Assembly: GCF_963082655.1 (NCBI RefSeq) | Contig: NC_081555.1 | Coordinates: 93,000,914 to 93,064,913, forward strand | Direction: 5' to 3' | From: Stomoxys calcitrans | Lineage: Eukaryota > Arthropoda > Insecta > Diptera > Muscidae | DNA length: 64,000 nucleotides | In this document: positions 1 to 64,000 of the stretch, one piece after another | Layout: every line of letters starts with the position of its first letter | Position numbering within the stretch: the first letter of the stretch is position 1 | Position numbers and translations under genes: made by a program | Notes under the pieces: model-generated | The model's input: the letters and a program-made list of their open reading frames with translations, nothing else | Told to the model about the DNA's origin: nothing | The model's database searches: none

Positions 1-21
1 CCAGAAATAAGAATTCAATCT

Positions 22-545
22 CTATTCCATTGAATGTATACACCTTCCGAAGCATCCAAAATACCTTTTCATCTCTTGAGGGTATCTAACTCTGCAGATC
101 GTCCATCCGTTTCTTAGTTTTTCCGTCTTCAGCATTTTGTCTGTCCCGTGGACCACCAGCAAAACGAAAACCCATCTTTGTTCCCTTCTATTCGGCATTG
201 TGAGACATATGCTCATGTCGCCCGGAGTTATATCTGTGCGTTTATTTATGGCAGTTTTCACTTCTTCTTCTGTAAACTATGCGTCGAGTTCTAAAATCTC
301 TAGCGTGGCCTTGGTTTAAGATCTTTTACTTCAGCGGCTTCTTTAAGGGTATTCTTGATGGTGTCTCGGAATTGGTTCTTCTTCCCCCCTCTTGCCATCA
401 CAAGCAAAATTGATCCAGTTCTAGTTTTTCTAATGTACCGAAGCAACGTAGGTTTTTTCTAGTTTTACGGACATTCTCTTAGTACATCGGCGTAACTATG
501 GCCTTCTAGAGTTGTAATAACGACCGCTTCAGCTCTTTGTTTTGA
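22..545 (-). pseudogene. LINE ORF1 (gag-like) relic
   Basis: This is a decayed ORF1 of a non-LTR retrotransposon read on the minus strand. From about 545 down to 262 the broken frame gives AEAVVI..SYADVLRE, then a MARGGKKNQFR-like stretch and IKNTLKEAAEVKDL. From 261 to 22 it stays open and ends with WTICRVRYPQEMKRYFGCFG. This is the order seen in ORF1 proteins of R1/I/Jockey-group LINEs: an alpha/beta core followed by CCHC zinc knuckles that bind element RNA. Several stops break the upper half, and the knuckle at the end has lost some cysteine/histidine positions. The window edge cuts off ORF2, if any. The assignment to ORF1 is firm; the clade is not. Confidence 0.65.
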
Positions 546-1745
546 TTTCCGTTATGTGACAAATACAGATTGTGTAATGCCAGCATAATTTGTGTTTCGT
601 ATTAAGGCATCTGCATCTATCTTGACACGAGATTTTAGTGTTGATGATATAATGTTGAATAGTTCCCTGAATCATTGAGAATGATGTTCTGCATTCTTTG
701 ATTTGATAAAAAAATGTTTCCCTACTATTTGACAGCTAAACAATTATGGGGAATACTTAAACGATACCTTGTAATTATTGCGTTCCAGCACTTTGCTATA
801 CAATATTCAATGATCCGAAAAAAATTTGTTTATATTCAAATTCAGTACATATGAAATTTCCAACATTTTATTTCGTTTAGTTCTAAAACTTGTTCATTTT
901 TTAGAAAGCATACAAGTATATAACAATGATGATAGTACTGTTTTTGACCCCAAATCAAAGGTTATCAAGCGTATAGCAGCAAAACAGCAATTTGACAGAA
1001 AACAAAGATTATGAGACACTTTTGAGAGATTAGAATGAAATTTAAAGCGTATAAAGAGATGTATGTACAGCAATACTATTCTATTTTGTTGTACGAATAT
1101 ACTATGCGAACAAAGCATTCGTTAATGAATGTAGTCAATTTAAACATCAAACAAAATGGAATTGAAACAAAAATATGGAGCGAAACCCAAGTTTCTTCTC
1201 ACATTACAAGCTTAGATAAGTGAATGGAAACACTCGTACTTTACCCAATTAGCGCACTCACGAAAAAGTTTCAATGAAAACTGAATTTTGCAATTAGGAA
1301 CAAACTAGAATATTTGAACTTGATATATTTCTACGCGTGATTTTGGTTAAATAACGTGGACCTTAGAAAAGCGACAGTAAATATTTGTGTCTTGCCAAGA
1401 GTATACAACAATATATGAAAAATATTTTGGGTGGGCCAGGGAATCGTCAGAGACACATGTTGGTGCTACGAGAACCAAAAGCACGAAGAGCAACACAAAA
1501 TTATTTTGCAAAATTTAACAAATACAAAATGTTGGTACTTTTGCAAATTAATCCAACATTGAAGGGATTCGTGGCTTGGATGAATTCTAGATTCATACTC
1601 TATTTCGAAGTTTACTAAAGATCTGTATTGTCCTAGTCGGTCAATCGTTTGAACCCAAAGACAGTACGAGAGAGAGGGGCCCTTGTAGCAGAGTTGGTAG
1701 AGAACCACCTGCAGAATAAAGTTAGCCACTCGATGTTCTACATAA
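546..1745. other. Unassigned AT-rich sequence
   Basis: I see no gene or recognisable repeat in this 1.2 kb. Open frames are short and lack codon structure. A tRNA A-box-like stretch (TAGCAGAGTTGG near 1,688) has no matching B-box downstream, so I do not call a tRNA or SINE. Confidence 0.4.
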
Positions 1746-2042
1746 ATATTTCCTATTGATGTAGCTCAGTTGCGATTATAGTTAAGCCGAATCGGTTCAG
1801 ATTTAATCTTCCGATTTTATTCCTTGAGTCTCTTGAAACGGCAATTTTTGCTGTACCAAGTATGGTCGAATCGGTCCATAGCTCTCATATAAATTGATCT
1901 TCCGATTTCACATTACAAGGCAAGAAACACTTATCCGATTTAGCTGAAATTTCGCACTATGTTTTCTCCTATGACCTCCAGCATGAACGTCAGGTATAGT
2001 CCGATCTTCCGATATTACTTCTTAATCCTCTAAAAAGCGTAA
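1746..2042 (+). repeat. mini-me-type central repeat fragment
   Basis: Phrases such as ccgaatcggttcagattt, cttccgattttattccttgag and atccgatttagctgaaattt are diverged versions of the ~153-bp unit found in better copies at 9.3-9.7 and 22.3-23.3 kb. Neither terminus is present. Confidence 0.55.
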
Positions 2043-2043
2043 A

Positions 2044-2303
2044 CCTATGACACTGAACACCTGGGTTCTAATCCTGGCGAGAACATCAGAAAACATTTTT
2101 CAGCGGTGGTTAAAGCCTCCTATTTCTAGCGAAATTTGTGGGGTTCTATCCCAGCAAAAGAATTGCTGAATTTTCAGAAGCTTTGTAAGAGAAATTCAAA
2201 CTACCCAGCACTACCGGAGCACCATGTTCACGGTCGAAATTACAATGCAATGTCTCACTTGAATGTGCTTTCACTATGTCTGCTATGTTGTGTAGCGCAT
2301 TCA
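2044..2303 (+). repeat. tRNA-SINE-derived tandem unit, copy 1
   Basis: The unit opens with cctatgacactgaacacctg and a decayed tRNA B-box (gggttctaatcctggc), followed by the gcggtggtt and gcgaaatttgtg body found in the SINE at 6,854. The A-box half is missing. The same 260 bp recurs immediately downstream. Confidence 0.6.
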
Positions 2304-2560
2304 CCTATGACACTGAACACCTGGGTTCTAATCCTGGCGAGAACATCAGAAAACATTTTTCAGCTATGGTTATCGTCTCCTAATTCTGACGAAATTTGTG
2401 AGTTACTATCCCAGCAAAAGACATGTTGAATTTTCAGAAGCTTTGTAAAGGAAATGCAAGCCTCCCAGCGCTGCTGGTGCAATAAGTTCGCGGGTGAAAT
2501 TATAAGGCAATGTCTCACTTGAATGCGCCTTCACTATGTTTTGCAATTCAGCGCTTTTAG
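2304..2560 (+). repeat. tRNA-SINE-derived tandem unit, copy 2
   Basis: This is a direct repeat of the preceding unit, offset by exactly 260 bp, with the same B-box-like start and the same divergent second half (ttttcagaagctttgtaa, caatgtctcacttgaatg). The second half is not shared with the full SINE, so the duplicated unit is a chimera. Confidence 0.6.
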
Positions 2561-2808
2561 AAGCCCAAAATGGAGAATAAAAATCATTACCACTTCACTG
2601 ATTTTTCCTTATTAATCCAATCGTCGTTTAAAATCGCTACATGTACTACCGTTAGTTTAGGGTCATGTCATAAATACAAAAACAAAGCATCCATACAGGA
2701 GTGCAACCTAATATGCGGAGGAAGAAGCACCTACTTACACTAGTGCACCGAAAATGCGCTAGTTTCAGCACTTCAATTTTTTTGCATCGCGTTACAATTA
2801 ACACATTC

Positions 2809-2918
2809 TTTGGTCCCTTTTCATTGAGCTTAAACTTGAATGGGATATCACTGATAAGTCAGAAGTTTACCCCTGTTCATTATTGGAATGTTCATGGGCA
2901 AATTTGCATTTGCAGATA
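2809..2918 (+). repeat. SINE 3' half
   Basis: The stretch ttcattgagcttaaacttga, then gtttacccctgttcattat and ggaatgttcatgggcaaatt matches the 3' half of the SINE at 6,854-7,173. No tRNA-like head precedes it. Confidence 0.65.
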
Positions 2919-3154
2919 GGGCTCGCTTCCTGTCAACTCTTCTGCTTCGAAATTTAAAATTTATTAAGGCCGCCCCAGACATTTGCATCCAAATCAGGAT
3001 GATATCTTTGTACGCTACTGCAGAAGTAACTTTGCATTCTAAATGGCAATGATCGGTATATTCCATTTAGGAGAAGGTGTTGATTTTGCAAGTGTGACAA
3101 TCCGTAGACACTGGGAGAGACACGCATCTGCTGCCGTGTCTGCATGAAAGATGT

Positions 3155-4530
3155 CTAAACCCGCTTGATATGCCGCTAGATCTAAAGGTTCTCTCTTGTA
3201 GCTTTAAACCTCACGCTCTAGATCTTGTAGATCTATCTACCTCTGGCATCTGGGCGGTGGATACCTATCTACAGGATGATGATTTCGATGGTCTCTGCTG
3301 TAACTTCCCAGAAGGTTTTGCTTAGACAGCATGATGTCTTCACACGCGTAGAATTTTTTTCTCCTGATGGAGGTGGTCCACATGAGAACTGAAGAGACAG
3401 TTCGTCGCAGTTCGACAAATCTTAATATTATTCCATGTCACAGAGCTGACGAGACCACACTGGCTCCTTACCACAGACCGGCCCATTTGCATTGTACGTG
3501 GTCAACAAGGTTTCTTTGTCAGCACCCCAAGTGATGTCGGCAAGTGTTTTGAGGACCTTGTTTCTACTTTTGACCTTATCGCTAATTGTTGTGCCATGTG
3601 GGGAGAATGTGAAAAAGCTGGTAAATGTGACACCAAGTATTTTGGGACACTTGATGGTCGGAGTCATTTCTCCATCGACCATCAGTCAGCGCGGCATTTA
3701 CATCACACGTATTTGTAGTGTACAATGTGGCTGAAAAATTTGGTGGCAGATATCTTCAGATCTATTGCAGCGATATAAGAGGCAAGTGCGTCGATGTAGA
3801 CATTCAACCTATAGCAGATGTCTTCAACGGGTCGGGGGCCTAATGCTATGATCGTACAATCGTCCGCATGTGATACGATCTCTATCCCGTCTGGGGGGAG
3901 TGCAATGGAGAATAAGTAGAGGTTAAATAGTGCCGGAGATATCATCCCGCCGTTTCACTCTAAATTTGACAAAAGGCTCTACGGTGCTTCGACTTTTTAT
4001 CCCTAAATTATTTAAAAGACTGGCGACCACACAGATAATACGCGACCCAGCGTTTCAGGCCTGGATAGAGGGACGTGTTGGCGATGTCCTCATATAATTT
4101 GGCATGGCTGACCGTGTCGAATGCCTTCGATAGGTCCAGTGCCACGAGGTTCGTCCTATCACATTGCCTGGCTTGATTGAAGCCACGGCAGATGTGTGTG
4201 TTGATCGCATGCAAGGCAATTATTGTGGTATGCAGTATTCGAAATCCATGCTGATGCTCGGCGAATTGAAATTCTCCAACTTGCCTCGGGGGGGAGTAGT
4301 GCCTCAAGCGTCTTGACTAATCAAGAGAAAAGGGAGATCGGTCTATACGACCCCCCCCCCAAACTCGAGTCCTTTCCAGGCTTCAGTAGCAGGCTTACTC
4401 TGCCCATCTTCCAGACATCGGGAACTATAAGAGTGCTCAAAGGCAGGTTGAGCATCGTTTTAAGGTACTCAACTCCAGGTAGATTCAGATTCTTCAGCAT
4501 CAATGTAGAGATTCCTTCAGGGCCCAACGC
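3155..4530 (-). pseudogene. Jockey-type reverse transcriptase relic
   Basis: Ordered RT blocks can be read on the minus strand. MGPEGISTLMLKNL (about 4,525) and KMGRVSLLLKPGKD..YRPISL (4.3-4.4 kb) are blocks 1-2. LVALDLSKAFDTVSHAKLYEDI (about 4.1 kb) holds the first catalytic aspartate. MISPALFNLYL (3.94 kb) is the P-x-S-P-x-L-F block, and VSHADDCTII (about 3.86 kb) is the Y/FADD box with Tyr replaced by His. ILGVTFTSFFTF and DITWGADKETLLTTY (3.4-3.7 kb) are the thumb. At least four separate frames are needed, so this is a pseudogene. Confidence 0.8.
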
Positions 4531-4829
4531 CTAAGATGACTTGGCACCATGGATGACATATGTAACTTTGCCCACGGTAAATTGTTATGACTGTCCATCG
4601 GCTTGGAGACCACGCATACGACGAATGGCTCTCCTCCTAGTCCTGTCAATCTCTGGATGCACAATAAATTGCATCTCTTCGGATCAGTAACAGTTATGTC
4701 GCCAAAAGTGACTGAGGTCCTGTTATCTCGTCTAACGTGCCTCGAGATTAACTTGAAAGTAGACCACAGCTTGCCTAAACCGGTACCTAAGTAACATAGC
4801 TCCAAGTGTCCTAGCCACAAATTCTCTTA

Positions 4830-5362
4830 TGTGCGTTGACTACTCTGTCAATTTCTAGATTCAGCTGCATCTCCTCGTAATTCAACTTGCAATACGTGGA
4901 GTTTTCAATCTGCTCTGCCTCGCTCGTCGTTACCTAGGGGAGATTGCCATGAAACGTCATGCGTATTTAAGTCTCCTAGAACCAAACGAACACGTTGTAT
5001 ATCTATATCCCGGCAGTACCGGACTTGACCGCTATCCCGATTCACTCCATGTTGGGGTCACTAGCGCTAGGCGCAGGGGAGATAAGTCTATACTGCACGG
5101 AAAGGTGTGTCACATTCCTTAAGCGATCCTTAGGTAGCATATTGTATCCGTGATAACTGTGAAAGCTGCAGGTGTTGGTCAGCTTTGTCTCCTGAATCGG
5201 TGCAACCAATATGTTCTTCAGACTCATAAAATCTACTACCTCGTCGATCTTGCCGCTCAGACCATTGCAATTCAATTGCAAAAAAGCTACACATCTGGCA
5301 CTGGTCTGGTAATATTGGGGCTTGGATGCTGCTGTTGCCGCACGCGGGAGGTCGGGAGTCAC
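4830..5362 (-). pseudogene. Jockey-type endonuclease (APE) relic
   Basis: The minus frame contains FLQLNCNGLSGKIDEVVDFM, then ILVAPIQETKL. These are the first and second conserved blocks of the apurinic-type endonuclease that nicks target DNA in LINEs: the N-containing first strand and the catalytic QE(T/S)KL block with its glutamate. Downstream blocks (the GDFN and SDH equivalents) are not readable because of frameshifts around 4.8-5.05 kb. The frame is closed by stops. Confidence 0.7.
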
Positions 5363-5485
5363 TTAATCCGTCCACAAGGATGCCGAAGGCGGCGACGACG
5401 ACGCTTGTGACCCTGTAATGTCTGTGTTCGTACCTTGCAACATATTCAGTGTGACTATAATCACGTAGTGATGGTTACACCTCAC

Positions 5486-5700
5486 CTACACCGACCGATG
5501 ATGGATGCGGTTCTGGCAAACCGAACAGAATCTGGGTGAAGGGTTCTTTTCAATCTCGGCACGGACCAGAAGCGTGCGGTGAAGGCACTCCGTGATGTGC
5601 CTTTCCCATATCGAAAAATGGAGGTACACGTGCACTGAGGCGGCAGCCCTTGCCGAGGGGGATTCCATTGGGTCTATCCGATGCGTACAACTGGATGCCA
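5486..5700 (-). pseudogene. LINE leader with 2A-like and Cys motif
   Basis: This short minus-strand frame reads ...LLVRAEIEKNPSPRFCSVCQNRIHHRSV and then stops. AEIEKNPSP (5,534-5,560) closely resembles the 2A ribosome-skipping consensus DxExNPGP, with Gly replaced by Ser. It is followed directly by C-x2-C, the start of a zinc-binding segment. In some non-LTR elements a 2A sequence sits ahead of the ORF2 endonuclease, which is the position here. The apparent N-terminal 20 residues are read through an adjoining LINE 3' end and do not belong to the protein. Confidence 0.45.
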
Positions 5701-5713
5701 TGGGATTGACTGG

Positions 5714-5794
5714 CTGGCTTAGGTGAATGTCCATAGTGGCATGGGGCAGATTAAGATTTTCACTCTCTTTTCAACCTAACCTAACCTTACCTAA
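5714..5794 (+). repeat. Solo LINE 3' end with CCTAA tail
   Basis: ggcttaggtgaatgtccata, gtggcatggggcagatta and a terminal caacctaacctaacctta match the 3' ends of the I/LOA-like LINEs at 14.6 and 38.8 kb. Only about 80 bp of the element is present, as expected of extreme 5' truncation. Confidence 0.65.
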
Positions 5795-6822
5795 AGCTAG
5801 GTGCTTGAAATTTTGCACAAATTCTTCTTATTACGGTTGGTCGTTTGGGATTGTAAATGAGCCAAATCGGTCCATGTTTTGATATAGCTGTCATATAAAC
5901 CGATCTCCTGATTAGACTACTTGAGCTTTTAGAGGGCGCAGTTTTCATACGATTTGTCTAAAATTTGCACGTTGCCTTTTGTTATGACTTTTAACAATTG
6001 TGCTAAGTACGGTTGAAATTGCTCAATAACCTGATATAGCTGCCATATAATCCGATCTTGGATCTTTACTTCTTGAGCCACTAGAGGGCGTAATTCTCAA
6101 CCGATTTGGTTGAAATTTTGTACGAAGCGTTTTGCTATGACTTTCAACAACTGTGCCAAGTATGGATCAAATCGGTCTATAACCTGATATAGCGGTCATA
6201 TAAACCGATCTTCGATCTTGACTTCTTGACCCACTGGAGGGTTCAATTATTACTTGATTTGCCTGATTAGCTGTCATATAGACCGATCTGGGATCTTTAC
6301 TTCTAGAGGACGCAATTCTTATCCGATTTGGCTGAAATCTGCGCGTTGCGTTTTGTTATGACTTTCAACAGCTATGCTAAGGATGGTTCAAATAGGTACG
6401 TAATCTTATATAGCTGCCATATAAACCGCTCCTGGATCTTGACTTCTTGAGCTACTAGAGGGGGCAATTCTCATCCGATTTGGTTGAAATTGTCCACGAA
6501 GTGTTTGGTTATGACTCCCAAAACTGTGGTGAGTATGGTGCAAATCGGTACGTAACCTGATATAGCGCCCATATAAACCGATCTTCGATCTTGACTTCTT
6601 GAACCTCTGGAGAGCTCAATTATTACTTGATTTGCTTCAAAATTTTGGAGGTGATATTTTTCTACAACTTCTAACAGTCATGAGAAGTACGGTGCATATC
6701 GAACTGTAACTTGATGTAGCTCTCTTATATTCGAAAAAAAAAATTCAAAGAACTTGTCACATGATGGAAGGAATATAAGACTCGGCCCGGCCGAACTTAT
6801 TGCGCTTTTACTTGTTTTCGTT
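5795..6822 (+). mobile_element. mini-me/DINE-1-type element, 5'-truncated
   Basis: It holds at least five diverged units of the ~150-bp block (ctgatatagctgccatataa, ccgatcttgg, gacttcttgagccactagag, atccgatttggttgaaattt). It ends with a GC-rich palindrome (cggcccggccga) followed by acttattgcgcttttacttg, the usual 3' terminus. The 5' (GTCY)n part is missing; the left end lies against a LINE 3' tail. Confidence 0.75.
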
Positions 6823-6853
6823 CTACCTAATAACCTCTAATCTAACGAAATTT

Positions 6854-7173
6854 GGAGGTCACCGTAGCGCAGAGGTTAGCATGTCCGCCTATGACGCTGA
6901 ACGCCTGGGTTCGAATCCTGGCAAGACCATCAGAAAAAATTTTCAGCGGTGGTTTTCCCCTCCTAATGCTGGCAACATTTGTGAGGTAATATGCCATGTA
7001 GAACTTCTCTCCGAAGAGATGTCGCACTGCGGCACGCCGTTCGGACTCGGCTATAAAAAGGAGGCCCCTTATCATTGAGCTTAAACTTGAATCGGACTGC
7101 ACTCTTTGATATGTGAGAAGTTTGCCCCTGTTCCTTAGTGGAATGTTCATGGGCAAAATTTGCAATTTGCAGT
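6854..7173 (+). mobile_element. tRNA-derived SINE
   Basis: The head has both RNA polymerase III promoter boxes. The A-box is tagcgcagaggttagc (6,865-6,880). The B-box is ggttcgaatcc (6,908-6,918), spaced as in tRNAs. A tRNA-unrelated body follows (gcggtggttttcccctccta, gagatgtcgcactgcggcac, ttcggactcggctataaaaa) and a tail ending aaaatttgcaatttgca. The source tRNA is unclear because the anticodon arm does not fold cleanly. Related copies lie at 2.0-2.9, 8.5 and 25.8 kb. Confidence 0.8.
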
Positions 7174-7179
7174 TTAACC

Positions 7180-8270
7180 AAATAACAGCGGCTGGGGTAA
7201 AAGGCAACACTTATCCTTCAAATCTGCAGGAGGGCCATTGGCATAAGTTGGAGACTTTTCCAAAACATTTTTGTAAAATTTTGATAATTAAGAAAATAAA
7301 TTCAAATGATCTTTGAGTCCATTTCAATAAATGTCTTGTTTAACCTTTAACCCCTAATCCCTCACCCATACAAATTTTCTGATGCAATCGCCTACATTCA
7401 AAAAATGCTTAAAACTCATTAAAGAGAAATTTTTTTTAATTTTTTATTAATCGAACACGATACATTAATTTGGCGATGAGGTTTTTGCGCTTTAGCACTA
7501 AATTCAAGCGCACTCTTGTATAACAATTAATTACCTTGTGTTCGCCGCCAAACATGAAAAAAAAATCGATTAATTGCATTTTTTTAATATGTTATTACCA
7601 TTTTTGAATAAATCAAGTGTTTGGCATGTGTGAGTTTTACTATGGCTTTCGACAATGAGGCGGCACACAGGTACTCTCACATTTTCGCTATAAATTGTTA
7701 ATGTGCATAGCACACGAAATACGCTTGGAGCATTGGTTGCTTGGCTTTAACCTCTAATTGTTGTAGTATTGCGGGGGAAATTTTTGGCAGCCCACGAGAA
7801 TGTTAAAAAGCGACGGTACACCCACCCTAACACTAGGAAATGTGTGACACCAATACAAAAATATTTATAAATCATTTTGTACAGTAAGACGAGAGTATCA
7901 TATGTATGTGGTAAAGACAAACAAACTGGCGTAAAGCAAAAACAATAATTTGCCGTACAAAAAAAAAAAAAAAAAAAAACAACAACAACAACAACAGAAA
8001 TATGATAAACACCACTATCATTGGCAACAATGTGAAATATGAGAGATTTCGTGGAAACAGCACCCCACATGAAATTAATTTTAAAACAATCGCATCACTG
8101 AGATTTTTTTTTACTTTCGAATTGGTTTTGCGATAGACGGTTTCTCAGAATATACTTACGATAATTGTCAATGAATTGCTATTTACCTGAAACGAAAAAC
8201 AAGAAATTTCTATAATCAGTATAAATAAGCACAAGAGGTAATTGAAATAAATTATAATGAAAGTTTTAAG
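7180..8270. other. Unassigned AT-rich sequence with A-tract and (CAA)n
   Basis: No gene is recognisable. It is AT-rich, with several T- or A-runs and one simple repeat: about 20 A's followed by (caa)n at 7,959-7,996. Minus-strand open frames through the A-tract (poly-Phe) are artefacts of that repeat. Confidence 0.4.
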
Positions 8271-8275
8271 TAATT

Positions 8276-8345
8276 ACAGGTAAAAGAGTTCGGCTGGGCC
8301 GCATCTTGGGAACCCACCATTATGGATTCTGCTAACGATTTATAC
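8276..8345 (-). repeat. mini-me-type 3' end, solo
   Basis: aggtaaaagagttcggctgg, gccgcatcttgggaacccac and cattatggattctgct are the reverse complement of the mini-me 3' terminus and subterminal region seen at 21,970-22,030. Confidence 0.55.
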
Positions 8346-8469
8346 AAAACTAGCCGAACCGGGCCCACTCCTCTGCGCCTTCTTTAACTCTCTATTATCT
8401 TTTAGTCTTGGGACACTTCGCCCCGAATGTGTATATCGAATTGGTGCCACCGCAGCCTATTTCCGCACA

Positions 8470-8712
8470 AAACGTTGAAAGCCAGCGTTCAAATCCTGGC
8501 GATAACATCCGACAAAATTTAAAGCGGTGGTGATCCCCTTTTAATGCTGGCGACGTTTGCCATGCATGGTCATGTAAAAATTCTCCCCAAAGAGATGTCG
8601 CACTGCGGCACCTCATTCGGACTCGCCTATAAAAAAAAGTCCCATATCATTGAGTTTAAACTTGAATCGAAAAGGGTTCATTGATGTGTGAGTGAAAAGT
8701 GTGCCCCTTCTC
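8470..8712 (+). repeat. tRNA-SINE copy, head lost
   Basis: It starts in a mutated B-box (cgttcaaatcctggcgataa) and continues with the SINE body (gcggtggtgatcccctttta, gagatgtcgcactgcggcac, ttgagtttaaacttgaatcg). The A-box is missing and the 3' tail is diverged. Confidence 0.65.
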
Positions 8713-8724
8713 GGTTCCTGGGTA

Positions 8725-9031
8725 AATTTTTACTCCACTCCCAAATACCTTCCTTTTGGGTTTAAAGAGACACTTGGCCCTTAATGTAAATATACGCTTC
8801 GTGGTCTACTTTCAAATAAATTTTGTATGAACCCCATAATGGCATGATCGGTAAATAAATTCTGTTTGAAGGTGGGATGCACCCCAGGGACTTTGTCCTG
8901 AAAATTAGTATCAATTTCCCACAAATCAATCAATTTAAACATCAAATAGCTTTTATATAATATGGTGGTGTTTTCGGGTGGGGCACTTTCCCAAACACAT
9001 GGTTCTTCAATTGGATATCAAATTCGTTTTT
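8725..9031 (-). repeat. Helitron-like ~130-bp-unit repeat, part 1
   Basis: Reverse-strand copy of the family best seen at 29.3-30.5 kb (units of tcaaatgaaaggtatttg, gatatccaa, caagtgtttgggggaccg). It stops abruptly inside a T-run at 9,031, where a mini-me element begins; the same family resumes at 10,072. Confidence 0.6.
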
Positions 9032-10071
9032 TATACCCTCCACCATAAGATGGGGGGTATACTAATTTCGTCATTCTGTTTGTAACTACTCGAAATATTC
9101 GTCTGAGACCCCATAAGTATATATATTCTTGATCGTCGTGACATTTTATGTCGATCTAGCCATGTCCGTCCGTCTGTCCGTCCGTCCGTCCGTCCGTCCG
9201 TCCGTCTGTCTGTCGAAAGCACGCTTACTTCCGAAGGAGTAAAGCTAGCCGCTTGAAATTTTGCACAAATACTTCTTATTAGTGTAGGTCGGTTGGTATT
9301 GTAAATGGGCCATATCGGTCCATGTTTTGATATAGCTGTCATATAAACCGATCTTGGGTCTTGACTTCTTGAGCCTCTAGAGGGCGCAATTCTTATCCGA
9401 TTTGAATGAATTTTGGTACTACGTGTTTTGTTATGATATCCAACAACTATGCCAAGAATGGTTCAAATCGGTCCATAACCTGATATAGCTGTCATATAAA
9501 CCGATCTTGGGTCTTGACTTCTTGAGCCTCTAGAGGGCGCAATTCTTATCCGATTTGAATGAATTTTGACACGACGTGTTTTGTTATGATATCCAACAAC
9601 TGTGCCAAGTATGGTTCAATTCGGTTCATAACCTGATATAGCTGTCATATAAACCGATCTGGGATCTTGACTTCTTGAGCCTCTAGAGGTCGCAATTATT
9701 ATCCGATTTGCCTGAAATTTTGTACGAGGGATTCTCTCATGACCATCAACATACGTGTTTATTATGGTCTGAATCGGTCTATAGCCCGATACAGCTTCCA
9801 TATAAATCGATCTCTCTATTTTACTTCTTGAGCCCCCAAAGGGCGCAATTCTTATTCGAATTGGCTGACATTTTACACAGGCCTCCAACATATAATTTAA
9901 TTGAGGTCCAAACCGGACCATATCTTGATATCGCTCTAATAGCAGAGGAAATCTTTTCTTATATCCTTTTTTCCCAAAGAAGAGATGCCCGGAAAAGAAC
10001 TCGACAAATGCGATCCATGGTGGAGGGTATATAAGATTCGGCCCGGCCGAACTTAGCACGCTTTTACTTGT
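9032..10071 (+). mobile_element. Complete mini-me/DINE-1-type element
   Basis: The 5' end is tataccctccaccataagat. It continues with tatattcttgatcgtcgtga, a gtcgatctagccatgtccgt core and a (GTCY)n microsatellite (9,166-9,215). The central part has 152-154-bp tandem units (9.30-9.85 kb). The 3' end has tccatggtggagggtatata, an inverted match to the 5' end. This is followed by the hairpin ttcggcccggccgaa and cttagcacgcttttacttg. Dipteran 'mini-me' elements are known for this (GTCY)n core, and DINE-1/Helentron-type elements for subterminal inverted repeats, central tandem repeats and a 3' hairpin. It encodes nothing; the 147-residue minus frame is a by-product of the repeats. Confidence 0.8.
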
Positions 10072-11150
10072 TTATTCACTCAATCACCTTTCGTTTGAGC
10101 TCTATATTGTCGTGATATATTGTCGTGGGTTTTGGACGGCCTCCGTGGCACCCGATCCCCACCAAAAGAAACCATGTTTTGTTTTGATTGTAAGAGTGCA
10201 AAAAAAAATCCGAACGAATCGCATTTCCAATCTCCGAGATCTGGTGGCTTTGAAAATTATGGTAATGAGAAGTGCTTTGAAGGGGAAGGATGGCACTCAG
10301 ACATTTCGACTCAAATATGGATATGAAATAGGTGCTGCACTCCCAAATCCGTTTGAAGTGAGCCCCATATTGCCATGGTCAGTAAATATGAAATGTTTGG
10401 AGGGTGTTTTCGGGGCTAGGGCGGCCACCGGCACTTTGCCCTGAAAATAGATATCAAATTCCTTTTTTACTCTAAAATACCGTTGATTTGGGCTCCATGT
10501 TGCCATAATCGGAAACGAAGTTCAGTTTAGGGTGTGCTTTAGGGCGTACCCCAAAACACTTGGCTCCAAAATTGGATATCAAATTCGTTTTCTATTCTCA
10601 AATATCTTTCATTAGAGTTCCATATTGTCATAATGGGTTAAATAACCCATTTGACGTATATTTAGGAGGAAAAGCGCCACCTAGACGTGAACGCTAATTT
10701 TAATGTCATATTCGTAATCTACACCCAAATACCTTCCACTTGAGTCCCATATAGCCATGGTCGGCTAAAATGCCCATTTGGGGGTGTTTGGGGCTGGGCG
10801 ACCTCCCATTACTTGGATCTAATTTTGTATGCCATATTTGTAATCTGATGTCGAATACTTTTCGTATGAGGCCCATATTGAATGAACTTCGAATATATCT
10901 GTTTAGAGGAGTTTTGGGGTTGGGTGGGGGGGGGAGCCCCTTGGTACTTGAACCCAAATTTAAATACCATATTCGTTTTCTGGTCTCCAATAACTTTCAT
11001 TCAATAGCCTTATTGTGCCCATCAGACCACTTTCGGGGAGGGTCCGCTTGCACCCGATATCTAAAAATTATATAGCCTATGTTTCCTTCCAGATAAACGT
11101 ACACAATCTATCAAAATTTTGAGAAAATCGGTTCAGCCAAGTATCATATA
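10072..11150 (-). repeat. Helitron-like ~130-bp-unit repeat, part 2
   Basis: It continues the reverse-strand array interrupted at 9,031 (cacctttcgtttgagctcta, tgccatggtcagtaaatatg, ttggatatcaaattcg). It ends near 11,150 with gagaaaatcggttcagcc, the reverse complement of the family's 5' end. Units are degenerate and no coding potential is credible. Confidence 0.65.
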
Positions 11151-11206
11151 GTCATAATGGGTCTAATGGCGTTTTTGAGGGGTGGCGTGACCCTCATTAC
11201 TTCGAT

Positions 11207-11382
11207 CTGCCAAATCCGAAAATAATTGCGGCTTCTAGGGGCCGCAAGATATCAAATCGAGAGATCATTTGATATGGCAGCTATAACAGGTTATACACTA
11301 ACATGCAAATTTGCAGCCAATTTGGATAATAATTGCGGCATCTTAAGAATTTAAGTCGGAGAACCACTTTATATAGAAGCTA
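11207..11382 (-). repeat. mini-me-type repeat fragment
   Basis: aataattgcggcttctaggg, caaatcgagagatcatttg and atatggcagctataacagg are reverse-strand central-unit sequence. It is the target of the adjoining MITE. Confidence 0.5.
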
Positions 11383-11619
11383 TTGGGTTGCCCAAAAAGT
11401 AATTGCGGATTTTTTAAAAGAAAGTAAATGCATTTTTAATAAAACTTAGAATGAACTTTAATCAAATATACTTTTTTTACACTTTTTTTCTCAAGCAAGC
11501 TAAAAGTAATAGCTGATAACTGACAGAAGAAAGAATGCAATTACAGAGTCACAAGCTGTGAAAAAATTTGTCAACGCCGACTATATGAAAAATCCGCAAT
11601 TACTTTTTGGGCAACCCAA
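11383..11619 (+). mobile_element. 237-bp mariner-type MITE, copy 1
   Basis: The ends are perfect-looking ~32-bp inverted repeats beginning TTGGGTTGCCCAAAAAGTAA, flanked by TA on both sides (11,381-11,382 and 11,620-11,621). The terminal sequence (GGTT...AAAAGTAATTGCGG) resembles cecropia-type mariner ends. No transposase is present. Two further copies of identical length lie at 26,241 and 53,650. Confidence 0.9.
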
Positions 11620-12029
11620 TACATCCAAATCAATGCAGCCTAACGAAAAGGGAGCCGGTGCTGAGACCATCATCTACTACCAAGAAGCCCATTTACTTAA
11701 GATTTGGAAGACTAGGAGGGACAAAGATCCTAATAGTGGAACATCAGCGACGGGAGACTCAATGCAGCTTTTCGAACAGGAAGCTGACGATGAGAACATG
11801 ACCTACCTCCGTGATGCCCATTTACTGGAGGACCAATGAGATTGAGATAATCCTGATAAACCTCCACCGGAACGAGACAGCTACACACGATCTAATGGAG
11901 AAAATCAGCAAGGGCAAGACGCCGCCCAGATAAAAATGTTTCTCTCAAAAATCCACGTCCAAACTGAACTTTAGTAGACGACATGGGAGTGAGAGCAGAG
12001 ACAACGGAGGACATGTTGAGGCTTTTCAT

Positions 12030-12967
12030 GAAACCCCATTTTCCACACGGAGCTTCAAACCTTTTAAGTCACCCGGACCTGATGAAATATTGCGGGCGTT
12101 ACTACAGAAAGAGGCAGACTATCTAGCGCCTCATCTGGCCAATATTTTCACAGCGTGCTTAGGACTTGCATATACTCCGAAAGCCTGGCAGGAGGCAAGG
12201 GTGGTGTTTATACCCAAGCCCGGCAAGGCAAGTTATGCGATACCAAAGGCCTACAGGCCTACAGGCCTACAGCCTTAAGTCCCCTCTCCACACAAAACCA
12301 TGGAACGCATTGTAGATACCATAATAAAGAGAAGGACATCCCGCGAACTGCTTAAACATAAACAGCATGCCTTTGTCAAGGGAAGGTCGGTGGAGACTGC
12401 TCTGCACGCAGTTGTGCATAAAACAGAAGAATCCTTCGATGCCAAATGGTACACAATGGCAGTATGCATTGATATCGAGGGGGCTTTTAACAATGTGCGG
12501 ACCGACACACTTATCCAATCCTTAGAACCTCACCGAGTGGACCCGGTATTTAGAGACTGGATAAACCATATGCTAAGGAACAGGTGGATAAATTGTGTGT
12601 CCCATGGCATAAATATAAGGGAGAAAGTGGCACAGGGCACGCCACAAGCGGGGCATTTTATGGCCACTCCTATGGGTGACCACCATAAATGACCTATTAC
12701 GGATGCTGACTGAGTAGGGACTTGAACCCGACGCAGAAGATGTTATAATACTTCTAAGTGATAGAGATCCAAACGAGCTATGCAGAAGGGCCGAAAGGGT
12801 CTTGCATATGGCATATGACTGGGCTAGACCCAGAGGTCTCAATGTTAATCCAGAGAAGACTGAAATATGCCTGTTCACGAGGAAGACGAAGGTGGGCCAA
12901 TTTAATGCACCACGTTTCCTCAATAAGACGATATGGATATCCGACAAGGTCAAATACTTATGAGTGA
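12030..12967 (+). pseudogene. LINE reverse transcriptase relic
   Basis: Readable blocks: FKPFKSPGPDEILRALLQKE; WQEARVVFIPKPGKASY..KAYRPTGL; LLKHKQHAFVKGRSVETALH; VCIDIEGAFNNVRTDTLI (first catalytic Asp, about 12.47 kb); and VAQGTPQAGHF (template-grip block, G changed to A). From about 12.73 kb: EDVIILLSDRDPNEL, then LNVNPEKTEICLFTRKTKV. The YADD box has become x-E-D-V. At least two frameshifts (near 12,280 and 12,690) break the frame. Confidence 0.8.
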
Positions 12968-13319
12968 TCTTGGATAGGAAACTTAATTGGGAAGTGTCAC
13001 ATTCAGGAGCGTACTAAGAAGGCTCATAGTTGTTGGGCACAAGGACCATACAACCGGTTCAGAGAACATGTTGTCTTGGCATAGGTGGAGCGATGAGGAC
13101 CACGCCCACTAGGGCACTGGCGACTATTCTAGATATACGACCCATTTACATACAGATTAAGTGCGAGGCAACCTCTGCGGCTATGAGACTTATGGCGATG
13201 GGAGAATGGATTGAGGATGAGAGCAGCTCATACCATCGCGGTATAATCGAATGACGATTGGAAACCTGGAAATGAACCTTGAGGTCGAGTGCGAGGCACT
13301 GCTGCCAGCGGCACACTCT

Positions 13320-13700
13320 TATATTGACGAAACCCTAGTATTGCCATCTGGAACATCATGTTACACGGATGGATCAAAGCTAGAGAACAGAGTGGGCCTG
13401 GAGGTTTAAATTGAGAACCCAGGGACTGAGATCTGTTTTAGACTGCCTGACCATAATACGGTCCTGCAGGCGGAGATCCTAGCGATCACGGAATGCGTGA
13501 AGTGGTGTGGTGCTAACGCGAGGACGTCGAGTGTGAACATCTTTAACAACCAGGACGATAAGGTCACGAACTTTCTTGCAGTTTAAGAAGGAGATTCTCT
13601 GAGGTTGGCAAAATCCGCATCGTTTGGGTGCCGGGCCACAACAGAGCCTTACTCTGTTGTGGCCCGGAAAGGGCAGACGATTTAACTTGGTTAACCCTAA
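13320..13700 (+). pseudogene. LINE RNase H relic
   Basis: The plus frame gives SCYTDGSKLENRVGLEV (first Asp of the RNase H DEDD site), then LPDHNTVLQAEILAITECVKW (Glu), then RIVWVPGHN (the WVPGH block). It would degrade the RNA strand during element replication. A 16-bp perfect hairpin at 13,631-13,667 replaces the normal sequence after VPGH; compare the related copy at 52.35 kb. Confidence 0.75.
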
Positions 13701-13920
13701 GCCTTTCGGGTCGACGTAGTCCGAGTTAAGGGAGTGGGCGACGAATGCGCATGCAACATTGTGGGACAGCAAAACGGTCGGTAGGACGGCGAAAATCCTA
13801 TTGGGGATCCAGATCGTGAGAAGACGAGGCTATTATTGAAAGGAAGTAAGAAGGAGGTCAGTATAGCTATTGGTATCATAACGGGACATATAGGACTACT
13901 ATCTCTCTTATGCCAAATCG

Positions 13921-14118
13921 GTGCGGCAAGTGATAGCATGTGTAGGGCATGTGGGAGATGAGGAGACGTTGGAGCATTTCCTTTGTCATTGCCCGGGTTT
14001 CGCAGCTAACAGATACCGCTATTTATATGGGGACAAGATACCAGACATGAATCAATTTAGGGGAGTGGTATGGGAAACAATTAAGGATTTTGTAAGTAGC
14101 ACGGAATTCCTTACTTAA
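13921..14118 (+). pseudogene. LINE C-terminal zinc motif
   Basis: The frame reads ...EETLEHFLCHCPGFAANRYR, then DKIPDMNQFRGVVWETIKDF and VSSTEFLT before a stop. The HFLCHC core is shared with copies at 38.6, 52.7 and 56.9 kb, so this is the native C-terminus of the ORF2 protein. The upstream cysteine pair is partly mutated (ACVGHVGDE here against CRACGEDDE at 38.6 kb). Confidence 0.75.
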
Positions 14119-14648
14119 ATTTTTCTTTTTAGACGTTACTTTATAGTTTTAAGAGTTTTTTTATAGTTTTTTTTCCCCCATAGTAATTGTCAATCAGGCT
14201 TCGGTTTCGGGTTTATCAAATGTATGTGCGGCAGTCCTCTGGTCTTCACAGCCAAATCGTCTACTCTTTCATTCCCCCTTACTCCCCTATGACTCGACAC
14301 CCAAACGATGCGGATTGTGTCAACCTCAGAGAAGGTGTTAATCTTCTTCTTAATCTCATGAACATTCTTTCCTATGTCATTTCCCGGCTTTCGCGGCTAA
14401 CAGGCACAGGTACTTAGGTGGGGACACAATACCGCACATGAACCAAGTAGGGGACGGAAAGGCGGAAAATGGTATGGAAAACTATTAAGGATTTTGTAAG
14501 TTGCACAAAATTCCTAACTTAGATTTTCTTTTTCAAGGTTACCTTTTGGTATTTAGACCGCACAACAAGCCAACTACTTGCTTAGGTGTATGTCCATAGT
14601 GGCATGGGGCGTATAAATATCCTCACCCTCTTGGCAACCTAACCTAAT

Positions 14649-15175
14649 TGCCAATAAAACATGTTCCATTATCTCCAAAGGACAAACAATTATTTAACCC
14701 TTTCAAAATTGAGCAACCCTCGTACAGCAAGCTGAAATGTTAAATTATCACAAAACCACAACCAAAAATTTTGAATACGAAAATTTTCATTTTTTTTTTG
14801 GGAGGTTATCAAAAAATGTGGGCTTTTGTATTTGAAATAGCCATGACCTCATTTCCTGGTTATTTATGCCCACAAATTAAAAAGTGGCACCGACCAAAAA
14901 AAAATTACAATAACAACTGTCAATGCAAAAAGTAAAAGTGAAAATCATTTTTTGTCAATAACCACAACAAAAGTCAATAGCGAAGGGCAAAACTTCAGCA
15001 CTTGCCAGTTTGTAATCCATTATCGTCATTTTATGTACAGTCTCTTTAGAGTGGAAGTCTTGAATCAAATGGAATTGTTTAGTTAATGCTGTGTCATTAG
15101 ATGGTATCTATTCTAGTTATGTTTTCAAGAGCTGGTACCTAAGGATCTATGGCAGTGTTGGGGAAATAAACAGAT
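14649..15175. other. Unassigned AT-rich sequence
   Basis: AT-rich with T- and A-runs; no gene or repeat family recognised. Confidence 0.4.
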
Positions 15176-15265
15176 GGGTTAGGTAAGGTTAGGTTGGTGC
15201 AGATATTAATCCGACCCATGCCACTATGGGCATACACCTAAGCCCGTAATCGGCTTGCGGTGCGC
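15176..15265 (-). repeat. Solo LINE 3' end, minus
   Basis: ggttaggtaaggttaggttg, atccgacccatgccactatg and gcatacacctaagcc are the reverse complement of the LINE 3' end seen at 14.58-14.65 kb. Confidence 0.65.
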
Positions 15266-15288
15266 TTTAAATACTTAAAGTAACTTCG

Positions 15289-15355
15289 AACAAGTAAAAG
15301 GGTATTAAGCTGGACCGGATCGAACTTTGGATAACCATCACATCGAATCTTTAAT
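15289..15355 (-). repeat. mini-me-type 3' end, solo
   Basis: cgaacaagtaaaagggtatt, aagctggaccggatcgaact matches the reversed mini-me terminus (aacaagtaaaagcgtgctaa, gttcggccgggccgaa). Confidence 0.5.
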
Positions 15356-16810
15356 CAATTTGTGTTTGTTTGTTTGTATGTTTGTGTGTTCCTTATAGAC
15401 TCAAAAACAGCTGAGCCGATTTTCTTTCACAGATGGTGCATAATGACCCCGTGGTGAAAATAGGGTACTAAATTTTTTGACATCTAAAGGGGGGGAGGGG
15501 GGGGGCGGACCCTCCCCCTTACCCTAATTTTCAGAAACGCCTGATCTCGGAGATGGGTGTTGCGATTTAAGCGAAATTTTGTGTGCTCTCATATAGTACC
15601 CTAAAAATAAAAATTTAGTATCCAAATTTCGGATAGGGTACCTAGGGGGGCTGCCCCACCCTAAAAACTACAAAACATACATTTAGACTAATTACGTCAA
15701 TATGGGACTCAAATGAAAGGTATTTAGGATACGAAAACGTATCTGATATCCAATTGTCGAACCAAGTGCTAGGGGGACCACCCCAAGCCCCAAAACACCC
15801 CTAAGTCGGACATATTTACCGACCATGGCAATATGGGACTCAAATGAAAGGTATTTGCGAGTAGAAAACGAATCTAATATCCAAATATGGGACCACGTTT
15901 CTGGGGGTCCACCGCTATCCCAAAACACCCCGCAAAATGGACTTATTTACTGACCATGGGAATATGGGGCTTAAATAAAAGGTATTTGAATGTAGAATAC
16001 GAATTTGATATCCAAATATGGGACCAAGTGTTTGGGGGCCCGCCTCTCACCAAAAACAACCATAGCAATATGAGGCTCAAATGAAAGGTCTTTGGGAGTA
16101 AAGCACAAATTTTATATCAATATTCAGGAAAAGTGTCTACGGGGCCACGCCACCCCCACAACACCACCCAAATACTAAGTATTTTCTGTTTAATGCAAAA
16201 TGAGGGCCAAATAAGAGAAGTTTTAAAGTGGAACACGAACCCGATATATATTTTCAAGGCCAACTCACTTAGTGGCCGCCCATCCCCCAAAACACCCCCA
16301 AGCCGGTCATATTTGCCGACTATGGAAATATGGGGCTCAAATTAAAGATATTTGGGAGTAGACCACATATCTGATATCAACATTAGGGGCTAACTGTCTA
16401 ACGGACGTTCCACCACCATAACAACCCCCAAATAGGACGTATTTCCTCACCAAGATAATTTGGGTCGTAGTGGAGAGTGGAACTAAATATTCATAGTTTT
16501 TAGGGCCCATACCCCAAACCGGACATATTTGCTGACTTTTGCAATAAGGGGTTCAAATGAGATTAGAAAACGAATTTGATATCCAATTTTGAGGGCAATG
16601 GCAATATGGGGTTCAAATAAATGATGTATAGACATATGAGAATAGAGCACGTTGCTGATATATTTTCCGGGCTTAGTGTTTGGGGGACCACCCCAATCCT
16701 ACCCCTAAATCGGGCATATTTACGACCATGTCAATGTGGAGCTTAAATGAAAGGTATTGGGGGGTAGAGCAAGAATTGATACCCATTTTCGGGACCATAT
16801 CGAAGAGCTT
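15356..16810 (+). mobile_element. Helitron-like ~130-bp-unit element
   Basis: It begins with (tttg)n-like sequence, then tccttatagactcaaaaaca, gctgagccgattttctttca and a G-run (15.49 kb). Degenerate tandem units follow (gggactcaaatgaaaggtat, gatatccaa, gggggaccaccccaa, cggacatatttaccgacca). The last part (16,810-16,890) looks like mini-me variant sequence. Non-autonomous; no coding capacity. Confidence 0.65.
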
Positions 16811-16892
16811 AAAAGGGCTCACGGTGCCAGTTTTAGCGAAATCGAACAATAAATTCGTCTTTTATAGGTTGAAGGCCTTAAATTGGTGATCG

Positions 16893-18112
16893 ATCTAGGT
16901 TAGGTTGAGTGGGTTGCCCACCAAAGGTGAGTTCACTGGGAGGCCAGTTTGGGCCATTGTAATACCCTAAAGAGACAACGGGAAAATGGAAAGAAAATGT
17001 GATACCTCGGACTAGAGGTTATACACGAATAAAAGAAGACAGGAGGAATAGAGAATCCTAGCGGGGGGTGAACGCATGGACCTACGCCGGAGTTTATGAC
17101 AGCCCCCGTCGGAGCCATCCTGTTCCTTCAACAAACCTCAGGAGACATACCAGAGGCACATTCAAAAGTTCACCCAGATCACAGTCCCTGACTCCATTTT
17201 GGAGCCATCTGTGTAGATAAGGGTCTCATCCTCATCAAGTACACCATTCGCCCTCAATACGTCCCTTTCAGGAAATCGAATCGCGAATGCCCACACTCCA
17301 GTCGACACTGGTGCCAGGTATTCGGAGATCCTACTCATACTACCCTCTGCATCCAGAAAACCCAAAATCCGCAAATCCCAAAGCGCGGTCCTGGCGGCGC
17401 AATTCCAAATCTAGACCTTTATATGTAGGCCACTGACAACTCCACCAGCATCGCCTCCAGACCTGTCTGCGTTGCGGATCTCAGTACACCTGTATCCCGA
17501 CGCAGGCCGTCCTCTTCCCTACGGCAAACCACCTCCCAGTGATACATAGGCCAGTACTGGTCTCACGATGGCCGTATACATCTAATAAATCATCTTGGGA
17601 GTTACCCCTCCCACTTTCTACGGAACATCCTACTGCAGGTGTAAAAAGGGCACACGTGAAGAGCACAAGCTTGGGCTTCCCTGGGTTGGTCCTCAACCCA
17701 TTTCTGGTAGCACATCGCGACAACCGTCAACTAAGCGATAATGCTCGTGCCATCTCCACCGAGATCCATCAGAAGGTTCCATAGAATCGGCGAGAACACC
17801 CCTCCTTGGGGCGTTCCTCTAATCATCCGCTTTCTGATCACACTATATCTCAGGTTAGCATTAACAATCCTGCCATAAAGCATATTATTGGTCCACTGGG
17901 AGATTAAGGGGTGAACCCCGTGCGGTCCAGTGCGGCGACTCTATCGCCCCTATCTTCACATTATTGAGGTCACACAGTTTTTCCGGTGTTTTCAGCAAAA
18001 ACGATGACAGACTAATAGGCCTGTAATCCTTCGTCGCACTGTGTTTTATTCTTCTCGCTTTGGGGATAAAGACCACCTTGACTTCCCTCCATGCCCTCTA
18101 TATCGATCGATC
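16893..18112 (-). mobile_element. LINE fragment with RT and RNase H pieces
   Basis: Minus-strand pieces in order: MVFIPKARRIKHSATKDYRP.ISLSSFLLKTPEKL (RT, 17.9-18.08 kb); about 17.70-17.50 kb, LRTNPGKPKLVLFT (RT thumb); VLDEDETLIYTDGSKMESGT (RNase H start, about 17.2 kb). A 3' UTR runs to 16,893, where ggttaggttgagtgggttgc is the reversed tail. The catalytic RT core between 17.72 and 17.9 kb is only partly readable. Decayed, 5'-truncated. Confidence 0.7.
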
Positions 18113-18149
18113 TATATCGCAGCTATATCTAAATATAGACCGATCTAAG

Positions 18150-20135
18150 CCATATTGAATACGAATGTCGAAGAGCCCACCAAAACTGGACTAAACGGGT
18201 GGACCGTTTGAGGCGCAAACATGCAAAGGTCGACCTTTGCATGAAAGAGGCGAGTTCGGTGAACATTGCAAGACCTACCAGTGCATCCTGAAAAAGATAC
18301 AGTTTGGTGCGGTTTATGGGCTGGTGGCATCATTGGACCGTACTTCTTCAAAGATGATGCGAATCGTACCGTAACTGTGAATGGTGAGCGCTTCCGTGAG
18401 ATGATATCCAACTTTTTTCGCCCAAAATGCAAGTGAAGATCAGCCAGAAGAGCAAGAGCCATTGCAAGAGCTACCAGTGCATCCAGAAAAAGTTACAGTT
18501 TGGTGCGGTTTATGGGCTGGTGGCATCATTGGACCGTACTTCTTCAAAGATGATGCGAATAGCAACTTTTTTCGCCCAAAATGCAAGAGCTTGACTTGCA
18601 TGATATGTGATTTCATGCCACACAGCAGGCGTAACCATGGACATTGGAAAGACATCATTGAAGCATTTATTAGTGAGATATCCGCCGAAATGTTAGAAAG
18701 AGTATGGCAAAACTGGACTAAGCGGGTGGACCATTTGAGGCGCAAACACGGTCGACCTTTGCATGAAAGAGGCGAGTTCGGTGAACATTGCAAGAGCTAC
18801 CAGCGCATTCAGAAAAAGTTACAGTTTGATGCGGTTTATGGGCTGGTGGCATCATTGGACCGTACTTCTTCAAAGATGATGCGAATCGTAACGTAACTGT
18901 GAATGGTGAGCGCTTCCGTGAGATGATATCCAACTTTTTTCGCCCAAAATGCAAGTGAAGATCAGCCTGTAGAGCAAGAGCCATTGCAAGAGCTACCAGT
19001 GCATCCAGAAGAAGTCACAGTTTGGTGCGGTTTATGGGCTGGTGGCATCATTAGACCGTGCTTCTTCAAAGATGATGCGAATCGTAATGTAACTGTGAAT
19101 GGTGAGCGCTTCCGTGAGATGATATCCAACTTTTTTTTGCTCAAAATACAAGAGCTTGACTTGCATGACATGCGATTTCAACAAAACGGTGCCACATGCC
19201 ACACAGCACGCGTAACAATGGACATTGGAAAGACATCATTGAAGCATTTATTCACGCTATACCCGCCGAAATGTTGGAAAGAATTTGCCAAAACTGGACT
19301 AAGCGGGTGGACCATTTGAGGCGCAAACACGGTCGACCTTAGCATGAAAGAGGCGAGTTCGGTGAACATTGCAAGAGCTACCAGTGCATCCAGAAGAAGT
19401 CACAGTTTGGTACGGTTTATGGGTTGGTGGCATCATTGGACCGTACTTCTTCAAAGATGATGCGAATCGTAAGGTAACTGTGAATGGTGAGCGCTTCCGT
19501 GAGATGATATCCAACTTTTTTCGCCCAAAATGCAAGTGAAGATCAGCCAGTAGAGCAAGAGCCATTGCAAGAGCTACCAGTGCATCCAGAAGAAGTCACA
19601 GTTTGGTGCGGTTTATGGGCTGGTGGCATCATTAGACCGTGCTTCTTCAAAGATGATGCGAATCGTAATGTAACTGTGAATGGTGAGCGCTCCCGTGAAA
19701 TGATATCCAACTTTTTTCGCCCAAAATGCAAGAGCTTGACTTGCATGAGATGTGGTTTTAACAAGACAGTGCCACATGCCACACAGCAAGCGTAACAATG
19801 GACTTTTTAAGACGCGAGTTCGGTGAACATTTTATTTCACGTTCGGGACCGCTCAATTGGCTACCTAGATCGTGCGATTTAACGCCTTTGGACAATTTTT
19901 TGTGGGGCTATGTTAAAGCTCATGTCTATACAGACAAGCCCGCTTCTATTGAGGCATTGGAAAGACAACATTGAAGCATTTATTAGTGAGCTATCGTCCG
20001 AAATGTAGGCCAAAATTGGACTAAGCGGATGAACCATTTGAGGCGCAAACACGGTCGACCTTTGCATGAAATAATCTTCAAACATTAAATTATATAGACC
20101 TTGCTATCGATTCAAATAAAGATTTTATGCATTTT
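18150..20135 (+). repeat. Tandem-amplified Tc1/mariner-like transposase fragment
   Basis: The segment encoding LQELPVHPEKVTVWCGLWAG.GIIGPYFFKDDANRNVTVNG.ERFREMISNFF recurs six times (starts near 18,280, 18,476, 18,804, 18,999, 19,384, 19,580). Spacing alternates between about 195 bp and 328-385 bp. Long spacers also carry the downstream part (HDMRFQQNGATCHTARVT; HLRRKHGRPLHE). The last copy runs into the native C-terminus (FISRSGPLNWLPRSCDLTPL; GYVKAHVYTDKPASIEALE) and an aataaa at 20,116. FQQxGA and SCDLTPLD are the second and third acidic-site blocks of an insect Tc1/mariner-superfamily transposase. No copy is complete and most are frame-broken. Confidence 0.75.
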
Positions 20136-20149
20136 ACTGAATTTTTGTG

Positions 20150-21555
20150 GGTTTTGCCCATGGGCTGCAGATTAGTATGCACATGTGTTAGAGTGCCCAT
20201 CATTTATCAATGGGAATTATATTCAACCTTTCCCTTTTTCTTAGAAATCCTATATAAATTCAAAAAAGAAAAAATTGCAAAAGGTATAGCTCTATAGACA
20301 ATCCATTTAGCCGCTTCTTTCAGACTTCCAAACCTACGGGAAATTGGCACACAAAACATTCCCAAAAAATTGGGCTATTTAAGCAATTTTGTTGATATAG
20401 CGGCAAATTTTCCTTTTTCCTGTCATTTTAAGCCATTAAATTGGCCATGTTTATCTAATCCTTACAAGTTCACTTTAATCCTTACAAAGGTAACTACTTT
20501 TGTGTCCAATCCGCTTTGTTAATCAATGGGCTTTTGAACGATTGAATGCCTATCGCTCGTTGATGAATGTAAATGTCAAGGTAAACTTTTGGCCTCATTC
20601 CCCCTCTAACCTACTGCCATTCAAAATTGTACCATTCTTCATCCTTCTTTAACAGTTTGTGTGTGTGTACACCGCACCGCAGTTTTGCACAAAGTGCTTA
20701 AAGTTTCTTTTGAAAAACTCTTTCAACAAAAACCGCGAGTTTATTTAACCTTAACCATTTGAACGTGCGGAACTAAATTCCTATTAAAGTTAATTAAAAT
20801 CTAACACAAGGTTTAATTACAATGCCCTACCCCACTCGCAGCTCAGTTACCTAGATTGTGGTTCGAAAATAGCCACACTGCTACGATCAAATGTTAAAAA
20901 AGTTTAAATATTTGAAACTAGGGCATGAAATTGCATTGGCATTGTTTCACTTTTTCTGCCATTCTCTTTTAATTGTTTCCCAACTATTTTCATTAAATTC
21001 GATATTGACACTAGGATCTATGACAGTGTGTGTGTGTGTGTTTTACCTCAAGGCCTTATCTTTATTTCTCGCCCCACAAAGTATGCAATGAGATGAGAAA
21101 TTCTTTCTGACCCCCAAATAGTATGCAATAAAATTTAATAAAATTGCGGTTTATGTCAAGTGCACAAGCGAAGTGTACACATCCATACTTACTTACCCAC
21201 ACATATGAGACAATGCTACGTGCATAAATGTTTGGACTTAGTTTAGTGAGTGGTTCGCTCTCTTATGAAAGAAATTGGCATTGCATAGCATCATTGTTGG
21301 AATAATGGCTTAATTTGTATGCAAATAGGTCAGGGTTTCTACAGATGAGCAATGGCAAAAATTTTTTAATTCTTTTTTAGGAGCTCTATCATAGATTTTT
21401 GTACAGCGAAAATGTTAGCATATCATTGGGCCTTGATGGCTATTTTGAATTCTAGGACAAATATTTCTTTTTCGTTAATGTTTAGGGTCATGATATTGAT
21501 ATCATGAAATGGGGACAGTTTGCCAAAAAATATATTTGGCTATGGTTTCATGTGT
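20150..21555. other. Unassigned, low-repeat sequence
   Basis: About 1.4 kb with no gene or known repeat visible. It has two short (GT)n tracts (20.66 and 21.03 kb) and is AT-rich. It could be host intergenic or intronic DNA. Confidence 0.4.
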
Positions 21556-21558
21556 TTC

Positions 21559-22030
21559 TATACCCACCACCGAAGGATGGGGGAATATTAATTTTGTCAT
21601 TCCATTTGTAGAGCATTGAAATATTAATTTTCGACCCTGTAAGGTATATAAATTCATGACCGTCGGTAAAAGCTAAGACCGTCTAGCCATATCCGTCATT
21701 CTGTAGGTCTGTTCGGCAAGCCGCCTATCTGTTGAAATCACGCTAGGGGGTATTGAGCCCAACTTCTTTATTTGCCCATAGGTAGGATTACTTCGTAGAT
21801 GGCCTATATCCGACTTTATTTTGACTTCTTGAAGAAGACGCTGGAAGCTGCAATTTTCATCCGATTTGGCTGAAATTTGGCATATAGTGTTCTGTTATGA
21901 CTATCAACAACTGCCCCAAGTACGGTCCAATTCGGTATATTACTAGATCTAGCTCCCATATTTTAGCAGAATCCATGGTGGTGGGTTCCCAAGATTCGGC
22001 CCGGCTGAACTTAGCACTCATTTACTTGTT
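21559..22030 (+). mobile_element. mini-me array member 1
   Basis: It starts tacccaccaccgaaggatgg, has the tatattcttga-like core without a long (GTCY)n tract and only one to two central units. It ends atggtggtgggttcccaaga, ttcggcccggctgaactta, tttacttgtt. The next element starts at the very next base. Confidence 0.75.
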
Positions 22031-23593
22031 ATACCCTCCACCATAAGATGGGGGGTATACTAATTTCGTAATTCTGATTGTAACTACTCGAAATATTCGT
22101 CTTAGAACCTATAAAGTATATATATTCTTGATCGTCGTGAAATTTTATGTCGATCTAGCCATGTCCGTCCGTCTGTCCGTCCGTCTGTCCGTCTGTCCGT
22201 CCGTCCATCCGTCTGTCTGTCGAAAGCACGCTAACTTCCGAAGGAGTAAAGCTAGCCGCTTGAAATTTTGCACAAATACTTCTTATTAGTTTAGGTCGGT
22301 TGGTATTGTAAATGGGCCGTATCGGTCCATGTTTTGATATAGCTGCCATATAAACCGATCTTGGGTCTTCACTTCTTGAGCCTCTAGAGTGCCCAATTCT
22401 TATCCGATTGGAATGCAATTTTGCACGACGTGTTTTGTTATGATATCCAATAACTGTGCCAAGTATGGTTCGAATCGGTTCATAACCTGATATAGCTGTC
22501 ATATCAACCGATCTTGGGTCTTGACTTCTTGAGCCTCTAGAGGGCGCAATTCTTATCCGATTGGAATGCAATTTTGCACGACGTGTTTTGTTATGATATC
22601 CAATAACTGTGCCAAGTATGGTTCGAATCGGTTCATAACCTGATATAGCTGCCATATAAACCGATCTTGGGTCTTGACTTCTAGAGCCTCTAGAGTGCGC
22701 AACTTTTATCCGGTTGGAATGAAATTTTGCACGACGTGTTTCGTTATGATATCCAACAATTGTGCCAAGTATGGTCGAAATCGGTTCATAGCCTGATATA
22801 GCTGCCATATAAACCGATCTGGGGTCTTGACTTCTTGAGCCTCTAGAGTGCGCAATTCTTATCCGATTGGAATGATAGTTTGCACGACGTGTTTCGTTAT
22901 TATATCCAACAACTGTGCCAAGTATGGTTCAAATCGGTTCATAACCTAATACAGCTGTCATATAAACCGATCTTGGGTCTTGACTTCTTGAGCCTCTAGA
23001 GTGCGCAATTCTTATCCAATTTGAATGAATTTTGGCACGTAGTATTTTGTTATGATATCCAACAACTGTGCCAAATATGGTTCAAATCGGTTCATAACCT
23101 GATATAGCTGTCATATAAACCGATCTGGGGTCTTGACTTTTCGAGCCTCTAGAGTGCGCAATTCTTATCCGATTGGAATGAAATTTTGCACGACGTGTTT
23201 CGTTATTATATCCAACAACTGTGCCAAGTATGGTTCAAATCGGTTCATAACCTGATATAGCTGCCATATAAACCGATCTGGGATCTTGACTTCTTGAGCC
23301 TCCTCGGTCTATAGCCCGATACAGCTCCCATAGAAATCGATCTCTCTTTATTACTTTTTGAGCCCCCAAAGGACGCAATTCTTATTCGAATTGGCTAACA
23401 TTTTACACAGGTCTCCAACATATAATTTAATTGTGGTCCGAACCGGACCATATCTTGATATCGCAGAGCAAATCTTTTCTTATATCCTTGTTTGCCTAAG
23501 AAGAGATGCCGGGAAAAGAATTCGACAAATGTGATCCATGGTGGAGGGTATATAAGATTCGGCCCGGCCGAACTTAGCACGCTCTTACTTGTT
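22031..23593 (+). mobile_element. mini-me array member 2, most complete
   Basis: 5' end ataccctccaccataagatg, (GTCY)n at about 22,163-22,222, then seven to eight central units at a 153-bp period (for example ttgacttcttgagcc at 22,368, 22,521 and 22,674). The 3' end is ccatggtggagggtatataa with the hairpin ttcggcccggccgaa and cttagcacgctcttacttg. A 217-residue minus frame (22,155-22,808) exists only because 153 is divisible by three; its repeats drift like non-coding DNA. Confidence 0.8.
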
Positions 23594-23640
23594 TTATTAT
23601 AATTTCATTCTTTATCATATTTGTATTTCAATTTCTTTAA

Positions 23641-24565
23641 ATACCCTCCACCATAGGATAGGGGTATACTAATTTCGTTATTCTGTTCGTAACACTTCGA
23701 AATATACGCCTAAGACCCCATACATTACATATATTCTTGATCGTCGTGACATTTTAAGTCGAGCTAGCCATGTCCGTCCATCCGTCCGTCTGTCTGTCGG
23801 AAGCACGCTAACTTTTGATGGAGTAGAGCTAGCTGCTTGAAATTTTACACAAACACTTCTTATTGGTGTTGGTCGGTTGGAATTGTCAATGGGCCAAATC
23901 GGTCCATGTTTTGATATAGCTGCCATATAAACCGATCTTGGGTCTTGACTTCTTCAGCTGTTAGAAGGCGGAATTCTTATCTGATTTGGCTGTAGTGATA
24001 TAACTTATAACAACTGTGCGAAGTATGGTCCATATCGGTCCATAACCTGATATAGCTGCCATGTAAACCGATCTTGGGTCTTGACTTCTTGAGCCTCTAG
24101 AGGGCGCAATTCTCATCCAATTTGACCGAAATTTTGCACATAGTGTTTTGATATCACTTCCAACAACTGTGCGAAGTAAGGTTCAAATCGGTCCATAGCC
24201 TGATATAGCTGCTATATAAACCGATCTTGGGTCTTGACTTCTTGAGCTTCTAGAGGGCGCAATTCTCATCCGATTTGGCTCAGATTGTACAACGACTTCT
24301 CCCATGGTCTTCAACATACGTGTGCAAAATGGTCTGAATCGATCTATAGCTTGACACAGCTCCCATATAAACCGATCTCCCGATTTTGCTTCTTGAGCGT
24401 CGAATCGGATTATAACTTGATATAGCTCCTCCTCCTTCTCCGTCCATATTCATTATTCTTTGTTTGCCTAAAAAGAGATACTGCGCAAAGAACTCGACAG
24501 ATGCGATCCATGGTGGAGGGTATATAAAATTCGGCTCGGCCGAACTTAGCACGCTCTTACTTGTT
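23641..24565 (+). mobile_element. mini-me array member 3
   Basis: ataccctccaccataggata start, (GTCY)n reduced (23.77 kb), about four central units, and 3' end atggtggagggtatataaaa, ttcggctcggccgaactta, gctcttacttgtt. It joins member 4 with the same cttgtt/atacc junction as members 1 and 2. Confidence 0.78.
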
Positions 24566-25827
24566 ATACCTACTAACATAAGATAGGGGGAATATTCATT
24601 TAGTCATTCCGTTTGCAGACGATTTAACGATGTCCGTGTGTCTGTCGGTGCGTCCGACCGATCTTACGATTAAGGATCGGAAGCCCATAAAAGCTTTATT
24701 TATTACCCGGTTTCGTTGAAACTGTGGCTTGCGTAAGAGTTCTCCGGACCAAAATAAAATGAGATGATTAATCCCCGGAAGTGACTCCTTGAGTTCTAGG
24801 GGAATCAATTTTAGCATGATTTGACTAAAATTTTATACGAAGACTGATGACTTTACTAATAAAGACCCCTTAAATACCAATTTGCCGATATGACTGTCTC
24901 AGAACATAGCAGCCGCAACCAATTCCCGAAATTGTTGAAAAATACTCCAAATACGAACTGAGTTAATAAGGCCAAATTTTTAGTGGTCCGCGATTGTAAT
25001 CACGCTACTGGCTTTAAAAATGAAGATAATTGGCTGAAACTTTGCACAGATGCTGTTTTTGTACATAGGCAGGACAAGTTCGAAGATAGGTTATATCGGA
25101 CTATATATAGATATAGCCCATATTTATTTAGGTCGATCTTCCGATTTAAGGTTTTAAGCCCATTAGAGACCTATTTATTATCCGATTTTGCTTAAATTTG
25201 GCACAATGTCTTGCGTTAGTCTCCTCGACATTCGTAATGAGTATGGTCATGATCGGACTACATTTGGATATAGCTGACATATAGACTGAGCTCCCGATTT
25301 AGGGTCTTGAGGCAATAAAAGGCGCATTTGCTATCCGATTTCGTTGAAATTTGGCACACGGATCTATGTTCGGTTTTCCGACATCCGTTCCCTATATGGT
25401 ACAGATCGGTCTATATTTGGATATAGCTGCCATATATACCGATCTCCCGATTTAAGGCCTTGGACCCGTAAATGGAGCATTTATTACCCGATTTCGCTGT
25501 AATTTTGTACAGTAGGCTGCGTTAATCCCCTCAAGAACCGTGTTCAGTATAGCCCCCATCGGCCTATATTTCGACATAGCAGACATATAGACCGATATAT
25601 CGACATAGCTGACACATAGATCGATCTCCCGATTTAAGGTCTTGAGCCCATAAAAAAAGGATTTATTTTCCGATTTCGATGAAATTTGGCACAAGGACCT
25701 ATGTTAAGCTATCCTACATCCTACCTCCTTATATGGTTCAGATCGGTCAATATTTTGAATATAGCTGCCTTATATACCGATCTCCCGATTTCAGTTATTG
25801 GATCCATAAAAGCCCAATTTTAGTCAT

Positions 25828-26121
25828 TGGAGGCCACCGTAGCGCAGAGATTAGCATGTCCGCCTATGACGCTGAACGCCTGGGTTCGAATCCTGGCGAG
25901 ACCATTAGAAAAAACAAAAAATTTCAGCGGTGGTTTTCCCCTCCTAGTGCTGGCAAAATTTGTGAGGTACTATGCCATGTAAAACTTCTCTCCAAAGAGG
26001 TGTCGCACTGCGGCACGCCGTTCGGACTCGGCTATAAAAAGGAGGCCCTGCACTCATTGATATGTGAGATGTTTGCCCCAGTTCCTTAGTGGAATGTTCA
26101 TGGGCAAAATTTGCAATTTGC
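25828..26121 (+). mobile_element. tRNA-derived SINE copy
   Basis: A-box tagcgcagagattagc (25,840-25,855) and B-box ggttcgaatcc (25,883-25,893) are intact. The body (gcggtggttttcccctccta, gaggtgtcgcactgcggcac) matches the copy at 6,854, with a short central deletion after aaaaaggaggccc. atccataaaagc occurs just after its 3' end and also about 17 bp before its 5' end, a possible target duplication with filler. Confidence 0.8.
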
Positions 26122-26240
26122 ATCCATAAAAGCAGAGTTTATTACCCGATCTCGCAGAACTATAACACAGTGAGCTGTGTTAGGCCCTACGACTTCCGCA
26201 TTAAATATGGCCCCGATCGTTCTAAATTTGGACATATATA

Positions 26241-26477
26241 TTGGGTTGCCCAAAAAGTAATTGCGGATTTTTTAAAAGAAAGAAAATGCATTTTTAATAG
26301 AACTTAGAATGAACTTTAATCAAATGTACTTTTTTTAAACTTTTTCTCTAAAGCAAGCTAAAAGTAACAGCTAATAACTGACAGAAGAAAGAATGCAATT
26401 ACAGAGTCACAAGCTGTGAAAAAATTTGTCAAAGCCGACTATATGAAAAATCCGCAATTACTTTTTGGGCAACCCAA
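26241..26477 (+). mobile_element. 237-bp mariner-type MITE, copy 2
   Basis: Same ends, length and interior as the copy at 11,383, with TA at 26,239-26,240 and 26,478-26,479. It lies inside a mini-me central unit, so it arrived after that element. Confidence 0.9.
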
Positions 26478-26570
26478 TATATATATATATAGCTACCGTA
26501 TAAAGCGATCGCCCGTTTTAAGATATTGGACCCACAAAAGGCGCACTTATTACCTAATTTCACTAAAACC

Positions 26571-27274
26571 TAGGACCCCATTACGTATATATACTCTTGA
26601 TCGTCTCGACATTCTGAGTCGATTTAGTCCGTCTGTCGATAGCGGTCAGACGCTTAAAGCTAGCCGCTTGAAATTTTGCCCAGATACTTAATATAGATTT
26701 AGGTCATTGGCGATTGCAAATGGGCCATATCGGTTCAGATTTGGATATAGCCTCCACATAAACCGATCTCCCGATTTGACTTCTTGAGCCCCTGGAAGCA
26801 GCAATTTTTGTCCGATTTGGGTGAAATTTTGCAGATAGTGTTATGTTATAACTTTTAACAACTGTACCAAGTACAGTCCAAATCGGTCAAAAACCTGATA
26901 TAGCTTCCATATAAACCAATCTCCCGATTTTACTTCTTGAGCCCCTGGAAGCCTAAATTTTTATCCGATTTGGCTGAAATTTTGCACAAAGTGTTCTGTT
27001 ACGACTTCCAACAAATGTGCTCAGTACGGTTTAAATCGGTGTATAACCTGATGTAGCTCCCATATAAACCGATCTCCTGAATTGACTTCTTTGGCCCTTG
27101 GAACCCGTAATTTGGCTGTTATTTTGTTCTGTTATGACTTTCAACATCTGTCCCAAGTACGGTTCAAATCGATCTATAGCCTGATATAGCTCCCATATTT
27201 TAGCAGAATCCATGGTGGTGGGTTCCAAAGGTTCGGCCCGACCGAACTTAGCACGCTTTTACTTATTACTTGTT
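26571..27274 (+). mobile_element. mini-me array member 5, 5'-truncated
   Basis: It begins within the core (ccccattacgtatatatact, cttgatcgtctcgacattct), has about four units, and ends ccatggtggtgggttccaaa, ggttcggcccgaccgaactt, agcacgcttttactt. Confidence 0.7.
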
Positions 27275-28195
27275 AATTGTTTCCTTTACCTATAGTGGTT
27301 TAGGGAGTGAAAAGGCTCATGACATAAATATGGCCAAGTTTGACATAAAGTGAAGAAAAGTTAAAGAGCGCTAAGATCTGTAGAGAAAACCCCTTTATGT
27401 AGGGAAATCAAATAGTTGATGCTTACTATCGTGATTGCGACAAACGGAAGTACGGGGATACTATGCCCTAGAACAACAATGGGATAAGGAATATATACAC
27501 CTTATAGGGTTGCAGGGTGGGTGTTTAGAGTTAAAAGACTTCCATCCCAGGAATGGAAGAATATCAAACTATTTTCCTTCGGGCCGATAAATATTGTGCC
27601 ACATACAATATTCATGCATCTATTTTTATTTGCCACTTAAGCAATTAGTGCAATTCTCATTGAAATATATCTTATTCACATGTGCTATGTCATATTAAAG
27701 GCCATACTCACACAAAGTAATGCTACCCCCTATGCCATTGAATGTCGCCACAACGACAACAATGATCATGAACTTTGTTAACGATGCCAAATTAGCCAGT
27801 TGTCTAAATAAAATACTTAATTATCCCAGTAACAAGCAAACACATAAAGCAAATTGGCCAGGGTAAGAGAGTGTGAGCGGAAGACGGGGTAAAAAATACG
27901 TGTAAGCAAGATTAATGCATATCTACACAATATGTGACAGTCTGCGAGGCTTAGCAGTGAAATCCTTGCATCCATTCTTGCAACTGAGCTGTACAAGTAC
28001 ATATTTTTGGCAAAGTATTGTTCGTTAACTTCGAATAAGGTCAATGCAACACTAAGCCACAAATGTTTTTACCACAGACGACAATAACAAGAGCAATAAG
28101 AAAAAGTCTCAAAAAGGATGCATGTGCTAGCCGATAATAGAATAACATAAAGCAGGATTTGGGGGAAGCTACTTAAGATGGCCTTTTTTGTGGAT
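27275..28195. other. Unassigned, low-repeat sequence
   Basis: No gene or repeat family recognised in about 0.9 kb. A minus-strand 81-codon frame (27,817-28,062) has no motif I can name and is probably chance. Confidence 0.35.
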
Positions 28196-28196
28196 A

Positions 28197-28937
28197 GAAC
28201 CAGAAAAGTGCAAAGTGCGGCCGGACCAAATCGTGGATTCAACCAAAAATTTACTCATATAACTTTAATTGAAGAGCTCATGGTAATTTAACTACAGAAT
28301 CTCTACCAAATCAGCCAAAAATTTAAGCTTCGAGGGGTCGTAGAAGTCTAATTGAGGATCGGGTTATATGTAAGCTACATCAAGTTACCACGTATGTTGT
28401 TGAATATCATAACAAAATACTTCGTGCAAAAATTCATTCAAATCGGGTAAGAATTGCGCACTCTAGAGGCTCAAGAAATCAAGACCCAAGATCGGTTTAT
28501 ATGACAGCTATATCAGGTCATGGACCGATTTGAACCGTACTTGGCACAGTTGTTGGATATCATAACAAAACACGTAGTGCAAAATTTCATTTCAATCGGA
28601 TAAGAATTGCGCACTCTAGAGGCTCAAGACCCAAGATCGGTTTATATGGCAGCTATATCAAAAAATGGACCGATATGGCCCCATTTACAATACCAACCGA
28701 CCTACACTAATAAGAAGTATTTGTGTAAAATTTCAAGCGGCTAGCTTTACTCCTTCGGAAGTTAGCGTGCTTTCGCCAGAAAGATGGACAGACGGACGGA
28801 CATGGCAAGATCGACATAAAATGTCGCGACGATCAAGAATATATATACTTTATGGGGTCTCAGACGAATATTTCGAGTGGTTATAAACAGAATGACGAAA
28901 TTAGTATATCTGCCATCCTATGGTGAAGGGTATAATA
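28197..28937 (-). mobile_element. mini-me-type element, minus
   Basis: Read in reverse, the 5' end (taccatagg-like, 28,915-28,937) leads to the tatattcttgatcgtcgcga core, a short GTCY tract (28.79 kb) and about three units. A worn 3' end lies near 28,205 (agtgcggccggaccaaatcg). Confidence 0.7.
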
Positions 28938-28959
28938 AAAGTCGGTGTAATCACGGAAT

Positions 28960-29275
28960 TAATTGATTCAATTAATTATTTAAATGAAACTGCTTCATCA
29001 GAGCATTGCTGCTACCAATCACAGTTTTAGAAAAAGGTGATTGAAAATATTTTCAATTAAAAAAATTGCATATTTGATTAAAAAATTTATTGAAAATTCT
29101 TGAAATTTCCAATTAATTTTTAAATTGGTCCAATTAAAAACATGATTGGATTTTTGTAATTTTCATTGAATTTTGTATTGATCCAACTAAAAAAAAATTT
29201 TTCAAATTTCAAAAATACCCAATTAATTTTTTTAATGGATCAATTAAAAATTTAATTGAGAATATGCAAATCTTT
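28960..29275. repeat. AT-rich tract with repeated CAATTAA motifs
   Basis: caattaa or its reverse ttaattg recurs many times in both directions between about 28,965 and 29,265, separated by 10-30 bp of A/T. No ends or target duplication are evident. Confidence 0.45.
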
Positions 29276-29282
29276 TATGTAA

Positions 29283-30493
29283 AAATTTGTGTTTGTAGGT
29301 TTGATTGTGTGTTCCTTAAAGACTCACATTTTCACAGATGGTGCATAATGATCCCGTGGTGAAAAAAGGGTACTACATTTTTTTGATATCTGAAGGGGTA
29401 GCGGACGCTCCCCCTTACCCTAATTCTCAGAAACTCCAGATCTCGAAGATGGGTGGTGTGATTTAAGCGAATTTTTTTTTGTGCTCTCATATAGTACCAT
29501 AAAAATTTAAATTTGTTATCCAAATTTCGGATCGGGTACCTAGGGGGGCCGCCCCACCCTAAAACCTACCAAGTATATACATACACCAATCACCACAATA
29601 TGGGACTCAAATGAAAGATATTTAAGATTAGAAAACGTATCTGATATCCAATTGTCGGACCAAGTGTATGGGGGACCACCCCAACCCCTGAAACACCCCT
29701 AAATCGGAGATATTTACCAACCATGGCAATATGGGACTCAAATGAAAGGTATTTGCGAGTCAAATACGAATCTGATATTCAAATGTGGGACAAAGTTTCT
29801 GGGGGTCCACCTTTTCCCCAAAACACTCCCCACACAGGACTAATTTACTGACCCTGGCAATATGGGGCTTAAATAAAAGGTATTTGATTGTAGAATACGA
29901 ATGTAATATCCAGATGTGGGACCACGTGTTTGAGGGGCCGCCCCGAGAACATCCCCCAAAGAAGACAAATTTACGACCATAGCAATATGGGGCTCAAATG
30001 AAAGGTCTTTGGTAGTAAAACACGAATCTGATATCAATGTTCGGGAAAAGTGACTATGGTTCGGGACCATGTGTTTGAGGAACGCCTCATCCTGTAAACT
30101 CCCCTCAAAACCAATGGCAATATGGGGTTAAAATAAATGCTATTTGAGAGAAGAGCACGATGCTGACATATTTTCAGGGCCAAGTGTTTGGGGGACCGCC
30201 TCACCCCCGAAAATATCATGAAATCAGACATCATGAGAATATCGGGCTGAAATAAAGTTTTTTACGAATGGAGTACACCTTACATTCAAACTTAAATTCG
30301 TAGACCAATGAAGATCAGATAGGATTCATATAAAGGCACTTGTATTGATAAACTGTTAGTCAAGCGAAATTCCATTTTCGTAGCATGGCATCTCACTAAA
30401 AGCTCTTTCATTGTCGAAAATGAATATTCCAAGGAAAATGTTGTTCCATATAAAGTTAAAGAAGACGCAGCGGAGCGGGCCCGGTCCAGCTAG
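29283..30493 (+). mobile_element. Helitron-like ~130-bp-unit element, best copy
   Basis: 5' part: ttgattgtgtgttccttaaa, gactcacattttcacagatg. The centre has four or more tandem units at 126-131-bp spacing (tgggactcaaatgaaag at 29,601 and 29,732; tggggct at 29,862 and 29,988). The 3' end is gcggagcgggcccggtccag followed by CTAG and then T at 30,494. A GC-rich hairpin just before CTRR, with insertion before T, is the Helitron 3' signature. No Rep/helicase coding sequence, so it is non-autonomous. Confidence 0.7.
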
Positions 30494-30494
30494 T

Positions 30495-31665
30495 ATTTTA
30501 TACAGATTGAGCGGTCTTGTTGATTTAGTATCTTTTGTTGATATATTCAGCACAATAGGCCTTAGCTGAGTTAAAATTCAAGGCCCTTACATTCGTTTAA
30601 TACTTATCTAATAAAATTATTTTGCCCTTGCCATGGTCGTGAAGATGCGGTCGTGCGAACAAAAATATGTCTACTTCAAATACTGCATTAGATGGCAGAC
30701 ATTATGCCTAGTGCAGATGTTGGAACTAGGCGTGTGAGAAGAAAATTATACCAAAGTTTATTGTACAAAATGGGGATGAAGAAAACAAAACTTAGCAGTA
30801 GAAATAAGGCCAGAAGAAGTTTTGCTGCTGCTCCTGCTGGTGGTGATGATGATGATGACACTCTCAAACATTGCAAAATAAATAAAATTCTAAAAAGAGA
30901 TTTTTTCCTGATTCGTTTATTCTATAGTTTTTGTGTGAAAATCCATGAAAATCTAGAGCGGTAGCAATTTGGCTACTGAAATATACCAGCTGAAGCTGTA
31001 TTTTCTTTTTTTTTTTTGTTACAGTAGAACATGCCGTGTCAACAGAAAATGTGGTAAAACCTACATCACTCGTATGCAGCAGCTTAATAATGTCGGTGAC
31101 AGGCTGCAGTACAAGTAGAAGTTGTAGTCCTACGACTTTCAGTACCAGTATGCTGTCATTTGTTCATATGAGAATGGGAACATCATTACATCATCCTTTG
31201 TAAACAGAAAAGATAATGAACTTAAGTGTGGCTAAACATGAGCTTGGAAAAATTAATTTTTTAAAGAGCATATGGATTTGGGCTTCTTGTGAAGTATGTA
31301 GGCAAAGAAATTTTGTTGAAAGGATAGCTAGCATAAAACATTTTTCATTTGAATATGTTTTCTAGCCTGCCAAAGTTTTATGTGTTGTCAAGAACAGCAT
31401 GATGAAAGTTATAAAACTCAGAAACGCCTGAAGGAAAATTGTTTGCAACTAAGAAGGTTTTGGTATATACCATTTTCATTTTGTAAATCACCATCTAGGC
31501 CTTATAAACTCTGTTTTTAATCAGAAATTAAATTTACTTCTGAGGCATAGGAAATGCGATTTTCAATGTTCACAATATTGAACATTATTAACAGGTTAGG
31601 GAGATACAAACATTTTAAGTTTAATTAAATGGAAGTTGTACTGGTAAGAAATAATTCGTTTGCCC
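30495..31665. other. Unassigned sequence with a possible 3' splice site
   Basis: No gene is recognised. A 90-codon plus frame (30,692-30,964) includes a basic KLYQSLLYKMGMKKTKLSSRN stretch and an Asp run from a GAT repeat. About 60 bp after it a T-tract ends in gttacag (to 31,022), a good splice acceptor. The next frames are short (at most 60 codons). It may be the wreck of a spliced gene or transposase, but I cannot name one. Confidence 0.3.
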
Positions 31666-31668
31666 GTG

Positions 31669-31940
31669 GCGAGTCATAACAGAAGTGAAAAATGCCGAAT
31701 TTCTGTTAGATCAGGTGAGAAATGCGTCTTGCACCTCTCGGTAACTCCCATCTCTGCATTGTGTCAGCATGTTTTTGTATTCTGCTCTTCATAGTGCTTA
31801 CTCCTCAGTCCGCAGTACGAAGAGCAGAATACAAAAACATGCTGAAACAATGCAGAGATGGGAGTTACCAAGAGCTCCAAGACGCAATTCTCACCTGATC
31901 TGGCTGAAATTCGACACTTTTCACTTCTGTTATGGCTCGG
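31669..31940. repeat. Foldback: ~120-bp inverted repeat
   Basis: The left arm 31,669-31,790 and right arm 31,819-31,940 are reverse complements with few mismatches around a 28-bp loop. The inner ~50 bp are almost perfect (gcatgtttttgtattctgct against agcagaatacaaaaacatgc). The outer part resembles a mini-me central unit (ttcagccagatc, gagaattgcg), so the foldback includes a duplicated, inverted piece of that repeat. Confidence 0.8.
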
Positions 31941-31984
31941 CATACAGACTTCTGTTATGACTCGGACCTGGGATCTCCCTGATT

Positions 31985-32402
31985 GTTGGGCTGATCGCCT
32001 GAGCTATGTTTTCGTATAAAAGCAATGACCACTTGGCCGCGCTGAGGGCAAACACGGTCCTCACGGAATGGAAGAAGGGGATCATGGGCATTACATTGCT
32101 AAATGCAAAAAATAAAGTGATGGCAAGACTTCTTCTGCAGCGTATTTCATCTGCACTTGACAGCATTTTGAGGAAGGAACAGGCAGATTTCCGGCCAGGA
32201 CGTTCTTGTACTGACCACATTAACATCCTAGACATAATCATTGAACTGTCTGCAGAACTTAAATCAAACCCATACATTTTATTCTTTGACTTCGAGCGAG
32301 CTTTTAACACAGTTTCGCGAAGTTCAATGTGGAGCACGCTGGTGAATAAGGGAATCCCTTAAACAACTCCTTACATTAATTAGGGAGCTGTATAGGAATG
32401 CA
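31985..32402 (+). pseudogene. LINE RT fragment, 5' part of a split element
   Basis: The frame reads EWKKGIMGITLLNAKNKVMA, ILRKEQADFRPGRSCTDHIN, YILFFDFERAFNTVSRSSMW. These are RT blocks 2 to 4, with the first catalytic Asp in FFDFERAF. It breaks off after GIP and a YRNA-like phrase at 32,402, where an RTE element starts. The missing half resumes at 35,244. The family (EQADFRPGRSC) differs from the inserted RTE. Confidence 0.75.
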
Positions 32403-32877
32403 TCGTTTTCACGGGAAGCTTAGGTGAAAGCTACCGGGAGCGTCCGTAGGTTGCGGATAGTGGAAAGCTCCGTTTTTGTGCGGAGTAGCTGCTAATGCGG
32501 CCGCGGGCAGTCAGCGATTTTCGAGAGGAGAATCTCAGTGAGGAGTCAGGTGGCACTGGCTCTTAATTAAATACTGAGTGCCAATGATACTGGAAATGAC
32601 AAGGTGAGTTATTGGCGCCTTCAAATAACCAAACGGCCAACAGCAGCGTCTGTTCCCAAGTTCGGGGCGGCTGGAGACAACCGTCGGATCTTGGAGCTAG
32701 CGGCTCGCCACAACGAGGGATATGCAATCCCACAAAATCCTTGCGGTTGGGGCGCTGGGCCAGTAACCCGCACCCGGAAAACTATGAGAACTACTATGAG
32801 AAATAAAAGAATTATAAAAACGGACACCCCCCCCCCCCCCTCATCGTTGACGACCCACGCAAACGAAAAAAGGACCA

Positions 32878-33420
32878 TGATTTGCGGATCTGCACCTGGA
32901 ATGTCCGCACCCTTTATAAAGAAGGTGCAGTATACGTGCAGGCGGATGTATTAGAGAATTACAAGGCAGATATTACCGCCTTACAGCAAATGCGATGGAC
33001 TGGGTCAACTTCAAACGGTGTCGAACTATACTACAGCTGCCATAACACGAGGCATGAATAGGGCTGTGGATTTGTGGTTAGTCGGAGACTGAAACACCTT
33101 GTTTCCAGCTTTACTCCGGTGGATGGGAGGCCAGTCACAATCCGCAAAAAAGCCAAATTCTTCAACATTAGCCTTATTTGTGCCCATGCCCCGACAGAAG
33201 ACAAGGACGAGCAGACCAAAGACATTTTCCACGACCATCTAACGAGAGAATATGATCGCTGCCCCGCCTATGGTATTAAAATCGTTTTGGGAGCTTTTAA
33301 TGGGAAGATAGGGAAGGAAGACATTTTTGGACCAACAGTCGAAAAGTTTAGCCTTTACTAGATAACGTCCAGTAATGGGTTGAGGCTGATAGATTTCGCC
33401 GCGGCAAAAAACATGGTAGT
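32878..33420 (+). pseudogene. RTE endonuclease relic
   Basis: Blocks: ICTWNVRTLYKEGAVYVQAD..LENYKADITALQQMRW (strand 1 and catalytic Glu position, E changed to Q in LQQMRW). From 33,074: FNISLICAHAPTEDKDEQTK, YGIKIVLGAFNGKIGKEDIF (GDFN, with D changed to A) and SSNGLRLIDFAAAKNMVV. A stop near 33,058 and another at 33,361 split the frame. Loss of the Glu and Asp would abolish DNA nicking. Confidence 0.75.
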
Positions 33421-33429
33421 TAGTAGGTA

Positions 33430-34925
33430 TCGGGAGAAAAGGAGAGAGGAGAAACGTCTATTCCGCAGAAAGAAAAAGGAAATGGAAAGACATGAGTGTG
33501 AGCGAATTGGAATGTACAGGAGTCAGAATGAAATCCGGAAATTCTACAAAAGAATTAAACATAAAACCAATAGCGTTGGTGCAGGCACATACTCCTGCAG
33601 AGACAAAGATGGAAATCTGGTAACTGACACAGATAACATGCTGAGGATATGGAAAGAACATTTTACCCAACTGCTAGTGTCCGATGTTGGCGGCGAAGAG
33701 GATACCGCAGAACCAATCCCTGATGATAGTATAGAATATTTACCTCCTAGTCAGGATGAGGTCCAAGTAGCAGTGACCCGGGTAATGAACAACAAGGCAG
33801 CAGGAGCCGACGAGTTACCCGCTGAACTATTTAAGACTGAAGGCGACACGCTGATAAAGCGTATACATCAGCTTATCTGCGCAATCTGACTAGAAGAACG
33901 CATACCCGAGGATTGGAACCTCAGCATACTATGTACCGTACACAAGAAAGGAGACAAGACGGAATGTGCCAACTACAGAAGAATAAGTCTCCTCCCCATC
34001 GCATACAAAATACTCTCGAGCGTACTGTGTGAAAGATTAAAACCTCAAGTCAATGCGATAATTGGGTCCTATAAATGCGGCTTTAGACCTGGTAAATCCT
34101 CCCTGGACCAGATATTCACACTGCGCCAAATCCTGGAAAAGACCCGAGAAGGACAAATCAACACCTACCACCCCTTTGTTGACTACAAAGCCGCCTTCGA
34201 TACTCCTTAACGTTCAAAGGTATTTCAAGCCATGTCTGAGTTTGGTATCCCTGCAAAATTAATAAGACTCTGCAGGATGACACTTGCTGATACGCGTTTC
34301 TCAGTAAGAATAGGAAAGAATCTCTCCGAACCATTTAATACCAAACGAGGTTTCAGACAAGGAGACAGCCTATAGTGTCATCTCTTTAATATCCTGCTGG
34401 AGAAGATTATACGAAATGCAGAAGTGAATAGATATGGCACACTAATCACAAGAGAGCACATGCTACTCGCCTATGCCGACGACATCGATATCATAGGTCG
34501 CTCACCGGAAGTAGTAACTGCAGCCTTTGAAAAAATCGAAAGTCATTGAAAATGGGTCTGGCAGTAAATGGAGATAAGACGAAATGGATGGTTTCAACTC
34601 CCAACAAGCCTTGCACAACCGAGCAGATAAAGAAAATGGAGAAAGTTGGGAACCACTTTATCTACCTCGGCACCGCCAGAACCGAAACGAATGACACCTG
34701 TTTTGAGTTTAAGGGAAGAATAATACTGGCAAACAGATGCTACTTTGGACTAAGTAAGCAGTTTAGAAAGGAGGCCAGCAGTCGAGAGACGAAGATTACA
34801 CTTTACAAGACATTGATACTACACGTGCTGTTATATGGTTCTGAATCATGGGTATTTGTGAAAACAGATGAGGTAGTACTTGGAGTATTTGAGAGAAAGA
34901 TTTTTCGTAAAATATATGTCGCCTA
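33430..34925 (+). pseudogene. RTE reverse transcriptase relic
   Basis: An open linker (33,380-33,889) leads to RT blocks: ECANYRRISLLPIAYKILSS, YKCGFRPGKSSLDQIFTLRQ, FVDYKAAFDT (catalytic Asp), FNTKRGFRQGDSL followed by a stop, and LLAYADDIDIIGRS (34.47 kb, the YADD box, intact). MGLAVNGDKTKWMVSTPNKP is the thumb, then VGNHFIYLGT. Stops at 33,887, 34,208 and about 34,374 and a frameshift near 34,545 inactivate it. Confidence 0.8.
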
Positions 34926-34973
34926 TATTCTCCATTAACGCAAACTGGCGTTAATGGAGGATATAGGCGACGT

Positions 34974-35240
34974 ATGAACCACAAGCTGTATGACGGCGAT
35001 AGCATAGTTACACGCATCAAAATACAACCGATACGTTGGCTAGGTCATGTTGTCAGAAAGGATAAAGAAGCTTTAGCTCCAGGTACACGCAAACCGAAAA
35101 GACCAAAAGCCCGATGGAAAGATCAAGTGGTGGGAGACACCTCGAAACTTGGTGTCAGAGATTTTAGAATGAGCGCAGAAGATCGAGGCGCTTGGAACGC
35201 TATTCTACGTTCGGCTAGTGGAACAAATATTCTAAAGTAA
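34974..35240 (+). pseudogene. RTE C-terminal domain
   Basis: An 88-codon open stretch: HKLYDGDSIVTRIKIQPIRW, LGHVVRKDKEALAP, RPKARWKDQVVGDTSKLGVR, AEDRGAWNAILRSASGTN. The RWLGHV..R, RPKxRWxDQV and AxDRxxWxxIL phrases are characteristic of the end of RTE ORF2. It follows a 24-bp inverted repeat that destroys the preceding frame. Confidence 0.75.
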
Positions 35241-35243
35241 GTA

Positions 35244-35960
35244 TTGGAATGCTAAAGTTTCAGTTCGTTTCAATGGAAAAGAAAACCGACCTTTCGGTAT
35301 CGATAAAGGAGTGAATCAGGGTTGCATCATGTCACCGACGCTTTTTTTAATTTTATTGCACTCCGCATTAGAAGCAACGAATGGTGAGGCACAATGTGGC
35401 ATACGTTGGGCTATTAACGACTTCCTCGGAGTCATCGACTAGGCGGATGATTTATGCCTCTTTGCGCATCGCTTCGAGCACATAAAGGCGAAACTGGAAT
35501 GACTGAATGGAAATGCTGCCAAAGTAGGCCGGATGATAAACATAACAGAGATCAAATTGATGAGGATAGGAACATCAAATCTGATTCCGCTCACTATAAA
35601 CTAGCATGTCATTGATGCAGTGACATCTAACATAATACAAAAGCCAGAATCTTCAACAGAAGTGTGATATCTATTTTATTACATGGTTGTACAACTTGAA
35701 GCTCGATACAAGCGACTACCCGCAAACTCCAACTTTATATAACTCGCTGCCTAGGACAAATACTTCGGATTTTCTGGCCAAACTGTGTTTCAAATGAAGA
35801 ATTACCCAAAATAAGAACAAACACTTCCCCTGTTGATGTAGAAATTCGGAAGAGAAAATGGACTAGAATCGAAGAAGAACGACCTATCGCAATGCAGAAT
35901 TTTTGGTTTATCGAAAAATTGTATAAAGCGACGAAGCTCATTTTTGGCCCAATGGACACG
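35244..35960 (+). pseudogene. LINE RT fragment, 3' part of the split element
   Basis: It resumes with KVSVRFNGKENRPFGIDKGV, NQGCIMSPTLFLILLHSALE, then FLGVID-stop-ADDLCLFAH (YADD box with its Tyr codon changed to a stop), and later FNRSVISILLHGCTT and LQLYITRCLGQIL. Order and family complete the piece ending at 32,402. Decayed. Confidence 0.75.
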
Positions 35961-35984
35961 TAAATAAGTACAAATGTCGATTTA

Positions 35985-36975
35985 GGCTAGATCAACCAGA
36001 AGCATTGCAAGAGCTACCAATGCATCCAGAAGTAGCCACAGTTTGGTGCTGTTTATGGGCTGGTGGCATCATTGGACCGTACTTCCTCAAAGATGATGCG
36101 AATCGTAACGTAACTGTGAATGGTGACCGCTTCCGTGAGATGATATCCAACTTTTTTTGCCCAAAATGCAAGAGCTTGACTTACATGACATGTGGTTTCA
36201 ACAAGACGGTGCCACATGCCACAAAGCACGCGTAACAATTGACAATGGAAAGACATCATTGAAGCATTTTTTCGTGGGATATCCGCTGTAATATTGGAAA
36301 GAGTATGCCAAAACTGGACTAGGCGGGTGGACCATTTGAGGCGCAAACAAGGTGGACCTTTGCATGAAAGAGGCGAGTTCGGTGAACATTGCAAGAGCTA
36401 CCAGTGCACCCAGAAAATGTTACAGTTTGGTGCGGTTTATGGGCTGGTGGCATCATTGGACCGTACTTCCTCAAAGATGATGCGACTCGTAACGTAACTG
36501 TGAATGGTGAGGGCTTCCCTGAGATTATATCCAACTTTTTTTGGGCAAAATGCAAGAGCTTGACTTACATGACATGTGGTTTCAACAAAATTGTGCTACA
36601 CAGCACGCCTAACAATGGACTTTTTGAGAGGCAAGTTCGGTGAACTTTTTATTTCACGTTTGGGACCGGGTCAATTGGCCGCCCAGATCGAACGATTTAA
36701 CGTCTTAAGACTATTTTTTGAGGGGCTATGTTAAAGCGCATTTCTATAAGACAAGTCTGCCTTAATTGACGCATTAGAAGACAAACTTGAAGCATTTATT
36801 CGTAAGATTCCCGAAATTTTGGAAAGAGTATTCCAAAATTAGACTAAGCGGATAAACCATTTGAGGCGAAGTCACGGTCAACATTTGCATGAAGTAATCT
36901 TCAAACTATATGGACCGTACTATCGATTCATATAAGGATTTCAAGCATTTTTCTGAATTTGATGTGTTTTTTTTT
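35985..36975 (+). repeat. Second transposase-fragment array (two units)
   Basis: The same transposase segment as at 18.1-20.1 kb occurs twice, starting near 36,005 and 36,389 (384 bp apart, equal to the long spacing of the first array). It is followed by one diverged C-terminal part (SRLGPG, HLRR-like) to about 36,900. The junction HLRRKQGGPLHERGEFGEHC joins the C-terminal block back to an internal block exactly as in the first array. Confidence 0.7.
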
Positions 36976-37039
36976 GCGAAAAACTTTCCAATAGCTCTTA
37001 AAAAAACACACTTTATATATAATATATATAAAGGTGATA

Positions 37040-37185
37040 TGGCGAAGGTATTATGCCCCCATCCTTTAGTAGACAATCTCCAATCTTCAATGGAGGGCGA
37101 AGCTATTATGCCCCCATCCTTTAGTAGACAATGACCCCCATCCTTTAGTAGACAATGCCCCCCATCCTTTACTAAAAATCTCCAT
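37040..37185 (+). repeat. Short tandem repeat, four units
   Basis: cccccatcctttagtagaca (or with acta) recurs at about 37,057, 37,110, 37,136 and 37,158. The first pair is spaced about 54 bp apart (agcg-like spacer gaagctattatg), the later ones 22-27 bp. Confidence 0.7.
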
Positions 37186-37189
37186 TAGA

Positions 37190-37725
37190 GTACCAACTGT
37201 TGAAAACTTCAATTTTCATTACATTTTTTTCTACGACTGGTAGACTGCAGACGTTTTCCTCGCCACACAGTGATCCAAACTAAAATTGCCTACCAAAAAA
37301 AAAAACCTTGAAATCTTCAATTATTTGGTAAATAAGCCAATTAAACTGGCAAGAGCTCTTAAAATTGAAACACAAATTTTGTTAAGCTTTAAATGCACTT
37401 TCCTAAAAATCAACAGTGGAGAAGAAAAAATCGTATATTTGTTTAATTTGTTTTTTTTTTTTTTCATTGTGTTGTTTAACCATCCTTGCCACAAACACAC
37501 AGGCACATTAGGATTCAATGCAGAGTCGGAGTCCTTTTTAGTGGCGTTGCTTTGTTTGTCCATTACTTCTACTGCCACTATTATGGCTGCGATAACCACC
37601 ACAAATACGACTAGGCCCTGGCATTATCAACGTCAGCTGTTAACCATAACAGTGGTTGAGTTAAGAGGAAAAAATTCTAGCAAAACTCAATTTCCACAGA
37701 ATTTTTGACTGGAATAAATTTTGAA
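37190..37725. other. Unassigned sequence
   Basis: A 140-codon plus frame (37,286-37,708) contains a Phe run from a T-tract and Thr-rich ACC/ACA codons. I see no domain and regard it as chance. No repeat family recognised. Confidence 0.3.
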
Positions 37726-37727
37726 CA

Positions 37728-37955
37728 AGTAAAATCTCGGCCGTGCCACTAGTCTCATAAATTAAATTAAACACATTTTGTAAAAATCCAGGGAATGTGA
37801 ACAAATTGTGAACCTTAAACTGCTTTCACGAATTATGGTCCGATCTGGACCAAACTCGGTACAAACGTCAAGGAATCCAACAAAATTCACTGTTCCGAAT
37901 ATACCCCGTCTTCGAACTTGCCTATGATAGAAAATTATCGGTGCAAAGTTTCAAC
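37728..37955 (-). repeat. mini-me-like fragment, minus
   Basis: It opens with aacaagtaaaatctcggccg, the worn reverse of the 3' terminus, followed by diverged unit sequence (tggtccgatctggaccaaac). Confidence 0.4.
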
Positions 37956-37956
37956 T

Positions 37957-38875
37957 CAACGAAGGAAAGCAGCCGAAAGGCACGGAGCGCCTTCAGGTTG
38001 ATGTTCGGCAGGAGCTGGGAAGCTAACCCAAGGATGATTCATTAGAGGTTCACATCCACTGTGAGACCAGTGCTGATACATGATGCACTGGTATGGTGGA
38101 AAGCGGTGTAAGATCTTCTGAATTCGCTTTTGCTCAAGAAAAGATTGAGAGGCGTTTGCTGTGTTTGACGAGGATGAGACCTCGGTTTTCATTGATGTTG
38201 GATTAAGGGAAGGGATGGCGGTGCTGAAGGCCTTGCCTACGAGGACAGTGCGGTCGATGTCCGTGCCAGATTACTTAGAATCCCTGAATAAACTCTGGGC
38301 TCATGATATAACTTCGGCTTGGGTTTTCATACAGTTTAGTGTTCCGGGGAATGAGAAGATGGACGAATATGCCATGAAAGATATGACGAGTGAACAAGTC
38401 CCCGGTCTTGCATATTTGCAAATTGGGCCGAGTGTCGAATCGTTGGTAAGGTAGAAACCGATTTACCAAGGCATTCTGGCTTACCGTCAACCGAAGGAAG
38501 ACGAAGGAGTTGCTGTCAGAGACGTAGACAGGAATAGAAGATCCTATAGGTCATGAACGGGACACATAGAACTATGAGCATACATATGCATTATCGGTGT
38601 GGCAGGTGATAGCATGTGTAGGGCATGTGGGGAAGATGATGAGACATGGGAGAATTGTCTATGTTATTGTCTGGCTTTCGCGGCTAAAAGACACCGGTAC
38701 TTAGGTGGAGACACAATGCCAGACATGAACCAACTTAGTTTTTTCTTTTTCGAGGTTACTTTTCAGTTTTTGGATCGCACAACAAGCCGATTACTGGCTT
38801 AGGTGTATGTCCATGGTGGCATCGTACGGATAAATATTTGCTCCCGCTTTTCAACCTAACCTAACCTTATCATAT
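37957..38875 (+). mobile_element. I/LOA-like LINE fragment, internally deleted
   Basis: It contains an RT-thumb segment (SAFRLMFGRSWEANPRMIH, RPVLIHDALVWWKAV), part of RNase H (VRSMSVPDYLESLNKLWAHD, VPGNEKMDEYA), the C-terminal zinc motif (MCRACGEDDETWENCLCYCL, DTMPDMNQL) and the 3' UTR ending tcaacctaacctaacctta (38,858-38,876). The RNase H start and most of the RT are missing; frames are broken. Confidence 0.7.
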
Positions 38876-38884
38876 CCATAGTTA

Positions 38885-39370
38885 TAACAAAATATGGGTC
38901 GATCTTGATCCAATCTGGTTCAGGAGCCGAAAAGCCTGATACCAGTAACAGTTTCAAATTAATTAAAAAGACTTTTACGGGCCAAAGTTTCAAAATCTGC
39001 AGATCGGTCAATACGGTACCTACATCCAAACATGGTCGATTTAGACTATATTCGGTTTGGATAACGAAGGGCCTAGACCAACTCACTGGTCCAATCAGGC
39101 CTACCACAACTCACCATTTCAGCAAAATCGGGTAATAACGACTTTTATGGGCCTAAAATTCCAAATCAACAGATCGGTCATTTAGCTACCTTTAACCAAA
39201 AATGGTCCTATTTAGAATATATTCAGTTCGGACACCGGTGGCTTTGTCTAACCAGAGAGCCTAAACAGGCCGATCGGTCTATATGGCAGCTATATCGAAA
39301 TATGGTCCGGTCCAACTCACCGTTTTAAATTTCAGCGTAATCGGATAATAAATGCGGCTTTAACGGTTAG
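38885..39370 (-). repeat. mini-me variant units, minus
   Basis: gatcggtctatatggcagct, atatcgaaatatggtcc, ttcagcgtaatcggataata and similar earlier phrases are reverse-strand variant units; no terminus is visible. Confidence 0.5.
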
Positions 39371-39376
39371 TCGCGA

Positions 39377-39520
39377 TTTTCTCGTGAATCGTGTGTGTTT
39401 CATGAGTATCTTGAGAGTCGTTAGTATCTCGGGAGTCGTAAGTGTCTCGTAGGTCGTGAGTATCTCGTGAGTGGGTCGTGAGTCGTAATTTTCTCTTGAA
39501 TCGTGATTACTATCACTCGC
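39377..39520. repeat. Cryptic ~20-bp repeat (tctcgtgagtcgtgagta)
   Basis: Imperfect units such as gagtatctcgtgagtgggtc and gagtatcttgagagtcgtta repeat five to seven times. Reverse reading gives a Thr/Leu/Glu-rich frame that is a repeat artefact. Confidence 0.6.
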
Positions 39521-39559
39521 CCTCACGCACAAAGAATTTTAATTTAATAACGGGGGGTG

Positions 39560-40803
39560 GGCTATCGAACCCGAGTCACCGATTTCGCTGAAATTTGAAA
39601 TATTGAGTAGTTTTAGGCCTCTTGAAATCTGGCCTAAATATGGTTCGGATTGGACTATATTTAGATATAGCTGCCATACAGACCGATCTTCCGATAAAGG
39701 GTCTTAAGCCCAAAAAAGCTTTTTTATTACCCAATTTCGCAAAAATTTAAAACGGTGAGTAGTTTTAGGCCTCCCGGCATCTGGCCCAAATATGGTTCGT
39801 ATTGGACTGTATTTAGATATAGCTGCCATATACACCGATCTGCCGATAAAGGGTCCGAAGCCCATAAAAGCTTAATTTTTTAACCGATTTCGCTAAAATT
39901 TTAAACATTGAGTAGTTTTAGGCATCTTGACATCAGGCCCAAGTATGGTTCGGATTGGACTATATTTAGATATAGTTGCCATATAGACCGATTTGCAGTT
40001 TAAGGGTCTGGAACGCATAAAAGCTGATTTTATTACCGAATTTCTCGGAAATTTGAATCAGCGAGTTGTTTTGAGGCACCCGCCATCTGATCCGAATATG
40101 GTAAAGATCGAACTGTATTTAGATATAGCTGTCGTATAGACCGATATGCCGATTAAGGATCTGAAGCTCATAAGAGTTTTATTTATTACCCGATTTCATT
40201 GAAATGTTAAATAGTGAGTTGTTTTAATTCTCCGACCCAAATATGAGTCACATCAGACTATATAACTATAGCTGTCATATAGACCAATCTTCCAATTTAG
40301 GGTCTTAACCCCATGAGTCCTCAGGACTTGAATAAAATATGATCGAGACCAGCCTTTTTAAAGATATAATTATGGATATAGTAGTGAAGTTATAATAAAA
40401 TAGGAAATACTATATACTATTGTTTGATTTGGTCCAGATCGGTCCAGATTTGGTTATAGGTGCCATATAGCACGATCTCTCAATTTAAAATTTTGGCCCT
40501 TTAAAAAGCTCATTTATTATCCGATTTCGTTGAAATTTGACGCAGCGACTTATGTTAGGCTTTTCGACATGCGGGTCCCATATGGTTCAGATCGGTTTTA
40601 TTGGGATATAGCTGCCAACATTTTGTTCTACAAAAATGAACAGTGACTTATATTTATTTGACCACTCAATGTTCGTGCCAAATTTGAGTGCATAAGTTAT
40701 CCAGTTTTCATCGGATTGTGAAGAAAGGGGGTTTACATATATACTTTAGGTGGTCAGTATCCAAAGTTCGACCCAGCCGAACTTAATGCCTTTTTACTTG
40801 TTT
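39560..40803 (+). mobile_element. mini-me variant element with 3' end
   Basis: About six variant units (tatatttagatatagctgcc, cgatttcgctaaaattttaa, gagtagttttaggc) lead to a 3' end with gttcgacccagccgaactta and tgcctttttacttgttttg. The 5' core is missing. Confidence 0.65.
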
Positions 40804-40804
40804 T

Positions 40805-42084
40805 GCTTTATTTATGGCACAACGAATACAGCAAATAAATCCAAATAAGCTCTGAAAGAGTTTGAATTTGAATTACTAAGGTCTGACTCTTACGGTTACC
40901 AACTATTCAAGAACAAAATGAAGCCTACTTCCAAAAAAATCAACTCAAAAGGAGTCCATTTTCATGCTTTACCACTGTGCCCTGAGCATGTTTTTTTCTA
41001 TTTCATATGGCCTGCCGACATTCACAAAACCCAGAACAGTTGCACCATGAGGCGAGTTGCATGGTAGAATTTCAAGGTCCCCTTGCTGTGTGCATTAAGA
41101 GGATCTCTGTTTCTAGCAATTTGGTAGTTGTACTGGCATTTTGTTTTGGCTTTTTTTTTTTGGGTAAATAAAGACAATAATGCAGTTAAGAATAAATTAA
41201 GAAAATAAAACTCGAAATAAATATTTGCAATTTGTTGAGCACACAATCATAATCACACAGGCACAAATCGCAAAAACACACACACACACAAACACAGAGA
41301 TGAGATGAGTGCATGCTGCATAGGATGTCTGTCAGCAGACCGAGAAACTAGGATGGCATGGTGGCAGACTTTGTGTATTGGTTGTGTGAGCAGTAGCAGA
41401 AGCCGAAGCAGCCACCACATTTGTTTGTAGTGGTGCGTTGCGGCAGTATGCTTTTGTGCACTTGTGGTAGCGGCATTGGTACATACACTTTACAATTGTT
41501 TTTGTAGTTCAGTTGTAGTTGCTCTTGTGTTTTTGGTTGTGTGTTTTAGAGTCAAATCCAAGTTTATTTCTTTATTTCCTTTGTGCAACGAATAACGACA
41601 TCAGCCCAGGCATACACAACAGAATATTTAAGTTCCTTTTGAGAATATTAAAAGGAATTGTTTTAGTGTTTTTCTCATGCCTCCCTCCATCACTACTCCT
41701 CATCCTTCTCCTGCTTTTCCCTTTAGACGCATTTCTCCAGTTAATAATTCTAAAAGGCTTTCTGCCTGTAGTTAAGTGGTATATCCCCTGAAGACACTTT
41801 ATTATCGTTCGTAATGGTTAAAGAGAATCCTAGAACTGACTGTACCATTAATGTGAGAACTTTGCAGACAGTACGATAGCAATGAAAACGAGATATGTAT
41901 GCAAAATTCTTAAGGGATTCCTGGGTTTTATTGTACACATGAATTGTGTTAAAGATAAATGCATAAATTGGTAGAAATTGATGAAAATAATTGTGATAAT
42001 GTACTCTGCATTGGCAAAAAAGACCAAAACACGATAAAAAGTTTCAATTAAATTTTCTATAAAAACAAATTTCAATGAAAATTT
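40805..42084. other. Unassigned, low-repeat sequence
   Basis: Nothing codes recognisably. A (CA)n tract lies at 41,276-41,292. A 90-codon hydrophobic plus frame (41,519-41,791) is T-rich and has no starts, motifs or partners that would support it. Confidence 0.35.
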
Positions 42085-42335
42085 CCATAATATGTGTTTT
42101 TTATGAAATCACATAGGTACAAAGTTAACATACGATTACAATTTTCGTAGAAAAATCCATTTTCAAATAAAATTTTATATTTTCTCCAAAGAAAAAGTAG
42201 CAGTTCAGTTTTCTAAAGCCACTAAAGCCTTCATTTAATAAAATATTCCTTAATGACAAAATTTGAATAAAATTTTCTCCAAAAATTTGAATAAAATTTT
42301 TTCCAAAGACAAAATTTTCTTCAAAAACAAAAATT
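42085..42335. repeat. Degenerate AT-rich ~30-bp repeat
   Basis: Phrases of the type aataaaattttctccaaaga and gacaaaattttcttcaaaaa recur about seven times with heavy decay. Confidence 0.5.
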
Positions 42336-42344
42336 TCCGATCTA

Positions 42345-43620
42345 TGATATGTGGCTGTTGTTGTCGTAGCCCCATTTGTATGTGAATGTGGTGATCCTCG
42401 TCAAGTTCCTGTAGGTGACAACGTGGCGTCAGAAGAGGTTGTCACTGGTATGCATTCCTTGGAGGTTATTGGGGATATTTTGTCTGAGCCGAGAATCCTT
42501 TGGGCGATAAGAAGTTTCATCTCCTTTAAGTCGCCAGGCCCTGATGATGTATCACCGGTTGAATTACAAGCTGTGTCTGACAGACTGGTTCCTTGACTTA
42601 AGGAGATATACTCTGCTTGTATCAGCATGCCATATATACCTGTGGGATGGAATAACTCGAAGGTCATTATCATTTCGAAACCAGGAAACCCCTACCACAC
42701 GAAGGCGAAAGATGTTCGTCCTATTAGTCTATCATCCTTTATGCTAAAGACTCTTGAGAGGTTGAAAGTATATATTTCAGGGTAAAGATCCCTGGCAAAA
42801 CCAGTGAAACAGCCCTTCACGACCTAGTCGACTACATTAAGGGTTCATCGGAGGCTTTGAGGGAAATTCGGTCTGAGCCGAGAATCCTTTGGGCGATAAG
42901 AAGTTTCATCTCCTTTAAGTCGCCTGGCCTTGATGATATATCACCGGTTGAATTTCAAGCTGTGTATGATAGACGGGTTCCTTGACTTAGGGAGATATAC
43001 TCTGCTTGTATCAGCATGCCATATATACCTGTGGTCATTTTCATTCCGAAATCAGAAAAACCCTACCACACGAAGGCGAAATATTTTCGTCCTATTAGTT
43101 TGCCATCCTTTATGCTGAAGACTCCTGAGAGGTTGATAGAAACATAATTTAGGGCAAAGATCCCTGGAGATTGCCTGTCGCTGCAGCAGCATACATAAAG
43201 TAAAGGCAAAACCACTGAAACAGCCCTTCACGACCTAGTCGGCTACATGAAGGGTTCGTCGGAGGCTTTGAGGGAAATTCGGTCTGAGCCGAGAATCCTT
43301 TGGGCGATAAGAAGTTTCGATTCGTTTAAGTCGCCAGGCCCTGATCATATATCACCGGTTGAATTACAAGTTGTGTCTGAAAGACTGGTTCTCTGGCTTA
43401 GGGAGATATACTCTACTTGTATTAGAATGTCATATATACCTCTGGGATGGAGGGACACGAAGGTCATTTTCATTTCGACAGCAGGGAAACTCTACCACAC
43501 GAAGGCGAAAGCTTTTCGTCCTATTTTAGTCTGTCGTCCTTTTTGCTGAAGACACTTGAGAGGTTGAAAGAAACATACCTTAGGGCAAAGATACCTGGAG
43601 ATCGGTTGTGACGGCAGCAG
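42345..43620 (+). repeat. Tandem triplication inside a LINE RT
   Basis: The segment tctgagccgagaatcctttg, ggcgataagaagtttc, tcgccaggccctgatgat, encoding EPRILWAIRSF.SFKSPGPDDVSPVEL, starts at 42,483, 42,872 and 43,283 (389 and 411 bp apart). Each copy goes on through the RT block WRDTKVIFIS. and a cagcccttcacgacctagtc junction. Copies differ from each other by several per cent, so the triplication is not recent. Confidence 0.85.
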
Positions 43621-44180
43621 CATGCATATAGTAAAGGCAAATCCATTGAAACAGCCCTTCACGACCTAGTCGGCTATATAGAGTGTTCCCTCGCTGTCAA
43701 GGAATAAACAATGGTAGCATTTCTTGACATTGAAGGTGCTTTCAATAATGTACAAACGACGTCCATCATGAAGGAGTTGGAGTTTCTAGGCACCAACTCT
43801 ACCGTAAGAAAGTCTATCAATAACTTACTTACAAAAAGATGCATTACGGCAGGCTTAGGATCTGTGGATCTAAAAATATGGGGTAGCAGAGGAACACCTC
43901 AAAGAGGTGTACTCTACATTGGAATATATGCATTAACAATATATTATTATCTCTGGAAGAGAAAGGCGTAAAAGGTGTTGCGTATGCTGATGATGTGGCA
44001 ATTGCGGTTAGGGAAAAGTTTACCAGCACCCTAAAAGATACACTTCAGGAAGCACTAAGTGCAACATCAAAGTGGGCTATCGAAAGTGGTCAAGGTATAA
44101 ATCCGTGAAAGACAGAAGTAGTTCTATTCGGCAGGTGATATAAGTTGCCTACAGTGGCACCTGTCTAATTGGAAGGAGAG

Positions 44181-44672
44181 AATGGTTGTTGTTGTTGTTG
44201 TAGCAGTTTATTGTGTTCTATCTTTCTTCTGCTTGATTCTGTTGAGTGTCAAGACACATAAACTCTGCGACTAAGATGGGGTGCGTCCACAGGGATCTGG
44301 GTCTGAGTCGAGGAGGCTGGCCGGGCAGTTAAACAGGTGACGTGTATCGTGCGGTCCCTTCTTACAATCGGGACATACGTCTTCCACGTCGGCATTAATC
44401 CGTGCTCTGTAGCAGTTGAGGCAGCTGCATCTGCCGGAACGTAATTGAGCCAGAACTACTCTGGTTTTCCGGGGGAGGTCAATTTCTTCAGGTGCAATGG
44501 GAGGCGGTCGTTCTCCAAGGACTACATTCACCCGGTAGCCACTTACCGCATCTGCTACCGTGACTGCAAGAATGTTGCCTGGACCTGCTTGATATGCCGC
44601 TAGATCTAGAGGTTCTCTCTTGTAGCGCTAAACCTCACGCTCTAGGTCATATAGATCTACCTTAAGGCTATA
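44181..44672 (-). mobile_element. 5'-truncated Jockey-type LINE 3' end
   Basis: The minus frame reads PPIAPEEIDLPRKTRVVLAQ, LRSGRCSCLNCYRARIN, DVCPDCKKGPHDTRHLFNCP: a C-x2-C...H....C motif closing the ORF2 protein. A short UTR and a (TTG)n tail on the plus strand (44,184-44,203) follow. It sits between RT palm and thumb of another LINE, so it was inserted later. The 44,590-44,665 part also occurs at 3.16-3.24 kb. Confidence 0.8.
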
Positions 44673-45039
44673 TGGTTACATGCTATATGGTGTTGTGGTC
44701 TGGTGGACGTCGCTTCAAAAGTCCAACTACTGCTCAATGCTTAACCAGATCCAAAGGATGGCTTGTTTGTACATCATAGCCGCACTGAGGACGACACCAT
44801 CCGATGCACTGAATTTAATGCTACAACTTATGCCTCTGGACATTGTTGCAGCGACTACTGCCGTGAGGTTAAGGGAGCTTTCTCATTGGACATGTGGTGG
44901 CTGCGGACACTGTCTTATTCTTGATACAATATCCGATGTTTCAGGCAATGTGGATTACACCCCACCCCAGTCGCGATTTTGATAAAAACTACTGTACCAC
45001 TATTCCTGATAGAACCGATTGGAACTACGATATCCCTGG

Positions 45040-45480
45040 TAACAGAAGTAACATAGACTTCTATATGGATGGTTCCAAACTAAATGACCAGGTGGGCTTT
45101 GGGGTGTACTCTAAAGATCTAGAACTGGTCGTATAGAAAAGGTTACCCGACCACTACAGTGTGTATCAATCAGAGATCTTTGCAATTAAGGAAGTGGTGG
45201 AATGGCTAAGATTGACATAGATATCTTCTCAGACAGCCCGGCTGCCATTTAATCCCTGGAGAATGTGTGTTCTGGACACAAAAGCCGCCATCGACTGTCG
45301 CAGATCTCTTAACGAGTTTGATGAACAGTTCAAAATTCACTTGTTTTGGGTGCCGGGCCACAGAGATATCCCTGGGAATTGTAAAGCGAACGAGCTTGCG
45401 AGACTAGGAACTACCCAACACATTCCAGGGATACTGGAATCTGTGGGTATGCCTCTAGAGACATGTTAGCTAAGTTTTCA
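45040..45480 (+). pseudogene. LINE RNase H relic
   Basis: NIDFYMDGSKLNDQVGFGVY (first Asp), YQSEIFAIKEVVEWL (Glu), then after broken sequence VLDTKAAIDCRRSLNEF and IHLFWVPGHRDIPGNCKANE (WVPGH and final acidic position). A stop at about 45,134 and a frameshift near 45,250 break it. Confidence 0.75.
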
Positions 45481-45544
45481 GGACCAGGACCGAAGGACAA
45501 CGAATGATAGATGGTCAAAGATAGATGTTTAAAAATAATTAAAA

Positions 45545-48500
45545 TGTTCAAAAATTGACCCAAAAGGGTATGGTGGTAAAAGGACCCCAAAAAAAAAAAT
45601 TTTTACACGCGTGCCTTAAAAAAAAGTCAAAAATTCCCTGTTTTCCCTCAAAGGAAAAACGGTTTCGGGTACTGGGTTCTGCAAAAACTGTTTATAAATT
45701 TCGGTTCACTATTGTCCTAGGCTTTTGTTCTATAACATGACTGGTATTTTATGATTACCAGTTTTCGTACTCCACTTTATGGTTCCCTAAAAAACATAAA
45801 AAAATGGCCAAATTTTTTCCCACAACCATCGCATATCCGTATATGACAAAAATTAGTAAAGATTAACATATTAAATCCTTAAGAAAATTTATTCTCTTTG
45901 CATAAACTCTCAGCCCCCTACACCGACCCCAAGGCTGACATTAAACAACAAAGATGTGATGAATAACAAACCAATAAAGAGAGAGAGAGAAGAACAAAAT
46001 CATTGTTATTCAAAAGCCATTAGACCACGTTCATTGTACGACATAAAAAAAAAGAAAACCAAACACAACACACCATGTTTACACCGTTGTATATAGCGCT
46101 CTCGCTGTGGCCCCTACCCCACAGCTCTCTTTGCATCGTCAGCATAGCTGCAAACAAAAACAACACTTCACACCGTTTAATGATTGTCATAATTTTTGTT
46201 TAACACAATTTGTTTCACAAGTGCTGCCGAAGCACCATCACCACCAATTCTAAAGCAACGACAACAAAAGGGATGCAAGGAAGAAGACGAAAATCAAAAA
46301 AGAATCAGATGGGTTGTTTGGAAGCCCTATGCCCCCCCCCCATTTCCCTCCTTCCATATTACTCAAAACAGAAACAAAACACAGCAAGCAAGCCAAGCTT
46401 CTTCGTTGTACAATGTACATATTATGACGTGATGGTTGTTACAACAGCAGCAGCAGTGGTAAAGCAAACGTAGGTCTCATAAAACACCAAACGTGTATGC
46501 AGAGAGGGGGACATGAGTCTGCAGAACCAAGGGTAGGAGAGATAATAACCCATAACAGCGCCAAAAACAGCAGCAGCAACAATAACAAAAACAATTCACA
46601 TAAAAGGCATTTATATGAATGGGGAAGAAAAATGAAGCAAAGTGGAGAAAAAAAAACACCAAGAATGGTCTAAAATACTACACAACACGCCACTATCAGA
46701 AAACGATAGAGGCTGTGGTGTGGCCGACATAGGCGAGGGTAAAGGAAAAAAAACAAAGCAATGTAAAGTAATACTGACCTGACCTACTCTAAAGCCGAGC
46801 ATACGAAGAATGCTGGCTCCGCTGGAGTTTTTTACACAGTTTGCTGCACTGCTCCCAAAATGTCACCAAACTCTCACTAACACTCACACTTGGCCGTCCG
46901 TCGTCTCACAAAAATGAAAAATGTGCAAAGAATTTATAATATTTTTTTTTTTGGCTTTGCTGAATTCATACAATTGTTGTGGTTTTGTTTGTTGTTGTTA
47001 TTTTATGTGCAGTTACGTTTATTGGTTTTTTTTTGCTCACCTCTTGATTTTGCTGATGTTGTTGTAATGCGGCGCTTTTTTTTTGTAGCGTCCAGTTTTA
47101 CTGCGATGTAGTTTAGCTTCTCGATTTGATTAACAAAGAAGAGAACAGCAATAATGCATCACCATTGAAAGTTAACGGTTTCTTGGGATTTTATGAAAGA
47201 ACGATTTTGTTTTTAGTTTAACACTAAAGGCGTTGAAGAAAAATTTAGGATTTAATAGGAAAATTTAACACAAACACTTGGCCCGTCTTTTAACACCGAA
47301 CTTTAAACGAAAGGCAAACGAAAAAAACACAAAACTCCCAATGCCGGAAAAGGGTTTAACAAAAATGTCTTGGGCTTATTAGGAAAAACAACAAACAGAG
47401 GAAAGAAAATGTGTGAAGACAAAAAGATGTGAAGATTAAAAAAAAAAATTAAAATATCAACAAAGATTTGTCAACAGAATCAAGATAAAATCTGAATAAA
47501 ATAAGGAAATTTAATATGCAAAACAGAAGCTCTTCAATGGAGCCGAATAAAAACAAAGCAAAGGGTGTTGAACAGCCGGCCAAAAATTATGAGCGGGGAA
47601 TACACACACACAGATTCTTTCTATTTAGAGTTTCATTAATATGTATATGAAGTTAAATTAAAAGACAAAAGAACTTTTTGTTTCACTTTTATGGAACAGC
47701 AGGCGTCACAGAATTTTGCAAAAAATATTTTTTTTCTATTTATTTTAAACATTTGACATGATGTCATTTGCGGTGGTTTCCCTTAAAAATTTAATTTATG
47801 GGTTTTCCTTATTAACAAAATTCTTTAGAACTTTTTTTTCACACATTTGTTTGTTTTAACAATTCTCTTTATTTCAGCACATAATCCTTTTCTTTGTTGC
47901 TTTTCTTTTTTTTTTCTTAATAAGACAAATGTGAATTTATGCCATTTTAAAATTTAATTTTCAAAATTTGCCCATGAAGGAACACGTCATATTTCAAAGT
48001 CATCACTAAATTATTTCAAACGAGCACAAACAACACGGCATCTACATATATGTATGTACAAAGATACGTGTTTTTCGTTTTCTTAATTGAGACTTTGTAA
48101 GACAAACGGTGTCAGTTTTGTTTTGTTCTTCTTAGCACACACTATACGTAAAAAACACGCACACACAGAGTAGACGTTGATATCCGTTTCAAAACACGAA
48201 CCAACCTTGCGTCACGAATATAAGTTGCTAACTGAATGTTTTGGAGCTCTTTGGCTCCACTCAAGGTATTTTGGGCTGCAAATAACAGCCAACAAACTGG
48301 TTTTCGAATGTAGGCATAGATGCCAGAGAGCAACAACAACCATCTTATTGAATGGGGAGAGTGCGAGTATCATAACATTAATAACCCCCTCAATATAAAA
48401 GGCAGTGGCAGTGACGCTCTCTCTCTCTGCCTCTGTTAGACTAACATTGTTCTCCTATTTACTTTTGAATTGAATGGGCCTGTGGTTGACTTTGCACATC

Positions 48501-48842
48501 TCTCTTCATGGATTATTGTATTTACCCCGTGAGGAGAGTTGGGTGGGGGATGCTGTTGGCTTGTGTTTTGATTTTTGCCTTTGCCATGGAATGCAAAACA
48601 AAAGTTGAAATTACTTTAGTGTAGTTTCAAGTTCAACATGTGGTTGTTTTTGCCTTATTTTTTTTTTTCTTTTCTTTTTGGAGATTTTTGGAGATTTTTG
48701 TTGCATTGATGTTGTAAACAGTTGATTAAAGAAAACTCAAGAAAAGAAGTAGGGACAAATGTACGATTAGAATAGATAAACTAAAAACGAAATGAAATAA
48801 TGGCCAACAAGATAAAATATAGAAGCATAACAAGTGACGTCA
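45545..48842. other. Low-repeat region, possible host non-coding DNA
   Basis: This 3.3 kb is the longest stretch free of recognised transposons. It has (CAG)n and (CAA)n-type tracts (46,443-46,458; 46,570-46,590), a (GA)n tract (45,978-45,992), long T/A runs and CT repeats at 48.42 kb, as in fly 5' UTRs, introns and regulatory DNA. No frame above about 90 codons and no recognised domain. I infer host intergenic or intronic sequence but cannot tie it to a gene. Confidence 0.4.
48394..48436 (+). promoter_or_regulatory. Possible TATA box plus (CT)n/GAGA sites
   Basis: TATAAAAG at 48,394-48,401 is followed at 48,416-48,435 by gctctctctctctgcctctg, the reverse of GAGA-factor sites. No clear initiator lies about 30 bp downstream, and no coding exon follows, so this stays a weak candidate. 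Confidence 0.2.
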
Positions 48843-48895
48843 CATTATAAAATATAAATGAAACAAGTAATAGCGTGCTAAGTTCTGCGGGCTGA
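48843..48895 (-). repeat. mini-me-type 3' end, solo
   Basis: aacaagtaatagcgtgctaa and gttctgcgggctgaatctt are the reverse of the mini-me 3' terminus. Confidence 0.55.
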
Positions 48896-48917
48896 ATCTT
48901 CTCTTCTATTAAATAAA

Positions 48918-49560
48918 AATGATTGTTTATTTGTTTGTTTGTCTGTTCCGTGTAGACTCAAAAACGGCTGAACCGATTTTCATGTAATTTTCATAGATGG
49001 TAGAGTTTGGGCCCCCAGTGAAAATAGGGTACTACATTTTTTGATATTCGAAGGGGGCGCGGACACTCCCCCATACCCCAATTTTGAAAAACGCCAGATT
49101 TCGGAAATGGGTGTACGAACTTGGCAAAAAAATGTCACCCTTATTTCACCCAATTTTGAGACCAACTGTTTGGGGGTCGTCTCACCCCATAAACTCTCCC
49201 TAAACCAATGGCGATTGGGGCTAAAAAAAAAGGAATTTGAGAGTATAGCACGATGCTGATATTTTTTCAGGGCTAAGTGCGTGGGTGTCCACCCCACCCT
49301 ACATACCCCTCAAACTGAGCATATTTGTGGACTATGGCAAAAAGGGGTCAAATCTGGTATCTTTTTTATGGCCAAGTGTTTCAGGGACGTCTCACCTCAT
49401 TAACTTCCCCTAATCAATACATGTATACCGCCTAGGGTGGGATATTTAGGGGAGCCGCGCAACCTCCAAAGCCCACCAGATGGAAATATAAACCAATAAT
49501 GACAATAGGTGGCTCAAATGGAAGGTATTTGAGACCAGATAACGAATCTGATATATGGGC
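48918..49560 (+). repeat. Helitron-like ~130-bp-unit element, 3'-truncated
   Basis: It starts tttgtttgtttgtctgttcc, gtgtagactcaaaaacggct, gaaccgattttcatg; G-run near 49.05 kb; three to four worn units; no GC-rich 3' end. Confidence 0.6.
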
Positions 49561-49789
49561 GTTCACCTTACCCCCAAAAATTATCCAATACAAGTGTCAA
49601 ATGCATGACTCTCTGATGAGGATTCCTCCTGAATTGAGTTCATACGATGTTGACGGTAGGATAATTAGTGTTCCACTAGCAAAGGACTCAAATAGGAATA
49701 CGTATTGCGACTAGAGCTCAATAACCACAGAGATGGTTTTTGTACCTCTTGGATGGTTTTTGAGGCTCTTGGATATTTGAGGGATTTTT

Positions 49790-49965
49790 AGGACGAGGAT
49801 GACGTTTTCATCTTGGTGTGTGGCCGTTCAGAGTGCATATTGTATGCTGGCAGGATTTGCTAATGGGCTTGACGTTAACCCCCGTAAGATACAGTTAGTG
49901 TTATGCACCAATTTGAGGTAACTGGGTGTGTTCAGGGGACCTTTCCTAGGTGGGTGGAGCTATCT
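49790..49965 (+). pseudogene. Small LINE RT fragment
   Basis: The plus frame SVQSAYCMLAGFANGLDVNP, RKIQLVLCTNLR resembles the RT block after the YADD box (GLxVNPxKTELVLFT). Too short to place in a family. Confidence 0.3.
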
Positions 49966-50204
49966 CTCTCACTACTGTCATTGCAATGTTAGGACCTTGA
50001 CGTCTTACATTGGAGGGAACTTCTTCAGCCCGCCTAGCCCCCATTATTGTTAGGCATGTCGGCTCCTTATCTTCTTTATTATAATGATTAGCATTGTGCT
50101 GCCATCTGTCTGTGTTCTTCAAGACCTTTTGAATCTTTTCGGGGGCGACACAATGAACCTACATTCCCTGAGTGAAGCTGAATGCGATTTAGGTTGTTAA
50201 GTAA

Positions 50205-51296
50205 AGTAAAGTAAAAGTCGCGTAAAAGCGTGCTAAGTTCGGCCAGGCCGAATCATGGGACCCTACCACCATGGATTCTGCTAAAATATGGGAGCTACAG
50301 TAAGTTATAGACCGTAATTGGCGCAGTTGTTGAGAGTCATAACAGAACTCTATATGCAAAATTTCAGCCAAATCGGATAAAAATCGCAGCTGGTAAGGGC
50401 TCAAGAAGTCAAATCGGGAGATCGGTTTATATGGGAGCTATATCCGGTAATAGAACGATTCGGACCGTACTTGGCACAGTTATTGGAAGTCATATCGGAA
50501 CACTACAAGCAAAATTTCAGCCAAATCGGATGAAAATTGCGGCTTCCAAGGGCTCAAGAAGTCGAATCGGGAGATTGGTTTATATGGGGTCTATGTCAGG
50601 TTATACACCGATTTAAACCGTACCTTGCACAGTTGTAAGAAGTCAAAATAGAACACTATAAGCCAAATTGGATAAAAGTCGCGGAATGTAAGGGCACCAG
50701 AAGTCAAATCGGAGATCGGTTTATATGGGAGCTATATCATATTCTTGATATATGGCACAATTGTTGTTGGGGTCTTAACAGAACACCATGTACAAAAAAT
50801 CAGCCAAATCGGATGAAAATGTGGCTTTGGTGAGTCTAAGACCTTTAATCGGCAGATTGGTAGGGCCCAATTATCTCATTGACCTTGGGTTTGAATCTTT
50901 CACACAGTACGCTCGAGAGTAGCTTGTATGCGTTGGCTAGAAGACTTATTCCTCTGTAATTGGCACATTCCGTCTTGTCTCCTTTCTTGTGTTTGTTGAG
51001 GTTCCAAATATCGGGTATGCGGTCTTCTAGCCAGATTGCGCAGACAAGCTGATGCATACGCTTTATGAGCGCGTCGCCTCCGGTCTTAAATTGTTGAGCG
51101 GGTAACCCGTCGGCTCATGCTGTAGTCTGATTTCAACAGACTGTAGTGTGATTTTAACAGAAAAACGGATGGACATGGCTAGGTCGTCTTAGATTTTTAC
51201 GAGGATCAAGAATATATATTTTATAGGGTTGGAAATGGAAATTTCCATATGTATGACATAATGGACATGCCCCATCCATTGGTGGTGGGTATAAAA
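50205..51296 (-). mobile_element. mini-me element, minus, with RTE piece inside
   Basis: The 3' terminus is at 50,217 (gcgtaaaagcgtgctaagtt, cggccaggccgaatcatggg). Four units run to 50,861. A 250-bp RTE fragment intervenes. The 5' part (gaaaaacggatggacatggc, ggatcaagaatatatatttt, gggcatgtcc-like) ends near 51,296 with cattggtggtgggtataaa. Confidence 0.65.
50862..51115 (-). pseudogene. RTE RT fragment inside a mini-me
   Basis: The minus frame MHQLVCAIWLEDRIPDIWNL, ECANYRGISLLANAYKLLSS, VLCERFKPKVNEIIGPYQ is RT block 2 of the RTE family at 33.9-34.1 kb. Both ends are truncated. Confidence 0.75.
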
Positions 51297-51299
51297 ACC

Positions 51300-51940
51300 G
51301 AAGTTACGTTATGTTATGAAAAAAAATTAATTATTTTGCCTAGGAACATGAAATTTTACCTAAATTGTCGATAAAGTGTAGTTCAGGTTCCTTGCTCACT
51401 CACATATAAACGACTGAGAATTTGACATTTCTCCCATCTGTAAGAGCTTTTTTAAACATATTGTTATGAGTCAATTAACCTTCTTTGCCTATGATATTAT
51501 TAACATCATATATATGTTTAATTGTGAAGTTTTTACTATAATTTTAATAAGTTTTGTTACTATATTGCTTTTTGTAGAAATAAATAACAAATCATACATG
51601 CTCTGTCCAATTCTTACATTCCTTTTAACAGTTTAATAATTCACATTAGAAACAATATGCATGCATGTGATGTTAATTCACCGACCACATTGTGTGATGT
51701 TTCTGTAACTACAAAATGCTAGTCCAAACTGTTAACTGCACTCATGGAACCGTTAACATAAGCAAATTGAAGCTTAACATGATGCTGTGTAACAGAAAAT
51801 GTCACCTGCTATGTAAGTAAACAATTTAACAGAGGGGTGTTATTTAATGTGGAATATAATTGACTTGTTTCGACATGTTATGCATGCAAGTGTTCTGTTC
51901 AACATGTTTATGTTATGTCAAGTGGAACATGAAATATACT
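51300..51940. other. Unassigned AT-rich sequence
   Basis: AT-rich, with recurring gttaac, catgtt and atgcatgc motifs; no gene or known repeat. Confidence 0.35.
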
Positions 51941-51941
51941 A

Positions 51942-52063
51942 ACGGCCTTATTCACAAAACTTTATGAAGGCCTAAAACAGGTTGTTTATTTGAAAGTTCT
52001 ATAAAGAAAATATGTCAGATGAACCCATTTCAAATCTACAATAAGTTTTATGAAAAAGGCCGT
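51942..52063. mobile_element. 122-bp MITE candidate
   Basis: The ends acggccttattcacaaaact and (reversed) acggcctttttcataaaact are ~23-bp imperfect inverted repeats around a short AT-rich core. A flanking target duplication is not clear. Confidence 0.5.
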
Positions 52064-52069
52064 AGGTAA

Positions 52070-52945
52070 CAATCTGAACCAGGTATATAGAAGGGCCAAA
52101 AGGGTTTTGCAGATGGCACACGCTATGCTAGACATAGACGCCTCAATGTTAACTCAGAGAAGACTGAAATATGCACGTTCACGAGGACTGCCTGACCATA
52201 ATACTGTCCTGCAGGCGTAGATCTGTGCGATTATGGAATGCGTGAGGTGGTGTGGTGTTAACGTGAGGACGTCGTCTATGAACATCTATATGGATAGTAA
52301 TCAGGGAATAAGGGCAATAGCAACCAAGACGGTAAGATCGCGTTTGGGTGCCGGTCCATAGCGGAGTAACTGAGAATGAGAAGGTAGACGATTTGGCAGT
52401 GAAAGCCAGAGAACTGCCGTAAACTTGGTTAACACGAAGCCTTCCGGGTCGACGCAGTCCAAGTTAAGGGCGTGGGCGACGAATGCGCATGTTACACTGT
52501 AGAACAGTGAAACGGTCGGTAGGACAGCGAAAATCCTGAGGGGAGATCCAAATCGTGAGAAGACGCGGCTATTACTGAAAGGAAATAGGAAGGAGGATAG
52601 TATAACTTTGGGTGTCATAACGGGACACATAGGACTACAAGCTCACTTATGCAAAATCGTTGTGTGATGGCAAGTGATGGCATGAGTAGGGCATGCGGGG
52701 AAAATGATGAGACTTTGAAGCATTTCCTATATCATTGCCGGGCTTTCGCGGCTAAAAGACACCAGTTCTTAAGTAGATCACAATAGCTGACATGAACCAA
52801 CATGGGGAAATGGTATGGAAAACAATTAAGGATTTTTTAAGTACCACGGAATTCCTAACTTAAAATTTTATTTTTCGAGGTTACTTTGTAGTTTATAGGG
52901 TGGATTAATATGCGCACCCACTTTTCTATCTAACATAATATAACC
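52070..52945 (+). mobile_element. I/LOA-like LINE fragment, internally deleted
   Basis: It goes from the RT block (NLNQVYRRAKRVLQMAHAML-like, LNVNSEKTEICTFTR) straight to RNase H (LPDHNTVLQA, 52.19 kb), omitting about 560 bp present at 12.87-13.44 kb. It then has RVWVPVHSGVTENEKVDDLA, the zinc motif (LKHFLYHCRAFAAK) and the 3' UTR. Stops are present. Confidence 0.7.
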
Positions 52946-52949
52946 TAAG

Positions 52950-53645
52950 CCATTAATCTGTTTGTTGTGCACTCTAAAGTAGCGAAAAGTAAGCTCTGGA
53001 AGGAATACTCACAAAATCTCTAAACGGTCTCCCTTCTACGTCAGTCACGTTGGTCCAAGTCAGGAATTGTTAGCCGCGAAATCCGGGCATTTGTATGGGG
53101 AAAATTACAATCTCTCATCATCTTCGCGAAGTTTATTGATGAACAAACAAACGCGAAGTTTATTGATGATTGATGAACAAGTCGTCTGCCACCTCAATCT
53201 TTCTTACTCAGCAATGGCCTGGAAAAAAAAGGTGCGGACCGTGCCATACTCGAACATGGCGTTATATCTTTCTAAGATTGCAATCTCGTTAGTGATATTA
53301 CCCTCCTGACTGCTATTGCCCCAATAGACAACTTCTGCAAAGCAGTTGTTCACACTCGTCATCCTCGCATTGAACTGTTTCATCTTCACTGTATATTCTC
53401 CCAGATGATTTTCGCCTACAGGACTGCGTTAGGGTAAGACAGCCTCAAACAGGTTCGCTGAGGGTCTACCAGATAGCCCGATATATATAGGAGAGTAAAT
53501 CTCTCTGTATAATCCGACCCCGAGATTTAAATTCTTGGGTTTTATTCATGAATAAGTGTAGTTTAATTTTTTCGGGGTCGCCAATAGTTTTAAGCATTTT
53601 GCCTAAAAGTAGGCTTTAGTTTTTTTTTCAATCTTTTGTATCAGA
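52950..53645. other. Unassigned sequence with a short duplication
   Basis: No gene recognised. cgcgaagtttattgatga occurs twice (53,123 and 53,152). ttagccgcgaaatccgggca (53,070) is a small reversed piece of the LINE C-terminal region. Confidence 0.35.
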
Positions 53646-53649
53646 GGTA

Positions 53650-53886
53650 TTGGGTTGCCCAAAAATTAATTGCGGATTTTTTAAAAGAAAGTAAATGCAT
53701 TTTTAATAAAACTTAGAATGAACTTTAATCAAATATACTTTTTTTACACTTTTTTTCTAAAGCAAGCTAAAAGTAACAGCTGATAACTGACAGAAGAAAG
53801 AATGCAATTACAGAGTCACAAGCTGTGAAAAAATTTGTCAACGCCGACTATTTGAAAAATCCGCAATTACTTTTTGGGCTACCCAA
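53650..53886 (+). mobile_element. 237-bp mariner-type MITE, copy 3
   Basis: Same length and interior as the other two, TA at 53,648-53,649 and 53,887-53,888. Each terminal repeat has one or two substitutions (aaaaattaa; gggctaccc). Confidence 0.9.
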
Positions 53887-53904
53887 TATTTATACAAGAG
53901 AAGT

Positions 53905-54685
53905 TGTTTTGAGTTCTCCCATTCATTATTCCCACAACCGAAGGACGAGGGTATATCCAATTTGTCATTCCGTTTGCAACATATCGAAAACTCCATTTCC
54001 GACCCTATAAAGTATATATATTCTTGATCGTCGTAAAAATCTAAGACGATCTAGCTACTTCCGTGCGTCTGACCGTCTGCCTATTGAAATCACACTATAG
54101 TCTTTAAAAATAGGGATATTGAGCTGAATTTTTGTACAGATTCTTTTTTTTTGTCCATAAGCAGGTTAAATTTGAAGATGGACTATATCGGACTATATCT
54201 TGATATAGCCCCATATAGACCGATCCGCCGATTTAAGGTCTTAGGCCCATAAAAGCGACATTTATCATCAGATTTTGTCAAAACTTGGGACAGTGAGTTG
54301 TGTTAAGTCCTTCGACATACTTCTGCAATTTGACCAAGATCAGTTCAGATTTGAATATAGCTGGCATATAGACCGATCTCTCGATTTAAGGTCTTGGGCC
54401 CATAAAAGGCGTTTCGATGTCGACGAAATTTGGGACAGTGAGTTGTGTTAGGCCCCTCGACATCTTTCTGCAATTTGACCCAGATCAGTTCAGATATAGC
54501 TGCTATATAGACCGATCTCTCGATTTAAGGTCTTGGGCCCATTAAAGGCGTTTTTATTGTCCGATGCCGACGAACTTTGGGACAGTGTGTTGTGTTAAGA
54601 CCTTCGACATCCCTCTTCAATTTGGTCTAGATCGGTTCAGATATGGATATAGCTGCAATATAGACCGATCTTTCGATTTAAGGTC
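53905..54685 (+). repeat. mini-me variant, 3'-truncated
   Basis: It has the worn 5' end (tattcccacaaccgaaggac), the tatattcttgatcgtcgtaa core, a reduced GTCY tract, and about four variant units (ccgatctctcgatttaaggt). At 54,685 it is cut by a LINE. Confidence 0.6.
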
Positions 54686-55260
54686 GGCAGAAGTGAGCGA
54701 TGGCCTTGTTAAGCTCACAAGCAGACCGAGAAAGTGATCTGGTGCACGACGAAGGAGACAGAGGAGTGTGTACTGGCAGCGCAATAGGGCGAATGCGCAG
54801 GATGCTGAAAGGGATAGAACTGACATTCCAGGCGCTTCTAAGGAAGCTGGAAAGAGAATCATATCGCCTGAGGAGCATAACACTATCAAGATGCTGAAGA
54901 AGAAAAAGAGCTCCCTGCTTTTAAGTACTCTGGGAAGACCAAGACAGTGTCCTGCGGAGGGAGACAAAGTCGGAATAGCAACGAAGGAGAAGTGCACGGC
55001 CCCTGAGTCTTCATGGAGGTCTGTGACTTCCAAAAGGATGCCACAGCCATCACGGAAGGGGAGATGGTCGCTGTGAAAGGTAAGGAGCCATTCTCTTACG
55101 CAAGAAAGCGCAACAGAGATGAGATGACTTATACAGTCATCAATATCGGCAGCGCATCCGGTAGGATTCCACCAGATCGTCGGTCCCGAACATGTGTTGA
55201 ACTCTGAATAGGGGTTCACTCATAAGAATTAATCTTAACATCCTAACGCTGCGCTTTGCC

Positions 55261-55668
55261 TCAGCGAAATATATTGATACCGTCAAAAAGCTCGTTGAAC
55301 GTATCCACATTCCCTGAGGCGCAAAGTCCGACCTTGTGAGTAAGATGTACATACCACAGCACACAAAGGCGACGGTCTTCATTAAGGATGTTGGCGGAGA
55401 AATCGCGACGGTGCACGTGATGGAAGTCATAAACAAGCAAAACCAATATTTGGTCGTGAAGAAATGGGTGGTTTGCCACAGGGAGGAGAAGGAGGAAGGA
55501 ACTCTCCTTGTGATTGGCATTGATCAAGTCTCCGTGACAAGTTCGGCGAAGACTAAAAGCATGGCATACTATAGGGCCATGGCCATCTTTTTCAAGATTG
55601 GGAAGGCAATGATAGTCAAGTATCCTCATATTGAACTCAATACCGCGTTACGGGCAGGAGGCCGATGA
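55261..55668 (+). pseudogene. LINE ORF1 core, DUF4780-like
   Basis: VDTVKKLVERIHIP, then from 55,336 VFIKDVGGEIATVHVMEVIN, KQNQYLVVKKWVVCHREEKE, EGTLLVIGIDQVSVTSSAKT, IFFKIGKAMI. The LxTxxWxV.....EGxLLVxxID pattern fits the DUF4780-type domain of dipteran LINE ORF1 proteins, as I remember the family. A frameshift separates the first 14 residues. Confidence 0.5.
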
Positions 55669-56351
55669 CGGGACAATCACCAACTCTCTCAATATTCGGG
55701 AGACTAGAATAAGCAAGGATCCTAATACTAAAACATCAGGCAGTCCAGGGGCGAGAGACCCAAAACAGCCTAACGAATAAGGTCCCGACGACGGAACCAT
55801 TAATGAATTTCTCGAGATTAGTAAGACTAGGATGAATAAAGATCATAATGATGAAATTACGGGCAGTGCAGTGACAGAGAACATAACGTCCTCCTCCTAA
55901 CGTACAGGGAGCCAACGATGAGATCATAACCTACTCCCAAGAAGCCCATTTATTCAAGATTTGGAAGATTCGAATAGGTAAAGATCCTAACATTGGAAAA
56001 TCAGGCAGTGCAGGGATGGTAGACTCAATACAGCCTACCGATCAGGGACCAGATGATGGAACCATTACCGACTTTCTCAAGATTCGAAAGACTAGGATAT
56101 GCAAAGATCCTAATATTAAAACATCAGACAGTGCAGTGACGGGAAACTCAATCTAGCCTAAAGAACAGGGAGCAAACGATGAGACTATCATCCACTCCCA
56201 AGAAGCCCACCTAATGGGGGATGAATAATTGCGGTCACGTAAATAAACCTCCACTGGAGCGAGACCGCTACTCATATATACATATTGCCTTTCGACTCTC
56301 CGACACTGCCACCTACGTCGGAGCTACAACGGTTGGTGAGGAAAGTAAAAA

Positions 56352-56549
56352 ATGACAGGAAATGAGGTACTAATAGGGTGCGATGGGAATTCTCACCATA
56401 TTTCGTGGGGTAGTACCAACTTTAATAACCGGGGCCAAGCCCTGGCAGAATTCTTTAATACTAATGACCTAATAACACTTAATATTGGAAACACAGCTAC
56501 CTTTGTTAATAAGATTAGGGAGGAGGTTTTATATGTGACTGTATGTTAG
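56352..56549 (+). pseudogene. LINE endonuclease fragment
   Basis: EVLIGCDGNSHHISWGSTNF, NNRGQALAEFFNTNDLITLN, IGNTATFVNKIREEVLYVTV: the D-x-N-x-H-x-x-W-G-S block and following strand of I/LOA-type endonucleases. It ends at a stop, and the SDH block after it is missing. Confidence 0.75.
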
Positions 56550-57121
56550 GAACATCTAATCGATAAGGTTCAGGATTGGAGGGTCTCCATGGAGCATTCC
56601 TACTCATTCCTTCTTAGTGCGGCCAGCGCCGAATACGTGAAGCTTCCGTAATAAGTTGAAAACTAACTGGCTAAAAATGGCGGAAGACTTCTCAGATAAA
56701 GACTTGGGCAAGATAATTTATATTGTCCAAGCATAGAAGATATTGACGACAATGTCAACAGGATTACGACTGCACTGGTGGGGTCTTTCGAAGATAGTTG
56801 TCCTCTTCGGGAAAGGAAATCAGTGCAAAAAAGACCCTGGATGACCGGGAAGATTCGTTTCATTGGGAAAGATGTGAGAATGAGGAGAGTGATAAGACGC
56901 TGGAGCATTTTCTATGTCATTGCCTGGATTTCGCGGATAAAACCCACCGGTACGGTGGGGACACAATACCAGACATGAACCAACTTAGAGAAGTGGTATG
57001 AAAAACGATTAAGGATTTTGTAAGTAGCACGGAATTCCTAAATTAAAATTTCCTTTTCAGGGAGTTTGTAGTTTTTAGAGCGCACAACAAGCCGATTAAC
57101 TGCTTAGGTTTATGTCCATAG

Positions 57122-57545
57122 TCATACAATAGCACGGGTAGAATCAGTGTCTTGTATAGTGTAATTATCGCCTCTCGTAAGGTGACTTTGCTATTCATCT
57201 GCTTGCTTAATCCAAAGTAGCATATTTTCTTTTGTTTTATTTCAAAACTGGTGTCATATGTTTCGGTTATGGCGGTGCCAAGGAAGATAAAATTGTTGAC
57301 TATCTCAAAGTTGTGGTTCCCAACTTTTCCATTTCCATATCCTTTATCTGATTGGGTTTACAGGGATTAGTGGGAGTTGATACCATCATCTTTGTTTTAT
57401 TGCCATTTACTGCCAAACCCACTTTCTTTTATTTTCTTCCGATACTTTCAACAGCTATAATTGCTTCTTCCAGTGATCGACCTATTATATCTATGTCGTC
57501 AGTATAGGCGAATAGCAGTAGTGTGAAATCCTTTTCATACCTGCA
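57122..57545 (-). pseudogene. RTE RT fragment, minus
   Basis: The minus strand reads YTDDIDIIGRSLEEAIIAVE, then VGLAVNGNKTKMMVSTPTNP, and further on LREAIITLYKTLILPVLLYD, the YADD (A changed to T) to thumb region matching 34.47-34.84 kb. Confidence 0.7.
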
Positions 57546-57559
57546 TCACCCAGAGGAAC

Positions 57560-58450
57560 GAATTGCCGTTGATATTTCCACAAGGTATTTGTCTGTGATG
57601 AACATTAAAACAGAAGTTTATATGTAATATTTTCTTTAGTCATCAATTTAGTTTGATTTCCTAAATTTGTATCCAATACTTTGAAAAATCAAATGGCAAA
57701 GCCTTAAGTATCATTGATAATTTGGCAACATGGTCGTACATCGCTTTGCTATATTCACTACAAAGCAAACTATCGCAAAATATGTAGGTGGTCATATTAT
57801 TCCTGGTGGACTTTGCCAAAAAAAAAAAAAAAACCAACCCCCAATATATGGGTTGAAGAGCAATGCATAGACCAGAAATAAAAACACATTTCGATTTTAA
57901 CCCAGATATGTCTGCCATTTGATTTTATTGATAAATATATCGATGCACATTTATGACCACTATGGAGCCTTAGTGTCCATGTTCTCTTGAACATCAACAT
58001 CTTTTGTGTCAGTTTTTCAACAAATCTCATAAGTATGCAAGCACATCCATATGTGTGTATGTGTGTGTGTGTCTATGTGTATGGAAAGGATGTGGAAAAC
58101 AACAGCAATTCGTTGTAACCATTCTCCTTTGTTTTGAGTACATTTATAATTCGAAATTTTTTGGCAAAACCTTAGCCAAAAGTGGAACACATTAGGAAAC
58201 AAATATTTTATACGTGAATGACCAAATAACCCAGTTACAGTTGTCAGCTGTAAGAAAAACACCCAAATGCAGTCAAAACTAACTGATATTACTGTGGCCT
58301 ATTCCAAATCGGTAAACACTAAAAATCATAATGGCCAAGGCAACCCCCTTCTCCCAAAAACACAAATTTTACCCCAACGACTAACAGTATTGCGATTTTG
58401 TATTAGGTTTGACTAAAATTTGACTTAAGGAGAAAAAATATTCAAATTTT
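57560..58450. other. Unassigned sequence
   Basis: A 14-A run (57,821-57,834) and a (GT)n tract (58,052-58,080); no gene or known repeat. Confidence 0.35.
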
Positions 58451-58454
58451 CTGA

Positions 58455-58945
58455 TTTCATAAAGGATAAGGACCATCTGGCCGCTATATTTGCAGCGCAA
58501 GCCTGACAATGGCAGGAGGCAAGGGTGGTATTCATATCAAAGACCGCCATGGAAAGTTATCTATAAGCCTTACGTCCTAACTACTCAAAACCATGGAACA
58601 TATTGTTGATACCATGACAAAGAGTAGGACATCCAGCGAATTGCTCAAATATAAGCAGCATGCCTATATCAAGGAAAGGTTGGTGGAGACCACCCTGCAC
58701 GAGGTTATGCAAAAAATGGAAGAATCCTTTAATGCCAAGACATCGAGGGGGCTTTCAACAAGGTGATCCAATTCTTAGATTCGTTCCAGGTGGACAGAGT
58801 CCTCAGTGACTGAATAAACCATATGCCAAAGAACAGGATAGGGAAGAAATAGGCACCGGGTACGCCGCAGAGGGAATTTTAACGCCACTCCTATGTGTTA
58901 CTAGCATAAATAACCTATATCGTCGGAACAAGGAGTGCTTTCATC
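58455..58945 (+). pseudogene. I/LOA-like LINE RT fragment
   Basis: Broken-frame match to 12.12-12.70 kb: WQEARVVFISKTAMESY, MEHIVDTMTKSRTSSELLKY, KQHAYIKERLVETTLHEVMQ, then a deletion up to DIEGAFN (58.74 kb) and GTPQRE. It joins an RTE fragment at about 58,948. Confidence 0.7.
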
Positions 58946-58949
58946 AAGC

Positions 58950-59462
58950 TGTTGGGTCAGTTGAGTGGAGTATGCCGTTGCCATCTGTTGTCTTTGCAGA
59001 TTTTCAATGTCCAATGTCAATTTTCCTCGCCATGTACAAGCGGGTGCGAACCTTTGCTGCAACAAGGCAATGATCCGAATCTATATTCGCTCCACGGATC
59101 AATGGTATATCTAACACGCTGGATTAGGGCCCTTCATCTATTACTATGTGTTCAATTTGGTTACTCGTGTTTTGATCGGATGACAGTCATGTGGCGTTGT
59201 GAATATTTTTATATTGAAATCTGGTGCTACTAACTACAATGTTTTTTGCCACGGCGAAATCTATCAGCCTCAATCCATTACTGGACATTATCTCGTGTGG
59301 GCTAAACTTTCCGACTGTTGGACCAAAAATATCTTTCTACCCTATCTTCGCATTAAAATCTCCAAGAACGATTTTAATATCGTGGGCGGGGTCAGGGGTC
59401 ATATTCTCTCTCTAGGCGCTCGTAGAAAATATCCTTGGTCTGCTCGTCTTTGTCTTCCGTCG
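58950..59462 (-). pseudogene. RTE endonuclease cut by the Transib
   Basis: Minus-strand blocks: HDIKIVLGDFNAKIG (GDFN intact, 59.35 kb), DIFGPTVGKFSPHEIMSSNG, LRLIDFAVAKNIVVSSTRFQ, IEHIVIDEGP, RGANIDSDHCLVAAKVR (SDH block). The plus-strand sequence tctgctcgtctttgtcttcc, gtcg matches 33.19-33.22 kb reversed, then stops at 59,462, where CACAGTG begins. The upstream half of the endonuclease must lie beyond the Transib. Confidence 0.8.
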
Positions 59463-59469
59463 CACAGTG
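59463..59469 (+). other. Transib left terminus, RSS-like heptamer
   Basis: CACAGTG equals the consensus heptamer of V(D)J recombination signals and the kind of ends known for Transib. An A-run at 59,481-59,487 lies at roughly 12-RSS spacing but matches the nonamer poorly (about 5 of 9), so I do not claim a nonamer. Confidence 0.7.
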
Positions 59470-60893
59470 GGCCAAATGGCAAAAAAATTGGAAATAAGTC
59501 TACAACTTTTTATCTGTTGATTTTAGCCATACAAAATGTTCTAGACATTTGTAGAGGAGGACATAGGCTTTCAGAAAAGTGCTGTTGTTGGTCCATATCT
59601 TTAATACAGGGTGAGCTACAGGGTGTGAAAGTTGACCACTTTTGACTTCTCCAAGCTTCTGGGGGCCATAACTTTTGATCTACTCAACCGATTTACATGA
59701 TTTAGGACTCTAGAGAAAGAGCTTGACAAGATCTAAAAAACTTATGCATAAAGTACCATGCCATCGTGTACTGTTAAGGAGTTATGAATTGTTTAATTTT
59801 AAAATATGAAAATTTGGCCTTGGTTTTTTTCAGTGTTTTTTAAATAACTCCGTCAATTTTAAAGCTATAAACTTCATACTTCACACAAATTATGCCAGCA
59901 TATGTGTGCATAAAATACAAAAGGAATCACGTGAATATCTTTGGCGGTTTAAAAATGGCATCGTTTTCAATATGAAAAATATTTTTTTTGTCAAAAAATT
60001 GCAAAATTTTTCAAAAAAGATACTCCCATTTCCTTTAAGTTTTCGCAAACTTTGGCCGTCAAAGCATTATCATTTCTTTCCATTTTCACAAAGTCGAGGT
60101 ATTAAGAAAAGTTTTAAGTGCTAATTTGGCTAATTTCGATATCAAACAACACCGTTATCTTAAGACCAAAATGGCCAATTTTTTTACTAAACTTCAAAAG
60201 TTTCTCACTGGAAAAAAAGTTCCACGGGGATTTTTTCGCTTTTTTTGAACTTAAATGAAAGCTTAAAATGTTCCCAACATTTTAAGGTATGTCTCGCCAT
60301 ATCCTAGCCATAAATGAGATCGTAGCGATCAAAATACTGAAAAAAGTCAATTTTCAAGTAGTGCTATATTCATTGCTAAAAAACAAGTATTACGTCACAT
60401 TTTATTGCAAAGATGTTAAATAAACTTTTATTTGGTAACACTTCTTCTACAAAACACAAAAAGAATCATGGAAATATCTCTATTCTATTCCATTTTATGG
60501 AACCGGCAATAAAAAAGTCAATTTTTCAAAAAAGTCGAATTTCCCAAATTTTGTTTTTGTTGTCCTAATTGCACATGACACACTATAGCCATATTTACGC
60601 AACATACCTTATCGTAAAGGAAATTTTCATACCTTTCCAACAATGTATAAAACATTTCTCAACTCGGATTCTATCTACTCTAAAATTCATTTACACTTCA
60701 TTAAACTCTATATAAAAATGTCTATTTGTGAAATGGAACCTTATATGGGGCCTACACTAAAACATTGATAGATTTGCCCAGGGTTTACAATACAAATGTG
60801 TTAGAATAAAAAAAGGTCTCCTGCCAAAGTTTAAAAAAATTGGAATAAAAATATGTGTTTTAGAGCGAAAACACTTCGCATCGGCGTGCGTTT
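59463..60893 (+). repeat. Left terminal inverted repeat of the Transib
   Basis: 60,274-60,893 is the reverse complement of 63,381-64,000 with one difference (A at 60,642 against C at 63,632, which would pair with G). The outer 811 bp (59,463-60,273) has no partner in the window because the right arm runs off its end; that it is TIR is inference. It is AT-rich with no frame of note. Confidence 0.8.
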
Positions 60894-61137
60894 GTATAGT
60901 ACCTACATCTATTTTTAATGTAAGCTGATGATTTTTGAATAAAAAGTAACCTAGAAATATACCTGCATATATATATATATTTGTGTTAAGATTTGATGCA
61001 GACAAATGTTACCTGTTTCGCTATGTCGAATTCCCAGGAAATCCACCGTATCAATGAATGTGAAAAAACCTACCCATAAAAAATTCATTGTCATTTTTTT
61101 TAACCAAATTCGAGTCCAGGTAAATAATTATAGAAGA

Positions 61138-61265
61138 GTAAGTAAAAAGAGGCACTTTGGACCCCTTTTTACGATTGCGTCTGATACCTGAAATGGGTCA
61201 TTAATTGTGAATATATTGCATAAATATTTGAACAAAATCCAAATTTTCTTCATTATATTTTGTAG
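61138..61265 (+). other. Possible 5' UTR intron of the transposase gene
   Basis: gtaagt at 61,138 and a T-rich tract ending tattttgtag at 61,265 would make a 128-bp intron. The joined frame meets a stop (taa, 61,284) just before the ATG at 61,290, so splicing would only shorten the leader. The short upstream frame (from 61,006) is then a leader ORF, not part of the transposase. Confidence 0.3.
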
Positions 61266-61289
61266 AGGCGTAAAGGACATTTATAAGTT

Positions 61290-63332
61290 ATGGAAGTCAT
61301 ACTGAAGTATTCCACTCTTTCGAAAATTGTATGGGACATCAAAAATGATTCCAAATCATACACGGAGTCATTTAAGGAACTTGTTTACACTTTGGACCAC
61401 ATATATGGAATAAGGCTAAATAAAGACGCTTTAGACAAACTTGAAAAATTCTACAAATCATTTGAGAGAAGGTTGCCAGAATGTTCATTCGCAAAAATCA
61501 AGTTTTTCAAAATGTATGAGAAGTGGCTGAAATCGGATCTACTTATTGAAATTAAACCGCTGATTCCCGGCCGGCCTAGCAAAGCATACGACGAAGTTAC
61601 GGAGAAAACCAAAAAGAAAAAACAAGAGGAACTATTGGCGGCACATCCGCCAAATTTAATAAAAGATACGTTCAAAACAGCATTGTTAAAAACACAACCA
61701 AAAAATGTTGGACGAATTGTCGATGTTTTACCATTAGCATCTCCAAAAAGGGTAAAGAGAATGGTAGAAAGTATTCCAACTCCAAAATCGACTACAGAAT
61801 TCACGGAGGAAGATGCACTGGCCCTGATTTTGAACCTAGGCCTCTCAAGAAACAAATACTCAACAATGAGGAAGGCTCTTCGTGAAAAAGGATGGGGTTG
61901 TTTACCCTCAAAACATAAATTGTACAACACCAGGACGAAAATGGTGCCATCAAATATATACGTGGACGAATTAAAAGCAAGAGTGAAACTTGCTGATCTT
62001 GTTGAAAATACAGCTGTTAGAATTATTTCTAATTTTACTGAAGAACAGTTGAACACATGTAATAATTCCGAAGTGGTTTTGATCAGCAAATGGGGTTGTG
62101 ATGGATCATCTGGATTTTCCGAATATAAGCAACAAACAGAAATAGATACCAACTTCGCATCAATTTTCATGGCATCATTAGTACCATTGAGAATGAGATT
62201 GTACAAGGACCAATCTTCATCATCGAAAGAAAATGCATTTCAAGATATATGGATAAATAGAACACCTGGGTCAAAATATTTATGTCGCCCAATTCGGTTT
62301 GAGTATACAAAGGAAGACCGGAACACAACACGATCTTTGGTGAACGAAATAAAGGAAGAAATTGCTGCATTACCCATGATTGTTATAAACCAATTGGGAA
62401 GAAATATAAAAGTTTCGTTTCAACTACAACTCACTATGATCGATGGAAAGGTGGCAAACGCATTAACTGGCGTTATGTCCAATTGGAGATGCAATATTTG
62501 TGGCAAGAAGAATGGGCAATTCGAGGACAAGTCTGATGAAAATTTAGTAAACGAAAATGCGCTCAATTTCGGTATTTCGCCCCTGCACTGTAGAATTCGA
62601 TTCATGGAGTATTGTTTGCATTTATCGTATGACCTTAAATATCGGACTAGCCCTGGAAACCGCGATGTCTCTGCTAGAAACAACCAAGATCTTCACAAAA
62701 TGAGGCAGGAAGAGAAGAATCGAATCCAGTTGGAGTTTAAACAAAAGGGACTTATAATAGATAAACCTCTTTACGGATACGGAAGCACAAATGATGGCAA
62801 CTCGGCAAGGCGGTTTTTTGAGGACCCCGTATCGACATCTAAAATAACCGGTCTTGATGAACACTTGCTAAGACGATTCAAAGTGATTTTGGCTGTAATC
62901 AATAGCAAAAAGATGATAAATTCAACCAAATTTGAAGCTTATAGTAATGACACAAAAAACATTTTATCTGATTTATATTCGTGGAAAGCTTTAACACCGA
63001 CAGTACATAAAGTCTTACATCATGGCAAGGAAATTGTGGAATACAACATACTTCCGTTAGGAGAACTTACAGAAGAAGCTCAGGAATCCCGTAATAGAGA
63101 TGTTAAACAGTTCCGGCTTTTCAATACCCGAAAGAGCACCAAATTTAACCAAAATTATGATTTACTTCAATATTTATTGTTATCGTCTGATCCGGTACTA
63201 TACAGCATCAGAACTAAATGGCTACCAAAAATATGTGACGATATAGATAAGGACGATCCCGATGCCATTCAAATTAAAGAGCTTTTAAATTTTGATACCT
63301 TAGATTATTTGGTAGAGAATAAAATCAAATAA
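61290..63332 (+). CDS. Transib (RAG1-like) transposase, intact
   Basis: A 680-residue nuclear DDE recombinase that would cut and join the ends of its own element. Landmarks in order: GRP at 94-96, like the RAG1/Transib end-binding region, followed by a Lys-rich stretch (107-111). KWGCDGSSGFSEYKQ (267-281) holds the first catalytic Asp, D271 (RAG1 D600 position). LTMIDGKVANALTG (381-394) holds D385 (D708). C401-x2-C404 pairs with H573-x4-H578 as the zinc site. YGSTNDGNSARRFF is at 497-510. LTEEAQESRNRD (593-604) holds E599 (E962 position), and LLSSDP is at 630-635. All metal and zinc ligands are present, there is no internal stop, and the length is usual for Transib. The start ATG is the first in frame after taa at 61,284. 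Two aataaa signals lie downstream in the right TIR (63,842 and 63,869). Low-GC like the arms. Very sure of family; activity is inferred only. Confidence 0.93.
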   Translation: MEVILKYSTLSKIVWDIKNDSKSYTESFKELVYTLDHIYGIRLNKDALDKLEKFYKSFERRLPECSFAKIKFFKMYEKWLKSDLLIEIKPLIPGRPSKAYDEVTEKTKKKKQEELLAAHPPNLIKDTFKTALLKTQPKNVGRIVDVLPLASPKRVKRMVESIPTPKSTTEFTEEDALALILNLGLSRNKYSTMRKALREKGWGCLPSKHKLYNTRTKMVPSNIYVDELKARVKLADLVENTAVRIISNFTEEQLNTCNNSEVVLISKWGCDGSSGFSEYKQQTEIDTNFASIFMASLVPLRMRLYKDQSSSSKENAFQDIWINRTPGSKYLCRPIRFEYTKEDRNTTRSLVNEIKEEIAALPMIVINQLGRNIKVSFQLQLTMIDGKVANALTGVMSNWRCNICGKKNGQFEDKSDENLVNENALNFGISPLHCRIRFMEYCLHLSYDLKYRTSPGNRDVSARNNQDLHKMRQEEKNRIQLEFKQKGLIIDKPLYGYGSTNDGNSARRFFEDPVSTSKITGLDEHLLRRFKVILAVINSKKMINSTKFEAYSNDTKNILSDLYSWKALTPTVHKVLHHGKEIVEYNILPLGELTEEAQESRNRDVKQFRLFNTRKSTKFNQNYDLLQYLLLSSDPVLYSIRTKWLPKICDDIDKDDPDAIQIKELLNFDTLDYLVENKIK

Positions 63333-63380
63333 TACAAAACTAAAATGCTTTTTTATTTTGGGAGTAGCTAATATACATAT

Positions 63381-64000
63381 AAACGCACGCCGATGCGAAG
63401 TGTTTTCGCTCTAAAACACATATTTTTATTCCAATTTTTTTAAACTTTGGCAGGAGACCTTTTTTTATTCTAACACATTTGTATTGTAAACCCTGGGCAA
63501 ATCTATCAATGTTTTAGTGTAGGCCCCATATAAGGTTCCATTTCACAAATAGACATTTTTATATAGAGTTTAATGAAGTGTAAATGAATTTTAGAGTAGA
63601 TAGAATCCGAGTTGAGAAATGTTTTATACATCGTTGGAAAGGTATGAAAATTTCCTTTACGATAAGGTATGTTGCGTAAATATGGCTATAGTGTGTCATG
63701 TGCAATTAGGACAACAAAAACAAAATTTGGGAAATTCGACTTTTTTGAAAAATTGACTTTTTTATTGCCGGTTCCATAAAATGGAATAGAATAGAGATAT
63801 TTCCATGATTCTTTTTGTGTTTTGTAGAAGAAGTGTTACCAAATAAAAGTTTATTTAACATCTTTGCAATAAAATGTGACGTAATACTTGTTTTTTAGCA
63901 ATGAATATAGCACTACTTGAAAATTGACTTTTTTCAGTATTTTGATCGCTACGATCTCATTTATGGCTAGGATATGGCGAGACATACCTTAAAATGTTGG
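63381..64000 (-). repeat. Right terminal inverted repeat, cut by window
   Basis: Inner 620 bp of the right arm, beginning aaacgcacgccgatgcgaag, 48 bp after the transposase stop. It mirrors the left arm with one mismatch and is still matching at the last base of the window, so the true arm is longer. Confidence 0.92.

What the first reader, a model, noticed from the sequence alone, without database searches (positions are those of the whole stretch)
59463..64000. Transib transposon with an intact RAG1-like transposase and unusually long TIRs
The sequence shows a full 680-codon Transib frame with D271, D385, E599, CxxC and HxxxxH. It lies between arms identical at 619 of 620 positions that still match at the window edge. 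Transib is the transposon superfamily from which RAG1 derives, and its TIRs are normally tens of bp. Arms of 620 bp or more (1,431 bp if symmetric) suggest a lineage whose ends were extended, or an inverted duplication around the gene. It would also place promoter and poly(A) signals within the repeats. Near-identity of the arms implies recent origin or gene conversion.
Basis: partly seen in the sequence, partly recalled or inferred. Interest (0 to 1): 0.88.

Follow-up and report, generated by a model that had tools for sequence, protein, structure and literature searches.

The report
Transib transposon with 1.4-kb end repeats
A jumping gene from the family that gave vertebrates their antibody-shuffling enzyme has recently spread to several hundred near-identical copies in a fly genome, carrying end repeats about 30 times longer than those of its fruit-fly relatives, and a few copies appear to show how such ends grow.

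Summary
Window 59463-64000 is the left 4,538 bp of a Transib DNA transposon: CACAGTG end, intact 680-aa RAG1-like transposase, inverted arms matching at 619 of 620 positions to the window edge. The genome copy reads N beyond 64000, so its right end is unseen. The genome, almost certainly Stomoxys calcitrans, holds 1,535 exact termini (about 768 elements); all 65 scored best protein matches are identical and intact: a very recent burst. Recency explains the arms' likeness, since arms within an element differ as much as arms of different elements. Yet four arm positions carry the same two alleles in both arms, so arms have exchanged sequence. Three copies, all with identical 5-bp flanks, have one end replaced by an inverted copy of the other, lengthening TIRs to 1,537, 2,285 and 2,391 bp; I infer template switching during gap repair. 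Poly(A) signals in the arms are not supported. Hztransib (TIR length not seen) and Galileo are precedents: a new variant of a known kind.

The parts
59458..59462 (.). left copy of the presumed 5-bp target site duplication, CGTCG
   Evidence: sequence; 31 of 35 other copies checked have identical 5-bp flanks, commonest pattern CG[A/T]CG. The right copy of this element lies in masked sequence.
59463..60893 (+). left terminal inverted repeat, 1,431 bp
   Evidence: 60274-60893 pairs with 63381-64000 in the window; the whole length seen in 16 other copies of 5,349 bp
59463..59469 (+). terminal heptamer CACAGTG, as in V(D)J recombination signals, followed by an A-rich tract (59481-59487)
   Evidence: the first 45 bp are identical at 62 of 62 ends of 31 copies
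60894..60894 (+). arm position 1432: left G, right A; marks the inner limit of the matching arms
   Evidence: 15 of 16 full-length copies; L034 carries G in both arms
60898..61289 (+). unique 5' leader between left arm and ATG, presumed promoter region (TATATA at 60968 and 60974)
   Evidence: promoter role inferred
61290..63332 (+). Transib transposase, 680 aa, D271/D385/E599, CxxC 401-404, HxxxxH 573-578
63318..63323 (+). AATAAA poly(A)-like signal overlapping the 3' end of the ORF, outside the arm
   Evidence: function inferred
63333..63376 (+). unique 3' spacer, T-rich, between stop codon and right arm
63381..64000 (-). right terminal inverted repeat, visible part (620 bp of 1,431; predicted to end at 64811)

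Best explanation
This is an autonomous-looking cut-and-paste Transib transposon, 5,349 bp in its standard form, from a fly (almost certainly Stomoxys calcitrans) that has amplified very recently to about 768 elements. Shown: the RAG1-like transposase with its D, D, E residues, CACAGTG ends, 5-bp CGWCG-type TSDs, 1,431-bp TIRs in the standard form, very low divergence between copies. Inferred: the transposase binds only the outermost tens of bp, cuts by the nick-hairpin route of Hztransib and RAG, and inserts at CGWCG; the transposase mRNA starts in the 392-bp leader and ends at the AATAAA on the stop codon, so that it carries neither arm and does not fold into long double-stranded RNA. The break left by excision is refilled from a template copy. 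Incomplete refilling gives internal deletions. Switching between the two arms during refilling moves alleles from arm to arm and can carry the opposite end inward past the arm, giving copies with longer TIRs. I think this is how the 1.4-kb arms themselves arose from short ones.
For: Identity: Hztransib 6pqn E 6.8e-84; predicted fold, mean pLDDT 81.5, best match Hztransib 6pqx (TM 0.90 on the target), then mouse RAG1/2 and amphioxus RAGL chains; Pfam RAG1 just below its cut-off, 24.1 of 25 bits. Full length: 16 of 31 exactly 5,349 bp, 22 of 31 within 5,339-5,351; in a sample not chosen for overall similarity, the 48 paired ends among the first 100 ends of C1, 25 are exactly 5,349. TSD: 27 of 31 identical plus 4 of 4 further copies. 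Activity: 1,535 exact 41-bp termini, control 0; 65 of 65 scored ORFs identical (best-scored of 1,494 candidates); 20 of 31 copies with a 680-aa ORF, 13 identical to the window's; 16 full-length copies differ by a mean 0.093%, all 11 variable core sites seen in one copy each. Exchange: arm positions 165, 380, 596, 1180 are polymorphic in both arms with the same alleles, chance overlap 2.5e-8; L034 carries the left base at right-arm position 1432. TIR growth: L021, L023, L037, each with identical 5-bp flanks. An older related relic, L044, also carries inverted C-terminal coding sequence on its left side.
Against: Only 3 of 31 copies show inverted replacement; all 4 shortened copies that I took from the length list were plain internal deletions, and a 7,024-bp copy was a nested insertion, not TIR growth. 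Whether lengthened copies themselves move is unknown, because the junction searches did not complete. The copies came from the 40 best matches (of 339 candidates) to window 59463-60100, so divergence is underestimated and allele combinations at arm positions 165, 380 and 596 are biased. Linkage of the two arms at position 1180, outside the query, is not significant (Fisher p 0.11). Four of 31 copies lack exactly matching flanks; in one (L010) a single extra base accounts for it. No transcript or excision product was examined; the host name is inferred.
Confidence: 0.82

Rival explanations
1. The inverted arms are an assembly artefact, such as a fold-back of reads or a mis-joined duplicate.
For: Near-perfect long inverted repeats are a classic artefact, and the window copy's right end is masked.
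Against: The same structure with different flanks and identical 5-bp TSDs recurs in 27 of 31 copies, and 16 of 31 have one exact length; 771 + 764 exact termini.
Confidence: 0.01
2. The arms are near-identical because each element keeps homogenising its own two arms by gene conversion, independent of age.
For: The same alleles segregate in both arms; 12 GG and 6 AA against 9 mixed at position 1180 in 27 copies.
Against: Mean within-element arm difference 2.63 equals the between-element 2.62; linkage p 0.11. Core divergence is equally tiny (0.055% per site), so recency suffices.
Confidence: 0.15
3. The long arms arose in one step by fusion of two elements or capture of foreign DNA between two ends, not by template switching.
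For: The inner end of the arm carries a 23-bp stretch 83% like the terminus in direct orientation.
Against: That match is not beyond chance: 19 of 32, reached or exceeded in 161 of 500 Markov shuffles. Three present-day copies show inverted end replacement.
Confidence: 0.25
4. The long arms are selected for a function, for example as silencing-resistant boundaries or as carriers of subterminal transposase sites.
For: 25 of 48 sampled elements have the exact full length; the arm has many short internal repeats.
Against: A burst from one founder gives uniform length without selection; the internal repeats are weak and AT-rich.
Confidence: 0.12

Closest known systems
Hztransib (Helicoverpa zea Transib; structures 6pqn, 6pqx)
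   Same: Transposase homologous over residues 165-643 and same predicted fold; 5-bp TSD GCTCG; described as having long TIRs (PMC1852546, passages)
   Different: 3,518 bp against 5,349; deduced protein 489 aa against 680; its TIR length is in a figure not held, so it could not be compared; a Helicoverpa armigera protein (P0052) falls outside the window's clade, but Hztransib itself was not in the tree
Drosophila melanogaster hopper and transib1-4
   Same: Transib superfamily; 5-bp TSD for hopper and transib2, GC-rich target motif for hopper (PMC3276498, passages)
   Different: TIR 33-45 bp and element 1,435-2,883 bp (PMC10299278 Table 1); target motif CCANTGG, not CGWCG
Galileo (P superfamily, Drosophila)
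   Same: TIRs up to about 1.2-1.6 kb or more, variable in length; arm exchange and recruitment of internal sequence into the TIR; long TIR called a convergent trait (PMC3573991, passages); template switching in gap repair named as a source of defective copies (PMC4168063, passages)
   Different: Different transposase superfamily; 7-bp TSD; in D. mojavensis its longest-TIR copies never carry the transposase gene and no functional transposase was found, whereas here L037 has 2,391-bp TIRs and a 680-aa ORF
ProtoRAG / RAGL transposons
   Same: RAG1-like catalytic core, CAC-starting ends, 5-bp TSD (PMC7204232, passages)
   Different: No RAG2-like gene seen here; weak sequence similarity to RAG1L (E 5e-5)

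Membership tests
Transib superfamily | RAG1-core-like transposase with catalytic D, D, E | tested here: met
Transib superfamily | termini beginning CAC, RSS-like heptamer plus A-rich tract | tested here: met
   CACAGTG at 62 of 62 ends of 31 copies
Transib superfamily | 5-bp target site duplication | tested here: met
   31 of 35 copies checked; window copy seen on its left side only
Transib superfamily | single gene, no RAG2 partner | tested here: met
   the only frame over 300 aa in the visible part of the element is the transposase; the unseen right arm mirrors the left arm in other copies
Transib superfamily | TIRs of tens of bp (usual, not defining) | tested here: not met
   1,431 bp against 33-45 bp in D. 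melanogaster
Transib superfamily | cut-and-paste transposition by nick-hairpin cleavage | not testable with these tools
   needs biochemistry
RAGL / ProtoRAG transposon | convergent RAG2-like gene | tested here: not met
   no second gene-sized frame inside the visible element; a spliced gene was not modelled, but the non-arm DNA outside the ORF is only 392 + 44 bp
Galileo / P superfamily | P-type transposase and 7-8-bp TSD | tested here: not met
   RAG1-type transposase, 5-bp TSD

The most novel reading that the evidence does not exclude
TIR length in this Transib is a ratchet driven by its own excision: gap repair that switches template between the two arms keeps exchanging arm sequence and now and then drags the opposite end inward, so arms grow stepwise (from tens of bp to 1.4 kb, with 1.5-2.4 kb variants arising now) while the gene survives. 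L037, with 2,391-bp TIRs, a 680-aa ORF and identical 5-bp flanks, would be a candidate next step.
Probability: 0.35. Interest if true: 0.65.

Novelty: new variant of a known kind. Interest (0 to 1): 0.55.

Why it matters
Transib is the superfamily from which the RAG1 recombinase core derives (PMC4411706, passages). A family with about 768 elements and many copies encoding one identical transposase is a natural system in which a RAG-like transposase has evidently worked recently. It suggests that end recognition by this enzyme tolerates 1.4 kb of inverted repeat behind the signal, and it offers a sample in which growth of TIRs by end replacement can be counted instead of guessed.

Tried and rejected
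Relatives in viral contigs and in bacterial/archaeal genomes: none confirmed in three scans. An internal second terminus at 60815-60846: rejected as chance. Poly(A) signal in the arms: not needed; two AATAAA do occur inside the right arm, at 63842 and 63868, but one precedes it. Assembly artefact: rejected. Growth of TIR in the 7,024-bp copy: rejected, a nested insertion of about 1.7 kb. Rfam: no match in the window at gathering scores. Pfam on five other window frames: nothing above cut-off. Literature: no paper with both 'Stomoxys calcitrans' and 'Transib' nor 'Stomoxys calcitrans genome' with 'DNA transposons' in the held library; long-TIR Transib searches, (listings only, apart from the papers cited by passages). 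Kapitonov and Jurka 2005 was not held, so its TIR data were not seen.
Full report
What is in the window. The frame at 61290-63332 encodes 680 aa. It matches the Hztransib structure over residues 165-643 at E 6.8e-84, and amphioxus RAG1L and vertebrate RAG1 only weakly, E 5e-5 and 7e-5. In 22 aligned proteins D271 and D385 are invariant and C401, C404, H573, H578 and E599 at least 90% conserved. The predicted model (mean pLDDT 81.5) is closest to Hztransib and next to RAG1 and RAGL structures. In a tree of 62 of the 120 listed proteins, the window protein pairs with an unnamed protein of 66% identity inside a ten-member clade that also holds a bagworm moth (Eumeta) record; another Stomoxys protein (P0042) and the Helicoverpa one fall elsewhere. 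The arms 60274-60897 and 63377-64000 match at 622 of 624 positions, 619 of 620 if ended at 60893.

How long the element is. The genome search first answered, after six busy replies. The window lies at G000:C4:93000914-93064913 of a 1.07-Gb assembly. The masked stretch after 64000 hides the window copy's right end. I fetched the 33 elements behind all 40 hits: the window copy, one (L012) in which only one end was found, and 31 with both ends. Sixteen of the 31 are exactly 5,349 bp and 22 lie within 5,339-5,351 bp. An element starting at 59463 would then end at 64811. In the 16, the arms match over 1,431 bp with 0-4 substitutions per copy; position 1432 then differs between left and right in 15 of 16. 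Identical 5-bp flanks occur in 27 of 31 and in 4 of 4 further copies. In the 27 the pattern is CG[A/T]CG: C in 22, G in 23, A or T in 26, C in 23, G in 23. L010 has CGTAG on both sides with one extra base on the left; L028, L031 and L039 have unlike flanks.

Host. C1 of G000 is 271,964,629 bp long, the same length as the contig listed for a Stomoxys calcitrans protein record (P0054), and part of another protein filed as Stomoxys (P0042) is found at 97%. The assembly is unnamed, so this is an inference, but a strong one.

Copy number and age. The exact 41-bp terminus occurs 771 times forward and 764 times reversed, against 0 and 0 for the control: about 768 elements if each has two ends. The 100 ends listed (C1, first 66 Mb) form 48 pairs and 4 singles; 25 pairs are exactly 5,349 bp and 33 lie within 5,340-5,360. 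All 65 scored protein matches, the best-scored of 1,494 candidates and all on C1, are 100% identical to the window protein with no stop. Of 31 fetched copies, 20 have a 680-aa frame and 13 of these equal the window's. The 16 full-length copies differ by a mean 0.093%; the 11 variable core sites are each seen in one copy only, the pattern of a burst. These copies were chosen for similarity to window 59463-60100, so the figure is a lower bound; four shortened copies chosen by length alone are still about 99.6-99.9% like copy L016 in their aligned pieces.

Arms exchange sequence, but recency explains their likeness. Nine left-arm and seven right-arm sites vary in the 16 copies; positions 165, 380, 596 and 1180 are in both lists with the same two alleles, where 0.04 shared positions are expected (P 2.5e-8). 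With 30 copies the non-single arm variants are 165, 596 and 1180, all shared, apart from positions 1413-1430, which I set aside as alignment noise from copies with deletions reaching into the arm (with that noise counted the overlap still has P 4e-5). Yet arms within one element differ as much (2.63) as arms of different elements (2.62), and linkage at position 1180 is not significant. So exchange happened somewhere in the family's history, but constant self-correction is not needed. Positions 165, 380 and 596 lie inside the search query, which biases which combinations were sampled, not which alleles exist in each arm.

TIRs being lengthened. Copies L017, L022, L025, L038, L040 and L046-L049 are internal deletions that keep both ends, the usual trace of interrupted gap repair. 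Three copies differ: L023 is reference 1-2305 joined to inverted 1537-1; L037 is inverted 5349-2959 joined to 1798-5349; L021 is inverted 5349-3065 joined to 2932-5349 with 50 bp missing from its right arm. Their TIRs are 1,537, 2,391 and, apart from that gap, 2,285 bp. All three have identical 5-bp flanks (L021 CGATG, L023 CGATG, L037 CAACG), so they are not recombinants between distant loci; L023 carries the left base in its right arm and L037 the right base in its left arm at position 1432, as the structure requires. L037 keeps a 680-aa frame that differs from the window's at two residues. The simplest reading is that a broken end copied one arm, switched to the other within the 1.4 kb of identity, ran on past the arm and was then joined to the other end. 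An older, decayed Transib relative in the same genome (L044) carries inverted C-terminal coding sequence left of its gene and matching arms of about 450 bp (left) and 280 bp (right); this is one relic, and its ends were not identified.

Gene layout. The ATG lies 392 bp inside the left arm, and AATAAA at 63318-63323 precedes the stop codon. A transcript that ends there would carry neither arm. Two further AATAAA lie in the right arm (63842, 63868), so a longer transcript is possible. No RNA was seen.

Relation to what is known. D. melanogaster Transibs have TIRs of 33-45 bp. Hztransib is described as having long TIRs, so length alone is not without precedent. Galileo, of another superfamily, shows the same kind of TIR dynamics, and its authors call long TIRs a convergent trait. 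What is new here, as far as the searches show, is a Transib with 1.4-kb TIRs as its standard form, in a large recent burst, with the gene still intact in a TIR-lengthened copy.

Noticed in passing
window 59227-59462: The element sits in a decayed non-LTR retrotransposon fragment (endonuclease-like reading on the minus strand) 86% like another fragment at window 33192-33426; the family label is recalled, not from a call.
   Followed up: partly
L028, L031, L039: Three copies have unlike 5-bp flanks, which would fit chromosome rearrangements by recombination between distant copies.
   Followed up: no
window 5880-6641, 9314-9874, 22335-24378, 26744-27103, 39578-40226, 50309-50669, 54200-54685: Several separate short arrays of a 152-153-bp tandem unit, with consensus units that look alike in part, scattered over the window.
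   Followed up: no
window 18785-19732: Tandem array with a 196-bp unit, 4.9 copies at 67% matches, overlapping an open frame at 18405-18896 without Pfam match.
   Followed up: no
L043, L044, L045 and G000:C3:110863269-110864300: Decayed copies (1 to 6 stops in the matched part) of an older Transib family about 49% alike in protein; 5 of 103 matches, at 4 places, belong to it, the other 98 have the identity (49%) of the window family.
   Followed up: partly
L020: A copy with an intact 680-aa frame and a 148-bp tandem duplication inside its left arm.
   Followed up: no
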